In this document: positions 1 through 64,000 of the stretch, one piece after another
How the letters are laid out: every line of letters starts with the position of its first letter
Numbering within the stretch: the first letter of the stretch is position 1
Assembly: GCA_903877165.1 (NCBI GenBank)
Contig: CAIRCU010000020.1
Coordinates: forward strand, 1 to 64,000
Direction of reading: 5' to 3'
DNA: 64,000 nt
Source: Methanobacteriota archaeon
GTDB taxonomy: Archaea > Thermoplasmatota > E2 > DHVEG-1
Position numbers and translations under genes: made by a program
Notes under the pieces: generated by a model
Databases searched by the model: none
What the model saw: the letters and a program-made list of their open reading frames with translations, nothing else
What the model was told of the DNA's origin: nothing

Positions 1-2087
1 GTGGTTGATGAGGCGGTGACGATGGACAAACCGCTGGTCTCAAGCGTCGTCTTCAGAGCGTCGATCTTCGAGCGTCCCTTGCCTCGTTCTTCTTTGAGGC
101 GTTGCGTGACGATGATACCATAGTCGATGCCTGTGCTTACTATGATCGCTGCGACGGTAATGTTGATGACAGACAGAGGGATGCCCAGCATCACCAGGGA
201 CCCAGGTTCCCAGGCGAGCACGAATATCACCGGGATGATAGAGAGTACGCCGGTCTTCACCGAACTGAACCCGATGATAAGGCAGGCGAGAATCAGCAAG
301 ATCTCGGTCAGCATCGAGGTCATCTGCGTTCCCATAATCTGCCTGTTGACGACCACGGTCACGGCATCCTGGCCAACCAGGGAAGAGACACGACCGTCGC
401 TTGGGAGGTCAGCTGCAGCCGCAAGCGCATTGATGCGGGTGACGGAGGCATCAAGCTGCTCGACGGAGAGCTGTGCGGGAAACGACACCATGACCAATGT
501 CTTTGAGCAGTCAGTATCCACCAGGCCGTTCTGCACGATCTTATCAAACAATATCGTGTTTATCCCCGCCAACGCCGTGATGTTCTTCAGAAGGGTGGTG
601 CGGTCCAACACATCGCTATATTTCTTCAGTTCGTCAGCGATGGAATACGCGGATCCACCCGCGCTTCGTATCTTGTTTTCTAAGGAATAAATAGCATCGA
701 TCGTCTCCGGGTTAGTGAGACCCTGGGCGTCGGTCTGCACGAGGAGTGCGTTGAAGTTCGCGCCTTTCCCGAACTTCTCCGAGTACTCGAGGAGCTTCTG
801 CACCTCAGGAATGCCCTTTGGAGCCATGTCGAGATAGTTGACGTCGGTCTTCACCTGAGGAAGAACCAGCAATGAAAGCACGACAAAGGCACAGCCAATG
901 ATAAACAAGCGTTTGCGTTGATCGACGACGAAATGAGCGAATCGAGTCCACCGCGGGCTCGTCTCATGATGTTCGTAGCGCATGATGAGGCAGAGGCAAG
1001 GGACAAGGATCGCTGCCGAGACGAAGATGAACATAGTGCCAAGCAGGCAGACGAACCCGAAAGCGACCATGGGCGGCATACTCGAAGTCATCAGGGACCC
1101 GAACCCAATCATCGTGGCAACACAGCAGAGCAGCACGGCCTTGCCCGTCATCTTCAACATGGATTCGACGCGATGCACGCGGTCGTCGTCAGTGCTGTCC
1201 TCAGCGAACCGACTGGAGAGGTACACTGAGTAATCGTCCCCAAGACCGATAAGCAAGGCGACCGCAGCGATCGTCAGGGTGGTCAACTCAGGGTGCACGA
1301 CTCCCAGGATCCCAAAGGTGAGGACGAGGGAGAATCCGAGCGGTAAGAACGAGATCACGAAGCTTTTCATGTCCCGATGGAAAAGGTAGATGTTAATTGA
1401 GACGAGCACGAGTGCGATGAGGAAGACGATAATAAGCGACTGGAACGTCTGCTCCCGCATCGCCTGATTCACCGCAAAACTCCCTGTCACCGTCATATCG
1501 GAGTAGTGTGCGGTTTTCGCAATCGCATCCTTCACGTTCTGCAGAATCTTCTCTTGGTCAGCGGTCTCTGAAAGCTGGAAGACGATGACGCCGTCCTTGT
1601 AGGTATCGAGGAAGAGCGTGCCTTTCATCGCCTGGACCCGCGCAAGATACGTCGTGATGAACCCTGGGTCGGTCGGGATCTCGTCAATGCCCTCGCCACC
1701 AAGCCCGCCAGGAAGAGCCGGCTTCGCATGCTCCGCCTTGATCAGGCTCGCGAGACTCGTCACCGAGATCACGCCGTCGAGGTCCCCGTGGTCCAATGAA
1801 TACGTATCGACTCTCGCCGCCACCCGATCCATCTCCTGAAGCACGAGGGGATCTCGGATGTCATCGGCTTCGACGTAGACAATAATACTCGATCCGATCC
1901 GGAACTCACGGTTGATTGCCGCCCACTGTTGCACCATGGGGTCGTTATTCGGCAGATAACTCACCAGATCAGACTGCATGTACAGATTCCGAATCTGCAG
2001 CCCGATCAGAATCGTGACTATCGTATACACGAGAAGGACGGTCTTCGGCCGACGGACAAGCACCGTCGCGATCCAATGGGCGATCAT
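1..2087 (-). CDS. RND/MMPL superfamily efflux transporter, C-terminus outside window
   Basis: Read by hand on the minus strand, because the ORF track omits it for lack of a stop in the window. It starts at ATG 2085-2087 (MIAHWIATVLVRRPKT) and stays open for 695 codons to the window edge. A first membrane helix (TVLLVYTIVTILIGLQI) is followed by a large extracytoplasmic loop and then a helix block containing LLIGLGDDYSVYLSSRF. A second loop (VKTDVNYLDMAPKG) leads into a second helix block with STGIDYGIIVTQRLKEER. The duplicated layout with a GxDY motif in each half is that of archaeal HAE3/MMPL-type RND proteins, which export hydrophobic compounds or lipids using the proton gradient. The start overlaps the regulator gene by 4 bases, so the two are co-transcribed. 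The substrate cannot be told. Confidence 0.85.
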   Translation of the reverse strand, partial: MIAHWIATVLVRRPKTVLLVYTIVTILIGLQIRNLYMQSDLVSYLPNNDPMVQQWAAINREFRIGSSIIVYVEADDIRDPLVLQEMDRVAARVDTYSLDHGDLDGVISVTSLASLIKAEHAKPALPGGLGGEGIDEIPTDPGFITTYLARVQAMKGTLFLDTYKDGVIVFQLSETADQEKILQNVKDAIAKTAHYSDMTVTGSFAVNQAMREQTFQSLIIVFLIALVLVSINIYLFHRDMKSFVISFLPLGFSLVLTFGILGVVHPELTTLTIAAVALLIGLGDDYSVYLSSRFAEDSTDDDRVHRVESMLKMTGKAVLLCCVATMIGFGSLMTSSMPPMVAFGFVCLLGTMFIFVSAAILVPCLCLIMRYEHHETSPRWTRFAHFVVDQRKRLFIIGCAFVVLSLLVLPQVKTDVNYLDMAPKGIPEVQKLLEYSEKFGKGANFNALLVQTDAQGLTNPETIDAIYSLENKIRSAGGSAYSIADELKKYSDVLDRTTLLKNITALAGINTILFDKIVQNGLVDTDCSKTLVMVSFPAQLSVEQLDASVTRINALAAAADLPSDGRVSSLVGQDAVTVVVNRQIMGTQMTSMLTEILLILACLIIGFSSVKTGVLSIIPVIFVLAWEPGSLVMLGIPLSVINITVAAIIVSTGIDYGIIVTQRLKEERGKGRSKIDALKTTLETSGLSIVTASST

Positions 2088-2473
2088 GAGGCATCCTCCC
2101 GATGAATCCAGATGCGCACGCGATGCACACCAGAGTCCTGATCCGACGCGAACACGGTCAAGGCATTCAACCGACGCTCCAGGGTCTTCGCCCGCCGCCG
2201 CACGAGCACCAGCGGGGAGACGGCATAATACAGGTACGGGTTCTTCCCAATCGACTCGGTCTTCAATTTCTTCCGAGAGATGAGATGCCGGCTATGCATC
2301 TGGGCAAGCAGCTCTCGCACCGTGCTTGGATGCAGCCGCGTCCCGCGGATCACCTCGTCGCTGAGTACCCCGTCATGCCGCAAGAGAAAGAGATAGACGC
2401 GTGACTCAGCCTGCGAATCGAAGAGCTCATGAACTGCAGTCTCTAAGGAGCGATTCCCATGCCGAGGACTCAT
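2084..2473 (-). CDS. Winged-helix transcriptional regulator (TrmB/MarR-like)
   Basis: 129 residues. The central part (LFLLRHDGVLSDEVIRGTRLHPSTVRELLAQMHSR) reads as a winged helix-turn-helix: a short helix, a turn, then a recognition helix followed by a basic wing (LISRKKLKTESIGKNPYLYYAV). This is close to archaeal TrmB/ArsR-type regulators. The C-terminal half is basic and has no clear ligand domain. The stop overlaps the transporter start by 4 bases (ATGA), so it most likely controls that pump and itself. A perfect 12-base palindrome lies about 65 bases before its start, beside a TATA-like sequence, and is a natural candidate operator. Exact family uncertain. Confidence 0.7.
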   Translation of the reverse strand: MSPRHGNRSLETAVHELFDSQAESRVYLFLLRHDGVLSDEVIRGTRLHPSTVRELLAQMHSRHLISRKKLKTESIGKNPYLYYAVSPLVLVRRRAKTLERRLNALTVFASDQDSGVHRVRIWIHREDAS

Positions 2474-2522
2474 GCATCCACATCCTAATTATCAGTAATT
2501 TCAGATAAAAGTTGGTTTGTAA

Positions 2523-2548
2523 GTTTAAATACCTTTCGACAATTGTCG
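2523..2548 (-). promoter_or_regulatory. TATA-like box with adjacent 12-bp palindrome (candidate operator)
   Basis: The sequence tttaaata (2523-2530) reads as a TATA box for the minus-strand regulator/transporter pair, about 50 bases before its ATG. Directly upstream on that strand is a perfect palindrome, cgacaattgtcg (2537-2548), at the position of the BRE element. A regulator bound there would interfere with, or assist, TFB/TBP. That the neighbouring winged-helix protein binds it is inference. Confidence 0.4.
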
Positions 2549-2653
2549 GCTCCCAGGCGACGAAACATTTCATCGGAAAACAGACGACAAAAAGTCTAGA
2601 GAAGCAACATTTAAGGCCCCAGACCGCCTCACCTTCGACAGCGTCTTGAGACC

Positions 2654-2890
2654 ATGAACCAGTCCACCCGCATCACCAAGGACATCACCATGTTTGAGGA
2701 GAACCGAAAAAAACTCCCCGCCTCACTCCCCGACTCAAGCGCAGCCGTCGCCAGGCTCGCTGAACAATACTATGAGGACACGAAGTACTACTACAGCAAA
2801 AAAGATTATTTCACCGCATTCGGCTGCATCAACTACGCACACGGGCTGCTCGACGCCATCCTCAAAACAACCCAGGAGGAATCTCCATGA
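2654..2890 (+). CDS. DUF357 family protein
   Basis: 78 residues. The segment ending YYYSKKDYFTAFGCINYAHGLLDA matches the conserved core of DUF357, a small helical family confined to archaea and of unknown role. An in-frame second ATG lies 12 codons in (MFEENRKK). The TATA-like atttaagg at about 2608-2615 would place the transcript start near 2635 and supports the first ATG. The stop overlaps the start of the flavin reductase gene (ATGA), so the two form an operon. Confidence 0.75.
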   Translation: MNQSTRITKDITMFEENRKKLPASLPDSSAAVARLAEQYYEDTKYYYSKKDYFTAFGCINYAHGLLDAILKTTQEESP

Positions 2891-3438
2891 AAGTCAACAA
2901 GACTCTCGCACATTTCTATCACTACGCCTTCCCCATGCAGACCGCCCTCGTCACCTGTAACGACGACAAAGGCAAGACCAACATCATCACCCTCGCCTGG
3001 CACACCCCGATTTCCCGCACGCCGCCGCTCTATGGCATCTCCCTGTCACCAAAACGGTACTCGTATGACTGCATCCAAAAAACCAAAGAATTCGTCATCA
3101 ACTTCATCCCCTACGCGCTCGCACCGCAAGCCCACTACTGCGGCACCCATTCCGGGCGAAACAACGACAAAGCCAAGAACACACACCTTACGCTTACTCC
3201 AAGCACAAAACTTAAAACCCCGCTCATCGCCGAAGGCTATGCCCACCTAGAATGCACCCTTGTTAAAACAATCCCCATCGGCGACCACGACCTCATCATC
3301 GGCGAGGTCGTCGCAGCCACCGCAGATGACCATGCGTTCACCAACGATTTACTCAATATCGAACAGCAGCAGCCCCTCTACTACATCGGGGACAACAAGT
3401 ACACAACCCTGGATCCCGCAGCCAGACACGAGTTTTAA
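2887..3438 (+). CDS. Flavin reductase family protein (FMN-binding split barrel)
   Basis: 183 residues. The N-terminal part (FPMQTALVTCNDDKGKTNIITLAWHTPISRTPPLYGISL) is typical of archaeal flavoredoxin/flavin-reductase-like proteins, which bind FMN in a split beta-barrel. KRYSYDCIQKTKEFVINF and the later CTLVKTIPIGDHDLIIGEVV follow the usual order of the family. It probably acts in the cytoplasm as a flavin-dependent redox protein; the partner is unknown. It starts within the stop of the DUF357 gene, and its own stop overlaps the stop of the convergent SAM-adenosyltransferase gene by 4 bases, so there is no room for a separate terminator. Confidence 0.82.
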   Translation: MKVNKTLAHFYHYAFPMQTALVTCNDDKGKTNIITLAWHTPISRTPPLYGISLSPKRYSYDCIQKTKEFVINFIPYALAPQAHYCGTHSGRNNDKAKNTHLTLTPSTKLKTPLIAEGYAHLECTLVKTIPIGDHDLIIGEVVAATADDHAFTNDLLNIEQQQPLYYIGDNKYTTLDPAARHEF

Positions 3439-4214
3439 CCCAACCTGACTGACACCGCATCATCCTCAGCGGTCTGGAAACGAGACGCCGCGTTTCCCTT
3501 GTTGACCGCGATTTCAAGAAAGCCACTGCTGCTAATAGTCAGTAACGGCTCTCCCTCAAGAACATGCCCATAGGAGGGGACCAACGGCAAATCCTCCTCC
3601 TGCCGAGCGAAAGAGACATGCAGCCTACCACTAAGACTCGGAAGGAGCTGCGCCTTGATATTCGTGATGAGATTACCGAAATGATCAATGTACAGAACTG
3701 CCCCATTTATACGGCCATCCTGCCGCTCCGCGACAGGGAAGCGTACATCCACATATGACGTCGTGAGTTTTCCGAGCTTCTCGAACGGTACCCCTTTCGT
3801 GATGTAAGCAGCGACCGGGACGAAGAGATCACGTCCCTGAAAGGTCTGCCCGGAGTTTACCTGCTGAAGCCCAGGGGTCGTGATCTCATAGACGGTAAAA
3901 GGAGCCATCGCATGACAGACGGGGAGAAGGACGCCGTTGTCAGGACCGACAAACACGTAATTTTTCGTAACAATGAAAAGCGCCTTTCGCGTCGTGCCAA
4001 CCCCCGGGTCGACAACGGCAACATGCACGGTGCCTTTGGGGAACCACCCCGCGACCGTCCAGAGGAGAAATGCTGCTTGACGGACTTGATGTGCGGGAAT
4101 CTCATGGGTGATATCTATCAGCCTGGCATCGGTGAGACTGCAAGCGACCCCTTTCATCTGGGCGACATAGCTATCTTTCCTGCCAAAATCAGAGAGAAAC
4201 GTGATAATCTTCAT
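3435..4214 (-). CDS. SAM hydroxide adenosyltransferase (DUF62 family)
   Basis: 259 residues, the normal length. It opens MKIITFLSDFGRKDSYVAQMKG, the signature of the family once called DUF62, which cleaves S-adenosylmethionine with hydroxide to adenosine and methionine. Later conserved stretches are HVAVVDPGVGTTRKALF and FVGPDNGVLLPV, which shape the adenosyl pocket, and the C-terminal barrel contains YIDHFGNLITNI. Members are common in archaea and some bacteria and are thought to control SAM level or salvage; halogenating relatives (SalL, FlA) are rarer. I see nothing pointing to halogenase activity. The gene is convergent with the flavin reductase. Confidence 0.88.
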   Translation of the reverse strand: MKIITFLSDFGRKDSYVAQMKGVACSLTDARLIDITHEIPAHQVRQAAFLLWTVAGWFPKGTVHVAVVDPGVGTTRKALFIVTKNYVFVGPDNGVLLPVCHAMAPFTVYEITTPGLQQVNSGQTFQGRDLFVPVAAYITKGVPFEKLGKLTTSYVDVRFPVAERQDGRINGAVLYIDHFGNLITNIKAQLLPSLSGRLHVSFARQEEDLPLVPSYGHVLEGEPLLTISSSGFLEIAVNKGNAASRFQTAEDDAVSVRLG

Positions 4215-4311
4215 ATCAACCAGAGAAGAGAATCACGTTTGGCTTTAATAAGCTCAAGGAAAATAGACCATAACGCAAGATGCGAAGAAAGACAAAGCGA
4301 GGAGGGCGAAA

Positions 4312-4319
4312 CTATATAT
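4312..4319 (+). promoter_or_regulatory. TATA box that decides the start of the zinc-ribbon gene
   Basis: ctatatat at 4312-4319 lies across the first ATG of the ORF given in the track (4318). A transcript would begin near 4340, so the first usable ATG is 4372, which is preceded by the purine-rich aaggaag. Confidence 0.55.
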
Positions 4320-4371
4320 GGGAGAACGAAGTAATAATACGAGGTGGAGTAAGAGTCCGGAAGGAAGCAGT

Positions 4372-4752
4372 ATGCAGGAGAATAATATTATTGGCGACCC
4401 TCATGAACCCGGGTCGCATGCGTTGCGATGCCCGCAGTGCCATGGGGCTTTGACCGTTGTGCAAATAGAGCCAATCTACGAGGTCGATAATACGTTCAAC
4501 CCCTATAGGACGGTGGTCGAATGTGCCTCGTGTTCGTACCGGATGGTCACCGAATCCTACACGATTCTCGGGGGGATTAAGAACGTCGACGGGCAGTACG
4601 TGGAGATCGGTAGTTGGGGGCCGACTGGGAGTCGGATGCTCTCCAGGTTTAAATACACGGTGAACGAGGATCTGTTGAAAAACCTGAAGAAAACCCAGGA
4701 GCTTGTCGAGTTCCTGATTCTCAACGAGTCGGTCGTTCAGATTATCGGGTAG
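4372..4752 (+). CDS. Zinc-ribbon protein of unknown function
   Basis: 126 residues from ATG 4372, chosen over the track's 4318 because that codon sits inside a TATA box. Two CxxC knuckles, CPQC and CASC, about 37 residues apart, suggest one zinc ribbon (RCPQCHGALTVVQ and ECASCSYRMVTE). A short helical tail follows (NEDLLKNLKKTQELVEFLILNE). There is no enzymatic motif; it could be a nucleic-acid or protein-binding adaptor. It stands alone between the adenosyltransferase and the glycan region. Confidence 0.65.
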   Translation: MQENNIIGDPHEPGSHALRCPQCHGALTVVQIEPIYEVDNTFNPYRTVVECASCSYRMVTESYTILGGIKNVDGQYVEIGSWGPTGSRMLSRFKYTVNEDLLKNLKKTQELVEFLILNESVVQIIG

Positions 4753-4854
4753 TCGGCTCACCAAGTCCCTCATGGGCATCTTCAGTATCAGAGCCTTCTT
4801 TTCTCTGAACACAAACATCATATACAAGGATAATTATTGATGCGCGATTGACCC

Positions 4855-6048
4855 ATGGTGAAGAAAGCGATTGTTCTCGCAGCAGGTGAAGGGAAGCGGC
4901 TGCGGCCGTTTACGGAGACGATGCCCAAAGTAATGCTTCCCGTCGCCAACAAACCGGTCCTCGAATACGTCTTCGATGCTGTCAAGGACGCAGGAATCAC
5001 CGACGTGATCTGCATCGTCGGCTACAAAAAAGAAGTCATCCAGGAGTACTTCAAGGATTATGACAAGGTCAACATCACCTACATCGTCCAAGACAAGCAA
5101 CTCGGGACCGGACACGCCCTCCTGCAGGCCAAACGAAAAGTCCATGAACCCTTCATCCTGCTCGCCGGCGACAACATCATCGACAGCCGCAGCATCAAGA
5201 AACTCATCGACAATCCCGCCGAGTACGCCATCCTCATCAAGAAACACCCCAATCCATCCAAGTACGGTGTCGTGTTCTTCAAAGACAACAAAATCTCCCA
5301 GATCGTCGAGAAACCCAAAGAAGACATCGGCGAGTACATCTCCACCGGGATTTACAAACTCCCTAAATCGATTTTCGCGGACCTCGAACGGTGCACCGCC
5401 CAAGGCATCTACGCCCTCTCCACCATCATCCAGAACCTCATCGACAACCAAAAGAAGATCAGTACGACCCTCGCAGACCTGTGGATGGACATCGTCTATC
5501 CCTGGGACCTCATCCATGTCAACGAAGTCATGAGCCACCATCTCAGCGCCTCGGTCAGTGGCACCGTCGAAAAGAACGTGACACTGAAAGGCCCGGTCTG
5601 CATCGGCAAAGACACCACGATATATGCAGGCTGCTACATTGTCGGACCGGTCATCATCGGCGACGACTGCGAAATCGGGCCGAACACCTGCATCTTCCCC
5701 TCAACGACCATCGGTGACAACGTCACCATCCATCCGTTCACCGAAGTCCGAAACAGCGTTATCATGGATGACGTCCACATCAGCTCCAACTCCCTCGTCT
5801 CTCATTCCGTCATCGGCAAAGGCTGCACCATCGGACAATCCTTCTCCGCTCTCGCACAGAAGACGACGATTGAAATCGAAGATGAATGCAAGAGGTTGAC
5901 GTCACCTATCGGGACGATGATCGGTGAAGACTGCGTCATAGACAGTCACGTCACCATCTCTCCCGGCGTTCTCATCGGCCGCAAGTGCACTATCGGCGCC
6001 ATGACTAAGATACAGAAACGCATCCCCAGCGAAACAAGCGTGATGTAA
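4855..6048 (+). CDS. glmU: GlmU-like bifunctional sugar-1-phosphate nucleotidylyltransferase/acetyltransferase
   Basis: 397 residues, similar in length to archaeal GlmU-type proteins (about 400). The N-terminal half is a nucleotidyltransferase: AIVLAAGEGKRLRPFTETMPKVMLPV contains the GxGxRLxPxTxxxPK signature, and LLAGDNIID supplies the metal-binding aspartate. From about residue 240 a left-handed beta-helix follows, with repeated [I/V]G-turn hexapeptides (VCIGKDTTI, VIIGDDCEIG, TTIGDNVTI). It probably makes UDP-GlcNAc from GlcN-1-P, though related archaeal enzymes also accept glucose-1-P. The stop TAA and the ATG of glmS share one base, so the two are translationally coupled. A paralogue lies after glmS. 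Confidence 0.82.
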   Translation: MVKKAIVLAAGEGKRLRPFTETMPKVMLPVANKPVLEYVFDAVKDAGITDVICIVGYKKEVIQEYFKDYDKVNITYIVQDKQLGTGHALLQAKRKVHEPFILLAGDNIIDSRSIKKLIDNPAEYAILIKKHPNPSKYGVVFFKDNKISQIVEKPKEDIGEYISTGIYKLPKSIFADLERCTAQGIYALSTIIQNLIDNQKKISTTLADLWMDIVYPWDLIHVNEVMSHHLSASVSGTVEKNVTLKGPVCIGKDTTIYAGCYIVGPVIIGDDCEIGPNTCIFPSTTIGDNVTIHPFTEVRNSVIMDDVHISSNSLVSHSVIGKGCTIGQSFSALAQKTTIEIEDECKRLTSPIGTMIGEDCVIDSHVTISPGVLIGRKCTIGAMTKIQKRIPSETSVM

Positions 6049-7862
6049 TGTGTGGAATCATCGGATACACAGGTTTTCGTGAAGCTCGCGCCGTCCTCCT
6101 CGACGGCCTCAAACGCCTCGATTACCGCGGTTACGATTCTGCAGGAATCGCGGTCATCGGAACAACCTTGAGGGTGTACAAAGACGTCGGCGAAATCGCG
6201 AATATCGAAAAACAAATCCCGGCTCTGAAAGGCACCACTGGCATCGGTCATACCCGATGGGCGACCCACGGCGGCGTCACAAAAGAGAACGCCCATCCCC
6301 AACTCAGCTGCGACAAGAAAATCGCGATCGTCCACAACGGCATCATCGAAAACTACCAGAAACTAAAGGAAACCCTTATCAAGAAAGGCCATAAATTTGT
6401 CTCCCAGACGGATACCGAAGTCATCGCGCATCTCATCGACGAAGTGTACGACGGTAACATTGAAGAGGCGGTGTTCGCCGCGGTCGCCAAACTCAAAGGA
6501 TCATACGCTATCGTCGTCGTCTCCGAAAACGAACCAGAGAAAATCATCGGCGTGCGAAAAGAAAGCCCCTTGGTGATCGGCGTGGGTGATAATGAAAACT
6601 TCCTCGCCTCAGACATCCCAGCCTTCCTTAAATACACCAACCGAGTCATGTTCCTGGACGACGGGGAATTCTGCGTGATTACGAAGAACGCCATACGCAT
6701 CCTCAACGCCCAGAAGAAACCCGTCCACAAGAAAGAGGAGGTTATCAACTGGGACGTCAAGGACGCGGAGAAATCAGGGTTCCCGCATTTCATGCTCAAA
6801 GAAATCTACGACCAGCCGGAGACCATCCATCAAGTCCTCCGCGGAAGGCTCTCGGAAATCGAACAGACGATCACCTTCAGCGAGGACGTCGAAAAACTCC
6901 TTGCATCAAAATTCTCCGCTATCCATATCGTCGCCTGTGGCACCTCCTACTACGCAAGCCTCGTCGGCAAATATTTCATTGAACAACTAACGGACATCCC
7001 CGTTGAAGTCGCCCTGGCATCGGAATATCGGTATTATGGATCGAGGAATCCTTCTGTCCTTGTCATCGCGGTCACCCAATCCGGGGAAACCGCGGACACT
7101 ATCGCCGTGTTAAAAGACGCGAAAAATTCCGGGATGCGGACTCTCGTCATCACCAACGTCATCGGCAGTACAGCAACGAGGATCGCGGACAGCTACATCC
7201 TCACCCAATCCGGTCCTGAGATCGGGGTGGCTGCGACAAAAACCTTCACAGCACAAATCATCACGCTATTGCTCCTCAGTCTGAAGTCAGCAGTCCTGCA
7301 GGACACCCTGGGGTCTGCAGAGATGTACACCTACATCATCCACCTCAAGGAACTCCCCCGGTACGTCCGAGACGTACTCCAGCGCACTGATGAAATTAAA
7401 GCCATGGCTGAGCATTTGAAGGATGCGACCTCCGCGTTTTACATCGGTCGGGGTGTCGACTACCCGATCGCCTTGGAGGGCGCGCTGAAGTTGAAGGAAA
7501 TCTCATATATCCATGCAGAGGGATTCGCCGCGGGTGAGTTGAAACACGGACCATTCGCCCTGCTGACGAAAGACACCCCCGTCATCGCTGTTATCGCTCA
7601 GGAAGCGACCTACGATAAAATGATCGCGAACATCGGCGAGATCAAGGCGCGAGGTTCACCGGTGATCGCTGTCGCCGAGGACAAGGACACTGAAATCGAG
7701 AAGCACGCGGACTATGTTCTGCGGTTCCCGTGCGAAAGCAAGAGCCTTTCCTGCGTCGTCATCGCCGTCCTCCTTCAACTACTCGCGTATCATACCGCAA
7801 ATCTGCGGCACTGCTCTATAGACAAACCTCGTAATCTGGCGAAATCCGTGACCGTGGAATGA
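6048..7862 (+). CDS. glmS: Glutamine--fructose-6-phosphate aminotransferase (isomerizing)
   Basis: 604 residues, full length. After Met1, the catalytic Cys2 begins the glutaminase domain (CGIIGYTG), followed by LKRLDYRGYDSAGIA and GHTRWATHGGVT. Two SIS sugar-isomerase domains follow: ACGTSYYASLVGKYFIEQL, then TQSGETADTIAVLKDAK, and later EGFAAGELKHGPFALL. The C-terminus DKPRNLAKSVTVE is the classic family ending. It makes glucosamine-6-phosphate from fructose-6-phosphate and glutamine, the entry point for all amino sugars used downstream in this region. It lies between two GlmU-like genes. A phosphoglucosamine mutase (GlmM) is not present in the window. Confidence 0.96.
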   Translation: MCGIIGYTGFREARAVLLDGLKRLDYRGYDSAGIAVIGTTLRVYKDVGEIANIEKQIPALKGTTGIGHTRWATHGGVTKENAHPQLSCDKKIAIVHNGIIENYQKLKETLIKKGHKFVSQTDTEVIAHLIDEVYDGNIEEAVFAAVAKLKGSYAIVVVSENEPEKIIGVRKESPLVIGVGDNENFLASDIPAFLKYTNRVMFLDDGEFCVITKNAIRILNAQKKPVHKKEEVINWDVKDAEKSGFPHFMLKEIYDQPETIHQVLRGRLSEIEQTITFSEDVEKLLASKFSAIHIVACGTSYYASLVGKYFIEQLTDIPVEVALASEYRYYGSRNPSVLVIAVTQSGETADTIAVLKDAKNSGMRTLVITNVIGSTATRIADSYILTQSGPEIGVAATKTFTAQIITLLLLSLKSAVLQDTLGSAEMYTYIIHLKELPRYVRDVLQRTDEIKAMAEHLKDATSAFYIGRGVDYPIALEGALKLKEISYIHAEGFAAGELKHGPFALLTKDTPVIAVIAQEATYDKMIANIGEIKARGSPVIAVAEDKDTEIEKHADYVLRFPCESKSLSCVVIAVLLQLLAYHTANLRHCSIDKPRNLAKSVTVE

Positions 7863-7875
7863 GAGGGAACCAACG

Positions 7876-9081
7876 ATGAAATGCGTCATCCTAGCGGCAG
7901 GCGAAGGGAAGCGGATGCACCCGCTGACCTACACGCGACCCAAGGTCATGCTCCCTATCGCAGGAAAACCAATTCTGGAATGGAACCTGACGAACGCGGT
8001 GCGTGCAGGACTCAAAGACTTCCTGTTCATTATAAATTATAAGAGCGGGATGGTTCGAGATTACTTCCAGGATGGTAAACCCTGGAACGTAAAAATCTCT
8101 TATATCAACCAAGGGAAACCGTTGGGAACGGCACACGCGATAGGCATGGTCGAATCCTTCGCATACGATTTCGTGGTCCTATGCGGAGATACCATTTTTG
8201 GGACGACCGACATCAAGAACATCATGAAAAAAGACGCGCAGCTTGGGGTGACGACGACCGAGAATCCATCACAGTATGGCGTCGTCGACCTTGAAGGAGA
8301 CCTCCTCAAGGCTATCTATGAGAAAGAGCCGAACCCCGCATCCAACATCATCAACGCAGGCATGTACCACTTCGATGCGTCGATTTTCCCAGCGATTAAA
8401 AAAACCAAGATATCGCCCCGAGGGGAGTTCGAAATCACCGATTCCATCAACCTGCTGACACATAACGATCAACTACACGCCGTGCATCTCAAAGAATGGC
8501 GAGACGTGGTCTACCCCTGGCATCTGCTAGACGCCAATGAAGAACTTTTAAAGACCCAGAAATCTCGCTGCCATGGAACCATCGACAGCAAGGCGTCAGT
8601 GACAAACTCGGTCGTTATCGGCAAGGATTCCGTGATACTTCCAGGGACGTATATCGAAGGCCCCGTATACATAGGGAGAGACTGCAAAATCGGACCGAAC
8701 TGTTACATACGACCGTACACCAGTATAGGAGACCACTGTCATATCGGTAATGCCTGTGAGGTAAAAAACTCCATCGTGATGGATCACAGTAATGTCCCTC
8801 ATCAGAACTACGTTGGTGATTCCGTCATCGGATGTTATTGCAACCTCGGTGCCGGGACAAAGATAGCGAACCTCCGCTTCGACAAAAACGAAATCTCAGT
8901 TATTTTGAACGGGGCAAAAGTCGACACGAAACGACGGAAACTTGGAGCTATCATTGGGGACGACGTACAAACCGGGATTAACGCCACTATTAACACAGGG
9001 TCCATTATTGGAAATTCGGTTTTCATTGGCCCCGGTGCAATAGTCAACGGAGAAATAAAGCCTCAGGCGAGGATTTGGTAA
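7876..9081 (+). CDS. Second GlmU-like sugar-1-phosphate nucleotidylyltransferase
   Basis: 401 residues, a paralogue of the gene at 4855. The N-terminus KCVILAAGEGKRMHPLTYTRPKVMLPI keeps the nucleotide-binding loop, and VVLCGDTIFGTTD gives the metal-binding aspartate. The C-terminal left-handed beta-helix (VVIGKDSVI, VYIGRDCKIG, TSIGDHCHIG) ends with GDDVQTGINATINTGSIIG, the stretch that in GlmU forms the acetyl-CoA site. One copy may make UDP-GlcNAc and the other a different nucleotide sugar; which is which cannot be seen. Spacing to glmS is 13 bases, so it belongs to the same operon. Confidence 0.8.
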   Translation: MKCVILAAGEGKRMHPLTYTRPKVMLPIAGKPILEWNLTNAVRAGLKDFLFIINYKSGMVRDYFQDGKPWNVKISYINQGKPLGTAHAIGMVESFAYDFVVLCGDTIFGTTDIKNIMKKDAQLGVTTTENPSQYGVVDLEGDLLKAIYEKEPNPASNIINAGMYHFDASIFPAIKKTKISPRGEFEITDSINLLTHNDQLHAVHLKEWRDVVYPWHLLDANEELLKTQKSRCHGTIDSKASVTNSVVIGKDSVILPGTYIEGPVYIGRDCKIGPNCYIRPYTSIGDHCHIGNACEVKNSIVMDHSNVPHQNYVGDSVIGCYCNLGAGTKIANLRFDKNEISVILNGAKVDTKRRKLGAIIGDDVQTGINATINTGSIIGNSVFIGPGAIVNGEIKPQARIW

Positions 9082-9110
9082 AATCGTCTTCCTTTCCGTA
9101 ACCCTATAGG

Positions 9111-9118
9111 TATTTAAG
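9111..9118 (+). promoter_or_regulatory. TATA box implying a leaderless flippase mRNA
   Basis: tatttaag at 9111-9118 lies only 7 bases before the track's ATG at 9125 but 25 bases before the in-frame ATG at 9143. Initiation at or near 9143 would give a leaderless message and removes six residues from the ORF-track protein. Confidence 0.5.
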
Positions 9119-9142
9119 AGAGGGATGAATTTCCACCCAGTC

Positions 9143-10753
9143 ATGATAGCAAGGAAATCCCTCTTCGCTGTTTCCATTCAATTCTTCATCCGATTTGTGG
9201 GATGGATCGGACTCGTGGTTCTCGCAAAACTCTGGGGTAGCTTCGCAGTAGGGGCTCTTGGGACCATCGGGGTCGCGATGGCCCTTGTCTCTGTTTTCAA
9301 CGTTATCGGGGATCTCGGGTTCGGCCAGGCAAACGTGAAACGAATCTCCGAGGGCAAAGACCTAGGCACTTGCCTGGGGACATTCACAGCAATAAAACTA
9401 CTCCTCACCGGCATCATGGTTGCCATTCTGGTCGCAGGAATTTACATCTGGAGAGTGGTCCTCCATGGTAACTTCACCGACGCCACGACAGAAACCGTCG
9501 TGCTAGTTTTCATTGTGTATTATATCTTCTATAACATCCAGTCGATCCCAATTACTACCTTCAACGGCACCGGAGAGATAGCGAAACTGCAATTAACCTC
9601 AATGACGGAGAATTCCCTGAAGATTCCATTGACAATTATTGTTGCGCTAGCTGGTGTGAGTCTGGTGTCCCTCGGGTCCCCGGTTCATTGGCCAGCGTTC
9701 CTGGAGCCCCTGAGACATTTCATCGCCAGTCACCCTGTTGGATCATTGGCGATGACGTACGTATTCGGGATGGTTGCATCCTGTGTAGTTGGATTCTGGC
9801 TACTTAGGAAATACCCATGGAAGCGGCCGAATCGGGAACTGGCTTCAAGCTATTTTGTATTTGCCTTACCAACTCTTCTCGTCTCAGTGGTAGTGACGAT
9901 TTCGACGAATATTGATAAACTCTTCATCGGATATTTCTGGACAAACACGGAAGTCGGATACTATTTCTCGGTTCAGCAAATCCTTCAGATAATGTTGATA
10001 ATCGCCCAAGTCATGATCATCGTGCTGTTCCCAATGTTCTCGAAATATCATTCGGACAAGCGCGTTGAGAAAATCCAAGAGATAACGCTTTCGGCCGAGC
10101 GGTACATCTCTCTCATCATGATTCCAATCGTGGTCGTATTACTCGTCTTTTCCGCGCCTATCATCAGCATCATGCTGAACAGCTCCTTTTTGCCTGCGGT
10201 TTCTGTGCTGACGGGGTTAACGTTTTATGCGTTAGTGTCTAGTTTCACCGCGCCGTACACTGCGTTAGTTATCGGGATGAACAAACCGATGACCGCGGCC
10301 AAGAACAGTCTCATGGTCTGCATCATCAATATTACTCTGAATGTGGTTTTAATCCCAAGAAACGGGCTTCTTTCTAGCTTTGGGATATCCGGACCAACGG
10401 GGGCCGCTGTCGCCACTACCATCTCAGCGACTATCGGGTTTATTGGTCTGAAGATTGTGGCCCGGCGTTTAACGAAAATCAAACTCGTACAGCCTCGATT
10501 GTTCTTCCATGTGCTCGCCGGTCTCGTCATGGCTGGTGTCCTGGAGCTTATCCTGCATTTTGTGACAGTGAATCGCTGGTTCTCTGTTCTATTCTTCGCC
10601 GTGGTCGGGCTCTTGATCTATCTTGGTATCCTTTCCGTACTCAAGGAGTTTCGTAAGGTGGATTTGGATTTCTTCCTTAACCTGCTGAGACCTAAGGAAA
10701 TGTTGCAGTACCTTAAAACAGAAATCAAGGGAAACGGGGAGAACAACAAGTAG
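9143..10753 (+). CDS. Wzx-type flippase (polysaccharide/oligosaccharide transporter)
   Basis: 536 residues from ATG 9143 (MIARKSLFAVSIQFF), chosen from the TATA position. It has about fourteen hydrophobic segments, for example FFIRFVGWIGLVVLAKLWG, LVFIVYYIFYNIQSIPI and MIPIVVVLLVFSAPIISIMLN. The first third contains LGFGQANVKRISEGKDLG, a pattern seen in MATE/MVF-like O-antigen and S-layer glycan flippases. It should move a lipid-linked glycan across the membrane. Its place directly after the amino-sugar nucleotide genes fits this role. The next gene is convergent. The acceptor lipid (dolichol-type in archaea) is inferred from the family. Confidence 0.85.
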   Translation: MIARKSLFAVSIQFFIRFVGWIGLVVLAKLWGSFAVGALGTIGVAMALVSVFNVIGDLGFGQANVKRISEGKDLGTCLGTFTAIKLLLTGIMVAILVAGIYIWRVVLHGNFTDATTETVVLVFIVYYIFYNIQSIPITTFNGTGEIAKLQLTSMTENSLKIPLTIIVALAGVSLVSLGSPVHWPAFLEPLRHFIASHPVGSLAMTYVFGMVASCVVGFWLLRKYPWKRPNRELASSYFVFALPTLLVSVVVTISTNIDKLFIGYFWTNTEVGYYFSVQQILQIMLIIAQVMIIVLFPMFSKYHSDKRVEKIQEITLSAERYISLIMIPIVVVLLVFSAPIISIMLNSSFLPAVSVLTGLTFYALVSSFTAPYTALVIGMNKPMTAAKNSLMVCIINITLNVVLIPRNGLLSSFGISGPTGAAVATTISATIGFIGLKIVARRLTKIKLVQPRLFFHVLAGLVMAGVLELILHFVTVNRWFSVLFFAVVGLLIYLGILSVLKEFRKVDLDFFLNLLRPKEMLQYLKTEIKGNGENNK

Positions 10754-10771
10754 TCCTGTTTATGCTCATCC

Positions 10772-11818
10772 CTATAGGGATGATTGAATGACTGCGTTTT
10801 TAATTCTGTTGAAAGCATCGAGGTTTTTCAGAGGGGGGTCTCGTGTAGTCCAGGATATGTAATCGTCGGGACGTGCTATTTTGCCATAGACCTCTCGGAA
10901 AAGCTGGAAGATGACAGGAGGAACGTGTAGCTTTTTCATATTTATGCTTAAAGAACCAATGGATTCCTTTTTTCTCTGTTTAGCGAGGTACTGATTCATA
11001 GTGTCGTCAACGAACACTTGTGCCTGATGCGTTGTCATCCCCGTCATCTGACCGAGGTGGAGGGAAAGGCATGCTTTGAACGTCTCGTATGCTGGCTCGT
11101 ACACGCCTTGGTCCATATATTCAAACAGAGTCGGCCAGTACGCGACGCGGGATTCGATTTGCCGGGCGCCATAGAAGACGTTGAGCCGCTGCATCTTACT
11201 ATAGATGACGGTGAGTAAATCTGGGAGGAGCTCACCGAACTGCATCGGGTCCGTATCCGACCGAAGAAACTCCTGGTAAATGGTTTGCACTAGTTTCGTA
11301 CGGCGGACTGAGTACAGGACTTGGTAATAATCCACGAAATGCTGGCGGAAACGGTCTTGCGGTTCGTTGGAGGTAAGCGAGACGTATGGGTAAATCGGCT
11401 GCCAAAGGAACCGCTGTTTTTGGGGGAGGTAACGGAAGGCGATGTAATTTCCATGGGCACAAGAAAAATCCGGATGTTGCTCCAGGAATTGTACCGCTGC
11501 TTCAACCCCATAGGGGTTGATGAAATCATCATCGGCGCAGAAAATACAGTAGGGGTCCTGGGTGTGAAAGACCATGTCTGCGAACTTTTTATGGGGATTC
11601 AGGTCAGGAGGATATGATGTCAGATGAGAAATCGTCAATGATGGAAACCGGGCGATGACGTCTTTGTTGAGGGCTTGGTCGTCGGGTGGGCTTGAGTCGG
11701 CGACGACGATGTGGTACGGGCGGTTGAACTGTTGAAAATAACCGAGGATCCTCGTCAGGTACTGCGGTCTTCTGAACGTCGGGATAAAGATAGTGTAGTT
11801 CAGGGGTGATTCTACCAT
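10772..11818 (-). CDS. Family 2-like glycosyltransferase (TIGR00180-type)
   Basis: 348 residues. The N-terminus YTIFIPTFRRPQYLTRILGY starts a GT-A fold, and YCIFCADDDFINPYGVEAA contains the acidic DDD motif that binds the metal and nucleotide sugar. The middle part, HGNYIAFRYLPQ, continues the pattern of glycosyltransferases of the TIGR00180 group. There are no membrane segments, so it is cytoplasmic or peripheral. It is the last gene of the minus-strand run that starts at 20.7 kb, 16 bases after the aminotransferase gene. Donor and acceptor are unknown; an amino sugar made by its neighbours is plausible. Confidence 0.8.
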   Translation of the reverse strand: MVESPLNYTIFIPTFRRPQYLTRILGYFQQFNRPYHIVVADSSPPDDQALNKDVIARFPSLTISHLTSYPPDLNPHKKFADMVFHTQDPYCIFCADDDFINPYGVEAAVQFLEQHPDFSCAHGNYIAFRYLPQKQRFLWQPIYPYVSLTSNEPQDRFRQHFVDYYQVLYSVRRTKLVQTIYQEFLRSDTDPMQFGELLPDLLTVIYSKMQRLNVFYGARQIESRVAYWPTLFEYMDQGVYEPAYETFKACLSLHLGQMTGMTTHQAQVFVDDTMNQYLAKQRKKESIGSLSINMKKLHVPPVIFQLFREVYGKIARPDDYISWTTRDPPLKNLDAFNRIKNAVIQSSL

Positions 11819-11834
11819 TTTGTCATCAGAGGTT

Positions 11835-12980
11835 CTATTTCTTGTGCTTCAGGTAGTGTACGAAGACGTCGCAGACGAAATCAGCTTCTTCTTCGGTGAG
11901 TGTCGCTGCTGCAGGGAAGCTGATGCCTCGCGGTGAGATATCGTAGCACACGGGGTTTGCCTTTGCCATATTTTTTCCTTTCACGTATCGGGTGTAGGCA
12001 GGCATGGAGCTGATGGGGTAGAAGAAGGGTCGGCTGTCGATGCCGTTGCGCTGGAACTCCTCGATGACTTGTTCTTTGGTCGTATGGTACCGCTTGCCCA
12101 TGATTGCGTTGACGATCCAATAGGTATTTCGGACATTGGGTGCCTCTGAGTTGAATTGCAGGTCCTCAACGGCACCGAGCCGGTCAGTGTACCAGTGGAA
12201 CGCCTGTCGTTTCATGGCGACGAGTTCCTCGATGCGGCGGAGTTGTGCTAAGGCAAGCGCCGCCTGGATGTTGGTCCATTGATAGTTGTACCCGATGTCT
12301 TCGCACCAGAACATCTTCTTTGAGTATTCGACCATGCCGTGATGCCGGAGTTGTTTGCATTTATCGAAGAGGTCGTGGTTGTCGGTAACCAGGGCGCCGC
12401 CTTGCCCGGCCATTGCTAGCTTGGTCGCGTTGAAACTATATACACCGATGTCGCCTAGGGTCCCGGCTTGCCGTCCGTTGTACTTGGCCCCTAGGGCCTC
12501 TGCGGCATCTTCGATGACAGGGATGTCGTGGTCGTCTGCGATTTCTCGGATGTGATCCATGTCTGGCATGTTTCCATAGAGGTCGACGGGGATGACGGCT
12601 TTCGTACGAGTGGTAATCGCTTTTTCAAATGACTCCGGGGAGATGCACCAGTTCTGTCGGTCGATGTCCACGAAAATCGGGGTCGCGTTCATGTAGTGGA
12701 TGGGACAGGCGGAGGCAGCCCAGGTGACGTCAGGGACGATAATCTCATTGCCCGGCTTGATGCCTAAGGCGAGTAACGCGAGGTGGATGGCGGAGGTGCA
12801 GTTGACGACCGGCAGCACGTATTTCGCGCCGGTGTACTCGGAGAATTCCTTGATGAATTGGTCCATGTGCATGTTTCGTTTCTCGTACCAGCCGTAGCGT
12901 ACTGCTTCTGTGACGAGTCGGATTTCTGCTTCAGTGATCGATGGGCCGGCGGAGGGGATGCGCCTCTTTGGCGTTGTCAT
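11835..12980 (-). CDS. DegT/DnrJ/EryC1-type PLP sugar aminotransferase
   Basis: 381 residues. Family landmarks in order are PSITEAEIRLVTEAVRYGWY, then NCTSAIHLALLALGIKPGNEIIVP, VIEDAAEALGAKYNGRQAG, and SFNATKLAMAGQGGALVT, where the lysine forms the PLP Schiff base. It transfers an amino group from glutamate to a keto sugar nucleotide, in the style of perosamine or bacillosamine-type 4-aminotransferases. It overlaps the GNAT gene upstream by 4 bases. Together with that acetyltransferase it could make an N-acetylated 4-amino sugar, a step also used in legionaminic acid synthesis. A sugar 4,6-dehydratase would be needed; none is obvious among the epimerases here. Confidence 0.88.
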   Translation of the reverse strand: MTTPKRRIPSAGPSITEAEIRLVTEAVRYGWYEKRNMHMDQFIKEFSEYTGAKYVLPVVNCTSAIHLALLALGIKPGNEIIVPDVTWAASACPIHYMNATPIFVDIDRQNWCISPESFEKAITTRTKAVIPVDLYGNMPDMDHIREIADDHDIPVIEDAAEALGAKYNGRQAGTLGDIGVYSFNATKLAMAGQGGALVTDNHDLFDKCKQLRHHGMVEYSKKMFWCEDIGYNYQWTNIQAALALAQLRRIEELVAMKRQAFHWYTDRLGAVEDLQFNSEAPNVRNTYWIVNAIMGKRYHTTKEQVIEEFQRNGIDSRPFFYPISSMPAYTRYVKGKNMAKANPVCYDISPRGISFPAAATLTEEEADFVCDVFVHYLKHKK

Positions 12981-13528
12981 GTCGTGTGCTCCTTTTGTCT
13001 GTGTTGTGGGTTGAATTTTGCGATGTGGATAGAGTCAACGTAATGATCATGGAGGTAGAAATGGTCTTTGAAGACGCCTTCGATGACGTACCCGGCTTTT
13101 TTGAACATCCGCGCGGATCCGGTATTGTTTTCATAGTAGTCAGCGCAGATCTTGTGGTAGTGCAGGGTGTTGAAGACGTAGTCTTCGATGCCGATGATTG
13201 ACTCGGTGCCGTAGCCTTTGGACCATTCGGCCTTGTCATAGAGCATGATGCCGAGTTCGACGCGTTTGTGAACCTCGTGGAAGTTGAAGAGGCGGATGTT
13301 GCCGATGTGTTTCTTGGTGTCTTTAAGGAAGATGCCGACGAGTTCGGAGAAGCCGGGTTGGTTGGAGTCCTTGACGTAGTCGGTGGCGCTCTGTGGAGTC
13401 CATTTGCGGTGTCGCGCTTCGGTGAGGCCGACGATAGTGGGGTCGTTAAGGGCGGTGAGGTACTGCGGTGTGATATCTTCGATGGTGAATGTTCGCAGGA
13501 GTAAATGGGTGGTTGTGGTGGTGTTCAT
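12977..13528 (-). CDS. GNAT-family N-acetyltransferase (RimJ/PseH-like)
   Basis: 183 residues. LLLRTFTIEDITPQYLTALND opens the fold, ELGIMLYDKAEWSKGYGTES carries the acetyl-CoA loop (a Q/RxxGxG/A-like KGYGTES), and NTGSARMFKKAGY is the usual end motif. Relatives in glycan clusters acetylate amino sugars, such as PseH on a 4-amino sugar nucleotide. It overlaps both neighbours by 4 bases, the aminotransferase downstream and an SDR upstream, which ties it to sugar modification rather than ribosomal-protein acetylation. Substrate inferred from context only. Confidence 0.78.
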   Translation of the reverse strand: MNTTTTTHLLLRTFTIEDITPQYLTALNDPTIVGLTEARHRKWTPQSATDYVKDSNQPGFSELVGIFLKDTKKHIGNIRLFNFHEVHKRVELGIMLYDKAEWSKGYGTESIIGIEDYVFNTLHYHKICADYYENNTGSARMFKKAGYVIEGVFKDHFYLHDHYVDSIHIAKFNPQHRQKEHTT

Positions 13529-14625
13529 GGTCTCGAAGGCTCGTGGATCCAGTGGAGGTCTTTGGTGATGCGTTGCGTCTGGAAGAGGTTTTCGTATTTC
13601 TGTAATCGGTAGTAGTTTATGTTGTTGAATTGTTCGCTGGTGAGGTGGTGGGATTCCAGTGTAGCGAGCAGGTCCTGTATCCCCTCGCGCATCCTCCAGC
13701 TGCAGGAGTATCCGGGGAATATTTTTTTGATCTTCTCAAAGGAGACTTTGTAGGTCCGTTTGTCGACGCCGTCTTGGATCTTCTGGTCCTTGACGAGGTC
13801 AACATCGACTGCACTTTCTTTCGTGCCGTCTCTGGAAAGGAAGCGGATTTCGGTGCCGGGGACAGTCTCAGTGAACATCTGAGCGATGTCGATGACCTGG
13901 TAGTTGTCATGGGTATCCCCGACGTTGAGGATGAGCGGGGTGCCAGGGGTGCCCTGGTACTCTATCGCGTTGTTGATTGCCTTGAGGACGTCAGTGATGT
14001 GGACGTTGGGCCGCCAGGCCTTGCCGTTGGAGTTCAGGACGATTTTCTTGGTGGTAAGTATCATGCCGGCGAACATATTGACGTACAGGTCGAACCGGGG
14101 TCGTGGGGAGGGACCGTAGACGGTAGCGAACCTCAGCATGATAGGGGAAAACGAGGAATCGGCGAGTGCGCGCAGGCCGTCTTCTATCTGGAGTTTGTTG
14201 AGCGAGTACGGAGACTGCGGGTTGGGTGGCGAGTCTTCTGTCAGTATCTCCTCTGAGGCTTTGCCGTAGATGGAGCAGCTGCTGGCGAAGATGAAGCGGA
14301 CGCCGTGGTCTTTGCAGAGACTGGCGAGGCGCAGTGAGTAGGTCAATGTCGGGTCGTACACCTCGTGGGGGTTGAGCTTGCCGAAGGGATCGTTCGACAC
14401 GCCGGCGAGATGGACGACAGAGTCGACCCTTCGGAGGTCTGCTACGGTGATGTCGCGGGCGTCCTTGAACTCCATGCGTTGAGGTTCAGGGGGGTAGAGG
14501 GTGCAGTCGCGGAAGAACCCGACGTCGTATCCGATGCAGTCATGATGCTGTCTTGTCAGATACGGCACGAGGACGGTGCCGATGTAGCCGAGTGATCCGG
14601 TGATGACGATGCGCTTGGTTTCCAT
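13525..14625 (-). CDS. NAD-dependent sugar epimerase/dehydratase (extended SDR)
   Basis: 366 residues. The Rossmann motif ITGSLGYIGTVLV, the active-site serines of FASSCSIYG, and YSLNK supplying the Tyr and Lys of YxxxK are all present. It resembles the SDR at 18034 through its length: both read GYIG instead of GFIG, both carry YxVSFxKI about two thirds along, and both end in a tail with an NxYYxLxxYxxL-like helix. The pair is probably an old duplication with related substrates. A strong Shine-Dalgarno (aggaaggag) and a TATA-like stretch (tttttatatg on the minus strand, near 14675-14685) precede it, so it may start a second transcript within the run. Confidence 0.82.
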   Translation of the reverse strand: METKRIVITGSLGYIGTVLVPYLTRQHHDCIGYDVGFFRDCTLYPPEPQRMEFKDARDITVADLRRVDSVVHLAGVSNDPFGKLNPHEVYDPTLTYSLRLASLCKDHGVRFIFASSCSIYGKASEEILTEDSPPNPQSPYSLNKLQIEDGLRALADSSFSPIMLRFATVYGPSPRPRFDLYVNMFAGMILTTKKIVLNSNGKAWRPNVHITDVLKAINNAIEYQGTPGTPLILNVGDTHDNYQVIDIAQMFTETVPGTEIRFLSRDGTKESAVDVDLVKDQKIQDGVDKRTYKVSFEKIKKIFPGYSCSWRMREGIQDLLATLESHHLTSEQFNNINYYRLQKYENLFQTQRITKDLHWIHEPSRP

Positions 14626-14698
14626 ACTCCTTCCTAGGTGACCGCTGGTCTAGTGAAGTGTCAGATAGTTTATTCCCATATAAAAACATAAGGGGAGA

Positions 14699-15601
14699 TT
14701 AGAGCGGGGTTGTCTTCCAGAATTCCACGGTGCGGCGTATGCCCTCTTCGACTGGTACCCTTGGTTTCCAGCCGGTCTCAGACTGGATCCTTGTGATGTC
14801 TGCCCAGAAGTTGACTGGAGTATCAGTGGTCTTTGCGGGCGGTGTGAAGCGCTGCTGCACGTCATAGAAACGATACACCATGGTGATGATGTCGGAAATC
14901 TCTGTCGAGACACCGGAGCCGATGTTGAAGGTGTCTGCCTTAGTCTTCCTGCCGACTAGTGCAGTGATTGCGCTGGCGACATCCTCGACGTAGACGAAGT
15001 CGTTGCGGGTGCGCGGTGTCTTGATCTCCGGCGATTTTCCACTGCGTATGGCTGTGATGATATGGGGGATGAGCGAATGACTCTTCTGGCCGGGTCCGTA
15101 GACGTAGAAGAGGCGGACCCAGAGGAAGTCCATGGCGTTTGCCTTGGCGATCTCCCGGCCCATGGTCTGCAGTGAAATCTTCGCGGCGGTGAAGGGAGTG
15201 GATGCTTTCACCGGGGAGTCTTCTCGCAGCTGGCCGATCTTCTCGCCGTACTCCCAGCAGCTGCCGGTGCAGAGGACCTTTTCGCAGCCGAGTTCAGCCA
15301 GGACGTTCATGAGCCTGAGGCTGTGGAACAGGTTCTTCGTGCTCGTCTGGTAATCGTAGTTAGGAATCCCCTCCCAGGCGAGATGGACGACGGCCTCTGG
15401 TTTGAACGCCTCAAGCCGGGTCTTCACCGGTTCGATGTCCGCGAGGTTTCCCTGGAAGAAGAGCAGGCCAGGATAGGTCTTGAGCCGACTGAGGTCCTCG
15501 TCTGCCAGAGTCAAGAGTAAAAGCTCATGGCCGGCGGCATGCAGAGCATGGACGACGTGCTGGCCGATGAACCCGGTCCCACCAGTGACGAAGAGTCTCA
15601 T
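14699..15601 (-). CDS. SDR-type sugar epimerase/reductase with altered catalytic tyrosine
   Basis: 300 residues. FVTGGTGFIGQHVVHAL binds NAD(P). The expected YxxxK reads FTAAK in the stretch PVKASTPFTAAKIS, so phenylalanine replaces the catalytic tyrosine. The rest (LWVRLFYVYGPGQ, RTRNDFVYVEDVASAI) is intact and looks like the RfbJ/RmlD-like group of reductases and epimerases. It may use another residue or may have lost activity. It follows the 3,5-epimerase gene with no gap, the usual arrangement for a 3,5-epimerase/4-reductase pair that finishes a deoxy or heptose sugar. Confidence 0.8.
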   Translation of the reverse strand: MRLFVTGGTGFIGQHVVHALHAAGHELLLLTLADEDLSRLKTYPGLLFFQGNLADIEPVKTRLEAFKPEAVVHLAWEGIPNYDYQTSTKNLFHSLRLMNVLAELGCEKVLCTGSCWEYGEKIGQLREDSPVKASTPFTAAKISLQTMGREIAKANAMDFLWVRLFYVYGPGQKSHSLIPHIITAIRSGKSPEIKTPRTRNDFVYVEDVASAITALVGRKTKADTFNIGSGVSTEISDIITMVYRFYDVQQRFTPPAKTTDTPVNFWADITRIQSETGWKPRVPVEEGIRRTVEFWKTTPL

Positions 15602-16165
15602 TTAAAGCTCGATACCCCCGTAGGTCTTGACGAAGTCCTTGAAGCTCTTGGCTTTGGAATCCTTCTCGGAGATAATCGGGGTGCCGGTCACAGGCCAGGG
15701 GACACGCAAATCCGGGTCATTCCATTGTATGTTACCTTCTTTCTCCGGGGTGAAGTAATTGTCGACCTTGTACAGCATCGTACTGTTATCCATGAGCGTA
15801 CACATGCCATGGGCGAAGCCGCGCGGGATGTACAGCAATTTTTTGTTTTGCGGTGAAAGGATGATGCTGTCCCACTGTCCGAAGGTTGGTGATCCTTTGC
15901 GCAGGTCGACGAAGACGTCGAAGATCTCCCCGCTGATGACACGGACGAGTTTTGTCTCCGCGGCCGGAGGGAACTGGAAGTGAAACCCGCGAACCGTGCC
16001 TTTGTACACCGAAAGCGAATGGTTCTCTTGGACCCAGTCCCGATGCAGCCCGTGCTCATGGAAAATGTGTTCGTCGTACGCTCTCATGAAAAACCCGCGG
16101 TTGTCCTCCTTGGGTTCGAGCTGGATTTCATAGACCCCTTTGAGTTTACGTTCCTTAAACAACAT
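15602..16165 (-). CDS. dTDP-4-dehydrorhamnose 3,5-epimerase-like enzyme
   Basis: 187 residues, the typical length of RmlC. LEPKEDNRGFFMRAYDEHIF is the N-terminal signature. RGFHFQ contains the catalytic histidine of the RGxHxQ motif. SGEIFDVFVDLRKGSPTFGQW and IPRGFAHGMCTL complete the cupin core, and LYKVDNYFTPEKE the later active-site tyrosine region. Such enzymes invert C3 and/or C5 of a 4-keto sugar nucleotide. Among GmhA, HddA and HddC-like genes the substrate may be a GDP-heptose derivative, as in Campylobacter or Yersinia modified heptoses, rather than dTDP-rhamnose; no RmlA/RmlB pair is visible. Confidence 0.85.
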   Translation of the reverse strand: MLFKERKLKGVYEIQLEPKEDNRGFFMRAYDEHIFHEHGLHRDWVQENHSLSVYKGTVRGFHFQFPPAAETKLVRVISGEIFDVFVDLRKGSPTFGQWDSIILSPQNKKLLYIPRGFAHGMCTLMDNSTMLYKVDNYFTPEKEGNIQWNDPDLRVPWPVTGTPIISEKDSKAKSFKDFVKTYGGIEL

Positions 16166-16195
16166 CGCTATCCGTTCCGTTGATTAATCAGCACC

Positions 16196-16837
16196 TTAAA
16201 AAACTTCGTTCCCCTCCGATGGGCCGAAGATGAGATCCGCATATCTCCTCGTGGCCTTGATAACCGGAACCTCCTCACCTTCTCGATCATGGATGATCCG
16301 GGCGGTTTCTTCAAGGGAGCATCCTTTGTCGACAAAGTAGAACTCATGGAGACGTGACACCCTGAGCACATCCGGGATGTCGACGTAGATACGAAGGTCG
16401 GTCATAGCTAGGAGTTGAGGAATATCGAGGGCGACAACGCCATCGACGAGCCCGATGCCATGGTCAGGGATAAACAAGGGCCGATCACTGCGTATGCGCA
16501 CGATGGAACGAGTCGTAGGGTCATAGACCGGGGGATACACCTCGTCCCCCTGTCGCAGTCGAGCGACCGCATCTGTGATCTTGTCGTACTGGAAGCGTTC
16601 TCGGACGGTTTCTGTCCCGGTTCGCTGATCGCGACCAACCAGCCAGTTATCCAGAGGGATACGGACAGCGGATATGCCTCGGTCTGCGAGGTCTTGGATG
16701 AGGCGTTGGGCCAGCATCGTCTTGCCGCTCCGGCTGCATCCGCCGATGGCGAGAAGAAACCGAGAAGACCGCGAGGTTTCATACTGCGTGAGAACAGCAG
16801 CGAGCAATGTCGGATAATCCTTAATGTGTTTTTCCAT
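16196..16837 (-). CDS. P-loop kinase of the uridine kinase-like type
   Basis: 213 residues from ATG 16837 (MEKHIKDYPTLLAAV). The track's longer version extends into the upstream gene and lacks support. FLLAIGGCSRSGKTMLAQRLIQ holds the Walker A loop GGCSRSGKT. RIPLDNWLVGRDQR is the DxW-type substrate region seen in uridine/pantothenate-kinase-like proteins, and FQYDKITDAV follows as in that family. The start lies 17 bases inside the end of the HddC-GmhB fusion, so it is translationally coupled to sugar-nucleotide genes. It may phosphorylate a sugar or nucleoside of this pathway; the substrate cannot be predicted from sequence. Confidence 0.7.
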   Translation of the reverse strand: MEKHIKDYPTLLAAVLTQYETSRSSRFLLAIGGCSRSGKTMLAQRLIQDLADRGISAVRIPLDNWLVGRDQRTGTETVRERFQYDKITDAVARLRQGDEVYPPVYDPTTRSIVRIRSDRPLFIPDHGIGLVDGVVALDIPQLLAMTDLRIYVDIPDVLRVSRLHEFYFVDKGCSLEETARIIHDREGEEVPVIKATRRYADLIFGPSEGNEVF

Positions 16838-18023
16838 CTGATTCAAGGAGTTTACGGACGACTTGGAGGAGGGTGTTGTCGGGTGTGGCGAGGAGGGTTG
16901 TACAACCCGCCTGGCTTCCCGCCTGCAAGTCGCGTTCATCGTCGCCGATGAACACGGTTTTCGTCAGATCGATGAGGTGTTCCCGTGCCGCCTGGAAGAG
17001 CATCCCAGGTTTGGGTTTCCGGCAGTCGCAGTGTTCGTCCCAGCCGTGCGGACAGTAGTAAATCCCAGTGATGGACGCGCCGTTCTTCTGTAGGACAGCG
17101 TTCATCTTTGTATGGATATCAGCGAGGTCTGCCTCGGTCATGGCACCACGGGCGATCCCCGCCTGGTTCGTGATGAGGAAGATCTGATACCCATGCGTTG
17201 TTAGCAGAGAGAGCGCCTCGATTGCGCCGGGGAGGAACACGAACTCCTCCCATTTCTTGACATATTCGGCCTTCGGCGGCTTTGTGTTGATGACCCCATC
17301 GCGGTCAAGGAAAATGATTTTCTTAGGTTGAAGATAGCGTTTGGTAACCGGGAGTCGCTCCAGGGAGCCGACGCTGTAATATTTATGGTCGGTGCAGTAG
17401 CCAGCGAGTTGCCTTTCGTGAATCAATCTAGGGAGGATGATGTCTTCGAATGAGAAATTCTTAGGAGGCATTCGCGAAAGGATGCTTGTATCAAGGATGA
17501 AGAATCCGACGTCGACGCCGTTCAGTTCCGGTGTTTTACGGCTGCGGTCGTAAATGGTGACGAAGCCTTTGTCATCGACGAACATGTTGTTTTTCGTGGC
17601 ATGGTCTTTGTTGGTGTATACGGTGACGGTGGCCTTGGTGTGGTGAGCGTCATGGAATGAGACGAGGGCCTTGAGGTCGAGGGGCAGGTAGTTGTCGCAG
17701 TACATGAGGAGGAAGTGGGAGTCAAGCAGGTTGGCAGCGTTGCGGATACGTGTCCCGGTCTCATCCGAGACCGCGCCGACCGAGTAGCTGATGGAAAGTC
17801 CAAAACGTGAGCCGTCGCCGAAGTACTCCATGATTTTTTCCGGTAGGTATCCAAGGAGGAGCACGACGTTGGTGATCCCATTGCCTCGGAGCATCTCGAG
17901 GAGGTACTCGAGGAAGGGCTTCTGGTTCAGAGGGATCATCGGCTTGGGGATCGTGTCGGTAATTGGCCGTAACCTTGTTCCCTGGCCGCCTGCGAGGATC
18001 ACAGCTTGACGAATGGTCACCAT
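16821..18023 (-). CDS. Fused sugar-1-phosphate guanylyltransferase (HddC-like) and heptose-bisphosphate phosphatase (GmhB-like)
   Basis: 400 residues from ATG 18023 (MVTIRQAVILAGG), which avoids the overlap of the track's start. Residues 1 to about 225 are a nucleotidyltransferase: LAGGQGTRLRPITDTIPKPMIP with LLMYCDNYLP. Residues from about 230 are a HAD phosphatase of the histidinol/GmhB type: IIFLDRDGVINTKPP, then LITNQAGIARG, the zinc-binding stretch YYCPHGWDEHCDCRKPKPG, and VFIGDDERDLQAG. The two normally separate enzymes remove the C7 phosphate and add GMP to D,D-heptose. With GmhA and an HddA-like kinase nearby, this completes a GDP-D-glycero-D-manno-heptose route. The fusion order is activating domain first, phosphatase second. 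Confidence 0.88.
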   Translation of the reverse strand: MVTIRQAVILAGGQGTRLRPITDTIPKPMIPLNQKPFLEYLLEMLRGNGITNVVLLLGYLPEKIMEYFGDGSRFGLSISYSVGAVSDETGTRIRNAANLLDSHFLLMYCDNYLPLDLKALVSFHDAHHTKATVTVYTNKDHATKNNMFVDDKGFVTIYDRSRKTPELNGVDVGFFILDTSILSRMPPKNFSFEDIILPRLIHERQLAGYCTDHKYYSVGSLERLPVTKRYLQPKKIIFLDRDGVINTKPPKAEYVKKWEEFVFLPGAIEALSLLTTHGYQIFLITNQAGIARGAMTEADLADIHTKMNAVLQKNGASITGIYYCPHGWDEHCDCRKPKPGMLFQAAREHLIDLTKTVFIGDDERDLQAGSQAGCTTLLATPDNTLLQVVRKLLESDGKTH

Positions 18024-18033
18024 AGGACACTCT

Positions 18034-19068
18034 CTAGACGTTCCAGAGGAGTTGCTCATCGATTTTTTTCTGGTCGAGAAGGTATTTCAATTGGACAAGG
18101 CGGTTGCAGTACCGGCCTTTGAACATTTCCGCAGTGAAATGGATGGCATCGAAGAATTCAACGAGTTCTCGGCCTCCGGAAAGAAGATCCCATTGGGGCT
18201 TGTAGTAGTCGTTAAGCTCGGAGAGGATTTTCTTAAAGGAGACGCGGTAGGTCCTGGAGTCGGAACCGTGTTCACCGGTGTAGACGATGGTGGATCCCTT
18301 CACCAAGCGTTGGGCTGCCTCAGCGAGTTCGCGGACCGTGAAGTTGCCGTTCCGTATGCCGACGTTGTACGACTGGTTGGCGACCAGGTCGGCGGGCGCC
18401 TCAAGCCCAGCGATGAAGGCGTTAGAGACATCTTGGACATGGACTACGGGTCGCCAGGGCGTCCCGTCGCTTTTCACCGCGATGTTCCCAGTGGTGTACG
18501 CGCTAGCGACGAAGTTATTATAGACGATGTCGCAACGCAGCTTAGGGCTTGCCCCAAAGACAGTCGAGGGCCTGAAGCAGACTACAGTGAAGTCCTTTGA
18601 TGCCAGCTTCTTGAGCTCGAGTTCCGCGTCCCATTTGGTCTTCGCGTACATGGTTATGGGGTTCTTCTCGCTAGAGTCCTCATCAAGCTCATCGCTCGTC
18701 TGGGCGATGCCGTACATGCTCTGTGATGAGGCGTAGACGAACCGCCTGATCCCACGTTCTTTGGCCAGCGTGGCGAGCCTCACGGTGGAGCGGTAGTTGA
18801 TGTCCGTGGTCAGCTGGGGACGGAGTTCACCAAGGGGATCGTTGGAGAGCGCAGCAAGATGGATGACCGCATCGATACCTTTGAGGTCGCCTTTGGAGAC
18901 ACTGCGGATGTCCTTGGTGATCTGCGTGATCGTGTAGCCCAGAGGGCTGACTTCGCAGCCGCGGTAGAAATCGGTGTCAAACCCGGTCACCTTGTAGCCT
19001 TTCCGCAGAAGGAGCCGCGTGAGGACTGACCCGATGTATCCTCGGTTCCCCGTCAGTAACACATTCAT
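18034..19068 (-). CDS. NAD-dependent sugar epimerase/dehydratase (extended SDR)
   Basis: 344 residues. LLTGNRGYIGSVLTRLLL binds the cofactor, FVYASSQSMYG supplies the active-site serines, and MYAKTKW holds an intact YxxxK. The C-terminal part (TYRVSFKKI and a tail with NRLVQLKYLL) is shared with the SDR at 13525. It sits between GmhA and the HddC-GmhB fusion, 17 bases after the former and 10 before the latter, so it probably acts on a heptose or its GDP derivative. Whether it is a C6 epimerase, a dehydratase or a reductase cannot be decided by eye. Confidence 0.82.
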   Translation of the reverse strand: MNVLLTGNRGYIGSVLTRLLLRKGYKVTGFDTDFYRGCEVSPLGYTITQITKDIRSVSKGDLKGIDAVIHLAALSNDPLGELRPQLTTDINYRSTVRLATLAKERGIRRFVYASSQSMYGIAQTSDELDEDSSEKNPITMYAKTKWDAELELKKLASKDFTVVCFRPSTVFGASPKLRCDIVYNNFVASAYTTGNIAVKSDGTPWRPVVHVQDVSNAFIAGLEAPADLVANQSYNVGIRNGNFTVRELAEAAQRLVKGSTIVYTGEHGSDSRTYRVSFKKILSELNDYYKPQWDLLSGGRELVEFFDAIHFTAEMFKGRYCNRLVQLKYLLDQKKIDEQLLWNV

Positions 19069-19085
19069 GGGACATCACCGGATGA

Positions 19086-19682
19086 TTACGGTCTCCTCTT
19101 CTGCTGCTGTTCTTCGCGAATCAGCGAGGTGAGAAGATGCTCGATAATGAGATGAATATCCTCCACACGCTGCATATAGAAGGAGGGGACATGGAGGTTG
19201 TGACGCGCGGTCTTCAGGAGTTTGCCGCCGTCGTATCCGGAGAGTCCGATGGTGACAGCCTGATGACTGTTGGCATAGTCAAGGGCTTTGATGACGTTCG
19301 GTGAGTTGCCGCTGCCGCTGATCCCGATGACGATGTCACCGGGCTCCATGAGGTTCTTGAGCTGCTCAACGAAGATGTCGTCGTAGCTTGCGTCGTTGCC
19401 CCACGCAAGCATCGTGGGGACGTTGTCCGTGAGGGCCATGACCTTGAAGCGGGGGAAGTCCCGCACGATCGTGCCTTTTGACAGGTCGCTGGCGAAGTGC
19501 GAGGCGGTGGACGCGCTGCCGCCGTTGCCTAGAATAAAGATTGTCCGACGCTGTGCACGAGCATCCAGTAGAATCGAGGCGAACTCCTCTATCTTCTCGA
19601 GGAAGTCAGGCTCCATCACATTCAGGGTCTTCTGAAGTTCTTGGAGGTAGTCTTTAGTGAATTGCTTCCGAAAGGTATCCAT
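19086..19682 (-). CDS. gmhA: Sedoheptulose-7-phosphate isomerase
   Basis: 198 residues, full GmhA length. The SIS domain is clear: IFILGNGGSASTASHFASDLSKG, then GISGSGNSPNVIKALDYANSH, with LSGYDGGKL. GmhA converts sedoheptulose-7-phosphate into D-glycero-D-manno-heptose-7-phosphate, the first committed step of heptose synthesis. A DnaA-associated DiaA role, possible for bacterial relatives, makes no sense here. It is placed next to the GHMP kinase and the fused guanylyltransferase/phosphatase that supply the following steps. A good Shine-Dalgarno (ggaaagga) precedes it. Confidence 0.9.
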   Translation of the reverse strand: MDTFRKQFTKDYLQELQKTLNVMEPDFLEKIEEFASILLDARAQRRTIFILGNGGSASTASHFASDLSKGTIVRDFPRFKVMALTDNVPTMLAWGNDASYDDIFVEQLKNLMEPGDIVIGISGSGNSPNVIKALDYANSHQAVTIGLSGYDGGKLLKTARHNLHVPSFYMQRVEDIHLIIEHLLTSLIREEQQQKRRP

Positions 19683-19718
19683 GGTCCTTTCCCTTCCTAC
19701 ATGTTATTCGACGTGGGG

Positions 19719-20702
19719 TTAATCGCTGACGTAGATGATACGGCTGCCGCTTGATTCGAAGCGGAATGGGGTCTCCTTCAGCATGGAGAGGGCGCCGCGG
19801 ACCGCATCCTGTTTGTGCGGCTCGCAGTAGAAGAGGAGGAACCCGCCACCGCCGGAGCCCAGGATTTTACCACCGAGGGCGCCTGCTGCACGGGCTTTCT
19901 CGTAGTAGGAGTTAATGATAGGGTTGGAGATTTTCGATGCGAGCTGCTGCTTGTACATCCATCCCTTGTGTAGTAGGTTGCCGAACTCGGTGAGGTCATT
20001 CTTGCGGAGCGCTTCGTTCAACTCTGCGACCTGTTCCACCATCTTGTCAAGGATGTGCAGGTTCTGATCCGTTTTTTGTTTCTGTTCGGTGAGGATCTCC
20101 ACCGACTGCTTGGGCATCGCGATGTAGAAGAGCATGAGGTTATTGTTCAACTCCTCCTTAAGCGAAGCCTTGATGATGATCGGGTCGACATCGACTGATT
20201 CGTCCGCATTAAACTGGATATGGTTGAACCCCCCGTAGGCGGCCGCGTACTGGTCCTGCTTACCGATAGGCTGACCGAGGATATCAATCTCGATGTGGCA
20301 GGCCTCCTTTGCGAGGGTTTCCGCGGAGACGTACTCACCTTTGAACGCATGAAGCGCATGCAGGGTGCCGACCAGAACGCTGCTTGAGGCACCCAAGCCT
20401 GAACCCTCATGGGCCGGGAGTAGATCAGACATGTAGACAATCTCGATGCCGCGCGTGATCCCTCCCACGGTCTTTAACGCCTCTCGGACGAGATTGTGCT
20501 CAATTTCATCGACGCCCATCACATACTCGATTTTGGAGTACCCGACGCGGATATGGTCCGTGAACCGGGCGTTCACCGTGATGTACACGTATTTGTTAAT
20601 CGTCGTACTGATGACGGCACCAAACCTGGTCTTATAATAGACCTGGAGGTCTGAGCCGCCTCCGACAAAGCTCATGCGTAGTGGAGTCCGTGAGATGATC
20701 AT
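19719..20702 (-). CDS. D-glycero-D-manno-heptose-7-phosphate kinase (HddA-like GHMP kinase)
   Basis: 327 residues. MIISRTPLRMSFVGGGSDL is the typical start of HddA and related sugar kinases. EGSGLGASSSVLVG is the GHMP ATP-binding motif, and near the end KILGSGGGGFLLFYC is the third GHMP motif. It should phosphorylate heptose-7-phosphate at C1. It is the first gene of the minus-strand run, with a TATA-like ctttaaaaag (20735-20744 on the minus strand) about 35 bases ahead and so a very short leader. L-fucose kinase-like activity is the main alternative, but the GmhA and HddC neighbours favour heptose. Confidence 0.86.
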   Translation of the reverse strand: MIISRTPLRMSFVGGGSDLQVYYKTRFGAVISTTINKYVYITVNARFTDHIRVGYSKIEYVMGVDEIEHNLVREALKTVGGITRGIEIVYMSDLLPAHEGSGLGASSSVLVGTLHALHAFKGEYVSAETLAKEACHIEIDILGQPIGKQDQYAAAYGGFNHIQFNADESVDVDPIIIKASLKEELNNNLMLFYIAMPKQSVEILTEQKQKTDQNLHILDKMVEQVAELNEALRKNDLTEFGNLLHKGWMYKQQLASKISNPIINSYYEKARAAGALGGKILGSGGGGFLLFYCEPHKQDAVRGALSMLKETPFRFESSGSRIIYVSD

Positions 20703-20734
20703 GGAATCAGTTGCCTGGTAATCAAAGACCGACT

Positions 20735-20744
20735 CTTTTTAAAG
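20735..20744 (-). promoter_or_regulatory. TATA box for the heptose operon
   Basis: Read on the minus strand this is ctttaaaaag, about 33-42 bases before the ATG of the HddA-like gene at 20702. A transcript would start near 20710 and leave a leader of roughly ten bases. It drives the long minus-strand run away from the divergent neuB gene. Confidence 0.5.
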
Positions 20745-20856
20745 ATTGTGTCTCAAATACAGGAGCGACCCCCGGATTCAAGGGAAATGTTAATATCGGT
20801 TCGATGAAATCCCTCAAATCAATCCAAAGAAAAAGAGTCTTTGGTGGGATTCCGCT

Positions 20857-21900
20857 ATGAACCCTGAGATAACCATTGGAAAACGACGCATTGGACCCCA
20901 GCACACTCCCTTCGTGATCCCAGAAATCGGAATCAACCATGAGGGCGACATCGGCAAAGCGAGACAAATGGTCCGGGACGCGGCAGGCGCGGGCGCGGAA
21001 TGCGTGAAGTTCCAATGTCACGTGATCGAAGACGAGATGATCCCCGAGGCGAAAAAAGTCATCCCGGGGAACGCCATCGAGTCGATCTACACGATCATGG
21101 AACGCTGCAGCTTGTCTGAGGACGAGGACCGAAGCCTGAAGGCCTACGCAGAATCACAAGGACTCATCTACTTGTCCACGCCGTTCTCACGGGCGGCAGC
21201 CGACCGACTGGAAAAGATGCACGTGCAAGCCTATAAAATTGGCTCAGGTGAATGCAACAACTACCCGCTCGTTGAGCACATCGCATCGTTCGGCAAACCC
21301 GTGATCCTCAGCACAGGCATGAACGACCTTCGCAGCGTACGGAAAAGCGTGGATATCTTGGAAGCCGCAGGCGTTCCCTATGCCCTGATGCACTGCACCT
21401 CACTGTACCCCACGCCGTACGCAAAAGTCCGGCTGGGTGCTTTGCCGCAGCTGCAGAAGGAATTCCCCCATGCTATCCTGGGGCTCAGTGACCATTCCCT
21501 CGGCAACTACACGTGCTATGCCGCCGTGGCGCTGGGAGCGTCTATCCTGGAGAAGCACTTCACCTCGGATAAGACCTGGCCCGGCCCCGATGTTCCAATC
21601 TCAATCACCCCGCAGGAGCTCACACAACTCATCCAGGGATCATCCGCTATCCACCAGGCGCTGGGTGGATCGAAAACCATCCTGCGCGAAGAACAGCCGA
21701 CCATTGACTTCGCGTACGCCTGCGTCGTCACCATCAAGCCCATCAAGAAAGGCGAACGGTTCACCACCGACAACATCTGGGTCAAACGACCAGGAACCGG
21801 GGAACTCAAGGCAGACCTGTTCAAAGACATCCTTGGGAAACGCGCCGCCAAGGACATCCCCAAGGACATCCAGCTGAAAAAGAGCCACATCACCTCATAG
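20857..21900 (+). CDS. neuB: N-acetylneuraminate synthase family protein (NeuB)
   Basis: 347 residues, the standard NeuB architecture. The TIM barrel has EIGINHEGDIGKARQM, GAECVKFQCHV, YLSTPFS, YKIGSGECNNYPL, MHCTSLYPTPY, LGLSDHSLGNY and LEKHFTSDK, all conserved positions. From about residue 285 comes a SAF (antifreeze-like) domain, VVTIKPIKKGERFTTDNIWVKRPGTG. It condenses phosphoenolpyruvate with an N-acetylated mannosamine-type sugar to give a nine-carbon acid. Whether the product is sialic, legionaminic or another acid depends on the donor sugar made by NeuC. A second, divergent copy lies at 25046. Confidence 0.92.
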   Translation: MNPEITIGKRRIGPQHTPFVIPEIGINHEGDIGKARQMVRDAAGAGAECVKFQCHVIEDEMIPEAKKVIPGNAIESIYTIMERCSLSEDEDRSLKAYAESQGLIYLSTPFSRAAADRLEKMHVQAYKIGSGECNNYPLVEHIASFGKPVILSTGMNDLRSVRKSVDILEAAGVPYALMHCTSLYPTPYAKVRLGALPQLQKEFPHAILGLSDHSLGNYTCYAAVALGASILEKHFTSDKTWPGPDVPISITPQELTQLIQGSSAIHQALGGSKTILREEQPTIDFAYACVVTIKPIKKGERFTTDNIWVKRPGTGELKADLFKDILGKRAAKDIPKDIQLKKSHITS

Positions 21901-21910
21901 AAACAGATAA

Positions 21911-21920
21911 CTTATAAATA
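21911..21920 (+). promoter_or_regulatory. TATA box before the amidotransferase gene
   Basis: cttataaata at 21911-21920, about 45 bases before the ATG at 21965, gives a leader near 20 bases with a purine-rich gagggaaga just before the start codon. It makes the amidotransferase and NeuC genes a transcription unit partly separate from neuB. Confidence 0.5.
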
Positions 21921-21964
21921 CAGCCATTTTTATTGCCAGCCCATCAGAAGATTGAGGGAAGACG

Positions 21965-23095
21965 ATGAATTATTGTAAACGGTGTGTCATGCCCGATACC
22001 CGGCCCGGGTTGAAGTTCAAAGACGGCGTCTGCAACGCATGTCTTAACTATGAGAAAAAGAAGACCGTCGACTGGGGCCAACGCTGGAGGGAACTGCAGA
22101 AATTCTGTGATAAGTACCGCGGCAGCAACGGCGACTCCTACGACTGTGCGATTGCAGTCAGTGGCGGCAAAGACAGCCACGTCCAAGTCCTTACCCTTAA
22201 AAAGAAACTGAACATGAACCCGCTGCTTATCTCCGTCGACAACTACAGCTGGACGCAGACAGGACGGAAAAACATCAAGAACATCTGCGACACCTTCAAC
22301 TGCGACCTGGTCACCTTCACTCCCAGGTTGAACACCCTGCGGGTCCTCACGAAAAAAGCGGCGATAAAACTCGGTCAACCATCCTGGTACTGGGACTCCC
22401 TGCTCTACGCAATCCCATACAAGTTCACCATGGACTTCGGCATCAAGATGCTCGTCTACGGTGAAAACGTATGCTACGAGTACGGCGGCAGCCAAAGCGA
22501 CACAGAAACGCCTTCAGCACTTGATCAGTTCGCCAACGACGTCGTCAAACCCACGAAGTTTGAAGAATGGGTCGGCGACGGCGTTACCATGAAAGACCTG
22601 GACATGTGCAAATTCCCCACCTACGACGAGATGAAGAAGGTGGGCCTTGATCCAATCTACCTCAGCTACTACATCCCCTGGGACTCCCACCGCCATTACC
22701 TCATCGCCAAACAATATGGGTTCCAGCACGTCGGCCACGAATGGAAACGCGAAGGCACCATCGAGGACTACAACCAGGTCGACACCATTGGCTACGACAT
22801 GAACCAGTTCTTCAAATGGCTTAAATTCGGCCATTCGACGGCCACAGAGCTGGCAGCTCGATGGGTCCGCGCCGGGATGATTACCCGTGACGAGGCTATT
22901 CAGCTTGTCAAAGAAAAAGACGATAAACTCGACCAAATCATTTACAACGACTTCCTCGAGTTCACCCGCATGAGCCACGAGGAATTCTGGGCCATCGCGG
23001 AGAAATGGTATAACCGCAATATCTTCGAAAAAGACATGTACGGGCTGTGGCACCTGAAAAACCCAATCTGGGAGCAAACCAAAACCAAAAAGTAA
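21965..23095 (+). CDS. N-acetyl sugar amidotransferase (WbpG/PseA type)
   Basis: 376 residues. CKRCVMPDTRPGLKFKDGVC and the following CNAC provide four cysteines as in this family, and CAIAVSGGKDSHVQV is the PP-loop that adenylates the substrate. LVYGENVCYEYGG and YYIPWDSHRHYLIAK are further conserved stretches. These enzymes turn an acetamido group of a surface sugar into an acetamidino group, in Pseudomonas on a diacetamido-mannuronate and in Campylobacter on pseudaminic acid. Ammonia normally comes from HisH/HisF-like partners, which are not in this window. Both possible substrates, a nonulosonic acid and a diacetamido-uronate, are made nearby. Confidence 0.87.
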   Translation: MNYCKRCVMPDTRPGLKFKDGVCNACLNYEKKKTVDWGQRWRELQKFCDKYRGSNGDSYDCAIAVSGGKDSHVQVLTLKKKLNMNPLLISVDNYSWTQTGRKNIKNICDTFNCDLVTFTPRLNTLRVLTKKAAIKLGQPSWYWDSLLYAIPYKFTMDFGIKMLVYGENVCYEYGGSQSDTETPSALDQFANDVVKPTKFEEWVGDGVTMKDLDMCKFPTYDEMKKVGLDPIYLSYYIPWDSHRHYLIAKQYGFQHVGHEWKREGTIEDYNQVDTIGYDMNQFFKWLKFGHSTATELAARWVRAGMITRDEAIQLVKEKDDKLDQIIYNDFLEFTRMSHEEFWAIAEKWYNRNIFEKDMYGLWHLKNPIWEQTKTKK

Positions 23096-23135
23096 AACCT
23101 ATTCAACCTTGAACTTACAAGGATTCCCGACAATC

Positions 23136-24296
23136 ATGGCAGCGCAGAGACAAGACAAAAAATCGTTAAAGCGAAAGATCGTTTTCCTGACAGGCACACG
23201 CGCAGACTTCGGGAAACTCAAGCCCCTGATCAACCGAGTGGAACACTCTAGCGAGTTCGACTGCTTCATTTTCGTGACCGGGATGCACACCCTATCGAAG
23301 TACGGGTTCACCTACGACGAGGTCCGCAAACAGAACTACAAAGAGATGTTTGTGTTCATCAACCAGACCCACAGCACGGAAATGGACATCATCCTAGCCA
23401 ACACCATCATGGGATTCAGCAATTTCATTAACGAAATCAAACCGGACCTTATCGTCGTCCATGGCGACCGGGTCGAGGCGCTGGCTGGAGCCATCGTTGG
23501 TGCATTTAATAACCGACTCGTGGCGCATATAGAAGGCGGTGAGGTCTCCGGGACCATCGACGAGATTATTAGACATGCGATCACGAAGCTTGCCCATACC
23601 CACTTCGTCGCTAATGATGTTGCGAGGCGGCGTCTCGTACAGATGGGGGAGAACGAAAAAACTCTGTTCGTCATCGGCTCTCCGGACATTGACATCATGC
23701 TCTCCAACACCCTACCGTCTCTTCCTGAAGTAAAACGGCGCTATGAGATCCCCTATGAGAGGTATGCCGTGTTCTGCTATCACCCGGTGACGACGGAGCT
23801 TGACTCGCTGAAGCATGACATTAAGAATGTGGTCTCCGCTCTCATACAATCAAGGAAAAACTACGTTGTCATTTACCCAAACAACGACAACGGCTCGGAA
23901 ATCATCATCAAGGAAATCGAGACGCTGCAGAAGAATCGGAATTTCCGGGTGCTCCCGTCCATGCGGTTCGAATATTTCTTGACGCTGTTGAAGAACGCGG
24001 AGTTCGTCATCGGGAATTCCAGTAGCGGCATCAGAGAGGCAGGGATCTATGGAGTGCCGACCGTGAACATCGGCACACGGCAGCAGAACCGTAGCAAGAG
24101 CCGCTCCATCATTAACGTGCCTGCAGTACATGCCGATGTACTCAAGGCTATCGCAAAGACGAATAATCTGAAGGTCAAGAAGACCTTTGAGTTTGGAAAA
24201 GGGAACAGCGCTGAGAAGTTCTTCAAGATCATCACAGCCCCTTCGTTCTGGAAGATCCCCTGTCAGAAGCAGTTTGTTGATCAGAAGCTGAAATAA
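23136..24296 (+). CDS. neuC: UDP-N-acetylglucosamine 2-epimerase, hydrolysing (NeuC/LegG type)
   Basis: 386 residues from ATG 23136; the track start at 23109 is a TTG within the intergenic stretch. FLTGTRADFGKLKPLINR is the N-terminal signature, DLIVVHGDRVEALAGAI and VAHIEGGEVSGTIDE follow, and NSSSGIREAGIYGVPTVNIGTRQ is the C-terminal sugar-binding region. The TIGR03568-type features fit the hydrolysing enzymes that release a free ManNAc-like sugar for NeuB, rather than the reversible WecB. It lies 40 bases after the amidotransferase gene, on the same strand. Confidence 0.88.
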   Translation: MAAQRQDKKSLKRKIVFLTGTRADFGKLKPLINRVEHSSEFDCFIFVTGMHTLSKYGFTYDEVRKQNYKEMFVFINQTHSTEMDIILANTIMGFSNFINEIKPDLIVVHGDRVEALAGAIVGAFNNRLVAHIEGGEVSGTIDEIIRHAITKLAHTHFVANDVARRRLVQMGENEKTLFVIGSPDIDIMLSNTLPSLPEVKRRYEIPYERYAVFCYHPVTTELDSLKHDIKNVVSALIQSRKNYVVIYPNNDNGSEIIIKEIETLQKNRNFRVLPSMRFEYFLTLLKNAEFVIGNSSSGIREAGIYGVPTVNIGTRQQNRSKSRSIINVPAVHADVLKAIAKTNNLKVKKTFEFGKGNSAEKFFKIITAPSFWKIPCQKQFVDQKLK

Positions 24297-24317
24297 CCCA
24301 AGAAGGTGGCCCTCTTT

Positions 24318-25043
24318 TTATTTCTTGGTCGTCGACCAATGCTGGACCTGCTTGTTGATCTCCAACAGGGATGGATTCTCTAGCAGATAGGAGACGACCT
24401 GGGGGAGGGTGAACCGGGGGTTGTCATGGTAGAAATGCTGGAACACGAGCCGCATGAGTCTTAAATCGTCAATTTCATCTACGGTCAGTCGTATCTCCGG
24501 ATGCCGCAATAACGGTTCCACGGGGAGGTCGATTTTTTTTACCTGAGGGTTCTTCTCGAAGAAATGACCCCAGATTTCTGTGTCGGTCTCGGATTTCGAT
24601 GCGATAACGTTCCCGAGGGTCTCAATCTTCAGACCATAGCCGTAGGCACCGAGAGGCAGGCTCATGGTCGTGATATAGTCCGCATGGGTCCGTCGATAGG
24701 TGTCGATTATCTTGTCGATATAAACGGGGTCGGCCAGCGGATTATCCGCTGTAGTGGAGACAATGAAGTCCACGTTGAAGGATCGTGCGGCATTGTAGAG
24801 TCGGTCGAGGACATCTTCTTTGCTGCCGCGGAAATACTTGATTCCTTTTTTCTCAGCGACGTCGACAAGGATGTCGTCCTGAGGGTCGACCGAAGTACAG
24901 AGGATGACCATGTCAGCGTTCTTTGAGGTTGTTAAGCGGTCGATCATGTGCTCGATCATGGGGCGTCCTTCGATGTAGCGCATGACCTTGAGGGGCAGCC
25001 GCGTGGATTTCATCCGTGCGGTTATCGTGATGGCCTGTTGCAT
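24318..25043 (-). CDS. CMP-sugar synthetase-like cytidylyltransferase (SpsF/NeuA type)
   Basis: 241 residues. The N-terminus AITITARMKSTRLPLKVMRYIEGRPMIEHMIDRL matches the nucleotide-binding loop of the SpsF/KdsB/NeuA group. VSTTADNPLADPVYIDKII gives the metal-binding aspartate (the D of the DxP region), and SLPLGAYGYGLKI is typical of SpsF-like members. In a cluster with NeuB and NeuC it is the best candidate for activating the nonulosonic acid with CTP. It is two bases after the divergent NeuB gene, hence the same operon. Weak point: SpsF-like proteins are less specific than true NeuA. Confidence 0.82.
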   Translation of the reverse strand: MQQAITITARMKSTRLPLKVMRYIEGRPMIEHMIDRLTTSKNADMVILCTSVDPQDDILVDVAEKKGIKYFRGSKEDVLDRLYNAARSFNVDFIVSTTADNPLADPVYIDKIIDTYRRTHADYITTMSLPLGAYGYGLKIETLGNVIASKSETDTEIWGHFFEKNPQVKKIDLPVEPLLRHPEIRLTVDEIDDLRLMRLVFQHFYHDNPRFTLPQVVSYLLENPSLLEINKQVQHWSTTKK

Positions 25044-25045
25044 GC

Positions 25046-26119
25046 TTATTTCACCTTGTCCCAGTTGACGGCCTCTGCCTGCTTGACATCCATAGTCAGT
25101 TTCTTGCCGAGGAGCTTGAGGTAATCGCGCTGTTCAACCGTGTTTTCCGGTTCGGTGCGTTTGAAGGTGATGTCTTCGCGGGTGAGTCTTTGGCCTTTTT
25201 TCAGGTCACGGGCGGCGACGATAGTGAATTTCATGGGGCCATTGGAGGCGACCGCTTTTTCGTATTCGTTAATCTCCATTTTGCCGGTCCCTAGTGTCGT
25301 TACGAGGAGCTGGATTTGTCGTTGTATTTCGCAGAGCTGGTCGATGCCGATAGCAGATTCATAGTCAATGCGCCTCTCCCCGGGGTTGAGGGTGACATGT
25401 TTTTCGATAAAGTTTGCACCCTTGACAAAACCGGAGATCGTGATGAGGGTGTTGTCCTTGGAATCCCAACTGGTGTGATCTGCGTACCCAACGGGGACTT
25501 TGTAGGTCTCTTGCATCGTGGTGATTTTCTTGAGGTTAATGTATTCGAACTTGGTAGGATAAATTTGGAACCCGTACATCAGGAGGACGTCGGTTCGGTT
25601 GAGGTATTTCAAGGCGTAGGCTATGTCTTCCGAGGTGGATCCTCCGACGCCGAGGATGACGGGCATGGGCAGTTTCTTGGCGCGCTCCAGCATCTCAAGG
25701 TTGTTGATTGCGATGGCATGGAGTTCGACGGCGGTGACGAGGTCAGGATGTTCCGAGGCGAAGTCGATGGCTTTTTTCTCGTCAGCGAGGACGATGGTTT
25801 CAAAGCCTCGGTCTTTGGTTTCTTGCAGGACGGCGACCCAGGTTTCAGGGGGCAGTTTGAACTTGTCGTACAAGGAATAAAGGTGATGGGCATGGGTGAT
25901 ATAGGAGTCGACGTCGATGAGGATGTGGTACTTGACGGCGTCGCAGCAGTGGTGTTTGACGAGCTCAGCGAGGATGGCGGAGAAGTACTTCGGGTCGCCC
26001 TCGTGGATGTAGGCGGTCTCTGCGACGATGTAGGGTAGTGAAGGGTCGGCTAGCGCCTGTTGAAATTTGCTTTCGTTTCTTGGAGGAGCCATCGGGCGGG
26101 CGTTATCATTTCGTGACAT
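25046..26119 (-). CDS. Second, divergent NeuB-family synthase
   Basis: 357 residues. The barrel still shows IVAETAYIHEGDPKYF, CDAVKYHILID, LGVGGSTSEDIAYAL, VGYADHTSWDS and ANFIEKHVTLNPGERR. The C-terminal SAF domain is KFTIVAARDLKKGQRLTREDI. Several NeuB landmarks have changed: KFQ reads KYH and KIGSGE is absent as such. It therefore probably uses a different acceptor sugar from the NeuB at 20857, or adds a modified nine-carbon acid. It sits between the GT-B-type gene (12 bases) and the cytidylyltransferase gene (2 bases), which makes a self-contained synthase-activator-transferase set. Confidence 0.85.
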   Translation of the reverse strand: MSRNDNARPMAPPRNESKFQQALADPSLPYIVAETAYIHEGDPKYFSAILAELVKHHCCDAVKYHILIDVDSYITHAHHLYSLYDKFKLPPETWVAVLQETKDRGFETIVLADEKKAIDFASEHPDLVTAVELHAIAINNLEMLERAKKLPMPVILGVGGSTSEDIAYALKYLNRTDVLLMYGFQIYPTKFEYINLKKITTMQETYKVPVGYADHTSWDSKDNTLITISGFVKGANFIEKHVTLNPGERRIDYESAIGIDQLCEIQRQIQLLVTTLGTGKMEINEYEKAVASNGPMKFTIVAARDLKKGQRLTREDITFKRTEPENTVEQRDYLKLLGKKLTMDVKQAEAVNWDKVK

Positions 26120-26131
26120 AAATAGTTTTCA

Positions 26132-27667
26132 TCAAACTCCATGGTGCTGGAAGAATTCCTGAAAACGCTGCTGTGGGTTGGGGGTGAAGAAGAGGTCTGC
26201 AATCTGTGTGGTCTCCTTGACGGCAGCCGCGTAGTCTTCGAAAATCTGCTTGGTGGAGGCGATGAACGCTTCGGGGGTGGACACGATGTAGGGGGTGTCC
26301 GCGGAGGGGGTCAGGTGAAAGAGGTCGAGGAAGATGTTTGGGGTTCCGAAGGCCATGGCTTCCAGGCCACTAGTGGAGTAGACCGTGGAGTGGAGGTCGA
26401 CGAAGCCGAAGAGCCGGAAGGTGTCCTCGTATTTGTTGATTAGGATGAGGTTGGTCGGGTGACGCCAGTCCTCGTACTTGGTCTTATCATAGGGATGGGG
26501 TTTGAAGAGGATGCCGATGTCCAGCTTCAGGGCGTCGAGTCTTTCCGAGACTTCTGTGACGAACTCTTGGACTTCTCGGGCAACGATCCACTGGGACGTG
26601 AAGAGGATATTGCGGGCATAGGGGGTATACTGAGATTTCATGGCTGCGTCATTGGGTTTTTCTTGCAGTTTCTTCGCAAGGTAGGGGTAGCCGGTGGCGA
26701 AAACCTTGTCTGGGCTGAAGAGGTTGCCGGTGCGGACCAGGTCTGCGTAGATGTCGCCGTGGGCGAGGAGGTACTCTGGTACGCAGTCGTGGTTCGTGGT
26801 CTGCTGGGTGCGCCGGTAGGCGGGCAGGTATTTGGTGATCAGGCCGTGCTGAATCTCGACGGAGGGAATGTGAAGCTTTCGGCAGGCCTGGGCTAGCGCC
26901 ATCGGGAAGCGGCCGTATCCGCAGCGGATTAGTACCATGCGGGGTTTGGTGTCGGACAGGGTGGCGGTGAGGAAGTCTTTGACGTAGACGAAGACGGCGA
27001 TGAAATCGTAGAGGTTACGGCGGAGGCGACTCTTGTCTACCGCTGCGGTCGTGCTGATGTATTCGATGACCTGTTCGAGGGTCTCTTGGCTTTCGATCCT
27101 GAAGGTCTGCCGTCTGGTAAGCTGGTGGAAGAGGAGATCCCAGAACGTCTTTGACCACAGCGGGAAGTGCATGGGCACATAATGCCTGGAGTAGAGGGGA
27201 TGGTCATAGTCTCGTCTGATGCCTGAGGTCTGAGGCCATTCGCAGACCGTGAGATTGTCGTCGAGGACGTCGTAGAGCGGATCCAGGTAGATGTCGTAGT
27301 AAGTCTCATTATACAGCTTCCTGCTCTCGCTGCTGGAGAAGCCGTAGACTGTGGTCCGCGGCAGCCGCAGCGGCTGGAGGCCTTCTTTGAAGGTGGAGAG
27401 GAAGGATCTGACCATCTCCATGCGTTCGGTCCCAGGGCCCGTCTGATCCCCGAGATGCTGGAAGTTTGAGTATAGAAAAATCCGCAGGAGGTTCCACAGG
27501 CGGGTGCCGTCTGCAATCTGGATGCTGTCGACAGGGAAACGGGTTTCGATGTCCTCGAGGAGCTGGTACGCGGTCTGGTCGTGGATTCTGCCGGAGACCT
27601 TGAGGTCGTATTCGTTGTAGAACGCAATTATTTGCTCAGCAATCTGACGAGAGTCCTTCGTCGCCAT
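26132..27667 (-). CDS. GT-B-fold glycosyltransferase-like protein, possibly for a CMP-linked sugar
   Basis: 511 residues from ATG 27667, preceded by the Shine-Dalgarno aaggaga. The track's 626-residue version runs 115 codons back into the divergent gene and is rejected. The N-terminal half (to about 250) has no motif I know. From about 255 the chain looks like a GT-B fold: VLIRCGYGRFPMALAQACRK, VEIQHGLITKYLPAYRR, PEYLLAHGDIYADL, FATGYPYLAKKL, ILFKPHPYDKTKYEDW and STSGLEAMAFGTPNIFLD. An IQHG plus KPHP pattern occurs in capsule and polysialic acid-type transferases. Being first in an operon with a NeuB and a cytidylyltransferase, it may transfer the nonulosonic acid. Confidence 0.65.
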   Translation of the reverse strand: MATKDSRQIAEQIIAFYNEYDLKVSGRIHDQTAYQLLEDIETRFPVDSIQIADGTRLWNLLRIFLYSNFQHLGDQTGPGTERMEMVRSFLSTFKEGLQPLRLPRTTVYGFSSSESRKLYNETYYDIYLDPLYDVLDDNLTVCEWPQTSGIRRDYDHPLYSRHYVPMHFPLWSKTFWDLLFHQLTRRQTFRIESQETLEQVIEYISTTAAVDKSRLRRNLYDFIAVFVYVKDFLTATLSDTKPRMVLIRCGYGRFPMALAQACRKLHIPSVEIQHGLITKYLPAYRRTQQTTNHDCVPEYLLAHGDIYADLVRTGNLFSPDKVFATGYPYLAKKLQEKPNDAAMKSQYTPYARNILFTSQWIVAREVQEFVTEVSERLDALKLDIGILFKPHPYDKTKYEDWRHPTNLILINKYEDTFRLFGFVDLHSTVYSTSGLEAMAFGTPNIFLDLFHLTPSADTPYIVSTPEAFIASTKQIFEDYAAAVKETTQIADLFFTPNPQQRFQEFFQHHGV

Positions 27668-27703
27668 CGTGTCTCCTTTAAGGCGAGTGTGGGTACCGTG
27701 AGT

Positions 27704-27715
27704 AAAATTATATAG
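27704..27715. promoter_or_regulatory. Shared TATA element of two divergent glycan genes
   Basis: The stretch aaaattatatag reads as a TATA box in both directions. On the plus strand it is 23 bases before ATG 27738, which suggests a leaderless message. On the minus strand it is about 37-48 bases before ATG 27667 and leaves a leader of about 20 bases holding the Shine-Dalgarno aggag. The whole intergenic gap is 70 bases with no second TATA-like sequence, so a single element may serve both genes. Confidence 0.5.
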
Positions 27716-27737
27716 ATTCTGCCGTTTCCGACACGCA

Positions 27738-28733
27738 ATGCCGCTCGACTGCCCCATGGTCTCGTTTCTCATCCCGCTGCGTAACGAGGAGAAGACCCTC
27801 CGGCCATGCCTTGATTCACTACTGGCATTGGAGTATCCTAAGGAGAAAATCGAGATCGTGCTCGCCGTTGGGCCGTCCACCGACATGACCAAGACGATCG
27901 CCGAGGAGTACGCGAAGGCCCATCCATCCATCACGATCGTCGACAACCCCTCGGGGAACACCGCGATTGGACGGAACCTCTGCATTGAGCATTCCACAGG
28001 TGAGATGCTCATGAACTACTCCGGGCATGTAATAGCCGAAAAAAACCTTCTTACTGTTTTGGCTCTGACGCTGCAGCAGCAGCCAGCTGACGTCGCCGCG
28101 GTCGGCTGCTCGAACCTCTCCCCGTCCGAGCAGAGCTTCGTCGCGCAGGCTTCAGGAGCCGCCTTCCTCAGTTACCTTGGCGGGAGGAGTTTCTTCTCGC
28201 AGAACGCGGGGTATCCGACGGAGCGGTTCACGGACCACATCTCGTTCGCCTGCTACCGTAGGAAACCCGTGGAGCAAGTCGGGAAGTTCGACCCGGAGTT
28301 CTGGTGCGGTCAGGACTACGAGCTGGACATCCGTCTCCGGGACGCGGGGTACAAGATTCTCTATACGCCAAGGACAAAAGTCCTGCATTTCAAACGGGCG
28401 ACGCTCCGGAGCCTGTGGCGGCAGATGTACCGCTACGGGATTGCTCGGGCGAAAATAGTGAAGAAACATCCCAAGACCCTGAAATTTTTCCATCTCATCG
28501 GCCCGGTGTTCATTATCGGCGGGATTTTCCTCGTGGCCCTCACGCTCCTGGGGCTCATCCCGGCCTGGATCGTCCCTCTCCTTGTCGTGGGATATGTCCT
28601 GCTCTCGTTCATCAGTATCCTGCAGGTGGCACGACGGCCGGCGATCGTCATCAGCAGCCCCGTGTTCTTCCTCCTAATTCACGTGGGGTACGGTCTTGGG
28701 TTTCTGCGAGGACTTCTCTACAGCAGACTGTAA
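27738..28733 (+). CDS. Family 2 glycosyltransferase, membrane-anchored, with unusual DxD region
   Basis: 331 residues. VSFLIPLRNEEKTLRPCLDSLL opens a GT2 domain and IEIVLAVGPSTDMT gives the first nucleotide-binding aspartate. GNTAIGRNLCIEHSTGEMLM then leads into NYSGHV, where ExoA-like relatives have an acidic R/VDxH; no DxD is seen. The later acidic motif FWCGQDYELDIRLRDAGY, which aligns with the ED/QD catalytic region, is intact. The C-terminus has two to three membrane helices (HLIGPVFIIGGIFLVALTL, ALIPAW... to SPVFFLLIHVGYGLGF). It probably adds a sugar to a lipid carrier on the inner face. Start leaderless by TATA position. Confidence 0.8.
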   Translation: MPLDCPMVSFLIPLRNEEKTLRPCLDSLLALEYPKEKIEIVLAVGPSTDMTKTIAEEYAKAHPSITIVDNPSGNTAIGRNLCIEHSTGEMLMNYSGHVIAEKNLLTVLALTLQQQPADVAAVGCSNLSPSEQSFVAQASGAAFLSYLGGRSFFSQNAGYPTERFTDHISFACYRRKPVEQVGKFDPEFWCGQDYELDIRLRDAGYKILYTPRTKVLHFKRATLRSLWRQMYRYGIARAKIVKKHPKTLKFFHLIGPVFIIGGIFLVALTLLGLIPAWIVPLLVVGYVLLSFISILQVARRPAIVISSPVFFLLIHVGYGLGFLRGLLYSRL

Positions 28734-28747
28734 GACTGCCTGAGGTA

Positions 28748-29458
28748 CTACGAGGAGAAGTCGGCGACGTACAGGATCGTGTCGGTAGGGAGGTACCGCA
28801 GCACGATGGTGCCCGAGCAGTTCGTGATCTGCTGCCCGATGGTCACGTTCCCGGTCGGCAGGGGATTGCAAGCACCCGAGCCGATCATATCGATGTTGCT
28901 CCATAGGATAGTCTGAGCGTTCACCGCGGTGACCGTCAATGTCCGGTTCGTCCAATCCTGAGTGAACACGACCTCCGGCGTCGTCGGCGGAACCTGTGGT
29001 TCCACAAACCCTAGGAGGATGCCGACCTTCACCCAGGTAAGGACGCGAATGCCCCAGGTCATGACCCGCCAGAGCATAATCTTCGACTGGAACTGGGAAT
29101 AGAACAACAGACTCGCATAGAGGCGTCCGACCCGATAGTACAACACAAACGTCCACAGCTTCATCAACAGGGTATGATTGGAACTAGCGTTCTTCACCAA
29201 CGAAGCCATCTGCGAAGAGTCCGCACGCGCACTCGCATGGAGAGCTTGTGCGACTTCAGGATGGGCCAGGAGCACCGGCAGCAGCTGCTGCTGGACCGCC
29301 GATGGAAGAACACTGAGCACCTGCTCATCAGTCAACGTCTCAACCATGGTTGCTGCATATGTCGGCTGCGACAGCTGGGTATCGACAGCTGAGGAAAGCG
29401 GAATAAACAACAGGCTTAGTACAACACATAGGCTTCCTACGACCAATAATCTCTTCAT
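28748..29458 (-). CDS. Exported protein of unknown function
   Basis: 236 residues. A clear signal peptide, MKRLLVVGSLCVVLSLLFIPLSSAVDT, is followed by a helical stretch (DEQVLSVLPSAVQQQLLPVLLAHPEVAQAL). A hydrophobic, tyrosine-rich segment (LMKLWTFVLYYRVGRLYASLLFYSQFQ) comes next, and then a segment IMLWRVMTWGIRVLTWVKVGILLGF that could be membrane-embedded. The last 80 residues look like a small beta domain (VVFTQDWTNRTLTVTAVNAQTILW) with several NxT/S sites. I do not recognise a family. It sits between two glycan genes, convergent with the glycosyltransferase and divergent from the oxidoreductase. Possibly a glycoprotein substrate, but nothing shows it. Confidence 0.65.
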   Translation of the reverse strand: MKRLLVVGSLCVVLSLLFIPLSSAVDTQLSQPTYAATMVETLTDEQVLSVLPSAVQQQLLPVLLAHPEVAQALHASARADSSQMASLVKNASSNHTLLMKLWTFVLYYRVGRLYASLLFYSQFQSKIMLWRVMTWGIRVLTWVKVGILLGFVEPQVPPTTPEVVFTQDWTNRTLTVTAVNAQTILWSNIDMIGSGACNPLPTGNVTIGQQITNCSGTIVLRYLPTDTILYVADFSS

Positions 29459-29569
29459 AGTTTCTTTTCACCCCATAACCTAAGAGAGGTAACCATATAT
29501 AAAACTGTCTTCAGGGAGGAAACCATAGAAAACAACGCGGGCACCACTCCCGTCGCACCCCGGTCATTG

Positions 29570-29577
29570 TTTAAATA
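29570..29577 (+). promoter_or_regulatory. TATA box for the diacetamido-uronate operon
   Basis: tttaaata at 29570-29577, 28 bases before ATG 29605, so the message is leaderless or nearly so. It starts the three-gene set oxidoreductase-acetyltransferase-aminotransferase. Confidence 0.55.
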
Positions 29578-29604
29578 GGGGAGAGGAATTATCCGCAGTG
29601 AACC

Positions 29605-30639
29605 ATGAAGAACCTTAGGATTGCGGTGATTGGCGTCGGTCACATCGGGACCCAACATGCACGCCATGCGAGCGCTGCCGGCGACCTCATCGCGGTCTGC
29701 GATAGTAAACACGACCGCGCAGACGTCATCGCCACTCAGTATAAGTGTCACGCGTACTACTCCCTCACAGATCTTCTCACCGCGGAGCCGGACCTGGACC
29801 TCGTCTCCGTCTGCACTCCCAACGGCCTCCACGCGGAACATACCATCGCAGCCTTGAAGAAAGGCTGCAACGTGCTCTGCGAAAAACCCATGGCCACTAC
29901 CGTGCGCGACTGCGAACACATGATCCACACTGCGGAGGAAACAAACCATCGGCTCTTCATCGTCAAACAAAACCGATTCAACCCACCCGTCGCCGCCCTC
30001 AAACAAACCATCGCTGAGGGACGACTCGGGAAGATCATCAACGTCCAAGTCAACTGCTTCTGGAACCGCAACCAAGACTACTACCGGGAGTCGGACTGGC
30101 GTGGGACCCTAGACCTCGACGGCGGCACCCTCTTCACCCAATACAGCCATTTCATCGACCTTCTCTACTGGATGGTCGGGGATGTCGACGATGTCAAAGT
30201 CTACACCCACAACTTCCTGCACCATGACACCGTTGAATTCGAAGACACCGGCGTCGCTATCCTTTCGTTCGCATCCGGAGCCCTGGGCGCCATCAACTTC
30301 ACCATTAACAGCTATGGGAAGAACATGGAAGGATCTCTCACACTCTTCGGTGAGAAAGGGACCGTGAAAATCGGCGGTCAGTACCTCAACGTCCTCGAGT
30401 ACCAAAACATCGAGGGGTACACCATCCCCAGCCTGCCCCCGGGGAACCCCCCGAACACCTACGGAAAAGCGCTCGGCTCGATGTCCAACCACGACAAGGT
30501 GTACCAAAACATCGTTGATGTTCTGGTGCACGGCGGCAGGATCGCCACAGACATGCTCGATGGCCTCAAGACCGTCCAGATCATCGAAAAAATCTACAAA
30601 GCAGCAGGAAGGAAACCTAAGGGGAAAGGCGAAAGATGA
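29605..30639 (+). CDS. Gfo/Idh/MocA-type sugar-nucleotide dehydrogenase (WlbA/WbpB-like)
   Basis: 344 residues. RIAVIGVGHIGTQHARHASAAGD binds NAD, CTPNGLHAEHTIAALKKGCNVLCEKPMATT holds the EKP motif, and SDWRGTLDLDGGTLFTQYSHFIDLLYWMVGD is the substrate loop with the conserved histidine. It resembles WlbA, which oxidises C3 of UDP-GlcNAc-uronate. The two genes behind it are an acetyltransferase and an aminotransferase, as in wlbA-wlbB-wlbC, so the three together should make UDP-2,3-diacetamido-2,3-dideoxy-glucuronate. The uronate would come from the UDP-sugar 6-dehydrogenase at 33092. It overlaps the next gene by 4 bases. Confidence 0.85.
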   Translation: MKNLRIAVIGVGHIGTQHARHASAAGDLIAVCDSKHDRADVIATQYKCHAYYSLTDLLTAEPDLDLVSVCTPNGLHAEHTIAALKKGCNVLCEKPMATTVRDCEHMIHTAEETNHRLFIVKQNRFNPPVAALKQTIAEGRLGKIINVQVNCFWNRNQDYYRESDWRGTLDLDGGTLFTQYSHFIDLLYWMVGDVDDVKVYTHNFLHHDTVEFEDTGVAILSFASGALGAINFTINSYGKNMEGSLTLFGEKGTVKIGGQYLNVLEYQNIEGYTIPSLPPGNPPNTYGKALGSMSNHDKVYQNIVDVLVHGGRIATDMLDGLKTVQIIEKIYKAAGRKPKGKGER

Positions 30640-31115
30640 ATAACAAACCAACACTCTTAAAGGCGCAGATTCGGGATGTCATATTCGGAAAGAACGTCAC
30701 CGTCGTCGAGCCTGTGAACCTCTACGAATGCGAAATCGGGGAAAATACCTTCATCGGCCCGTTCGTGGAAATCCAAAGCACCGCGAAAATAGGGAAACAC
30801 TGTAAGATCCAGTCCCATGTCTTCATCTGTTCCCTCGTCACCATCGGGGATTACTGCTTCATCTCACATGGCGCCAAGTTCGTCAACGATTTGTTCTCCG
30901 TGGGACATCCTGCGGGTGGCGATGAGACCATGTGGAAGCCGACGACCATCGGCAGCCATGTCTCCATAGGCACGAATGCCACGATCCTCCCGGTGCATAT
31001 CACGGACCATGTCGTCATCGGCGCCGGTGCCGTCGTGACCAAAGACATCACAACACCAGGGGTTTATGCGGGGAACCCGGCGCGAAAACTCCGATCCTTA
31101 CGACGCGGGGCTTAG
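30636..31115 (+). CDS. Hexapeptide-repeat N-acetyltransferase (WlbB/WbpD-like)
   Basis: 159 residues. The chain is a left-handed beta-helix of short hexapeptide turns (VIFGKNVTV, CEIGENTFIGPFVEI, AKIGKHCKI). It includes the loop FISHGAKFVNDLFS that carries the conserved Asn-Asp and the end TKDITTPGVYAGNPARKLR typical of WbpD/WlbB and related sugar acetyltransferases. It would acetylate the 3-amino group made by the aminotransferase next to it. Start ATG overlaps the dehydrogenase stop (ATGA); the next gene starts 5 bases after its stop. Confidence 0.87.
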   Translation: MNNKPTLLKAQIRDVIFGKNVTVVEPVNLYECEIGENTFIGPFVEIQSTAKIGKHCKIQSHVFICSLVTIGDYCFISHGAKFVNDLFSVGHPAGGDETMWKPTTIGSHVSIGTNATILPVHITDHVVIGAGAVVTKDITTPGVYAGNPARKLRSLRRGA

Positions 31116-31120
31116 ACACA

Positions 31121-32218
31121 ATGAAAATCCCTCTTGTTGATCTCAAGAGTAACTATCACTCCATCAAGCCTGAGATTGACCAGGCTATCGGCGAGGTCTT
31201 GGAGAGCAGCTCGTTCATCATGGGTCCGTACGTGAAGACTTTTGAGGATCAATTCGCAACGTATACCCATGTGAAGCATGCTGTGGGATGTGCGAATGGG
31301 ACTGCGGCTTTGCATTTAGCGTTGCTTGCCTGCGGTATCGGGAACGGCGATGAAGTCGTGACGGTCCCTAACACGTTTATCGCCACGACGGAATGCATCT
31401 CGTATGTTGGCGGCATCATCCGTTTCGTCGACGTGATCCCAGAGACCGCTTTAATCAATGTGGACCAGGTTGAAAAAGCTATTACGAAAAAAACCAAGGC
31501 CCTCATCGTCGTAGATCTCTACGGTCAGATGCCGGATATGGATCGGCTTCGGGAGATCGCGGTGGCCCACGATCTGGTGTTGATCGAGGATGCTGCCCAG
31601 GCCCATGGAGCCGAATGGCACGGCCGTCAGCCAGGTGCGTATGGGACGGTTGCCTGCTATAGTTTCTTCCCTGCGAAAAACTTAGGATGCTACGGTGACG
31701 GTGGTGTGGTGACCACCAACGACGATGACATCGCGCAGAGGCTGCGGCAGCTGTCGAATCACGGTCGCACGAAGAAGTACGAGCACGAGACCGAGGGGTA
31801 CAACTACCGGCTCGATGCCTTGCAGGCCGCGGTGCTCTCGGTGAAACTGCGGCATTTGCCCCAGTGGACGGAGCAGCGACGAGCCCATGCCCGGTTCTAC
31901 GACGAGCACCTGCCCTCATCACTCGGCAGGATCATCGAGGCGAAGGGCGCGAAGCACGTCTATTACATGTACGTGATCAAGACGACGCAGCGCGACCGTC
32001 TGATGCAGGCACTCGCGAAGCAGGAAATAGAGTGCGGCATCCATTATCCTCTCCCGCTGCATCTCCAGCCCGCGTACGCCTCCCACGGGTGGAGGAAGGA
32101 CCAGTTCCCGGTCGCTGAGCAGCTCGCTGAAGAGATCGTCTCCATCCCGATGTATCCGGAGCTTACTGCCGAGCAGCAGCAGTTCGTGGTGGATTGCATC
32201 AAGAAGACACAGGTGTAG
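31121..32218 (+). CDS. DegT-type 3-aminotransferase (WlbC/WbpE-like)
   Basis: 365 residues from ATG 31121 (MKIPLVDLKSNYHSIKPEI). The track's start at 30932 lies inside the acetyltransferase gene in another frame. VKHAVGCANGTAALHLALLACGIGNGDEVVTVPNTFIAT, LIEDAAQAHGAEWHGRQPG and FFPAKNLGCYGDGGVVTT, with the PLP lysine in PAKNLG, are all as in WbpE. HARFYDEHLP and GIHYPLPLHLQP complete the family pattern. It puts an amino group on C3 of the keto sugar formed by the dehydrogenase upstream. The end is only 4 bases from the convergent galU stop. Confidence 0.9.
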   Translation: MKIPLVDLKSNYHSIKPEIDQAIGEVLESSSFIMGPYVKTFEDQFATYTHVKHAVGCANGTAALHLALLACGIGNGDEVVTVPNTFIATTECISYVGGIIRFVDVIPETALINVDQVEKAITKKTKALIVVDLYGQMPDMDRLREIAVAHDLVLIEDAAQAHGAEWHGRQPGAYGTVACYSFFPAKNLGCYGDGGVVTTNDDDIAQRLRQLSNHGRTKKYEHETEGYNYRLDALQAAVLSVKLRHLPQWTEQRRAHARFYDEHLPSSLGRIIEAKGAKHVYYMYVIKTTQRDRLMQALAKQEIECGIHYPLPLHLQPAYASHGWRKDQFPVAEQLAEEIVSIPMYPELTAEQQQFVVDCIKKTQV

Positions 32219-32222
32219 GCCG

Positions 32223-33089
32223 TCACCGGGTTTTCATGTGGGACAGGATGCCATCGCGTAGCTCAGGCTTCTCAAGAGCGAAATCAATGATCGCCTGGAC
32301 GTAGCCGAGCTTGTCGCCGACGTCGTACCGCCTCCCTTTGAAGGCACAAGCGTAGACCTTCTGCGACTTCGACAGGATGTTGAGGGAATCCGCGATCTGC
32401 AGCTCGTTATTCACCCCGGGCTTGGTGTGTTTCATCGCCTCGAGCATCTCAGGGGTGAAGATGTACCGGCCGATAGCCGCCAGCGTAGAAGGCGCCTCCT
32501 GCGGCCGTGGTTTCTCTACGATATGATCCACGAGGTAAAGCTCGTGGCTGGGATCCGGGACGCGGGTGGCAGTCACCGCCCCGTACCGGTCGATCTTTTC
32601 CCGGGGGACGTCTTGGACGGCGATCACCGAGGATTGATACTTGTCGAAGACCTGCAACAGTTGGGTCGTGCATGGGGTCTGTGATACAATGATGTCATCG
32701 CCGAGGAGGACGGCGAACGGCTCCGCGCCTATGTGCTTCTCAGCCGCGAGGATGGCATCCGGGAGCCCTTTTGGGGATTTCTGTCGGATGTAGTGGATGT
32801 TCGCCATCGACGCGATATCCGAAACCAGATGTAGGAGGTCGTCTTTCTTACTGCTCCGCAGATGCATCTCAAGCTCAGGGGATTCGTCGAAGTAGTCTTC
32901 GACTGCTCGCTTCCCGCGCCCGGTTATGATGATGATGTCGTCGAGCCCGGAGTCTATGGCTTCTTTGACCACGTAATGGATCGCTGGGGTGTCGATGATC
33001 GGCAGCATTTCCTTGGGCATCGCCTTCGTCACCGGCAGGAACCGTGTTCCCAGTCCGGCGGCGGGGATGACTGCCTTGGTGACTTTCAT
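32223..33089 (-). CDS. galU: UTP--glucose-1-phosphate uridylyltransferase
   Basis: 288 residues from ATG 33089 (MKVTKAVIPAAGLGTRFLPVTKAMPKEMLPI), which leaves a 2-base gap to the preceding gene; the track start overlaps it. The signature loop, then DTPAIHYVVKEAIDSGLDDIIIITGRGKRAVEDYFDESPELE, FAVLLGDDIIVSQ and IVEKPRPQEAPSTLAAIGRYIFTPEML are textbook GalU. It makes UDP-glucose, which the dehydrogenase in the next gene can oxidise and the epimerase can convert to UDP-galactose. The three form a minus-strand operon. Confidence 0.93.
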   Translation of the reverse strand: MKVTKAVIPAAGLGTRFLPVTKAMPKEMLPIIDTPAIHYVVKEAIDSGLDDIIIITGRGKRAVEDYFDESPELEMHLRSSKKDDLLHLVSDIASMANIHYIRQKSPKGLPDAILAAEKHIGAEPFAVLLGDDIIVSQTPCTTQLLQVFDKYQSSVIAVQDVPREKIDRYGAVTATRVPDPSHELYLVDHIVEKPRPQEAPSTLAAIGRYIFTPEMLEAMKHTKPGVNNELQIADSLNILSKSQKVYACAFKGRRYDVGDKLGYVQAIIDFALEKPELRDGILSHMKTR

Positions 33090-33091
33090 GG

Positions 33092-34360
33092 TTACCAGCA
33101 CACTCCTTCGTAGATGCGGGCGGTCTTCTTCGCCTGCTCGAGCCGCCGCCCGTCGATCACGATCTTCCCGGTGAAATCAATCGTGGAGAACTCCTCCCAT
33201 TTCGTGGTGATGAGGATGGCGTCCGCGGTCAGGACGTCCTGTGCCTGTTGGCAGTACTCAATGGCGGGGAAGAGCGTCTTGAAATTGTTCATCGCCTTGG
33301 GATCGTAGGCTTTAATGCGTGCGCCTCGCTTCAGGAGTTCTGTGGCAATCGGGATGGCACGGCTGTCGCGGATGTCATCGGTCTGCGGTTTGAACGCGAG
33401 GCCGAGCAGGCCGATAGTCTTTCCCTTCAAGGATGGCAGATGACGCTGTAACAACGGGATGAGCCGTAGCGGCTGGTCATCGTTGACCGTGCGTGTCCCA
33501 GCGATAATCGGTGCTTGCGCATGATGATCGTGGACCCAAGCAAGCAGTGCATCGATGTCTTTGGGGAAGCACGACCCACCCCAGCCGATGCCTGCGTCGA
33601 GGAAGGCGCGTCCGATGCGCTTGTCGTACCCCATGCCCTCTGCGACCTGATACGCATCGACTCCTAGGAGTTTGCAGAGATTCCCGATCTCATTGATGAA
33701 CGACACCTTGGTTGCGAGGAACGCGTTGCTAGCGTACTTAATCATCTCCGCAGCAGAAAGGCTTGTCTCAAGGACCGGGCAGGAGAAATCCTTGTACAGC
33801 TGTCGGAGCGTCTTAGCGGTTGTAGAATCCGAGACGCCGATGACGAGGCGATCGGGTTGAAGAAAATCATTGATCGCACTGCCTTCTCGGAGGAATTCGG
33901 GGTTCATAGCAAGGCCGACATCGACTCCGACGCGTTTGCCGGAGTGCTGTTCGAGGAGCCGCCGTATCTCCGTGTCCGTCGTCCCAGGAACCACCGTGCT
34001 TTTCACGACGACCACGTGCCGTCGAGGTAGCGTCCTCAGCACCGTTCCAATTTGAGTTGCCGTCCTCTGCACATAGGACAAATCGATAGCGCCGTTCTTC
34101 TTCGAGGGAGTCCCGACGCAGATGAACGTGATGTCCCCGGTGCTGATTGCGGCGTCAGCATCCATCGTCGCCTGCAGGGTACTGTGGTATGTTCGGAGGA
34201 TTTCCTCAAGCCCAGGTTCGTAGATGGGGGATCGGCCGCTGTTAATCGCATCAACTTTGGCTTGGTCGACATCCACGCAGGTGACGGTGTGGCCGAGTTT
34301 CGCAAAACACGCGCCGGTCACCAGTCCGACGTACCCTGTTCCGATGATCGTTAGTTCCAT
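33092..34360 (-). CDS. UDP-glucose/UDP-GlcNAc 6-dehydrogenase
   Basis: 422 residues. LTIIGTGYVGLVTGACFAKLGHTVTCVDVD binds NAD. PEFLREGSAINDFLQPDRLVIG, AEMIKYASNAFLATKVSFINEIGNLC (catalytic Lys and Asn) and GIGWGGSCFPKDIDALL (the catalytic cysteine in GGSCFPKD) are complete. The last domain has GLAFKPQTDDIRDSRAI. It oxidises C6 of a UDP-sugar to the uronate. Next to GalU it may use UDP-glucose; with the WlbA/B/C-like genes nearby UDP-GlcNAc is equally attractive. I leave the gene symbol open for that reason. Confidence 0.92.
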   Translation of the reverse strand: MELTIIGTGYVGLVTGACFAKLGHTVTCVDVDQAKVDAINSGRSPIYEPGLEEILRTYHSTLQATMDADAAISTGDITFICVGTPSKKNGAIDLSYVQRTATQIGTVLRTLPRRHVVVVKSTVVPGTTDTEIRRLLEQHSGKRVGVDVGLAMNPEFLREGSAINDFLQPDRLVIGVSDSTTAKTLRQLYKDFSCPVLETSLSAAEMIKYASNAFLATKVSFINEIGNLCKLLGVDAYQVAEGMGYDKRIGRAFLDAGIGWGGSCFPKDIDALLAWVHDHHAQAPIIAGTRTVNDDQPLRLIPLLQRHLPSLKGKTIGLLGLAFKPQTDDIRDSRAIPIATELLKRGARIKAYDPKAMNNFKTLFPAIEYCQQAQDVLTADAILITTKWEEFSTIDFTGKIVIDGRRLEQAKKTARIYEGVCW

Positions 34361-34386
34361 ATCAGGTGTGAACCTCTTTGAGTTCT

Positions 34387-35328
34387 TTAAAGGTTAGCGT
34401 CCAGGGTGTCCCGGATGGCTTTGCGGACCGCCTCATCGGAGGTGTAGGTCGCGGTCCAGCCGAGGGTGTTCATCGCATTAGGATCGAGTTGGAAGCGGGG
34501 GACGTCTCCTTTCCAGCCGCGGTCCCCGCCGGTGTAGGCGAATTTCACGCTTGATAATCCCATCTCTTCGACGACCATTTCTGCGATTCTGGTTACGGTC
34601 GTGGTGGTGGTGCAGCTCAGGTTGTAGAGGTTGACTTGGTCGTGGCTGTGGGTGTACCCGTGGAGCATGCCGTTGACACAGTCGGTGACGTAGAGGTAGG
34701 GTTTGCATTGTCTCCCGTCCCCGAGGATTTCAAGGGTGTGGGGGTTGGTGTTGAGTTTGGTGATGAAGTCGACGATGACGCCGTGTGTGCCGTGTCGTCC
34801 GACGATGTTGGCGAACCGGTAGATCCAGCAGCGTAGGCCGAAGGTTCCGGCGTAGGCGCTGAGGAGTCCTTCGCCGCCGAGTTTGCCGGCGCCGTAGAGG
34901 GAGATCGGCAGGGTCGGCCCGTAGGATTCCGAGAGCAGGCTGCCAGTGGTTTCTCCGTAGACGACGCTGCTGGAGGAGTAGATGATGTCGTGGATGTGGT
35001 TGTGGCGCATGGCCTCGAGGACGTTATGGGTGGCGATGGTGCCTTGTGTGAGGTCGAGGTCCGTCTGGGTCTCCCCGAGCCTGACGTAGGGGTTGGCTGC
35101 GAGGTGGACGACGAGGTTGTGGCCTTCCATGGTCTTGGTAAGGGCTGCGGGCTGCAGGAGGTCTGCTTCTTTGAGAGTCAGGTGTGGGGAGTGGAGGTGG
35201 GCGGTGAGGAATTCCTTGCGGCCGGAGCTGAGGTTGTCATAGACGGTGACGGTGTGGCCTTGGGCGATGAGGGTGTCGACGAGGTTGCTGCCGATGAATC
35301 CTGCCCCGCCGGTGACAAAGACGCGCAT
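34387..35328 (-). CDS. NAD-dependent epimerase, GalE-like
   Basis: 313 residues. FVTGGAGFIGSNLVDTLIAQGHTVTVYDNLSSG binds NAD, YSSSSVVYG holds the active-site serines, and YGAGKLGGE an intact YxxxK. RFANIVGRHGTHGVIVDFI and GRQCKPYLYVTDCVNG are typical of the archaeal UDP-glucose/UDP-GlcNAc 4-epimerase group. It is the first gene of the epimerase-dehydrogenase-GalU operon, so a UDP-sugar substrate is likely. A TATA-like region shared with the opposite strand lies about 40 bases upstream. Confidence 0.87.
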   Translation of the reverse strand: MRVFVTGGAGFIGSNLVDTLIAQGHTVTVYDNLSSGRKEFLTAHLHSPHLTLKEADLLQPAALTKTMEGHNLVVHLAANPYVRLGETQTDLDLTQGTIATHNVLEAMRHNHIHDIIYSSSSVVYGETTGSLLSESYGPTLPISLYGAGKLGGEGLLSAYAGTFGLRCWIYRFANIVGRHGTHGVIVDFITKLNTNPHTLEILGDGRQCKPYLYVTDCVNGMLHGYTHSHDQVNLYNLSCTTTTTVTRIAEMVVEEMGLSSVKFAYTGGDRGWKGDVPRFQLDPNAMNTLGWTATYTSDEAVRKAIRDTLDANL

Positions 35329-35366
35329 GGGAAAATGGCTCCTAAGTGCGTGACTTATGGTGTGGC

Positions 35367-35382
35367 TGTTTAAGAATATTTT
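35367..35382. promoter_or_regulatory. AT-rich promoter element between divergent genes
   Basis: gtttaagaatatttt is the only TATA-like stretch between the GalE-like gene (minus) and the small zinc-ribbon ORF (plus). It lies 27 bases before the GTG at 35403, and about 45 bases before the minus-strand ATG. Confidence 0.35.
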
Positions 35383-35402
35383 CCCGTCATCGTGGGGAGG
35401 TG

Positions 35403-35639
35403 GTGGCGAAACCTTTTACTAGCTTGGTGGTGTTTCCTGGGGTGGGTCGGGAGATAGTGTCGCCGCGGATTCATCGGAACAAGCTGATGTTTCATTGGAT
35501 TACGAAGCACCATGAGATCGTGGTTGGGTTCATCACGAAGCGTTATGGGAAATGCGAGAAGTGCGGCAAGAGCATCCCTGAGGGCGAGACGATGTGTGAT
35601 CAATGTTTCGCTCGGGATAAGGAAGTGAGCGCGAAATAG
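35403..35639 (+). CDS. Small zinc-ribbon protein
   Basis: 78 residues from GTG 35403, which fits the TATA position; the track's 35346 start lies upstream of the TATA box, and ATG 35487 (MFHWITKHHEIVVGF) is another option. The C-terminus has CEKCGKSIPEGETMCDQC, a four-cysteine ribbon of the kind found in short archaeal proteins, and the first part is basic and aromatic. I cannot assign a role. A run of T (ccctttttt) directly after the stop may end the transcript. Confidence 0.5.
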   Translation: MAKPFTSLVVFPGVGREIVSPRIHRNKLMFHWITKHHEIVVGFITKRYGKCEKCGKSIPEGETMCDQCFARDKEVSAK

Positions 35640-35837
35640 CCGCCCTTTTTTGTTGAATAGGTTTTCTGTTGGGGTGCCGCTCCTGTCTTTTAATGAGAGT
35701 TGTGTTGAACGGAAAAGGGAAAAACAGGATGGCACGCGGTTCTAGTAATGGCGTTTAGGTAGCGATGGTGCCCGCCCATCCTGCCGAGGAACGGGCAGCA
35801 GGGTTGGTATGGTTGATTGAGGATGGTGTTGGGGTGG
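35640..35837. other. Intergenic stretch with GC-rich hairpin potential
   Basis: 198 bases without a credible ORF. The part ctgccgaggaacgggcag (about 35780-35797) can fold as a short hairpin, and gcccg/cgggc can pair around it. No promoter or known RNA motif was found, so function is open. Confidence 0.25.
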
Positions 35838-36029
35838 CTATTCTTTTTTGATGTTGACGGCTTTAGGGCCGCGGTCGCTGTCTTCAACCTCGTAGTCCAC
35901 CTTGTCTCCCTCGTTGAGGTTCATGTCTGAGGGGACGGATGAGCGGTGAACGAAGATATCCTTTCCATCTTCTCCGAGGATAAATCCATAGCCTTTGCGC
36001 GAGTTGTACCATTTGATGGTGCCTTTCAT
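35838..36029 (-). CDS. Cold-shock domain protein (CspA family)
   Basis: 63 residues, one OB-fold. MKGTIKWYNSRKGYGFILGEDGKDIFVHRS contains both RNA-binding motifs, RNP1 (KGYGFI) and RNP2 (DIFVH). The end DYEVEDSDRGPKAVNIKKE is normal. These RNA chaperones are widespread in bacteria and patchy in archaea, so an old transfer is likely. A strong Shine-Dalgarno (ggaggaac) stands before the ATG, more bacterial-like than the leaderless neighbours. A TATA-like gatttaaaa lies about 50 bases upstream. Confidence 0.93.
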   Translation of the reverse strand: MKGTIKWYNSRKGYGFILGEDGKDIFVHRSSVPSDMNLNEGDKVDYEVEDSDRGPKAVNIKKE

Positions 36030-36199
36030 TGGGGTGTTCCTCCTTAGATTCGGAGTTGTGTGGTCTCACGGCAACCAGGTGATTTAAAAATCGCATGAGG
36101 CATGTCTGCATGGGCAATTTTCTTAATCAAGCGAAGTTGCGTGATGTGACTCAGGAATTCTCCTTGTGTTTTATATAGGTTTTCATCGTAAGGCCTTTA

Positions 36200-36335
36200 C
36201 ACTACATCGTATTTTTGCATACTGCCCGTCTTGCCGCGAAGACCGGACAACGACCCATAGGAATATGAGGTACGGACCCGGGTGGCGGCTCCCTTCGCCA
36301 GGATGGGTTGAGCGATTGAGACCGACGGTTTTTTC
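36200..36335 (+). ncRNA. Candidate structured RNA with T-run end
   Basis: The 440-base gap before the thioredoxin-like gene has no protein-like ORF. A TATA box (ttatatagg, 36171-36179) would start a transcript near 36200. Downstream, acccat (36253-36258) pairs with atgggt (36303-36308) around the hairpin tggcg/cgcca (36283-36287 and 36296-36300). The stretch ends in accgacggtttttt, a possible terminator. No known RNA family recognised. Confidence 0.3.
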
Positions 36336-36420
36336 ATTGGATTCCTGACAGCCAATCCTTATATCTCCTTAGGGTACACTGAGAGTATCTGCCGAAACCT
36401 CAAAGGGTGAGGCGAAAAAA

Positions 36421-36429
36421 TATTTAAAT
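36421..36429 (+). promoter_or_regulatory. TATA box for the thioredoxin-like gene
   Basis: tatttaaat, 45 bases before ATG 36474, giving a leader near 25 bases with aaggaaa before the start. A short hairpin (cctc/gagg) lies just upstream of the box. Confidence 0.5.
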
Positions 36430-36473
36430 AAGCCTAGCATCATATATTCCTAAGGAAACTCTTGGGGGATACT

Positions 36474-37319
36474 ATGAAGAAACTCATCCTACTCGTCCTC
36501 ATGGCATTGGTGATCCTGTCACCATTTGCAAACGCAGCCATCAGTCCTTCGGAATCAACCGCACAGACCACACCTGCACCCACAGCGACCCCGACGCATA
36601 CCGTCTTCATCGAGGAGGGGACCGCGACGTGGTGCGGATACTGCCCGACCGCAGCCGAGGCCCTGAAGTCGCTCTTCGATAACTCCTCAGCCTACCCCTT
36701 CTACTATGTGGCGATGGTCGCTAACAGGAATTCCATAGCGTATAACCGGTTTGTGTACATGTTCAAAGCGCGAGCCTACCCCACCGTGTTCTTCGACGGC
36801 GGCTATCTTCAGCAAGTCGGTGTCGGCACCACCGTCGATCAAACCGTCAGCATGTACCGAGAACTCCTCATCAACGCCAGCACCAAACGAACCGTCCATC
36901 CATTAGCGCTGAACACCACCGCGGTTGGAAAAGGCGACGCAAAGATCGGCATCACAGTGAAGGTCACCAACACCGGCGACTCCCTGTACGTAGGCGTCTT
37001 GAAATCCTGCGTCACAGAGATCACGTCACGATGGAAAGATGCCCAAGGGCACCCCTACCACTACGGACTTCTAGACATCGCGTTTCGAAGACTCGTCGTC
37101 CTACCCCCTCAAAAATCAAAGGAATTCACCATGACCTGGAACGGGGCGATGAAACACGGGAATCTCACCTACGCTGACATCGTCGACTCCAACATCCTCG
37201 TCATCTCATCGGTCTCTCACTGGCTCCCCCATAAGATCCCCGCTGATGGAACCTACGTCAAGGAGCATTACGCCTTCTTCGTCGACCAGACCGACGCAGC
37301 AACCGTGTCCACCGAATAA
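36474..37319 (+). CDS. Exported thioredoxin-fold protein
   Basis: 281 residues from ATG 36474 (the track begins at a TTG). A signal peptide, MKKLILLVLMALVILSPFANA, is followed by a Thr/Pro-rich linker. The thioredoxin-like core is VFIEEGTATWCGYCPTAAEAL, with the redox motif WCGYC, and ends RFVYMFKARAYPTVFFDGG, where YPT supplies the cis-proline. The last 130 residues look like an immunoglobulin-type beta domain (KIGITVKVTNTGDSLYVGVL). It should act outside the cell, perhaps on disulfides of the many exported proteins that follow. It has its own promoter. Confidence 0.82.
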   Translation: MKKLILLVLMALVILSPFANAAISPSESTAQTTPAPTATPTHTVFIEEGTATWCGYCPTAAEALKSLFDNSSAYPFYYVAMVANRNSIAYNRFVYMFKARAYPTVFFDGGYLQQVGVGTTVDQTVSMYRELLINASTKRTVHPLALNTTAVGKGDAKIGITVKVTNTGDSLYVGVLKSCVTEITSRWKDAQGHPYHYGLLDIAFRRLVVLPPQKSKEFTMTWNGAMKHGNLTYADIVDSNILVISSVSHWLPHKIPADGTYVKEHYAFFVDQTDAATVSTE

Positions 37320-37512
37320 CACCCAGGACAATCACCATACGAGGGCCTCGGACCAACGGCCCGAAGACCCTCCAACCCTTTTCTTTCATTGAGTTTCTCC
37401 GAGGAAGACGACAGCTCGCTTCCAGCCCCATCCAGAGAGAAACGACCCTGCGCAGCCCCCCACCGCCTCATCACCTGACGACAACAACATCGTCGGGGGT
37501 ATCACCCGACAA

Positions 37513-37520
37513 TTATAAAA
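37513..37520 (+). promoter_or_regulatory. TATA box for the papain-like gene at 37545
   Basis: ttataaaa ends 25 bases before ATG 37545, so the message is leaderless or has a leader of a few bases. Confidence 0.5.
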
Positions 37521-37544
37521 AGAACAAGCATAATAATAGGAATC

Positions 37545-38660
37545 ATGAAGCACGCCTCCGATTCCCTTCTCGTCCCCTGCATCCTGCTCCTCCTCCTTAT
37601 CGGGCCTCTCTCCCTGCACCCGGGCTCAATGGCCGCAAGCGCCACCGCCCTCCCAGCCTCCTTCAGCTGGCGAGATATTAACGGCACAGATTATACCACC
37701 CCAATCAAGGACCAGTCCCCATCACCCACCTGCGAAGCGTACGCGCTCTGCGCCGCCCTCGAAACCAAAGTCCGCTACGCCCTCCATGCCCAGACGACAC
37801 CGGACCTCTCAGAAGCCCACCTCTATTTCTATGCGGGTGGCACGATCGCCAAAGGCTACGTCAACCTCGCGGATGCAGCCAACTACCTCATGACCTACGG
37901 CGTCCCGGACGAAGGCTGCTTCCCCGACCCCCACCGCCCCGCCGACTTCCCCTACAGAAGTCTCGACGGCTGGGAAAACCGCACCACAAAAATCACAGAC
38001 TGGGGATGGGTCACCCACGACAATGAGTCCATCAAACAGGCACTCATCGCCCACGGCCCACTCGCCGTCTGCATCCACTTCCCCATGGACTTCTTCTATT
38101 ATCACAGCGGCGTCTACACCCCCACGTGGGGACAAAACGCGGGTGGGCATGTCGTCGCGCTCGTCGGCTACAACGACTCGCAGGCCTGCTGGATCCTCAA
38201 GAACAGCTGGGGGACCCGCTGGGGAGAAAACGGCTGGTTCAGACTCAGCTACACTGCTGATATCTTCTCTACGTGGTACGGCCCGGACTCCGGCATCATG
38301 TACCTCGGCAACGTGACCGGGAACCTTAACCCCCATGTCCCCATAGTCCAGTTCACCACTCCCCTCAATTACTACACATATTTCTCCGGCCTTTCACTGC
38401 CGACCATACTGAAAAAAATCACTCCTGAGAGGGGTGCAGCTCGCTTCATCGGCCCGGCATCTATACAAGCCACCGCCAGCAACGCGACTAGCGTGTCGTT
38501 CTACGTGGATGGTGTGCTCATGGCGACGGATACCGAGCCGCCGTACACCTGGCAACTGAGCGCTACCAGAGGGCTTCATACATTAGATGCGGTTGCGTCG
38601 GACGGCACCAACCTCTCTAAAGACACCATCGACTTTTGGACCGCGACGACCGTACGGTGA
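37545..38660 (+). CDS. Exported papain-family (C1) cysteine protease with Ig-like tail
   Basis: 371 residues. A signal peptide (to about residue 32) is followed by FSWRDINGTDYTTPIKDQSPSPTCEAYALCAALE. The catalytic cysteine is kept, but the usual QGxCGSCW reads QSPSPTCEA, so the partner cysteine and the tryptophan are missing. The catalytic His is in GGHVVALVGYND and the Asn in WILKNSWGTRWGENGWFRL. From about residue 305 a bacterial Ig-like domain follows (SIQATASNATSVSFYVDGVLMATDTEPPYTW). It has no anchor and is likely released or glycan-bound. It stands convergent to a second C1 protease; the two share domain type but are not close copies. Confidence 0.85.
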   Translation: MKHASDSLLVPCILLLLLIGPLSLHPGSMAASATALPASFSWRDINGTDYTTPIKDQSPSPTCEAYALCAALETKVRYALHAQTTPDLSEAHLYFYAGGTIAKGYVNLADAANYLMTYGVPDEGCFPDPHRPADFPYRSLDGWENRTTKITDWGWVTHDNESIKQALIAHGPLAVCIHFPMDFFYYHSGVYTPTWGQNAGGHVVALVGYNDSQACWILKNSWGTRWGENGWFRLSYTADIFSTWYGPDSGIMYLGNVTGNLNPHVPIVQFTTPLNYYTYFSGLSLPTILKKITPERGAARFIGPASIQATASNATSVSFYVDGVLMATDTEPPYTWQLSATRGLHTLDAVASDGTNLSKDTIDFWTATTVR

Positions 38661-38856
38661 CGCCTCCCCCCCCCCCGCCATCCTTACGGCACCATATACC
38701 TCCTTTTTCACTCCCTGCGACTGGTAAACCGATCGCGATCAATGAACATCCTTGGGAGTCTTTAAAAGGTGAAGATATCCATGACTATAGAGGCATGCTC
38801 TCCCGTCAGAGCCTCGAACGTCATGGACAGCGCTTCGTTTGGTTAGTTGTATCGTC

Positions 38857-40587
38857 TTATGCAGTGGTGACGTGGCTGCCGAACAGCTTGAAATTCAAGG
38901 TTCGTGTAACCGGTGAGGCGTCGTTCGCCGTGATTGTGAGTATCATCTGCGGCAGTGACTTCACGTACCCTAATCCTAGCCCGAAGAGCTGGATGGTACA
39001 GGATTTCGTCTGATTCACGGCGATGCCGCCAAGTGAAATCTGCGGGTTCTTGACTTTAAGGAACAATCCTCCGGAGGCGTTCACGCTCAGCGTGGCATTA
39101 TATGCGGGTGCGTTTCCGTTGTTCATCACGATCACCGTGAACCCTTTGCCTGCTGAAATAGAGTTGATTTTTAAGGCTGGGGCATGCCGTGGCCCGGTGA
39201 TGCCTTTCACGCAGAAGTTGGCGGTCCCATCCCAGCTTGAATCCGAGAAGGAGTAATTGTACAAATCCACCCAGTTGCCCCCGTTCTTATAGAAGCTTTC
39301 CCCGGGGTGAGCGATGGATTTAACAATCGTCCGTACTGAGCCTCCAAGAAGTACGGGGACATCGGACGTCCGGTCAAAGGGGATGCCACCTGTAGAGAGG
39401 GCGACGTAGAGGTAGAAAGGTACCCCGGCAGAGAGCGTGACCTGACTGGAGAGATCAATGGTATGGAACCCCTTATACTCCAGCGTCCCTGTCTTTGAGG
39501 CAAGCTCGTTCTGCAGCTGGCCGTTCGCAAATCCCCCATAGACTTTCACGGTGTATCCAACGTTGTCGGTAGCTGTGAAGAAACTCACTGCTTGGAGGTA
39601 GTCGCTTCCTGTCGAGGTAAACGCGTTGAAGACCTCGGATGCTGCGGTGAAGGTGTCCCGCCATCCATGGTAATCATGGTAATAGATCTTGTTGTTCTGC
39701 AGGTGGGTGACACCCTGGAATGAGACGGCGCCCATCTCCGGGTTCTGGCAGCTGCATTTGTCGTAGAAGGAGATGTAGAAGTAGCCGTTGAACCCCCACC
39801 AGGTGCCCCAGCTGTTCTTGACGATCCACGCGCCTGGCCCTTGGGGGGCTTGGGTGGTCATCGTGTCATCCCAGCCGACGATGGCGACCGCATGGTTGGG
39901 TGGATTGGGGTTGGAGGGTGGTTGGTAGAAGGTGTACTGCGGGTATTGTATGAAGGAGCCTTCGTAGTCAATCGCGGTGCCGATGACGCCGTGCTGCATG
40001 AGGCTGAGTTTGATGGAGTCGATGTTGCTGAGGTCCTGGCCTGCGATGTACCATTCGATGTCGTGGGGGTAGTAGTAGTGGTAGGAGGGGTCGGTGCGGG
40101 CCGGTTGGTTGTCGATGTTAGTGTAGGGTGCGTCGATTTCGCGGACGGCGCCGTCGCCTCTGGTGAGGTACGCGGAGCCAACGAGGTAGTCTCCACCTTC
40201 GTGGACAGGGATTCCTCCTCCGCCCGGATCGTCGTCGTTGTTCTGGTCGTTGAACCCGTTCCACCAGTCGAGGTGGGCCTCGGCGAGGTTCGGCTCTCCG
40301 GTTTCTCCGGCGGCTGCCCAGTTGCCGGTCATGAGGAGGTTGCCTTCCATGGAGGCCATGATGCCGTGGGTCCAGCAGGTCCCGTACTGTCCTTGGTCTC
40401 GGACGCCGGAGACGTAGTCAGTCCCGTTCACGTCCCGAAGGTCGAAGTGGCTGGGAAGCGTTGGTCGCGGTTCTGGTGATGCCTGTGGCAGACTGCTTTG
40501 CGGTGTTGCCGCGGCGATCATCGAGGCGCAGATGAAGAGTGCGACTGGTATGAGAAGCCTTCCTTGAGTAAAAATATGGTGCTTCAT
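38857..40587 (-). CDS. Exported C1 cysteine protease with lectin-like and C-terminal GGLG-type module
   Basis: 576 residues from ATG 40587 ([27 protein letters not shown]), chosen for its signal peptide and a ggggaac element before it. [35 protein letters not shown] contains the catalytic Cys. [12 protein letters not shown] gives the His and [19 protein letters not shown] the Asn. A lectin-like domain follows ([14 protein letters not shown], then [14 protein letters not shown]). The last ~104 residues ([23 protein letters not shown] to the end) resemble the C-terminal module of three other exported proteins here. Possible roles are maturation of surface proteins or extracellular digestion. 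Confidence 0.87.
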
Positions 40588-40652
40588 AGTGTTCCCCATC
40601 GTGATATTATAGGCTCAAGGTATAAAAATGCATCGTACAAGGGTGATATGAA

Positions 40653-40674
40653 GATAAAAAAACAAAAGGGAAAG
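40653..40674 (-). terminator. Oligo-T tract after the 40687 gene
   Basis: On the minus strand the stop is followed by ctttcccttttgtttttttat, a pyrimidine-rich T tract as expected for archaeal termination. No hairpin is seen. Confidence 0.5.
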
Positions 40675-40686
40675 AGGGGGGGTGCT

Positions 40687-41934
40687 TTAGGAGACCCCGA
40701 GGACGAAGAAGAGCCAGATCTTAGCGGTTGCGGTTTTGGAGATCTCGTCGGCTGAGACGGTAATCGTGGTTTTGCCGATTCCGAGGATTTGGTCTTTAAT
40801 TTTGTATTGGCCGCCGGCGGCGATGGTGGTGGTATTCTCTTTGAGGCTGCCGGAGAGGACGTGGCCGGTCAGTTCGATGCGCCAGGCGACATCGAGTGCC
40901 GTGGTCCCTGTGTTTTGCAGGGTGACGGTGACGCCCAGTCCACCCTTGATGGTGATTTTAAGCTGGTGCTGGATCGTGAAGGTGGCTGTTTTACTCGTCT
41001 CGGTATTCCCTGCGTTGTCGACGGAGTAATAGGTGATGGTGTGGGTGCCGTCCGGGAAGACGGTGAACGGTCCTATGTATGTCTTTATCACGCCGCCGTC
41101 GAGTTGGTATTTGGTGTAGTTCACCCCGGATTTCTCGTCCGTCGCTTTGAGTGTCACGGTGACGTGGTGCGTATAAATGTCGCCTTGCATGGTCCCGTTC
41201 AACTGGCAGGTTGTGACGGGTGGCGTGATGTCTTGTCCTGGTTCTCCGATGATCTGCAAATCATCGATCATGAGGAACCACGAGTTCGTGGAGCAGCAGT
41301 GGATGCCGATGTAGTATTTACCATAGTGGCTGCCGAGGTCGAAGGTGAACGGGGTCCACGAGGTCGGCACTAGGACGTAGGGGGACGGGGAGATGATTGT
41401 GAAGGCTGATGGGTCGGTGGTGGTTGTTGAGACGCCGATTTGGAATCGTTCGAGGTTGTACAAATTGCTATAGGTTTTCGCCCAGAAGGTCAAAGAAGTG
41501 AACGTGCCGTAAAGTTGGGGGGTGATCAGCCAGTCATTATTGGCGTCTCCAGTGTTGTCATCGTTGAACGCCGCCGCGTATTTGCTCCCACTGTGAGGCT
41601 GGGCGTCAGGGATGCCCGTCATGGGCGGAGTCGTGGTGGATGGGTTGAAGATGATGAAGGCTTGAGGCTCGCCTTCATGCGGCCAATCGTAATAATCCAT
41701 GCCGAAGGTCGGGCTGCCGTCGATGTCGAGGGTGGTCCATGGTGGGAAATCGAGCGCGAAATCCGTGTAGTTCTCAAAGCCATCCTGGAAGATGATGCTG
41801 CTACCGGAGGATGCTTGCTGCGGCAGCGTGATCGCAGGATGTGACGCTTGCGGACTTGCAGAAGACAGCGGCATTATCATCGTCAGACTGAGGGCGACAA
41901 CAAACCCGATTTTGAAGAAAGATGGTTTCCACAT
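40687..41934 (-). CDS. Exported adhesin-like protein: choice-of-anchor domain, OmpL47-type domain and GGLG module
   Basis: 415 residues. A signal peptide (to about 26) is followed by a cleaved-adhesin/choice-of-anchor J-type jelly roll (IIFQDGFENYTDFALDFPPWTTLDID, SGSKYAAAFNDDNTGDANNDWLITP). From about 235 comes an OmpL47-like beta domain (VTLKATDEKSGVNYTKYQLDGG, HTITYYSVDNAGNTE). The last 89 residues, ITIKGGLGVTVTLQNTGTTA to LFFVLGVS, are the shared C-terminal module. It is built like the next protein (42087) but with a different N-terminal domain, so the parts are interchangeable. Likely surface-bound; no transmembrane anchor. Confidence 0.82.
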   Translation of the reverse strand: MWKPSFFKIGFVVALSLTMIMPLSSASPQASHPAITLPQQASSGSSIIFQDGFENYTDFALDFPPWTTLDIDGSPTFGMDYYDWPHEGEPQAFIIFNPSTTTPPMTGIPDAQPHSGSKYAAAFNDDNTGDANNDWLITPQLYGTFTSLTFWAKTYSNLYNLERFQIGVSTTTTDPSAFTIISPSPYVLVPTSWTPFTFDLGSHYGKYYIGIHCCSTNSWFLMIDDLQIIGEPGQDITPPVTTCQLNGTMQGDIYTHHVTVTLKATDEKSGVNYTKYQLDGGVIKTYIGPFTVFPDGTHTITYYSVDNAGNTETSKTATFTIQHQLKITIKGGLGVTVTLQNTGTTALDVAWRIELTGHVLSGSLKENTTTIAAGGQYKIKDQILGIGKTTITVSADEISKTATAKIWLFFVLGVS

Positions 41935-42052
41935 TTCTACTCACTCATGAATGTTTTATTTGAATATGAGTATATATTTCTTTCTATTGAAGGGATTTTA
42001 CCCTAGCGCCACGGTGCTTGAAAGAACGAGACAGCAGATGGCATCATGATGT

Positions 42053-42080
42053 GAAGAAAAAAAGAAAAAAAAGAGAGGGG
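42053..42080 (-). terminator. Oligo-T tract after the 42087 gene
   Basis: Read on the minus strand the stop is followed by cctctcttttttttctttttttctt, a long pyrimidine tract of the kind that ends archaeal transcripts. Confidence 0.55.
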
Positions 42081-42086
42081 GGAGTC

Positions 42087-43301
42087 TTAGGCGACTCCGG
42101 AGACGAAGAACAACAGGAGTTTTCCAGTGGCCGTCTTTGAGAGGTCGCCTGCGGTGACGGTGATTTTACCGGTGCCAAGGCCTAAGACAAAGTCATGAGC
42201 CTTGATCTGGCCGCCTGCGGGTACGGTCACGGTGCCTGGAGATGCCTTCGCACCGCCAATCCATATAATACAGTTGGTGATGGTGATCTTCCAGGTGAGG
42301 TCGACTGGCGTCGGGCCTGTGTTCTTGATGATCGCGGAAACTCCTAATCCACCCTTGAGCTCTATCTGGATAGCATGGAGGATGGTGAAGGAGGCGTTCT
42401 TCGTCGTCTCGATGTTGCCGGCGACATCAACGGAGTAGTAGGACACCGTGTGTGCGCCGTCGGTCATCACGAAGAAGGGCGCGGTGTAGGCCTTCAAGGA
42501 TCCGGAGTCGACTTGGTACATGGTCGAGGCTACGCCGGAAAGGTCATCGGTCGCGGTCAGGGTGACTTGGACGTTGGAGATGTAGGTGCCGTTCACCAAT
42601 GTGCCGTCGAGGGCGATGATCGTCTCTGGGGGTGTCGTGTCTCCTAGGCCGACTCGAGCCCATAGGTTCCAGTTATACGGTAGGCCGACAGGTCCAATTT
42701 CTATCCAGCCGTCCGTGGCGTCCCAGACCCAGTCTCCTTTCCCGGGAACATAGGGGCCACCATCAACACCAGCAGGATATTGGCCAGCCGCTGTATTCAA
42801 CCAGGCGATTGAGACCCACATGTCTTTGTCGCCAGCTATGGTAACAGGGCTCGTCAAGGACACGTTAAACCACGAGAAAACATCAGGTCCCGTGAAGTCC
42901 TGACTGTAAAGCAGGGTGCCAGGGGTTGTCGCGGTTCCTTGATCATAAATCTTCACTTGGCCGGAAAGCGCGGGTCCAGGCGTAGCGTCGGGGTAGCCGT
43001 AGTGGACGCGGACTTGGTCAATGACATGGTTCGCGTAATTGGCGAGTTCGGTTGGGGTTAGGCGGATTGCGGACTCGAAAGTGCCACCTGCGGTGAGGCC
43101 GATTGAGTTCTGGTTCGTGCCGTCATCGTAGTGCAGGAAGTCCTCGCGCATGTTGGTTGGTGAGGCAGTGCCTTGCGATGCTAGTCCAGAATGGCTGGTG
43201 GACAACGGCGTTTTTGCTGAGACAGCGGTCGCCGAGAGAACCATGGCGATTGTAATCAGCAAAACAATAGCTCCTTTTAATTGAGTGTTCTTCGTCTTCA
43301 T
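42087..43301 (-). CDS. Exported surface protein: jelly-roll domain, OmpL47-type domain and GGLG module
   Basis: 404 residues. After a signal peptide (MKTKNTQLKGAIVLLITIAMVLSATAVSA) comes a beta domain (FLHYDDGTNQNSIGLTAGGTFESAIRLTP to WNLWARVGLGD) of a type found attached to secreted proteases and adhesins. From about 230 follows the same OmpL47-like domain as in 40687 (VTLTATDDLSGVASTMYQVDSG, HTVSYYSVDVAGNIE). Residues 313-404 form the shared C-terminal module, IELKGGLGVSAIIKNTGPTP to LLFFVSGVA. The leader has a strong gggagg Shine-Dalgarno. Its ligand is unknown. Confidence 0.82.
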   Translation of the reverse strand: MKTKNTQLKGAIVLLITIAMVLSATAVSAKTPLSTSHSGLASQGTASPTNMREDFLHYDDGTNQNSIGLTAGGTFESAIRLTPTELANYANHVIDQVRVHYGYPDATPGPALSGQVKIYDQGTATTPGTLLYSQDFTGPDVFSWFNVSLTSPVTIAGDKDMWVSIAWLNTAAGQYPAGVDGGPYVPGKGDWVWDATDGWIEIGPVGLPYNWNLWARVGLGDTTPPETIIALDGTLVNGTYISNVQVTLTATDDLSGVASTMYQVDSGSLKAYTAPFFVMTDGAHTVSYYSVDVAGNIETTKNASFTILHAIQIELKGGLGVSAIIKNTGPTPVDLTWKITITNCIIWIGGAKASPGTVTVPAGGQIKAHDFVLGLGTGKITVTAGDLSKTATGKLLLFFVSGVA

Positions 43302-43696
43302 AATGTCCTCCCGTATATTTTTCCTATAGAAGCAAATGGCGGGACTGACTTATTAATTTTTCCAGAGATTATTATATAAAAGCGAAAAAACAAGCCCGAT
43401 ACCGACATTTCAGGAGGGAGAACGCGGAATGGTTTGCCAACCAAAGGGAGAGAATATAGGCACTTCATTGAAGAAAAGCTCCCTGTTATGGTTCCCCACT
43501 CACGATGCATATAATGCCACTTATCTGAGTATTCGGTTTCCTCTTCCTATGAATTATATGAACGGATGATGTTGTTTATTTAAAAAATAGGAAAAATATC
43601 ATTATTTACGCCTTAAGCTCCACTCTGACAAAAGATATTAATATAATAATCGGTATTATTTCAAACCGGATTAAGATAGAAGGGAGGATCTCCACC
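43302..43696. promoter_or_regulatory. Divergent promoter region between two surface-protein genes
   Basis: 395 bases without a gene. On the minus strand, ttttatataataatc (near 43372-43386) is a TATA box about 70 bases before ATG 43301, with gggaggac before the start. On the plus strand, tattaatataata (about 43635-43648) precedes ATG 43697, again with a strong gggagg. The middle is AT-rich and I see nothing else in it. Confidence 0.4.
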
Positions 43697-46600
43697 ATGG
43701 TACAGTACGTAAGAGCAAAAGCCATCGTTATCATATTAAGCCTAATTTTCATCGGCACCGCGGTGATTCCCGCCGTGCAAGCACAGTTCTCAGAAGATCT
43801 GTCGGCACCGACATGGCAGGCGCAGCCTCTGACAGGGCCGCTCACCCCACTCGTAGAATCCACGGAATGGGCCCCCCACGGCGGCAACCCCATGCCGCTG
43901 ACGAGCACGCCTCTGGTCGTCCACCTCCCGACCACCCAGATCTCCATGATCCTGCATCTGAACCCCCCTGCATCGTACCTGAACACGACCTTATCCAACG
44001 TCCCTGCTGGCTATGACCCAAGCAGCCGATCCTACTACGGGTGGTGCGGGGACTACTTCCATTACATCCAACTCGGCGTCGTCTACCAGGCCACGCTGTA
44101 CTCCACCTACGACAACGCCCTCCCCAGCTACCTGTACCATCAGAACTGGAGCAAGGTCAACTACATCCTGAACCATAAAATCGGGACGGACTACCAGCAG
44201 ATCCAAAACGCGATCTGGTACCTGCTCGACTGCGGGAACCATGGATTAAACACGAACGGATGGGCCATGGTCAACAACGCCATCGCGAACGGCGGCGGCT
44301 ACATCCCCGGGTCAGGAGACAAATGCGCAGTCATCCTCGGCGTGAACCCAACCGTCCAACGCACCATCTTCGAACTCACCGTCCCCCCACGCATCATCAC
44401 CCTCAACTATGACGGCCAAGGCACTGTCGCCAAGAACCCGGACCTCACCGCGTACGTCTACGGCCAGACGGTGAACCTCACGGCCTCGGCGAACCCCGGT
44501 TGGACCTTCGACCACTGGAGCGGGGATGCGACGGGCTCGGCGAACCCCACGACCGTGACCATGACGGGGAACAAGACCGTGACCGCGGTCTTCACCCAGA
44601 ACCATTATACCCTGAGTACCGCCACAGACGGTTCCGGGACTGTAAACAGGGACCCTGATCAAAGCACCTATACCTACGGCCAGGTCGTCCATCTCACCGC
44701 CCAGGCGGACCTCGGCTGGACGTTTGACCACTGGAACGGGGATGCCACCGGAACCTCAAACCCCGTAGATGTCACCATCAACGGCAACAAGGCCGTGACC
44801 GCATATTTCACCCAGAACCATTACACCCTCAGTATCACAACCGATGGCTCAGGAACCGTAACCAAAGAGCCAGACCAGACGACGTACACCTACGGACAAG
44901 TCGTCACGCTGACCGCTCAGGCGGACCTCGGCTGGACATTTGACCATTGGACCGGTGATGCCATCGGCAGCAGCGCGACCGCCACCATCACCATGACAGG
45001 CGATAAGGCGGCGACCGCCTATTTCACCCAAGACCAATATACCCTCACTGTCTCCACAGATGGATCTGGATCGGTGATTCTTGACCCCGATCAAGCGACG
45101 TACACCTATGGGCAAATCATTCAGCTGACCGCTGAGGCGGACCTCGGCTGGACGTTTGACCACTGGAGCGGTGGTACTGCCAGTACGGCAAACCCTGCGA
45201 CAATCACCATTGTCGGGAACACCGCAGTGACTGCCCACTTCACCCAGAATCAGTACACTATCACTGTGACTCTCGACGGCTCAGGCAGTGTGATAAAGAA
45301 TCCTGACCAATCGACGTATACCTACGGCCAGGTCGTCCATCTCACCGCCCAGGCGGACCCCGGCTGGACATTTGATCACTGGAGTGGGGATGTCACCGGC
45401 AACGCCAACGCCGTCGACCTCACGATTCTAGGGAACGCGGCGGTCGGTGCACATTTCACGCAGAACCACTACACGCTCACCGTCTCTACGGATGGGTCGG
45501 GGAACGTGATGAAGAATCCTGATCAATCGACGTATACTTATGGCCAGGTCGTTCAGCTGACCGCCCAGGCGGCTGTCGGCTGGACGTTTGACCACTGGAG
45601 CGGGGATGCGACCGGTTCGGCGAATCCCACCACGGTCACGATGACGGGGAACAAAGCCGTCACCGCGCACTTCACCCAGAACCAGTACACCCTGACGATC
45701 ACGACGGACGGCTCGGGTTCCGTTCAGAAGAGCCCTGATCAAACCACGTACACGTACGGCCAGGTGGTGACGTTGACCGCGGTTCCCGCGCAAGGTTGGA
45801 GCTTCAGCTACTGGAGCGGGGACGCGACCGGGAGCACGAACCCGATTCAGATCACCATCGACGGCAACAAGGCCGTGGCCGCACATTTCACCCAGAACCA
45901 GTACACCCTCACCATTACTATCGATGGCTCGGGGAACGTGACGAAGAACCCGGATCAAAACACGTACACGTACGGGCAGGTCGTCACCCTGTCTGCCTTC
46001 CCGAGCGCCGGCTGGAGCTTTGACCACTGGAGCGGGGATGCGACCGGTTCGACGAACCCCACGACCGTGACTATCGCTGGGAACATGGCGGTCACCGCGC
46101 ACTTCACTCAGGATCAGTACACTCTCTCTCTTACCCTTGACGGTTCAGGCAGCGTCGCCAAAGACCCAGACCAGACGACGTACACCTACGGACAGGTCGT
46201 CACGCTGACGGCGACTGCGGCGCAAGGCTGGAGCTTCGATCACTGGAGCGGGGATGCGACCGGTTCGGCGAATCCCACCACGGTCACGATGACGGGGAAC
46301 AAAGCCGTCACCGCACACTTCACCCAGAACCAGTACACCCTGACGATCACCACACATGGGTCGGGAACGGTAGTGAAGGACCCGGACCAGGACACCTACA
46401 CCTACGGGCAGGTGGTTGGACTGACTGCGCAGCCCGCACAGGACTGGGTCTTTGACTATTGGACGGGCGATGTCACAGGGAGTGCTAACCCGACGTCAAT
46501 CACGATAACCGGCGATGCTGCGGTGACTGCGCATTTCACGGAGCAGGATCTGACTCCTCCATTGGTGAACATCACGCAACCCTCCAATGCCGTGTACTTG

Positions 46601-46975
46601 ATGGATAAACCGCTGTGCCCGTTTGTGATGCCGCTGTTCTTCCACAACATCACCGTCAAGGTGAACGCTTCGGACAACCAGTCAGGGATTGACCACGTGG
46701 TCATCTATGTTGATAACGTCAGCAAGGCCACCTTGACTACCCCGCCCTACCGCTGGGTATGGACTGAGACGAAACCCATGAAGCATACGCTGACGGCGGT
46801 CGCGTTCGACAAGGCGGGGAATCACGCCTCGGACTCTAAGATGGTGTGGCGGTGGCGGTTCCATCCGATCATCATCGGACTCTTCATGCTGAAGGCATTG
46901 TTCATGAATAAGCACAACGGCACGCCGGGCATGGAAGCAACAACGTCAGCAACAACATCCGCACCAACGTCATAA
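43697..46975 (+). CDS. Surface protein with possible thioester domain and ten 72-residue repeats
   Basis: 1092 residues. A signal peptide (to about 32) is followed to about residue 225 by a domain with YYGWCGDYFHYIQLGVVYQ and YQQIQNAIWYLLD. A cysteine and a later IQxAIWY are what thioester-forming (TQXA-like) adhesin domains show; this is inference. Residues 231-951 are ten tandem repeats of the Listeria-Bacteroides/InlB-like kind (GSGTVxKxPDQTTYTYGQ, GWTFDHWSGDATGSANPTT, AVTAHFTQNQ). An Ig-like domain follows (VNITQPSNAVYLMD, VIYVDNVSKATLTTPPYRWVW), then a hydrophobic end (FHPIIIGLFMLKALFM). Likely a stalked adhesin. A hairpin plus T-run follows the stop. Confidence 0.87.
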   Translation: MVQYVRAKAIVIILSLIFIGTAVIPAVQAQFSEDLSAPTWQAQPLTGPLTPLVESTEWAPHGGNPMPLTSTPLVVHLPTTQISMILHLNPPASYLNTTLSNVPAGYDPSSRSYYGWCGDYFHYIQLGVVYQATLYSTYDNALPSYLYHQNWSKVNYILNHKIGTDYQQIQNAIWYLLDCGNHGLNTNGWAMVNNAIANGGGYIPGSGDKCAVILGVNPTVQRTIFELTVPPRIITLNYDGQGTVAKNPDLTAYVYGQTVNLTASANPGWTFDHWSGDATGSANPTTVTMTGNKTVTAVFTQNHYTLSTATDGSGTVNRDPDQSTYTYGQVVHLTAQADLGWTFDHWNGDATGTSNPVDVTINGNKAVTAYFTQNHYTLSITTDGSGTVTKEPDQTTYTYGQVVTLTAQADLGWTFDHWTGDAIGSSATATITMTGDKAATAYFTQDQYTLTVSTDGSGSVILDPDQATYTYGQIIQLTAEADLGWTFDHWSGGTASTANPATITIVGNTAVTAHFTQNQYTITVTLDGSGSVIKNPDQSTYTYGQVVHLTAQADPGWTFDHWSGDVTGNANAVDLTILGNAAVGAHFTQNHYTLTVSTDGSGNVMKNPDQSTYTYGQVVQLTAQAAVGWTFDHWSGDATGSANPTTVTMTGNKAVTAHFTQNQYTLTITTDGSGSVQKSPDQTTYTYGQVVTLTAVPAQGWSFSYWSGDATGSTNPIQITIDGNKAVAAHFTQNQYTLTITIDGSGNVTKNPDQNTYTYGQVVTLSAFPSAGWSFDHWSGDATGSTNPTTVTIAGNMAVTAHFTQDQYTLSLTLDGSGSVAKDPDQTTYTYGQVVTLTATAAQGWSFDHWSGDATGSANPTTVTMTGNKAVTAHFTQNQYTLTITTHGSGTVVKDPDQDTYTYGQVVGLTAQPAQDWVFDYWTGDVTGSANPTSITITGDAAVTAHFTEQDLTPPLVNITQPSNAVYLMDKPLCPFVMPLFFHNITVKVNASDNQSGIDHVVIYVDNVSKATLTTPPYRWVWTETKPMKHTLTAVAFDKAGNHASDSKMVWRWRFHPIIIGLFMLKALFMNKHNGTPGMEATTSATTSAPTS
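44390..46550 (+). repeat. Ten tandem 216-bp coding repeats
   Basis: Ten in-frame units of 72 codons make up most of the 1092-residue protein. The units differ from each other in third positions except for some stretches that are nearly identical. For example, about 105 bases from 45601 and from 46250 (three units apart) differ at about one base, which suggests recent copying or gene conversion. Confidence 0.9.
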
Positions 46976-46993
46976 GAGAATTGACTATCGTGA

Positions 46994-47048
46994 CCTCCTG
47001 CGGGATGACGCGCGGGAGGCTCTCCGATTTTTTTTCTTTCATTTTTTT
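46994..47048 (+). terminator. Hairpin and T-run after the repeat protein gene
   Basis: cctcctgcg (46994-47002) and cgcgggagg (47011-47019) form a 9-bp stem with one G-T pair and an 8-base loop. They are followed by gattttttttctttcattttttt. This looks like an intrinsic terminator. Confidence 0.7.
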
Positions 47049-47060
47049 ATGGAGGAAACC

Positions 47061-47067
47061 TTTAAAT
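47061..47067 (+). promoter_or_regulatory. TATA box deciding the radical SAM start
   Basis: tttaaat lies within six bases of the track's ATG (47066) but 25-30 bases before the in-frame ATG 47093. This supports the later start with a near-leaderless message. The ggagg at 47051 would favour the earlier one. Confidence 0.45.
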
Positions 47068-47092
47068 GAGTTCGATGACTGTGCGGAGACAA

Positions 47093-48187
47093 ATGAAGAC
47101 AGCTCCTCAAGAAAACACGGAGTTCAGATTCGCGTTAAACGACGCACTCCGTATCTTTTTCAAGGATGCGATAAAGGTCAGTGTACGGCATCCCTCGCAA
47201 GCGCTGTTCTTCTTGAAGACCTATCGGTGGCAGAAGCAGGCGGCGCGGACCCGTGAGACCTGGGAGCGGCAAGGAACTCACGTGCCTCCGATCATGATTT
47301 TTTCCATCACTCATCAATGCAACCTGAACTGCAAGGGATGCTATGAGAAGGCGATACGGCCGCCGTCGAAGAAGGAACTGACGGACCAGCAGCTAAGGAA
47401 AATCATCGACGAGGCGCATGAGCTGGGCATCTCGTTTATCGTCGTCGCGGGTGGAGAACCGTTCATGAGGCCTGCGTTCTTCGACATCACCAAAGAGTAC
47501 CCTGACATGATCTTCGTCATCTTCACCAACGGCTTGCTCATCAACGACCACATCCTTGAGTCGATAGCACAGCAAAAAAATATTGCTCCGTTAATCAGTC
47601 TGGAGGGATGCGAAGAGGAGACGGACGACCGACGGGGAAAAGGCATTTACACCAGGTTGCAGCACACCATGGAGAAGATCCAGGGGAAGCATGTCTTCTT
47701 TGGGACATCGCTGACGCTGACGGCACAGAACTTTGATACAATTTTGAACGAATCGTTCATCCAACATCTCGTTGACACCGGATGCAAGTTCTTCCTCTTT
47801 ATCGAGTACAACCCGATAAAACCGGGGACGGAACAATGGATGGTGACAGGCGACCAGAGAAAAAAATTGATGGAGACGTTGAAGGGATTTCGAGAACGAT
47901 GGCCTGCCCTCTTCATCGCGGTGCCTGGTGATGAGGACGAGATCGGTGGGTGTCTTGCGGCGGGACGAGGCTTCATCCACATTAGTGCTGAAGGCGATGT
48001 CGAGCCGTGCCCATTTGCTCCGTATTCAGACATGAATCTGAATACAGTGTCGTTGAAGGATGCGTTGAACTCCGCATTCCTGAGAAAGATCCGTGAGCAT
48101 CATGCGCAGCTCCATGGGACCGACGGCAGCTGCGGGTTATGGGCCAAACGTGAACTGGTTGAGGCGTTGCTGAAGGAGTCGAAATAA
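47093..48187 (+). CDS. Radical SAM enzyme with reduced C-terminal cysteine region
   Basis: 364 residues from ATG 47093 (MKTAPQENTEFRFALND); the track start 47066 overlaps a TATA box. MIFSITHQCNLNCKGCYEKA holds the CxxxCxxC iron-sulfur motif, VVAGGEPFMRPAFF the GGEP motif for SAM, and FTNGLLINDHILE and PLISLEGCEEETD the next strands of the barrel. The C-terminal part has only three cysteines (GGCLAAG, EPCPF, SCGLW), fewer than a complete SPASM domain. Relatives modify peptides or small molecules; no small precursor peptide is obvious nearby. It stands alone among exported proteins, one of which could be its substrate. Confidence 0.85.
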   Translation: MKTAPQENTEFRFALNDALRIFFKDAIKVSVRHPSQALFFLKTYRWQKQAARTRETWERQGTHVPPIMIFSITHQCNLNCKGCYEKAIRPPSKKELTDQQLRKIIDEAHELGISFIVVAGGEPFMRPAFFDITKEYPDMIFVIFTNGLLINDHILESIAQQKNIAPLISLEGCEEETDDRRGKGIYTRLQHTMEKIQGKHVFFGTSLTLTAQNFDTILNESFIQHLVDTGCKFFLFIEYNPIKPGTEQWMVTGDQRKKLMETLKGFRERWPALFIAVPGDEDEIGGCLAAGRGFIHISAEGDVEPCPFAPYSDMNLNTVSLKDALNSAFLRKIREHHAQLHGTDGSCGLWAKRELVEALLKESK

Positions 48188-48215
48188 CCGTGGCTGGGGC
48201 TGTCGTCGAACCCTA

Positions 48216-48226
48216 ACATTTTTTTT
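48216..48226 (+). terminator. T-run after the radical SAM gene
   Basis: Oligo-T tract (attttttttac) about 30 bases after the stop. Repeat A starts directly behind it. Confidence 0.4.
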
Positions 48227-48355
48227 ACGGGCCTGGCGGGGGTTTATGCTGTGCCAGCGGGAGAAAACGATGGGTGATAACTACCCATTTTTCATAGTCA
48301 TCGTCTTGGCACGCTGAGACTCGTTATTCCTCTTTCTTTTTATCCTTTCTACTAA
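48227..48355 (+). repeat. Repeat A: degenerate tRNA-Arg 3' end copy plus conserved flank
   Basis: Begins acgggcctggcggg, identical over 14 bases to the plus-strand image of the tRNA-Arg 3' end at 63706. The next ~115 bases are clearly related to repeat B (shared gataactaccc and an A/B-like stretch atcgtcttggcacgctgaga versus atcgccttgtcgccttgaaa) and end in a pyrimidine tract. Internal stems gtgcca/tggcac and acgatg/catcgt can form. Reads as a relic attachment site with an element end, or a small RNA. Confidence 0.55.
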
Positions 48356-48454
48356 ACACTGAATCATAGTGTATCATAGGTTTGGTTTCATTCGATGATG
48401 TATCTTTATATCCGCTCTAGAAAAAGTATATATATGACGAATGACATATGTTTT

Positions 48455-48605
48455 CCCACAGATTTCCCACACGGGGGTCAATATGACACGAACAGGCCTC
48501 AATAATCCACAGCAGACGCTCCTCAATAATGACAACGTAGCGTCAGTGAGAATCATCACGATTACTCGTGATTGCCTTCATTATTGAACAGGCCGGTTTT
48601 TTCCC
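48455..48605 (+). ncRNA. Candidate leader or small RNA before the PGF-anchored protein gene
   Basis: A TATA-like agtatatatat (48425-48435) would start transcription near 48455. The next 150 bases contain gacgct/agcgtc (48515-48520, 48539-48544), the perfect hairpin atcacg/cgtgat (48555-48560, 48567-48572) and two copies of aacaggcc. They end in ccggttttttccc. No ORF of note. It could be a separate RNA or an attenuating leader. Confidence 0.3.
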
Positions 48606-48673
48606 ATCCTTTTCACCGTATGTTCGGAGATTCAACACGAAATGCGGTGGATATTATAAGGAGGAAGAACAAA

Positions 48674-49624
48674 ATGAATGAACGAAAAAAAACGCTAGTG
48701 GCATGTCTCGTCATGGTCGTCGTACTCATTGGTACACTGACGACTCTGATACCAACCACTCAAGCAGGGCTGATCTTCAACTTCCAGAGCGTCCTGAACA
48801 TCAAATGGGGAAATGAGACACAGCGACCATTGATCCCGCGAGGGGAACTCCGGTTCGTCACGATCATCATCACCCACACAGTCTCAAAAACAGCGCTGGG
48901 GAGCGGCGTCCTCTCCATCCTAACAGGGGCCCTTATCCCCATACACGTCGAAATCGTCGAAGCACCACCGTGGTGCACCGCGGCCATCCAACAAGGGACC
49001 CTGTCAGTCACGGTCCAACCCGGCGCTGTCTCAACTGTGGAAACGACATGCGCCATACAAGTCGACAACGATGCGCCCGCCTACAGCCTCGGAACAATAC
49101 GGATGCGGGCGACTGCAGACAGAACAAGCCTCATTGAAGGATATTCAAATGAATTCACCCTCAGCTTCACCCCCGCGTATAAATCGTTGATAGGCTTGTC
49201 TCTACCAGAAACGAACGTCAAAGAGCTTGGACCGAGTGAGACCGCGACGCTGCCCATCAACATCGAGAACCTCGGCAACGGCGGGACGGTCGTACAACTT
49301 CGCGTCACCCAGGTTCCCAAAGATTGGGTTGCCACAGTCACCTCCCAGGTTACCTTGGCGGAAGGCACTGGATCATCAGCGACTGCGTACCTCACCGTCA
49401 TTCCCCCAAAATCATTTGGGTACCACAACGAAGAACAAACCATCGAAGTCTCCCTGCAGCCGATGTTCGCAGATGACATGTCCCAAAAAGGAGTGATTTC
49501 CTACGAGTCCTTCCTCGTGCAAAGCAGAGGATTCTCCGCCCCCGGATTCGAGACAAGCATCTTCCTCGGTGCATTCGCCATGACACTACTGATTGTCGTC
49601 TACATCAGGAGGAGGAAAAAATAG
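48674..49624 (+). CDS. Exported protein with NPCBM/NEW3-like domain and PGF-type C-terminal anchor
   Basis: 316 residues from ATG 48674, preceded by a strong aaggagga; the track's longer start lies in the leader. A signal peptide, MNERKKTLVACLVMVVVLIGTLTTLIPTTQA, is followed by two beta domains. The second (SETATLPINIENLGNGGTVVQLRV, PKDWVATVTSQVTL) resembles NEW3-type domains. The end is APGFETSIFLGAFAMTLLIVVYIRRRKK: a PGF-like motif, a hydrophobic stretch and an arginine-rich tail. This is the layout recognised by archaeosortases or simply a membrane anchor. It is the only gene in the segment between repeats A and B, and the only exported protein here with such an anchor. Confidence 0.82.
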   Translation: MNERKKTLVACLVMVVVLIGTLTTLIPTTQAGLIFNFQSVLNIKWGNETQRPLIPRGELRFVTIIITHTVSKTALGSGVLSILTGALIPIHVEIVEAPPWCTAAIQQGTLSVTVQPGAVSTVETTCAIQVDNDAPAYSLGTIRMRATADRTSLIEGYSNEFTLSFTPAYKSLIGLSLPETNVKELGPSETATLPINIENLGNGGTVVQLRVTQVPKDWVATVTSQVTLAEGTGSSATAYLTVIPPKSFGYHNEEQTIEVSLQPMFADDMSQKGVISYESFLVQSRGFSAPGFETSIFLGAFAMTLLIVVYIRRRKK

Positions 49625-49659
49625 AGTGTATATAGATTACTCCGCGATATGCCCGCTCT

Positions 49660-49702
49660 AGGGATCTTCAAAAATAATCCCTCTCTTTTTCTTTTTTTTA
49701 CT
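49660..49702 (+). terminator. Hairpin and T-run after the anchored protein gene
   Basis: agggat (49660-49665) and atccct (49677-49682) form a perfect 6-bp stem, followed by ctctttttcttttttttta. Confidence 0.6.
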
Positions 49703-49734
49703 GTTATCGATTAGTACAAACAGGAGAGCGAAGG

Positions 49735-49860
49735 AATGGGCCCGGCGGGGCTTTAACCAATCCAACAGGTGAAATCGGGGGTCGATAACTACCCGATTGC
49801 GGTGGTTATCGCCTTGTCGCCTTGAAACTCACTATCTCTCTTTTTTTCTTTTTGTCCCTT
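49735..49860 (+). repeat. Repeat B: degenerate tRNA-Arg 3' end copy plus conserved flank
   Basis: Begins aatgggcccggcgggg, 14 of 16 positions as at the tRNA 3' end. It shares ccaacagg-type and tgaaa stretches with repeat C and gataactaccc with repeat A. The stems aatcggg/cccgatt and gataac/gttatc are possible. It ends in ctctctttttttctttttg, like A. Confidence 0.5.
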
Positions 49861-50065
49861 CAATTACACCATAGGACCACTAGTCAGATTCAGGAGGGAA
49901 TATAAGCATGGTTTTGCTATTAAACTGGTGAATATATAAGTGGAAGATTAAGCTTAGCGGCTTTAATAGACCGAATCTCCATGCGTTTAAATTTTTATTC
50001 TGTCCAAACATTTAAATGAATCAGCCTTATATTATTTTATCACAAGTTCAAGGAAGCATGATTTC
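49861..50065 (+). promoter_or_regulatory. Promoter region of the propeller protein gene
   Basis: An AT-rich stretch without ORF. catttaaatg (about 50008-50017) and ttatattatttta (about 50029-50041) are both TATA-like, and aaggaagc precedes the ATG at 50066. Confidence 0.4.
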
Positions 50066-51628
50066 ATGTTTAAAGATGTTTCTAAGAGAGGCGTGGTTGT
50101 TGGAATGCTTGTCCTGTGTCTCGGCGTTTGTATCACTCCGTGCATCAGCGGTGGTTTGAATCAACGTCCAACCCTTTCAACTGTTCATCCACAGATGCTT
50201 GGCGGGAGTCCTCCGAAGGAGGAATGGAATAAGACGTTTGGCTCTCCTCACCTCGATGATGCCGCCTATGATATACAACAGACCAACGATGGTGGATACA
50301 TCATCGGGGGATACGCGAGATCTTACGGTATCGCGTACTATAATCCATGGCTCATCAAGATCGACTCACAGGGGACCATGGAATGGAACAAGACGTTTGA
50401 TTATTATTCTCTCCCGACCAGGGCAGGACGGATATGGTCTGTCCAACAGACCTCGGACAACGGGTATATCCTTGGATGCACATTCGTCAACATGTCGAAG
50501 TCCAACCCTGACGGAGCTCAAAACTTACCTGAAACAAGCCGTGGTTTCATCAATTCTCTAGTGCTCATCAAAACCGATTCGCAAGGACATGAACAATGGA
50601 ACAGAACCTATGCTGGTCTGAACTACTCATGGTGCTACTGGGTCCGACAGACAAGCGACGGCGGCTACATCGTGACCGGCGGCGGGAACGCAAGCAGTGA
50701 CGGCTCACCCGACGTGTTCCTTCTGAAGACATCCTCTGATGGATCTCTTCAATGGTTGAAGATGTACGGAAGAAGTGACATGGATGAAGAAGGCCACATG
50801 GTCCAACAGACCTCCGATGGAGGCTACATCATCACCGGGATGTCGGATTGTAACTATGTGTCGGACTGGGGTAAAATGTGGTTGATTAAAACTGATGCGA
50901 GCGGTTCTCTCGTCTGGGAGAAGAAATTCCAGGCGACCGACAATCAAGTGAGTGTCGGACTGAAGAATTACGGCAATTCTGTGCAGCAGACCAGTGACGG
51001 CGGTTACATTATTGCCGGCATCATGAATTACGAGGGGTGTTTGTTGAAAACCGACGCAAACGGAAACGAGACATGGCGGAAAACCCCGTTTCTCAATGAC
51101 ATCTCGTTCTTCTGCTATGCCGCAACACAGACCACTGACGGCGGATACATAGCGACCGGCAACGGGCTCATCAAGACAGATAGTGTGGGAAACGAAGTGT
51201 GGAATATCACTATACCGACGCCGTTCACCACAGGACAGCAGACCAGTGACGGCGGTTACATTATCGCCGGGTCGAATAACGGATACTACAACGGCGATGT
51301 CTGGGTGATTAAATTCGGAAAAGAGCCGGAGATCCCTAAAATCTCATTCACAATCTCTGGCGGCCTAGGCATTCATGTGAAAATCTCCAACGACGGGACT
51401 GTGAATGCAACCAACACCACCTGGCAGGTCAACATTGAAGGCGGCATCCTTCACCGAATCAATAAAACCGTGCAGGGAACGGTCGATGTAGCTGTCGGTG
51501 ACACAAAGACAGTGACGACTGGAACACTCTTCGGCCTTGGCACCATCCATGTAACGGCAATCGTGGGTGATACAGACAAAGTTGTGGACGGTAAACAATT
51601 ACTCATCCTTTCCATCGTAAAACAATGA
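50066..51628 (+). CDS. Exported beta-propeller-type protein with GGLG module
   Basis: 520 residues. A signal sequence (MFKDVSKRGVVVGMLVLCLGVCITPCISG) is followed by seven to eight repeats built around QQTSDGGYIIAG and WLIKTDxxG (for example VQQTSDGGYIITG, VFLLKTSSDGSLQWLK). These form a propeller known from many uncultivated archaea and bacteria, of unknown binding function. Residues 428-520, FTISGGLGIHVKISNDGTVN to LLILSIVKQ, are the fourth and most divergent copy of the C-terminal module. No anchor follows it. It shares its segment (between repeats B and C) with the sulfotransferase-like gene. Confidence 0.82.
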   Translation: MFKDVSKRGVVVGMLVLCLGVCITPCISGGLNQRPTLSTVHPQMLGGSPPKEEWNKTFGSPHLDDAAYDIQQTNDGGYIIGGYARSYGIAYYNPWLIKIDSQGTMEWNKTFDYYSLPTRAGRIWSVQQTSDNGYILGCTFVNMSKSNPDGAQNLPETSRGFINSLVLIKTDSQGHEQWNRTYAGLNYSWCYWVRQTSDGGYIVTGGGNASSDGSPDVFLLKTSSDGSLQWLKMYGRSDMDEEGHMVQQTSDGGYIITGMSDCNYVSDWGKMWLIKTDASGSLVWEKKFQATDNQVSVGLKNYGNSVQQTSDGGYIIAGIMNYEGCLLKTDANGNETWRKTPFLNDISFFCYAATQTTDGGYIATGNGLIKTDSVGNEVWNITIPTPFTTGQQTSDGGYIIAGSNNGYYNGDVWVIKFGKEPEIPKISFTISGGLGIHVKISNDGTVNATNTTWQVNIEGGILHRINKTVQGTVDVAVGDTKTVTTGTLFGLGTIHVTAIVGDTDKVVDGKQLLILSIVKQ

Positions 51629-51695
51629 GGTAGTAAAAAAAAATCAGGAGTCTAATTTCATAAGAAAAACTAACTGTAGGAGTAAGGGAAGAATC

Positions 51696-53390
51696 ATGAA
51701 TCATACGAAGTATGCCAAAATCGTGATGCTGACTGCCGCCGCCCTATTCGCGATGACACTGCTCAATTCCGGGGCCCTATCACAGAACGCACAAAACCAA
51801 ACGCCGCCCCAGACACTTGACCCCAAGGAAGGCCACTTCCTCTACACCCCCTGGCATTCCAAGACCACCTATCTCATCAATGAAACCGGCGTCGTCAACC
51901 ACACCTGGCAGGGGGATTACTATCCCTTATATGATTCTTACGTGGATCATAACGGTTCTGTGTATCTCACTATCCAGTCCGGCCAAGGCGGCGTCCAAGT
52001 AATTGCCTACAACGGCACCACCCTCTGGAACTACCACTATACCCGAGACGCCGGCTACGCCACCCATGACCTCTCTATCCTCCCTAACGGTGACTTCCTC
52101 CTCATCATGCAAGAAGTCAAATCGGCCGCCCAAGCCATCCAAAAAGGACGCGACCCTGGCACTATCTGGTTTGGCAATTTCAACCCAAATTTTATTATCC
52201 AAGTCCATCAGACCGGACCAACCAGTGGGGACATCGTCTGGGAATGGCACGTCTGGGATCACATGATCCAAGACTTTGACGCCACCAAAGACAACTACGG
52301 CAACGTCAGCCAGCATCCTGAACTCGCCGACATCAACTGCGACTATTGGTGGAACGTCGGCTGGCCCTACATGAACTCCATCGATTACAACCCCCAGAAC
52401 GACCAAATCCTACTCAGTGCCCATAACTGTGACGAAATCTGGATTATAGATCACAGCACCACCACAGAAGAAGCCGCAAGCCACACTGGAGGAACATATG
52501 GCCACGGCGGCGATCTCCTCTACCGCTGGGGAAATCCGCAGGCATATGATCGAGGAACCGCTGCGGATGAGAAACTGTATCTCCAACACCAAGTCTGCTG
52601 GGTTAAACCCGGTCTTCCCCATGCAGGAAACATCCTCATCTTCTCCAACGGCAACAACCGACCGGGAGGATATCTTTCCAGTTGTGATGAGTTCACCCCT
52701 GCCATCAACAATGATACGGGAGAATACTATGAACCGCCAAGCGGGGAACCATACGGTCCTGCTAACCTTACTTGGCAGTTCATGCTGCCGCAAAACCTCT
52801 TTTCAGACGGCTTTGGCGGCGCCCAGCGGATGCTCAACAACAATACCCTCATCTGCTCCGGATGGAACGGGATTTTCATCGAGGTCACACCAGACAAACA
52901 GATCGTCTGGACCTTCGATGCAGGCGACCAAGTCTACCGCACCGAATATATCTTCTCGAATCAACCACCACCGCAGCCAAAACCAAAAGTGTACGTCACC
53001 GGTCGTCTTTCCTGGAGCGATGTCAAACCAGGCGCTACTGTCACAGGAACATTCCAGTTACAAAATTACGGGGGCGCGAGCTCCTCTCTTAACTGGACCA
53101 TTGACACATCCTCGCTTACCTGGGGGACGTGGACTGTTTCCCCGACATCAGGAAAAAATCTGACACCTGATGATGGATCGGTGACCATTAATGTCACCTG
53201 CATTGCACCGACGGATAAGAATAAACAATTCCGAGGCTCCATGAAAGTCATCGATACGGATAATGCTTCAGACAATGCTAGTGTCCCTATCATCCTGACG
53301 ACACCGTATATGCCACCCCGTTTCTTCCCCCGATTCTGGCAATGGATCGCCTACTTCTTTGACATAATGCAACAGTTCCATCAAAGATAG
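51696..53390 (+). CDS. Exported arylsulfotransferase-like (ASST) propeller protein
   Basis: 564 residues. A signal peptide (to about 29) is followed by ASST-type propeller strands: GHFLYTPWHSKTTYLINETGVVNHTW, DLSILPNGDFLLIMQE, IDYNPQNDQILLSAHNCDEIWIID (the histidine lies where ASST enzymes have their catalytic one) and GGDLLYRWGNP. The family moves sulfate between phenolic donors and acceptors, but many archaeal members are of unknown activity. From about 430 an Ig-like domain follows (LSWSDVKPGATVTGTFQLQNYGG), then an aromatic end (PRFFPRFWQWIAYFFDIMQQF). The gene has taggag before its ATG and lies 67 bases after the propeller gene. Confidence 0.8.
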   Translation: MNHTKYAKIVMLTAAALFAMTLLNSGALSQNAQNQTPPQTLDPKEGHFLYTPWHSKTTYLINETGVVNHTWQGDYYPLYDSYVDHNGSVYLTIQSGQGGVQVIAYNGTTLWNYHYTRDAGYATHDLSILPNGDFLLIMQEVKSAAQAIQKGRDPGTIWFGNFNPNFIIQVHQTGPTSGDIVWEWHVWDHMIQDFDATKDNYGNVSQHPELADINCDYWWNVGWPYMNSIDYNPQNDQILLSAHNCDEIWIIDHSTTTEEAASHTGGTYGHGGDLLYRWGNPQAYDRGTAADEKLYLQHQVCWVKPGLPHAGNILIFSNGNNRPGGYLSSCDEFTPAINNDTGEYYEPPSGEPYGPANLTWQFMLPQNLFSDGFGGAQRMLNNNTLICSGWNGIFIEVTPDKQIVWTFDAGDQVYRTEYIFSNQPPPQPKPKVYVTGRLSWSDVKPGATVTGTFQLQNYGGASSSLNWTIDTSSLTWGTWTVSPTSGKNLTPDDGSVTINVTCIAPTDKNKQFRGSMKVIDTDNASDNASVPIILTTPYMPPRFFPRFWQWIAYFFDIMQQFHQR

Positions 53391-53476
53391 GATGACTCCT
53401 CAGTTGCCGCAATATACGGAATGGTTTCCTCTTCGGTCAAACCTATAGGACGGCTGAATCCTGCCAAGGTAAAAAA

Positions 53477-53502
53477 GACTCGAATACTAGATTATTAGAG
53501 TC
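53477..53502 (+). other. Hairpin before repeat C
   Basis: agactc and gagtct form a perfect 6-bp inverted repeat with an AT-rich loop, about 90 bases after the sulfotransferase-like stop and just before repeat C. It may be a terminator without T-run or a recombinase-binding arm. Confidence 0.3.
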
Positions 53503-53519
53503 TACAGGGATGTGAATGA

Positions 53520-53663
53520 AACGGGCCTGGCGGGAGTCGAACAACCCAACAGGAGAAAAACGGGGCGAAAAACCGCGAAAAAAACCGCTTTGGAATCCAC
53601 AGGTGAACGGGACTATCGATTCTATTCTCACTAAAAGCCTTCTCCACCTTTCTTTCCTTTTTC
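53520..53663 (+). repeat. Repeat C: near-perfect copy of the tRNA-Arg 3' end (candidate attL)
   Basis: Positions 53520-53542 match 63705-63727 at 22 of 23 bases (one g/t difference), in the same orientation, covering the T-arm and acceptor 3' strand of the tRNA. After that the sequence continues like repeats A and B (caacaggagaaaa) and ends in a pyrimidine tract, but does not form a tRNA. This is what the far end of an element integrated at the tRNA would leave. Confidence 0.65.
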
Positions 53664-53669
53664 AAAGAG

Positions 53670-54056
53670 GTGATTATTCTGGATAATTCTGTCTACACAA
53701 AGATGACACGGTGCGAAAAAGAAGTCGCCTTGACGTTGGAAAAACTCGGAATCGAGTGGAGGTACGAACACCCTATCTTCGTCTGGGACGAACAGGGACG
53801 GCCGCGCGTGTGGGCTCCTGACTTCTATCTCGTCCCCTTCGGAATCTACCTCGAAGTCTGCGGTTCAATAACCTTCGATTACACCTACAGAAAGAAGATC
53901 CTCTCAGATAACGGCTATCAAGTCATCTTTCTCCATTTGTACAAAACCTCACGGCATTGGAAAAGATTCTTAGTACACGCTTTAGAATTCTATGTGAAAC
54001 ATCACACAAAGAAACTCGCCTTAGCAAAGAATACTCTTCAAACTAAAATAGAATAA
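53670..54056 (+). CDS. Small nuclease-like protein (PD-(D/E)xK type, altered motif)
   Basis: 128 residues from GTG 53670 directly behind agag; ATG 53703 (MTRCEKEVALTLEKLGIEW) is an alternative. After a helix comes YEHPIFVWDEQGRPRVWAPDFYLVPFGIYLEVCGSITFDYTYRKK, then GYQVIFLHLYKTSRHW. APDFYL plus LEV is the pattern of Vsr/DUF559-like endonuclease folds, but the catalytic ExK reads EVC, so it may be inactive or use another lysine (YRKK). It is the first gene inside the left end of the putative element. Role unknown; a relic of element mobility or defence is possible. Confidence 0.6.
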   Translation: MIILDNSVYTKMTRCEKEVALTLEKLGIEWRYEHPIFVWDEQGRPRVWAPDFYLVPFGIYLEVCGSITFDYTYRKKILSDNGYQVIFLHLYKTSRHWKRFLVHALEFYVKHHTKKLALAKNTLQTKIE

Positions 54057-54075
54057 TAAAAAAAGAAAGGAGAAG
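54054..54075. terminator. T-rich tract between convergent genes
   Basis: ataataaaaaaagaaaggag; on the minus strand this reads as a T-run and would end the giant gene's transcript. The plus strand has only the A-run. Confidence 0.4.
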
Positions 54076-54091
54076 CGGGCTTGAAGCCTGA

Positions 54092-57000
54092 TTACAGTCC
54101 GCTTACGGTGAACTGATATGAAGACACCAGTTGTTTCAAATCCGACCCGACTAAGATGTTGCCGTCGGGGTCGCGGAACGCTGCATAGATGCGATACATC
54201 CCATTCCCATTCTTCAGGTCGTTTCTCTTGATTTTGCCGTTGAAAACGGTGTCAAGGCCGAACTGGTGACTGGCGGTGATCGTCCTGGGCGTCGTCTCAT
54301 GTACGGTATCATTATCAACAATCCAACCGGTTCCAGATTTATAGAACTGCACCTGGATGAGCAGGTAACCTTTGATGTCGGTCGATCCCGTGTTGTTGAT
54401 CTTCGACTGATTGTTGAACAGGATGGTCAGCTTTGGGGTATATTGTCGGTCCGCGTTCCCGGAATAAACTTTGACGTATTCATGGGTGGTTGGTGTCGTC
54501 CCGCTGATGTCGCGGTTGCTGCGTAGGCAGAGTTTTGTCTCTCCGCGTTTCTGCAGCCAGCTATAGTTCGTCAAGGTGATGGTATTATAGCCGGTCCCAA
54601 AACCTGTGGTATTGAGTCCGCCGCCGTTCCCGGAGTAGTGGCTTTTGCCGTAGTCGGCGGTCTGTAGCGGGTCATGGGGGTAGGTCGGCTGGCCGTTCTG
54701 CACCGTGATGGTGAAGTCCGTGGACGAGTTGTCGCTGTATTTGTAGAGGGAGAGGGTGGCGCTGGTGATGTTCGCGTTGTTCGGCAGTGTCGTGGTGTTG
54801 AATAGCAGCATCCCGCGGTAGATATTGTATGTTGGTGGAACTCCGGATGTTTTATCTTGGCCGATGAACAGAGATGTCGCCGTGCTGGAGATGGTTCCTG
54901 AGAGTGCGGTCCATGCGGTGTTGTAGGTTGTACTGGAGCTGTAAATGTATCCATCATTGGTCAGTGAATAGACGGTGATGGTAGGGTCGATGACGATCGG
55001 GAACGTCATGGTAGTGAGTGCTGAGAACGGGAGGCCGGAGAGGAGGTAGGTGTCGCCATTCAGGTGGATGATGCGGTAGACCAGCGGCATCGTCGCGGAG
55101 GTGTTTCCTTGTTCGTAGGCGGTGCCGATGGGGAGTGCGCAGGCGAAGTGGTTGAGGGCGTCTTTGAATTCTATGCCTTGGGTGATGGTGATGTTTCCAG
55201 TGATCGGGTCTTGGCCGTCGTATGAGGTGAGGCCGAGGCTATCGATCTTCGTGGCGAATACGAGGTACGTGTTGTTGCTGAGGCCGTACTGTGAGGGCGG
55301 GTGGCTCTGGAGCAGTGCTTTGGTGGTGTTGCTGAGGGTGATGGCTTCCTTCAACTGCATGTTCTCGTAGGTGTAGGTGACGTTGGTGCCTGTGAAGATG
55401 CCTGGGTAGGTTGCGGTGTTGTTGGTGAATAGTCCTTGGCTGCTTTGTGTGGTTTGGAGGGTGTGGGTGGACCAGCTCGTAGGATCGATGTAGCCGACGC
55501 CTGTGAGTTGGGTGCGGACGACTGTGGTGGGGTCAGTGGATCTGTTGTAGGCGAAGGCGATGGGCCAGGTGCTCTGGATGTTGGGTTTGAAGTAGGCGGC
55601 GTAGGGGCCATGGTCGTTGCCTGCGTAGTACCCGTGTGCGTACGCAAGGCTGTCTTGTGGGAGCAAGGTGAGGGTGGTGTTGATTGGCTGCCAGTCGTTG
55701 GGTGTTGGTTGGTAGTTCACCTGTTCAGGGTAGGAGTCGAGGACGGTACTCCCTGTTGTAGGGTCGTGGAATGTGTTCCATGTTGCTCCTCGATTGATGA
55801 GGGTGTAGTTGTCTGGTGGTGCGGGTGGGTCGGTGAGGTTGATGTATTCGTTGCTGGTGTAGCTGTTCTTGAGGGTATAGACGGCAAGGGTGGCGGTGAC
55901 GGAGACGTTGAAGCTGTGTTTGGATGTTGTGCGTTCGTTGCCTGTGGTGTCGACCGCGGTGATGGTATAGTTGTATCGTCCGGTGAGCCAGGTGTCGTTG
56001 AAGACGCATCGATACGAGTTCGATGATCCACTCACTGCGTTCATGGTGATGTTCATTCCCTCGGCGGTCTGCCATTGTGTCGGCTTCCAGATCTCAGCTT
56101 TCGCATACTCTACATTAGTGGCGTTATCCATGATTGTTGCCTGGATGGTGACATTGTGGCCAAAGCCTAATACTGACGGAGATGCGGAAATCGAGGTGAT
56201 TACCGGTCCGGTGGTATCAATCGTCACGTGGCGTGTTTCGGTGCTGCTGTGATTCCCGGTGGTGTCGATGGCCTGGGCATTATAGGAGTATGTGCCTTCG
56301 GTAAGTCCGGTGAAGTTGTGGGCTAGGTTGTAGTGGCTGTTGTCGTAGGCGGCTTTGATTTCTTCCAGGCTGAGGGCTCTGGTGTAGAGCTGTGGCTCAT
56401 CCAGTAGTCCGTCGAAATGCGACCAGCTTGCATGGTTTTCGTAGGAGAACGAGGTGTTCTGGGTGTTGGTGACGTTGCGGATAGTTCCGGCGATCCCGTG
56501 GTCGAAGGCGCCGTCGACGTAAAGGGAGAGGTTGGTGCCTGTTCTGACGTAGGCGAGGTGGTGCCAGGCGTTGTTTGTTGTCTCTCGTGTGCCGTTGACG
56601 CAGGTGACTTGACCGGCTGCGCTCATGGTGTAGAGTCGTGCGCCGGTGGAAGTGACGCCCATGAAGTAACCTTTGTTGCCGGCTTCGGGCTTGTTGCTGA
56701 GGATGATTGAGACGTTTGAGTAGGTGTTTTGGTGGCTTTTCTCCCAGACCATGAAGGTGAAGTCGCTGGTGCCGAGGTTCAGGCTGGTGTTTTTACCAAG
56801 GTCGACGTAGTCGTCGGTGCCGTCGAAGTCGAGGGCTTTGCCGAATTTCCCGGCGACGATATTGCTGGGTCCGAGGCCGTTGTGGAATCGTCCGAAGCTA
56901 TCATAGGTGGAGTTGTCGGTGACGCCGGTGGTGTTGTAGGCTTCCATGGGCCAGTAGCCTTTGAGGTTGCGGTTCCAGTCGATAAAACCTACGGTTCCTC

Positions 57001-60000
57001 GGGTGTCTTGTATTGTGGTGTTCACGGTGACCCAGTTGTGGTTGAGGACGGAGTTGTTTTGTGGGGTGAACGGGGTGGTGAAGATAATGGTCGGGGTGGG
57101 GACGACTTGGAAGGTGAAACCTGGGAGAATGTTTGTATTGTTGGCGTTGTCGACGATCCAAATGGTGTAGTTGTATTGTCCTGGCTGCCAGGTGTTGTTG
57201 AAGGTGTAATTATAGTCGTACGGTGTGCTGTAGTTGGCCTGCATCGTGTAGTTGTAGGACTGGTTATTGGGATTGGTGATGTTTACGCGGACTGTCTTGA
57301 CGCCGCTTTGGTTATCAAAGAAGTTGGCGCTGATGGTCACAGGGAAACCACAGGGAATCGGGTTTGGGCTTGACTCAACGTCAACGAACCCAGGTATGAT
57401 TGATTCGACGTAAACGGTGTGGTTATAGGTGTTGACGTTGTTTTGGTTGTCGTGTGTCGTGAGCGTTACGTTATAGATGCCTGTGGCGTTGAAGGTGTGA
57501 TTGGCGTTTTGTTCGTATGAGTAGTTACCGTCGTGGAAATTCCAGGTCCAGTTCACTATCGGGTAGGCTCCTTGTGAGAGGTCATGGAAGTACGCGGTCT
57601 GTCCTGGTTGTGGGTTCCCGGTGATGTTGAAGTTGGATCGGAGGATGATGACGGAGATGTTCTGGGTGGTGTTGTAGGTGTTTCCTGCGCCGTTGCGGAT
57701 GGTGAGGTTGACTTTGAAGGTGCCAAGGTGGCTATAGGTGTGTTGGATGTTTTGGTTGTAGGATACAGTGCCGTCGCCGAAATGCCAGGTCCAGTTCAGA
57801 AGTCCGTTTGATTGTGAGGCTCCGCCTATTCCTGCGTTAAATCCTGGGCAGGATGCTGGTTGGCTTTCAGTGATGGTCGTGGAGGCGAATTGGCCTTGGA
57901 AGAGGCTATCCCATGAGGAGACCAATCCGTTGTCTTTCTGGGTGGCAGTGATATTGAGGGGTGGTGACCAGTCGGTGGCGTTGAGGCTGTAGGGGTTGTC
58001 TTTGGCGCGTACTTGTATTTGGTAGGTTCCGGGGAACATCCAGCGGATTTTTTGGGTGCAGGTTTGTCCTGACGGGTGGGGTCCTCCGGTGATCCATCGG
58101 GTGTAGTAGTAGACTCCGAGGCTGGTGTTCCATCGCCATTGGTACCAGATGGGGTTTCCATTGGGGTCGGTGGTGTTTGTTGTATAGTTATAATCTTTGC
58201 CGCTGTATATGGTGGTGTTGCCTGTCGGTCTTCGTGGTGTGGCAGGGGGATTGTTGGGTGGATGGAGAGTAATTTCTCCTGATTGATAGGAGTCGTTTGA
58301 ATATTGTCCATGATCGAGGATCCCAGGCAAGTATACTTCTTTTCTATAACAATAGCCGCTTGAATTGTAGAGGTAGACTGTGAGGTTGTAGAGTCCCGCG
58401 GGTGCGTAGGGTGGTAGTGTGTCAGTGATGTTATCTGTTGTCCCTACGGAGGTGACGGTAGTGTTTTTCTCCGAGGTATATCGGCAGAGGATTGGATAGT
58501 CTTTTGAGGTCAGAATTGCTTTGAGATGGCTGCGGTCTTGTTTGACAGAGGTTTTGATAGTGTAGGTAGCGTTCATGGAGTCATTCCATGTATTGGTTGA
58601 TTTCCAAGGCTTGGAGCTGATATTGGTAAACAGACTATTAGGAAATCTACCAATCGCCAAGATTCCGTATCGTTTGTAATACCACAAGTTACTTAATGGA
58701 AATACTATTCGGTATTCGCCGTTTTCTTTAAGAATTGTGTAGTCACCTACGGCATAACTTATGTTACGGTAGGAACAAATTGGAATCTTAAATATTGGAG
58801 TATTGTTATGGCTCAGATTTAACGCGAGGACATATTTTTCAGAATCGGCATATAACGTCTTCTCGTGGTATGCTGTAATAAGCATGATTGGATTGGCCGG
58901 AGTACCACAAATCGTCATATCTGAAGATGGAACAAATTTTATAGTATTGTTATATTTATCTTTCTTATTCATAGTGCTTGTTATGTTAATTTCTTCTATT
59001 TCAAATCCATTGTCCTCTCGAAAACGGAATAATTTATCGTCACCGGTCTTTCTATGGTTAGGATACACCAAATTACTATCTTCATACCAGAAGCCTCCTC
59101 GTGGATCCCTAGTAAAAGTAAACCAGGTTATGTTACCTGTATAGTTACTGAAATTCCTTGTCCATTTCGGTGTCCCATTTGTATATACAGCATAGATATG
59201 TGGATCTCTGAGGTCTGCAAAATGGGAAGTATTGTATCCATCAAAATATATGGTATCATTTATCAAAGTGGGACTTGCTTGGCTTTCGCCCCAGTACGTG
59301 TAATTCCAGTACTCGGTCAGATTAACCTTATTGTCAGCCGCTGGAGTAACATTAATCGCATAGATCCTTCCAACAACCCTATTAACAGGCAACGTATCCG
59401 GTTTTTTATATTCAGTTAAAATAAAAAATGTATTATTTTTAACACAGATGGAGTTGATTCCTGAAAAATATCCGCTTCCAGTACTTAGACTATCTGTTAT
59501 AATGGAGTTCGACGCGATAATAGAATCCGTAGGATCCCCATTTGTATTATTGCATTGAAATTCAGTGACATTATTTCTTTTCACGACAAAATCTACTTTT
59601 CCGTAGTCTGCTGAATTCGTAGTAAAATTACAATTTTGATATTGGCGTGGAAAAACCCCATATGGAACCGTTGAGTTCCATTCAATTTTTTGGCTTGTGC
59701 TGTTATATCGAAACAGGCAGATAGAGTAAATAAAATAGTTTCCTACTACTTTTATAAAGTCCCCTAGGGTCATTTCAGGAACGCAGTAGTAAGGGTCGAT
59801 GGTTGTATTTTCTCCAAGAAAGATCTCACCTGTTAAATTTCCTGTCTTAACGTCATAGGCAAGAACCGGGCCATCAGCGCAGGGTAAAATGATTGTTTTA
59901 TTTTCTACGATACATGGACTAAAGGGAGTTGGTCCCAGTTTTCTTAATTTAAACTGGCTTATTGGTATTGAATTATGCCATACCACATGGATATTGCTTT

Positions 60001-60493
60001 CATTAGAAGCATTTACTAAAATTATTGTCTCATTATCGCAAGCGACAACTTGGCTGTTGTTGTCAATCATTGGTGAAGAAAATGCTGCCGCGGCGTTTAA
60101 ATACTGAGTATCTGACCATAATCTGTCGCCGTAATAATTGTATAAAATGAGATTATTGTATCCATAGGGAAAATGTTTTGGGAAAAAATAATGAAGAAAA
60201 TCTTCAACGTTGTTAAATGAACAGGCAGCGATTTTACCATTTCCCACGATCCCGTTACCATTGGTGCCCCATGATGCTCCCTTGCCACCGCAACCCCAAA
60301 CAATGCTCTCATTGGATGTTGGGCCGGGCAGCCGAATATTTTCCGTTGTTTGAGGATCTTGATGAATAACTCCACCGCCCCACGGTGGAAGATTAAAATC
60401 CCCTGAACTAAGAGGCTGGAAGATTATCGAAATCAAAAGAATTTCTATAACGATGCAAGAAATTTTTTTCAAATCCTCTTTTCTAATTTTCAT
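54092..60493 (-). CDS. Giant mosaic surface protein: PQQ-like propeller, PKD, LamG and DNRLRE-type domains
   Basis: 2133 residues. A signal region (IEILLISIIFQPLSSGD) is followed by a PQQ-like propeller (about 60-640: DGPVLAYDVKTGNLTGEIF, RIYAINVTP). PKD-type domains come next (WTWHFGDGTVSYNQNIQHTYSH near 900, WTWNFHDGNYSYEQNANHTF near 980), then Ig-like stretches. A LamG/concanavalin domain spans about 1170-1385 (GKALDFDGTDDYVDLGKNTSLN, HHLAYVRTGTNLSLYVDGA). A DNRLRE-like domain lies at about 1845-2030 (SLFIGQDKTSGVPPTYNIYRGMLLFNTT). The last 110 residues (DIKGYLLIQVQFYKSGTGW) form an end domain unlike the GGLG module. The first ~700 codons are much AT-richer than the rest. Probably binds glycans or other cells. 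Confidence 0.88.
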   Translation of the reverse strand: MKIRKEDLKKISCIVIEILLISIIFQPLSSGDFNLPPWGGGVIHQDPQTTENIRLPGPTSNESIVWGCGGKGASWGTNGNGIVGNGKIAACSFNNVEDFLHYFFPKHFPYGYNNLILYNYYGDRLWSDTQYLNAAAAFSSPMIDNNSQVVACDNETIILVNASNESNIHVVWHNSIPISQFKLRKLGPTPFSPCIVENKTIILPCADGPVLAYDVKTGNLTGEIFLGENTTIDPYYCVPEMTLGDFIKVVGNYFIYSICLFRYNSTSQKIEWNSTVPYGVFPRQYQNCNFTTNSADYGKVDFVVKRNNVTEFQCNNTNGDPTDSIIASNSIITDSLSTGSGYFSGINSICVKNNTFFILTEYKKPDTLPVNRVVGRIYAINVTPAADNKVNLTEYWNYTYWGESQASPTLINDTIYFDGYNTSHFADLRDPHIYAVYTNGTPKWTRNFSNYTGNITWFTFTRDPRGGFWYEDSNLVYPNHRKTGDDKLFRFREDNGFEIEEINITSTMNKKDKYNNTIKFVPSSDMTICGTPANPIMLITAYHEKTLYADSEKYVLALNLSHNNTPIFKIPICSYRNISYAVGDYTILKENGEYRIVFPLSNLWYYKRYGILAIGRFPNSLFTNISSKPWKSTNTWNDSMNATYTIKTSVKQDRSHLKAILTSKDYPILCRYTSEKNTTVTSVGTTDNITDTLPPYAPAGLYNLTVYLYNSSGYCYRKEVYLPGILDHGQYSNDSYQSGEITLHPPNNPPATPRRPTGNTTIYSGKDYNYTTNTTDPNGNPIWYQWRWNTSLGVYYYTRWITGGPHPSGQTCTQKIRWMFPGTYQIQVRAKDNPYSLNATDWSPPLNITATQKDNGLVSSWDSLFQGQFASTTITESQPASCPGFNAGIGGASQSNGLLNWTWHFGDGTVSYNQNIQHTYSHLGTFKVNLTIRNGAGNTYNTTQNISVIILRSNFNITGNPQPGQTAYFHDLSQGAYPIVNWTWNFHDGNYSYEQNANHTFNATGIYNVTLTTHDNQNNVNTYNHTVYVESIIPGFVDVESSPNPIPCGFPVTISANFFDNQSGVKTVRVNITNPNNQSYNYTMQANYSTPYDYNYTFNNTWQPGQYNYTIWIVDNANNTNILPGFTFQVVPTPTIIFTTPFTPQNNSVLNHNWVTVNTTIQDTRGTVGFIDWNRNLKGYWPMEAYNTTGVTDNSTYDSFGRFHNGLGPSNIVAGKFGKALDFDGTDDYVDLGKNTSLNLGTSDFTFMVWEKSHQNTYSNVSIILSNKPEAGNKGYFMGVTSTGARLYTMSAAGQVTCVNGTRETTNNAWHHLAYVRTGTNLSLYVDGAFDHGIAGTIRNVTNTQNTSFSYENHASWSHFDGLLDEPQLYTRALSLEEIKAAYDNSHYNLAHNFTGLTEGTYSYNAQAIDTTGNHSSTETRHVTIDTTGPVITSISASPSVLGFGHNVTIQATIMDNATNVEYAKAEIWKPTQWQTAEGMNITMNAVSGSSNSYRCVFNDTWLTGRYNYTITAVDTTGNERTTSKHSFNVSVTATLAVYTLKNSYTSNEYINLTDPPAPPDNYTLINRGATWNTFHDPTTGSTVLDSYPEQVNYQPTPNDWQPINTTLTLLPQDSLAYAHGYYAGNDHGPYAAYFKPNIQSTWPIAFAYNRSTDPTTVVRTQLTGVGYIDPTSWSTHTLQTTQSSQGLFTNNTATYPGIFTGTNVTYTYENMQLKEAITLSNTTKALLQSHPPSQYGLSNNTYLVFATKIDSLGLTSYDGQDPITGNITITQGIEFKDALNHFACALPIGTAYEQGNTSATMPLVYRIIHLNGDTYLLSGLPFSALTTMTFPIVIDPTITVYSLTNDGYIYSSSTTYNTAWTALSGTISSTATSLFIGQDKTSGVPPTYNIYRGMLLFNTTTLPNNANITSATLSLYKYSDNSSTDFTITVQNGQPTYPHDPLQTADYGKSHYSGNGGGLNTTGFGTGYNTITLTNYSWLQKRGETKLCLRSNRDISGTTPTTHEYVKVYSGNADRQYTPKLTILFNNQSKINNTGSTDIKGYLLIQVQFYKSGTGWIVDNDTVHETTPRTITASHQFGLDTVFNGKIKRNDLKNGNGMYRIYAAFRDPDGNILVGSDLKQLVSSYQFTVSGL

Positions 60494-60834
60494 ACTATCC
60501 TCCTCAAAAAAAGGAACGCTTAAGTTTATTTAAATATATCTCACTTTTTTTATTTTTACTTGATAGTCGGCTGATAGTGAGTTTAACTTGAAATTGAATT
60601 GATAAATATTTTGTTTGTTGTTTTAAGATATTTTTTAGTATCTTTGGCTCAATGACCTTTTTAGGCCCATCCCTATTCATCCCAAATGCAGATGGGCGAG
60701 GGTCACTTTTTTATTAATGTTCCTTCTAATGTAATAGCAGCGTCATGACCGATAAATTTTAATAAGTAATAATATATTAAAGAATACGACAATTTCCATT
60801 TCCCATGCTCTATATTGGGTTTGAAGGGATGATC
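60494..60834. other. AT-rich intergenic region with a strong hairpin
   Basis: 341 bases, no gene. tgacc (60653-60657) and ggtca (60701-60705) enclose gcccatc/gatgggc (60665-60671, 60691-60697), and cttttttatt follows. This looks like a terminator or small RNA, though no plus-strand gene precedes it. taataatatatta (60764-60777) is the TATA region for the NosD-like gene. Confidence 0.4.
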
Positions 60835-61830
60835 ATGAAAGCGAGATGGTTAACAGTTGGACTATTTTTGATTCTTGTTATTACCTGTCTGGGTCCTGTT
60901 ATTGCCCAAAATATTGAAAAACAACCGAGATCAACCTTAGGAGGCAAATGGTGGTACGTCGGCGGCACAGGACCAGGGAACTATACTATCATCCAGAACG
61001 CTGTAGATAACGCTAGTAATGGAGACACCGTCTTTGTCTACCATGGGACGTATAATCAAAAACCAGGCTCTTTAGAATGTGTCTGGGTTTATAAGTCAAT
61101 TTCTCTCATTGGTGAAGACAAGAACATCACAATCATTAGGGGAAACCAGGTAGGCGATGTTATCCGAGAACTCGCTGGCGATGTGACCATCACCGGATTC
61201 ACCCTTGAGAACGCTGGCACTGGGACTACTTCAGGCTTAGCCCTTGACATCTACAAATCTAACGGCATGGGAACCATCAGCAATATCTCAATCCACGACA
61301 ACATCATTGCCAATAATGAAAATGCCATGTGCATGTTCGATTGTAATAATGCATCCTGCTTCAATAACATCTTCCTGAATAATAGCTATAATTTAATTAT
61401 TTCACGAAGTATATATTGCTCAATAAATCACAACCTTTTCTATAAGGGAGGGGGCGTGAATATATATCTCGAGGATTACCCTAATTTCATTAATTTTACT
61501 GGCAATGAATTCAGAAATACCTATTACGGACTCGTAATCCAAACCAGTATGGGAGTCTTGATTCATGCCAATAACTTCATTAACAATACCAGCCCAGCAC
61601 GGTTCAACAAAGAAATAGGCTTTTTAGGGCTCCTCCATAATGCGCCTCTCTACAAGCAACAATGGAGTCAAAACTACTGGAGCGACTGGAACTCGACCAA
61701 CCCCCGACCAATCCCAGGCACCCTATATATCCTATTCGGTGGCATCTTTGGCCTTGAATATCGACTTCCCGTTCCGGTGCGGGAATACGACCCAGACCCA
61801 GTCCAAAACCCTTACAACTACTTTCCATAA
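60835..61830 (+). CDS. NosD-like parallel beta-helix surface protein
   Basis: 331 residues from ATG 60835 (MKARWLTVGLFLILVITCLGPVIAQ), the start that gives a clean signal peptide. YVGGTGPGNYTIIQNAVDNASNGDTVFVYHGTYNQ is the usual opening of archaeal NosD/pectate-lyase-like helices. Repeated turns follow (ISIHDNIIANNENAMCMFDCN, NIFLNNSYNLII, NEFRNTYYGLVI, HANNFINNTSPA). The end WSQNYWSDWNSTNPRPIPG, then YDPDPVQNPYNYFP, is also typical. These proteins bind or cleave polysaccharide; the substrate is unknown. The gene is AT-rich like the neighbouring first third of the giant gene, which sets this block apart. Confidence 0.82.
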   Translation: MKARWLTVGLFLILVITCLGPVIAQNIEKQPRSTLGGKWWYVGGTGPGNYTIIQNAVDNASNGDTVFVYHGTYNQKPGSLECVWVYKSISLIGEDKNITIIRGNQVGDVIRELAGDVTITGFTLENAGTGTTSGLALDIYKSNGMGTISNISIHDNIIANNENAMCMFDCNNASCFNNIFLNNSYNLIISRSIYCSINHNLFYKGGGVNIYLEDYPNFINFTGNEFRNTYYGLVIQTSMGVLIHANNFINNTSPARFNKEIGFLGLLHNAPLYKQQWSQNYWSDWNSTNPRPIPGTLYILFGGIFGLEYRLPVPVREYDPDPVQNPYNYFP

Positions 61831-61887
61831 AAAGTAACCGGGCGAAACTGGAAAAACCACTCCCCCCAAATGAACTTCTGATGTCTC

Positions 61888-62184
61888 TTAGTTGGTTTTT
61901 GTTAGGGGCGAGGTATGCGAAATTACTTCCTCCATCACTTGAAGATCAAATTTAAGCTTCGATTGATAATGATTAAAGAGAACATTAGGTAAGGTGAGGT
62001 AAGGAATGCCTTCAGTGCAGCATATATCTAGTATTTTTTGAATCAATTTTTGATAATGTGGATTTGCTTTTTCTTCATCTGATACTAGTATAGGGTGCCC
62101 GCCATCGTTTTGAACCTCAATGCAATAGGCTACTAAGTATAAATCAGCCCATCTTTGCAAGTATTTTTGCCTCTCCTGAATCAC
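61888..62184 (-). pseudogene. Truncated nuclease-like ORF
   Basis: 98 residues from GTG 62184. The frame stays open about 34 more codons upstream to a TAG and still reads like protein (RLIDEHIIPENQRIYFPIETQ) but without a start codon, so the 5' end is probably lost. WADLYLVAYCIEVQNDGGHPILVSDEEKANPHYQKL looks like the D...ExQ core of a small endonuclease fold, with the catalytic lysine changed. The AT-rich bases match the adjacent NosD-like gene. A second nuclease-like ORF lies at the other end of the element. Low certainty that anything is expressed. Confidence 0.4.
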
Positions 62185-62341
62185 CTGAGTTTCAATGGGA
62201 AAATAGATCCTTTGATTCTCTGGTATTATATGCTCATCAATAAGCCGATCAACGACAGGGAATAAACCAACCTACATCAACAGATTTGAATACTTTCAGT
62301 CACCCTATTAAATATAATAAAGAAAATAATTATTCACATCT

Positions 62342-63745
62342 ATGGAAGATGACCACCAGAGTGCTACGAGCACCCTGGTGGCCTGGAGCCATGATAATAT
62401 GAGTATCACAGCCCCGTGGATGATACAAGAAGAAAGCTCTATTAAACATTATTCAACCCACAAACACACTCAGACCACCATCTCTTCATTCTCTCACCTA
62501 TCAGACTCCTACAAAGCCAAACCAACGAATGGTTTAGCAGGAGGTAGACACCAAGAATGGAAACCAACGATACCCAACCCAGGCAAGCATACTATCGACT
62601 TTCTACAACCACCGAGCATTACTATGGAGGACTACATCGATTTAATCCTCAAGAAAGTCAATAGAATCGATTTCCCCATCATACTTGACCCCACCAAGGC
62701 ATCCTTCGACGACGTCGCCATCCACGCAATCCTTCGGCAAAGGATGAAGAAAACCACAGTCGCCAAACGCATCACCTACGCCCGCTACATGGAAAAACAT
62801 CACGCCCCCGTAGATTTCAGACACCCAACCTACGAGAACTTCATCCGACATATGGACTACCGCGAACAAATCGAAAACGCAGGATTCGGTGCCCTCGGAC
62901 ATGAATGGAAGACCATGCGCATGTTCCTCCGCGCCTACGGCCTCTCGAAATGGGACTACCGACCACCCTCAGCGCCCTACTACAAGGTTAAGGTAATACC
63001 CTTCCCTGAACAAATCTCCGAGATCCTACGCCTCACCTACTCCGAGGATGAGTACGAAAACGCCCTCATCCAGTACATCCTCACCCACAATTTCATCATC
63101 GGATGGAGAATCCCCAGCGAACCCTCAATTATGAAACTCAGTGACGTAACGATAGACGACCATGACCGGGGTTTCATTAAGATTACGGAGCCAAAGAAGA
63201 TGAATTCCACGAGAATCGTGACGCCGGTTGAGATTATGACGAACCATCGTCGTAAATCGTTCAAGAACTGGATTGACAGCTGGCGACCAAAGGTGGCAAA
63301 CCAATACTCCAAGGACTTTCTCTACCTCAAGCATGATGGAACCCCGTTCTGCAAGGAGTCGCTTCGAATGTTCCTCAACAGGAAAGCTTCGCCTATAATC
63401 CAGACTGTAATCCCGAAGTATCACAACTATGTCGCACGGGATTTCTGTGCTATAGCCCGCCTTATCCGGACTAAGATCCAGACAGGAAGCTTTGATGAAT
63501 TCGAAGTCAAGGAATGGCTCGGGCACACCAAGATCCAAACCACAATGTGCTACATTAAGGACGCAAGCCACTACTACAAACTTGCACCTTACGATTGGAT
63601 TAACCGCGTCCTCAAAGCTGCCTCGATAAACAGCGAGGAAAACGCGGAAATTCGAAAAGGCGAAAAAGTAGGTGCTTTCGACCCAAATCCCTCCGAGAAG
63701 AGGGAACGGGCCTGGCGGGATTCGAACCCGCGGCCTACAGCTTAG
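62342..63745 (+). CDS. Tyrosine recombinase/integrase running into tRNA-Arg
   Basis: 467 residues. The N-terminal ~85 residues are low in structure; a core-binding region follows (KKTTVAKRITYARYMEKHH). The catalytic domain shows Arg near 255 (IIGWRIPSEPSIMKLSD), Lys near 283 (ITEPKKMNSTRIV), then YHNYVARDFCAIARL, where the HxxR box is loosened to HxxxxR, WLGHTKIQTT for the second His, and the nucleophile in MCYIKD near 403. The last 13 codons (RERAWRDSNPRPTA) are the translated complement of the tRNA 3' half, so the native end was set by integration. It faces the tRNA, as in elements that use a tRNA attachment site. Confidence 0.85.
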   Translation: MEDDHQSATSTLVAWSHDNMSITAPWMIQEESSIKHYSTHKHTQTTISSFSHLSDSYKAKPTNGLAGGRHQEWKPTIPNPGKHTIDFLQPPSITMEDYIDLILKKVNRIDFPIILDPTKASFDDVAIHAILRQRMKKTTVAKRITYARYMEKHHAPVDFRHPTYENFIRHMDYREQIENAGFGALGHEWKTMRMFLRAYGLSKWDYRPPSAPYYKVKVIPFPEQISEILRLTYSEDEYENALIQYILTHNFIIGWRIPSEPSIMKLSDVTIDDHDRGFIKITEPKKMNSTRIVTPVEIMTNHRRKSFKNWIDSWRPKVANQYSKDFLYLKHDGTPFCKESLRMFLNRKASPIIQTVIPKYHNYVARDFCAIARLIRTKIQTGSFDEFEVKEWLGHTKIQTTMCYIKDASHYYKLAPYDWINRVLKAASINSEENAEIRKGEKVGAFDPNPSEKRERAWRDSNPRPTA

Positions 63746-63781
63746 GAGGCTGTCGCCCTATCCAGTCTAGGCTACAGGCCC
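63707..63781 (-). tRNA. tRNA-Arg (anticodon CCT)
   Basis: 75 bases without intron or encoded CCA. The acceptor strands GGGCCTG and CAGGCCC pair fully, the D-arm is GCC...GGGC, and the anticodon arm is ACAGC-CTCCTAA-GCTGT, which places CCT at 34-36. The T-arm is GCGGG-TTCGAAT-CCCGC and the discriminator G. A TATA box (ttttatag at 63811-63818, minus strand ctataaaa) lies 30-37 bases ahead. Its 3' half overlaps the recombinase ORF. Confidence 0.95.
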
Positions 63782-63810
63782 ATGCGCGTCACTGACAACA
63801 GGAACGAGTT

Positions 63811-63818
63811 TTTTATAG
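63811..63818 (-). promoter_or_regulatory. TATA box of tRNA-Arg
   Basis: On the minus strand ctataaaa, 30-37 bases before the mature tRNA 5' end, the normal archaeal distance. The promoter is outside the putative element and remains with the chromosome after integration. Confidence 0.6.
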
Positions 63819-63894
63819 CTTGGGAACTGGGAAGCGCTGCATGGTCTTTCGCTGGAAAAAACCTGAGTACATCGTTTTTTGTCGTCACGGGTCG

Positions 63895-64000
63895 TTAGGA
63901 GGGTGGCTGGTATTCGGTGGAGAACGAGGCTGAGGCGCCGTCGGCGGATGCGGCTGAAATGCTCTGGAGGTCGTGGAGCCGGATGGCCTCGTAGGGGATC
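63895..64000 (-). CDS. C-terminal end of an unidentified protein
   Basis: Only the last 34 residues lie in the window (PYEAIRLHDLQSISAASAD to the stop TAA at 63895-63897), read on the minus strand from the window edge. The codon use fits the GC-rich chromosomal genes. It is too short to assign. It marks the return to ordinary sequence beyond the tRNA. Confidence 0.5.
   Translation of the reverse strand, partial: IPYEAIRLHDLQSISAASADGASASFSTEYQPPS

Follow-up and report, generated by a model that had tools for sequence, protein, structure and literature searches.

Several described systems lie close to the locus analysed here. Thermoprofundales (MBG-D) archaea are reported to have extracellular C25 and M28 peptidases as well as PKD-domain proteins (PMC6461988), and the DNRLRE domain is known from archaeal surface proteins (PMC2447325). 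The others are beta-propellers of the BamB/PQQ type, polymorphic toxin systems with Hint or pretoxin modules, and archaeal integrative elements that target tRNA genes by means of tyrosine recombinases. Steps in base composition inside a gene are usually taken as scars of recent fusion; the literature on such intragenic GC mosaics yielded no archaeal precedent, and in the literature searched we found no description of a conserved tail common to different heads.

The window analysed is a 64,000-nucleotide stretch of the draft genome of an uncultured thermoplasmatote, and it contains a gene for a giant secreted protein whose base composition changes abruptly. A preliminary description had read this change as the fusion, inside a mobile element, of a foreign propeller to a resident PKD–LamG stalk. 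Set beside the systems named above, the gene is a modest variation on a known kind of system. Comparison with its relatives brings to light giant archaeal surface proteins that form a family, in which one conserved tail is joined to exchangeable heads (propeller, peptidases, phosphoesterase).

Modular organization of the giant protein

The gene and its modules are as follows.

54092..60493, minus strand: giant secreted-protein gene, 2133 aa, intact, with an N-terminal hydrophobic signal-like segment (open reading frame and Pfam domains)
58634..60493, minus strand: head, PQQ/BamB-type beta-propeller, residues 1–620, GC3 0.32 (homologues, AlphaFold2 model, Foldseek, GC3 segment)
57800..58633, minus strand: linker and Fn3-like module, residues 621–898, intermediate GC3 of 0.54
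57104..57799, minus strand: PKD repeats and Ig-like domain, residues 899–1130, GC3 about 0.68 (Pfam)
56294..57103, minus strand: LamG-like (Laminin_G_3) region, residues 1131–1400, GC3 0.76 (Pfam PF13385, E 2e-22)
54095..56293, minus strand: conserved tail, residues 1401–2133, DNRLRE/disaggregatase-repeat-like, GC3 0.72 (alignment, weak Disaggr_repeat match, DNRLRE match on the L067 tail)
54095..54415, minus strand: C-terminal tail submodule of ∼105 aa, from about residue 2027

The AlphaFold2 model of the head is of moderate confidence (pLDDT 71.7, pTM 0.74); against the PDB, Foldseek matches it to the propellers of BamB, quinoprotein dehydrogenases and Rv3035, with E values down to 8e-12 and hundreds of further matches. 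As modelled, the head is a beta-propeller of the BamB/PQQ type. Unlike these proteins, it is secreted and joined to a giant stalk; identity is about 10%, and any PQQ active site would be putative. Pfam PQQ_2 scores 15.8 bits on the window head, below the gathering score of 27.6, which a relative (L060) clearly exceeds with 37.6. The M28 and C25 heads of other relatives recall the Thermoprofundales peptidases, whereas the window head is a propeller.

The tail, ∼700 aa long, is common to relatives, often together with PKD or LamG, and other genomes also carry its C-terminal submodule apart from the remaining tail. The tail of a second giant in the same genome (L067) matches the NCBIfam DNRLRE model NF033679 at 25.5 bits, below the cut-off of 34, and no match to this model was listed at E 0.1 for the window protein itself. 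The tail further differs from DNRLRE/CBM96 proteins in its length, theirs being a 200-aa domain, and its binding of glycan is a prediction. It is probably a binder of polysaccharide or of the cell envelope. Folds and weak domain matches together suggest a surface or secreted ligand-binding protein, in which the head would meet the substrate while the tail would hold the protein to glycan.

Composition along the gene

GC in sliding windows is about 0.36–0.38 at 58500–60500 and mostly 0.50–0.58 at 54250–58250, and a two-segment fit of GC3 gains 129 units of log-likelihood, where 200 shuffles gave at most 8, confirming that the composition changes inside the 2133-residue gene. The change was also correctly placed near the end of the propeller, since homology of the head stops at about residue 600–617 and the first GC3 break falls at codon 621 (95% support 599–643). 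It is not, however, the single switch first reported: the best fit by BIC has three segments, with GC3 of 0.32 for codons 1–620, 0.54 for 621–898 and 0.73 for 899–2133 (three over two, p about 0.016), and the second break, at codon 899 (95% support 773–930), lies near the first PKD domain.

The first two codon positions keep nearly the same GC along the gene, so the step is mainly a change in synonymous codons. Amino-acid composition as its cause was ruled out, the change being present within two-fold pyrimidine codons, where C takes a share of 0.32 in head codons against 0.77 in those of the tail. Directly past the stop codon, GC drops.

Fragmentation of the draft into 57 contigs would leave room for an assembly artefact in which contigs of two organisms were joined. 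This explanation is very improbable, as the reading frame is open across 2133 codons and the joints recur in independent assemblies (head–linker–Fn3–PKD in G003, LamG–tail in G038 and G042); moreover, the two other tail genes of the same genome (L066 and L067) are also stepped.

The gene against its host genome

The GC3 of the head is below that of all 73 ordinary host genes sampled first, and within the lowest few percent of 295 host genes when the sample was enlarged and enriched for surface-gene clusters; against the ordinary genes of the genome, the head looks compositionally alien. Stalk and tail together are host-like, at 0.72 against 0.67–0.70 for the host. In the tail tree, the window tail forms a group with the two other tails of the genome at support of 100/100, which makes this tail lineage a resident one. 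No second copy of the head was found elsewhere in the genome. These results favour the proposal of a foreign propeller on a resident stalk, although its first half is weakened because AT-richness alone does not prove foreign origin: about half of the Fn3/PKD surface genes belonging to this genome are AT-rich over their whole length (GC3 0.33–0.46) and the rest are GC-rich, making two compositional classes (contigs C44, C15, C54, C14 and C23; L005–L020). The head could belong to the resident AT-rich class.

Step strength was compared among 143 host genes of at least 400 aa in 530 kb, about a quarter of the genome and a sample enriched for surface-gene clusters. The three tail genes took the top three places (129, 102 and 25; next 22). 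General GC-richness of Fn3/PKD modules was rejected for this genome (module minus rest −0.035, p 0.06). Because such modules elsewhere in the genome are not richer in GC3 than the remainder of their own genes, the effect is a property of the tail family and not of stalk domains generally.

Relatives of the head and of the tail

The comparison set comprised one genome per species and one genome of this genus, drafts with broken contigs in which several of the relatives' genes are truncated. A genome scan with a single tail sequence as query gave no matches; the tail alignment as query gave 28 loci, mostly in Thermoplasmatota drafts. Named relatives are mostly from Thermoplasmatota, Thermoplasmata or Euryarchaeota draft genomes. 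A viral origin was rejected, there being no tail relative in viral contigs and no match of the head in phages.

Recent fusion of a foreign AT-rich propeller to a resident PKD–LamG stalk would explain a head so far under the host in GC3, a tail resident by tree and the lack of another head copy. It is nevertheless unlikely. The order head–linker–Fn3–PKD is kept in two other genera, in an ORF of 1712 aa in G003 and in pieces in G044, at 40–50% identity to the window gene; the joint is therefore old, and the idea that the fusion was made inside this element is not supported. The linker–PKD part is also nearer to these two relatives than to the tail's nearest relatives. A composition step does stand at the head joint of the window gene, but the joint itself is not unique to this genome or element. 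A full-length homologue of uniform composition and the same domain order had been named as evidence against the fusion, and the G003 ORF (on C48) supplies the order and a nearly flat GC3 (0.22–0.36), but not the length, as its contig stops short of the point where LamG or tail could follow. Stand-alone relatives of the head, ∼480 aa long and near host GC3, occur in G033, G035 and G038.

The heads of tail-bearing relatives are unrelated to the window head and comprise an M28 peptidase, a C25 peptidase and a metallophosphoesterase; a WD40-headed relative (L090) has in common the stalk and only the C-terminal submodule of the tail. Similar GC3 steps are found in most tail-bearing relatives (for example L054, 0.26 to 0.57; L056, 0.23 to 0.57; L064, 0.34 to 0.63; L068, 0.25 to 0.48; L077, 0.27 to 0.70), with little or no step in L063, L082, L087, L090 and L059. 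L067 and L066 of this genome have the tail at the N-terminus and step the other way (0.75 to 0.36 and 0.73 to 0.50), by which a simple 5′ to 3′ codon gradient was ruled out. The breaks of several relatives fall within the Ig or PKD region, away from the head border, and those of L066, L067 and L056 map onto residues 2002–2037 of the window gene, approximately the start of the C-terminal submodule. Since tail-linked steps recur with unrelated heads and follow the direction of the tail, the scar of a single fusion is unlikely. Synonymous third-position identity between genomes is about 0.35–0.60, near saturation, which also argues that the step is not the scar of one recent fusion.

In 12 of 12 genomes, tail GC3 equals or exceeds that of the far end (p 0.0005); in 11 of them it is above host GC3 (p 0.001), which it tracks (rho 0.71), with the reservation that these rank tests overstate independence, the genomes being related members of one family, and that host baselines comprise 7–40 kb per genome. 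A pure preference for C-ending codons was ruled out: in the present genome C exceeds the host and G does not, yet in most other genomes both rise. Two giants, in G038 and G010, lie beside genes that read, by eye, as a ribosomal set (L19e–L18–S5–L30); they are probably vertical, and their step is less steep (0.33 to 0.49 for the first, 0.29 to 0.39 for the second).

That tails exceed their hosts in AT-rich genomes, and that a genome holds several tail copies, would also follow if GC-biased gene conversion among repeated tails upheld their GC3. We consider this improbable: the copies are mostly 60–80% identical, too distant for easy conversion, the excess has no obvious relation to copy number, and GC drops immediately past the stop codon.

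Within the tail, GC3 is higher at conserved than at variable sites (pooled odds ratio 1.64; C vs T 1.92), and the same test in heads gives hardly any effect (1.05–1.29). Variable tail sites are also high in GC3 (0.48), so conservation accounts for only part of tail GC3.

A proposed model of exchangeable heads on a conserved tail

We favour, with a probability of about 0.6, the reading that the product is a giant, modular secreted protein of Thermoplasmatota, combining AT-rich exchangeable heads with a conserved tail whose codon usage is host-like or richer, the step being a family-wide pattern. Its architecture would be an exchangeable N-terminal head, a linker, a stalk of Fn3, PKD, Ig and LamG domains, and the conserved ∼700-aa DNRLRE-like tail. 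Heads would be exchanged or would diverge more quickly, arriving or being retained with AT-rich codons; the tail would have been resident longer and under stronger synonymous constraint. Head and tail should then differ in GC3 wherever they are joined, and the step of 0.40 in the window gene would be inflated by a GC-rich genome and by the position of the gene on a mobile element. In prokaryotes, newer genes are reported to be less codon-optimised, and ancestral genes to have a C bias in pyrimidine-ending codons (PMC7374057). The excess of GC3 at conserved tail sites fits selection for translational accuracy, which would be only part of the cause because the variable sites are GC3-rich too.

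A more tentative extension is that synonymous codon usage is kept at different set-points for each module of one gene, with GC3 of the tail core elevated across genomes of widely differing composition even though synonymous sites are close to saturation; if true, such set-points would imply selection, or a local mutational process, at the scale of a protein module within a gene. Since a step can accompany one and the same conserved module across many genomes, an AT-rich half of a gene is weak evidence for foreign origin.

The element and its neighbours

The flanks of the gene contain the following features.

53520..53542: att-like direct repeat, left copy, 23 bp, 22/23 identical to the right copy
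53670..54056, plus strand: small nuclease-like protein, 128 aa, intact, GC3 0.53 (weak Phage_endo_I similarity)
60805..61830, plus strand: NosD/beta-helix-like secreted protein, divergent neighbour of the giant, GC3 0.46 (Pfam)
61888..62271, minus strand: DUF4411-like remnant lacking a start codon, located between NosD-like gene and integrase
62342..63745, plus strand: tyrosine recombinase (integrase), 3′ end reading into the tRNA, GC3 0.59
63705..63727: att-like repeat, right copy, at the 3′ end of the tRNA gene
63706..63782, minus strand: tRNA-Arg(CCT), integration target

Integrase, tRNA target and flanking direct repeat are thus all present, and on these sequence features the giant is carried by a 10.2-kb element integrated at tRNA-Arg. 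The overlap of integrase and tRNA and the 23-bp repeat at both ends are as in other archaeal tRNA-targeted elements with tyrosine recombinases; the difference is the cargo, a giant secreted protein with a NosD-like protein. Mobility of the element is a prediction from its sequence. The window integrase scores below the Pfam cut-off and its L067 homologue above it. Viral and phage collections gave no match for the element parts tested. The nuclease ORF, earlier called broken, is intact, and the broken ORF is the DUF4411-like remnant; the AT-rich style attributed to the neighbours is shared only in part, as the GC3 values listed indicate.

The integrase family is present in 35 of 45 family genomes, and beside tRNAs with varied cargo in 9 of 10 loci sampled in relatives; the nuclease-like protein, found in 17 of the 45, is a recurrent element gene. 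The divergent pair of giant and NosD-like gene occurs also in G044 (L061). A sister element in the same genome (L067:3304-10727, G000:C35) has an integrase at tRNA-Val, a NosD-like gene, a giant of 1372 aa whose 3′ end the NosD-like gene overlaps, and a nuclease-like gene; a repeat search found no second att repeat for it.

So widespread an integrase, the AT-shifted other genes of the element, and a tail gene with GC3 of about 0.34 and 0.63 in G044 (host GC3 0.36) would suit a single import of the complete element, already stepped, out of a moderately AT-rich relative whose tail genes had a low head and a high tail beforehand, the tail matching its present host by coincidence. We regard this as unlikely: the window tail groups with its own genome's tails (100/100) and not with those of another genus, and two independent elements would need the same history. 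At times tail-bearing giants are carried on tRNA-integrated elements, a route by which sediment archaea may alter what they bind or digest.

A Hint-like segment lies inside an apparent propeller after the tail in L067 (5965-10083; PT-HINT 27.5 bits, cut-off 27.7) and L066 (1-2746, by likeness to L067), and may, from its sequence, be an intein-like or pretoxin processing unit. An 855-aa protein of G003 (L060:9012-11579, C13) has a PQQ propeller followed by a Hint-like module. These segments, and a conserved trunk with an exchangeable end, recall polymorphic toxin systems; in contrast, a Pfam search of the window protein found no C-terminal toxin, Hint or other processing domain, the part exchanged is the N-terminal head, and no immunity gene was recognised. 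A transposase-like ORF of 537 aa, judged by eye, adjoins the start of the tail-bearing gene in L066 (3158-4771). Integrase genes of the same family (L189–L198) are often a little higher in GC3 than the AT-rich genes beside them.
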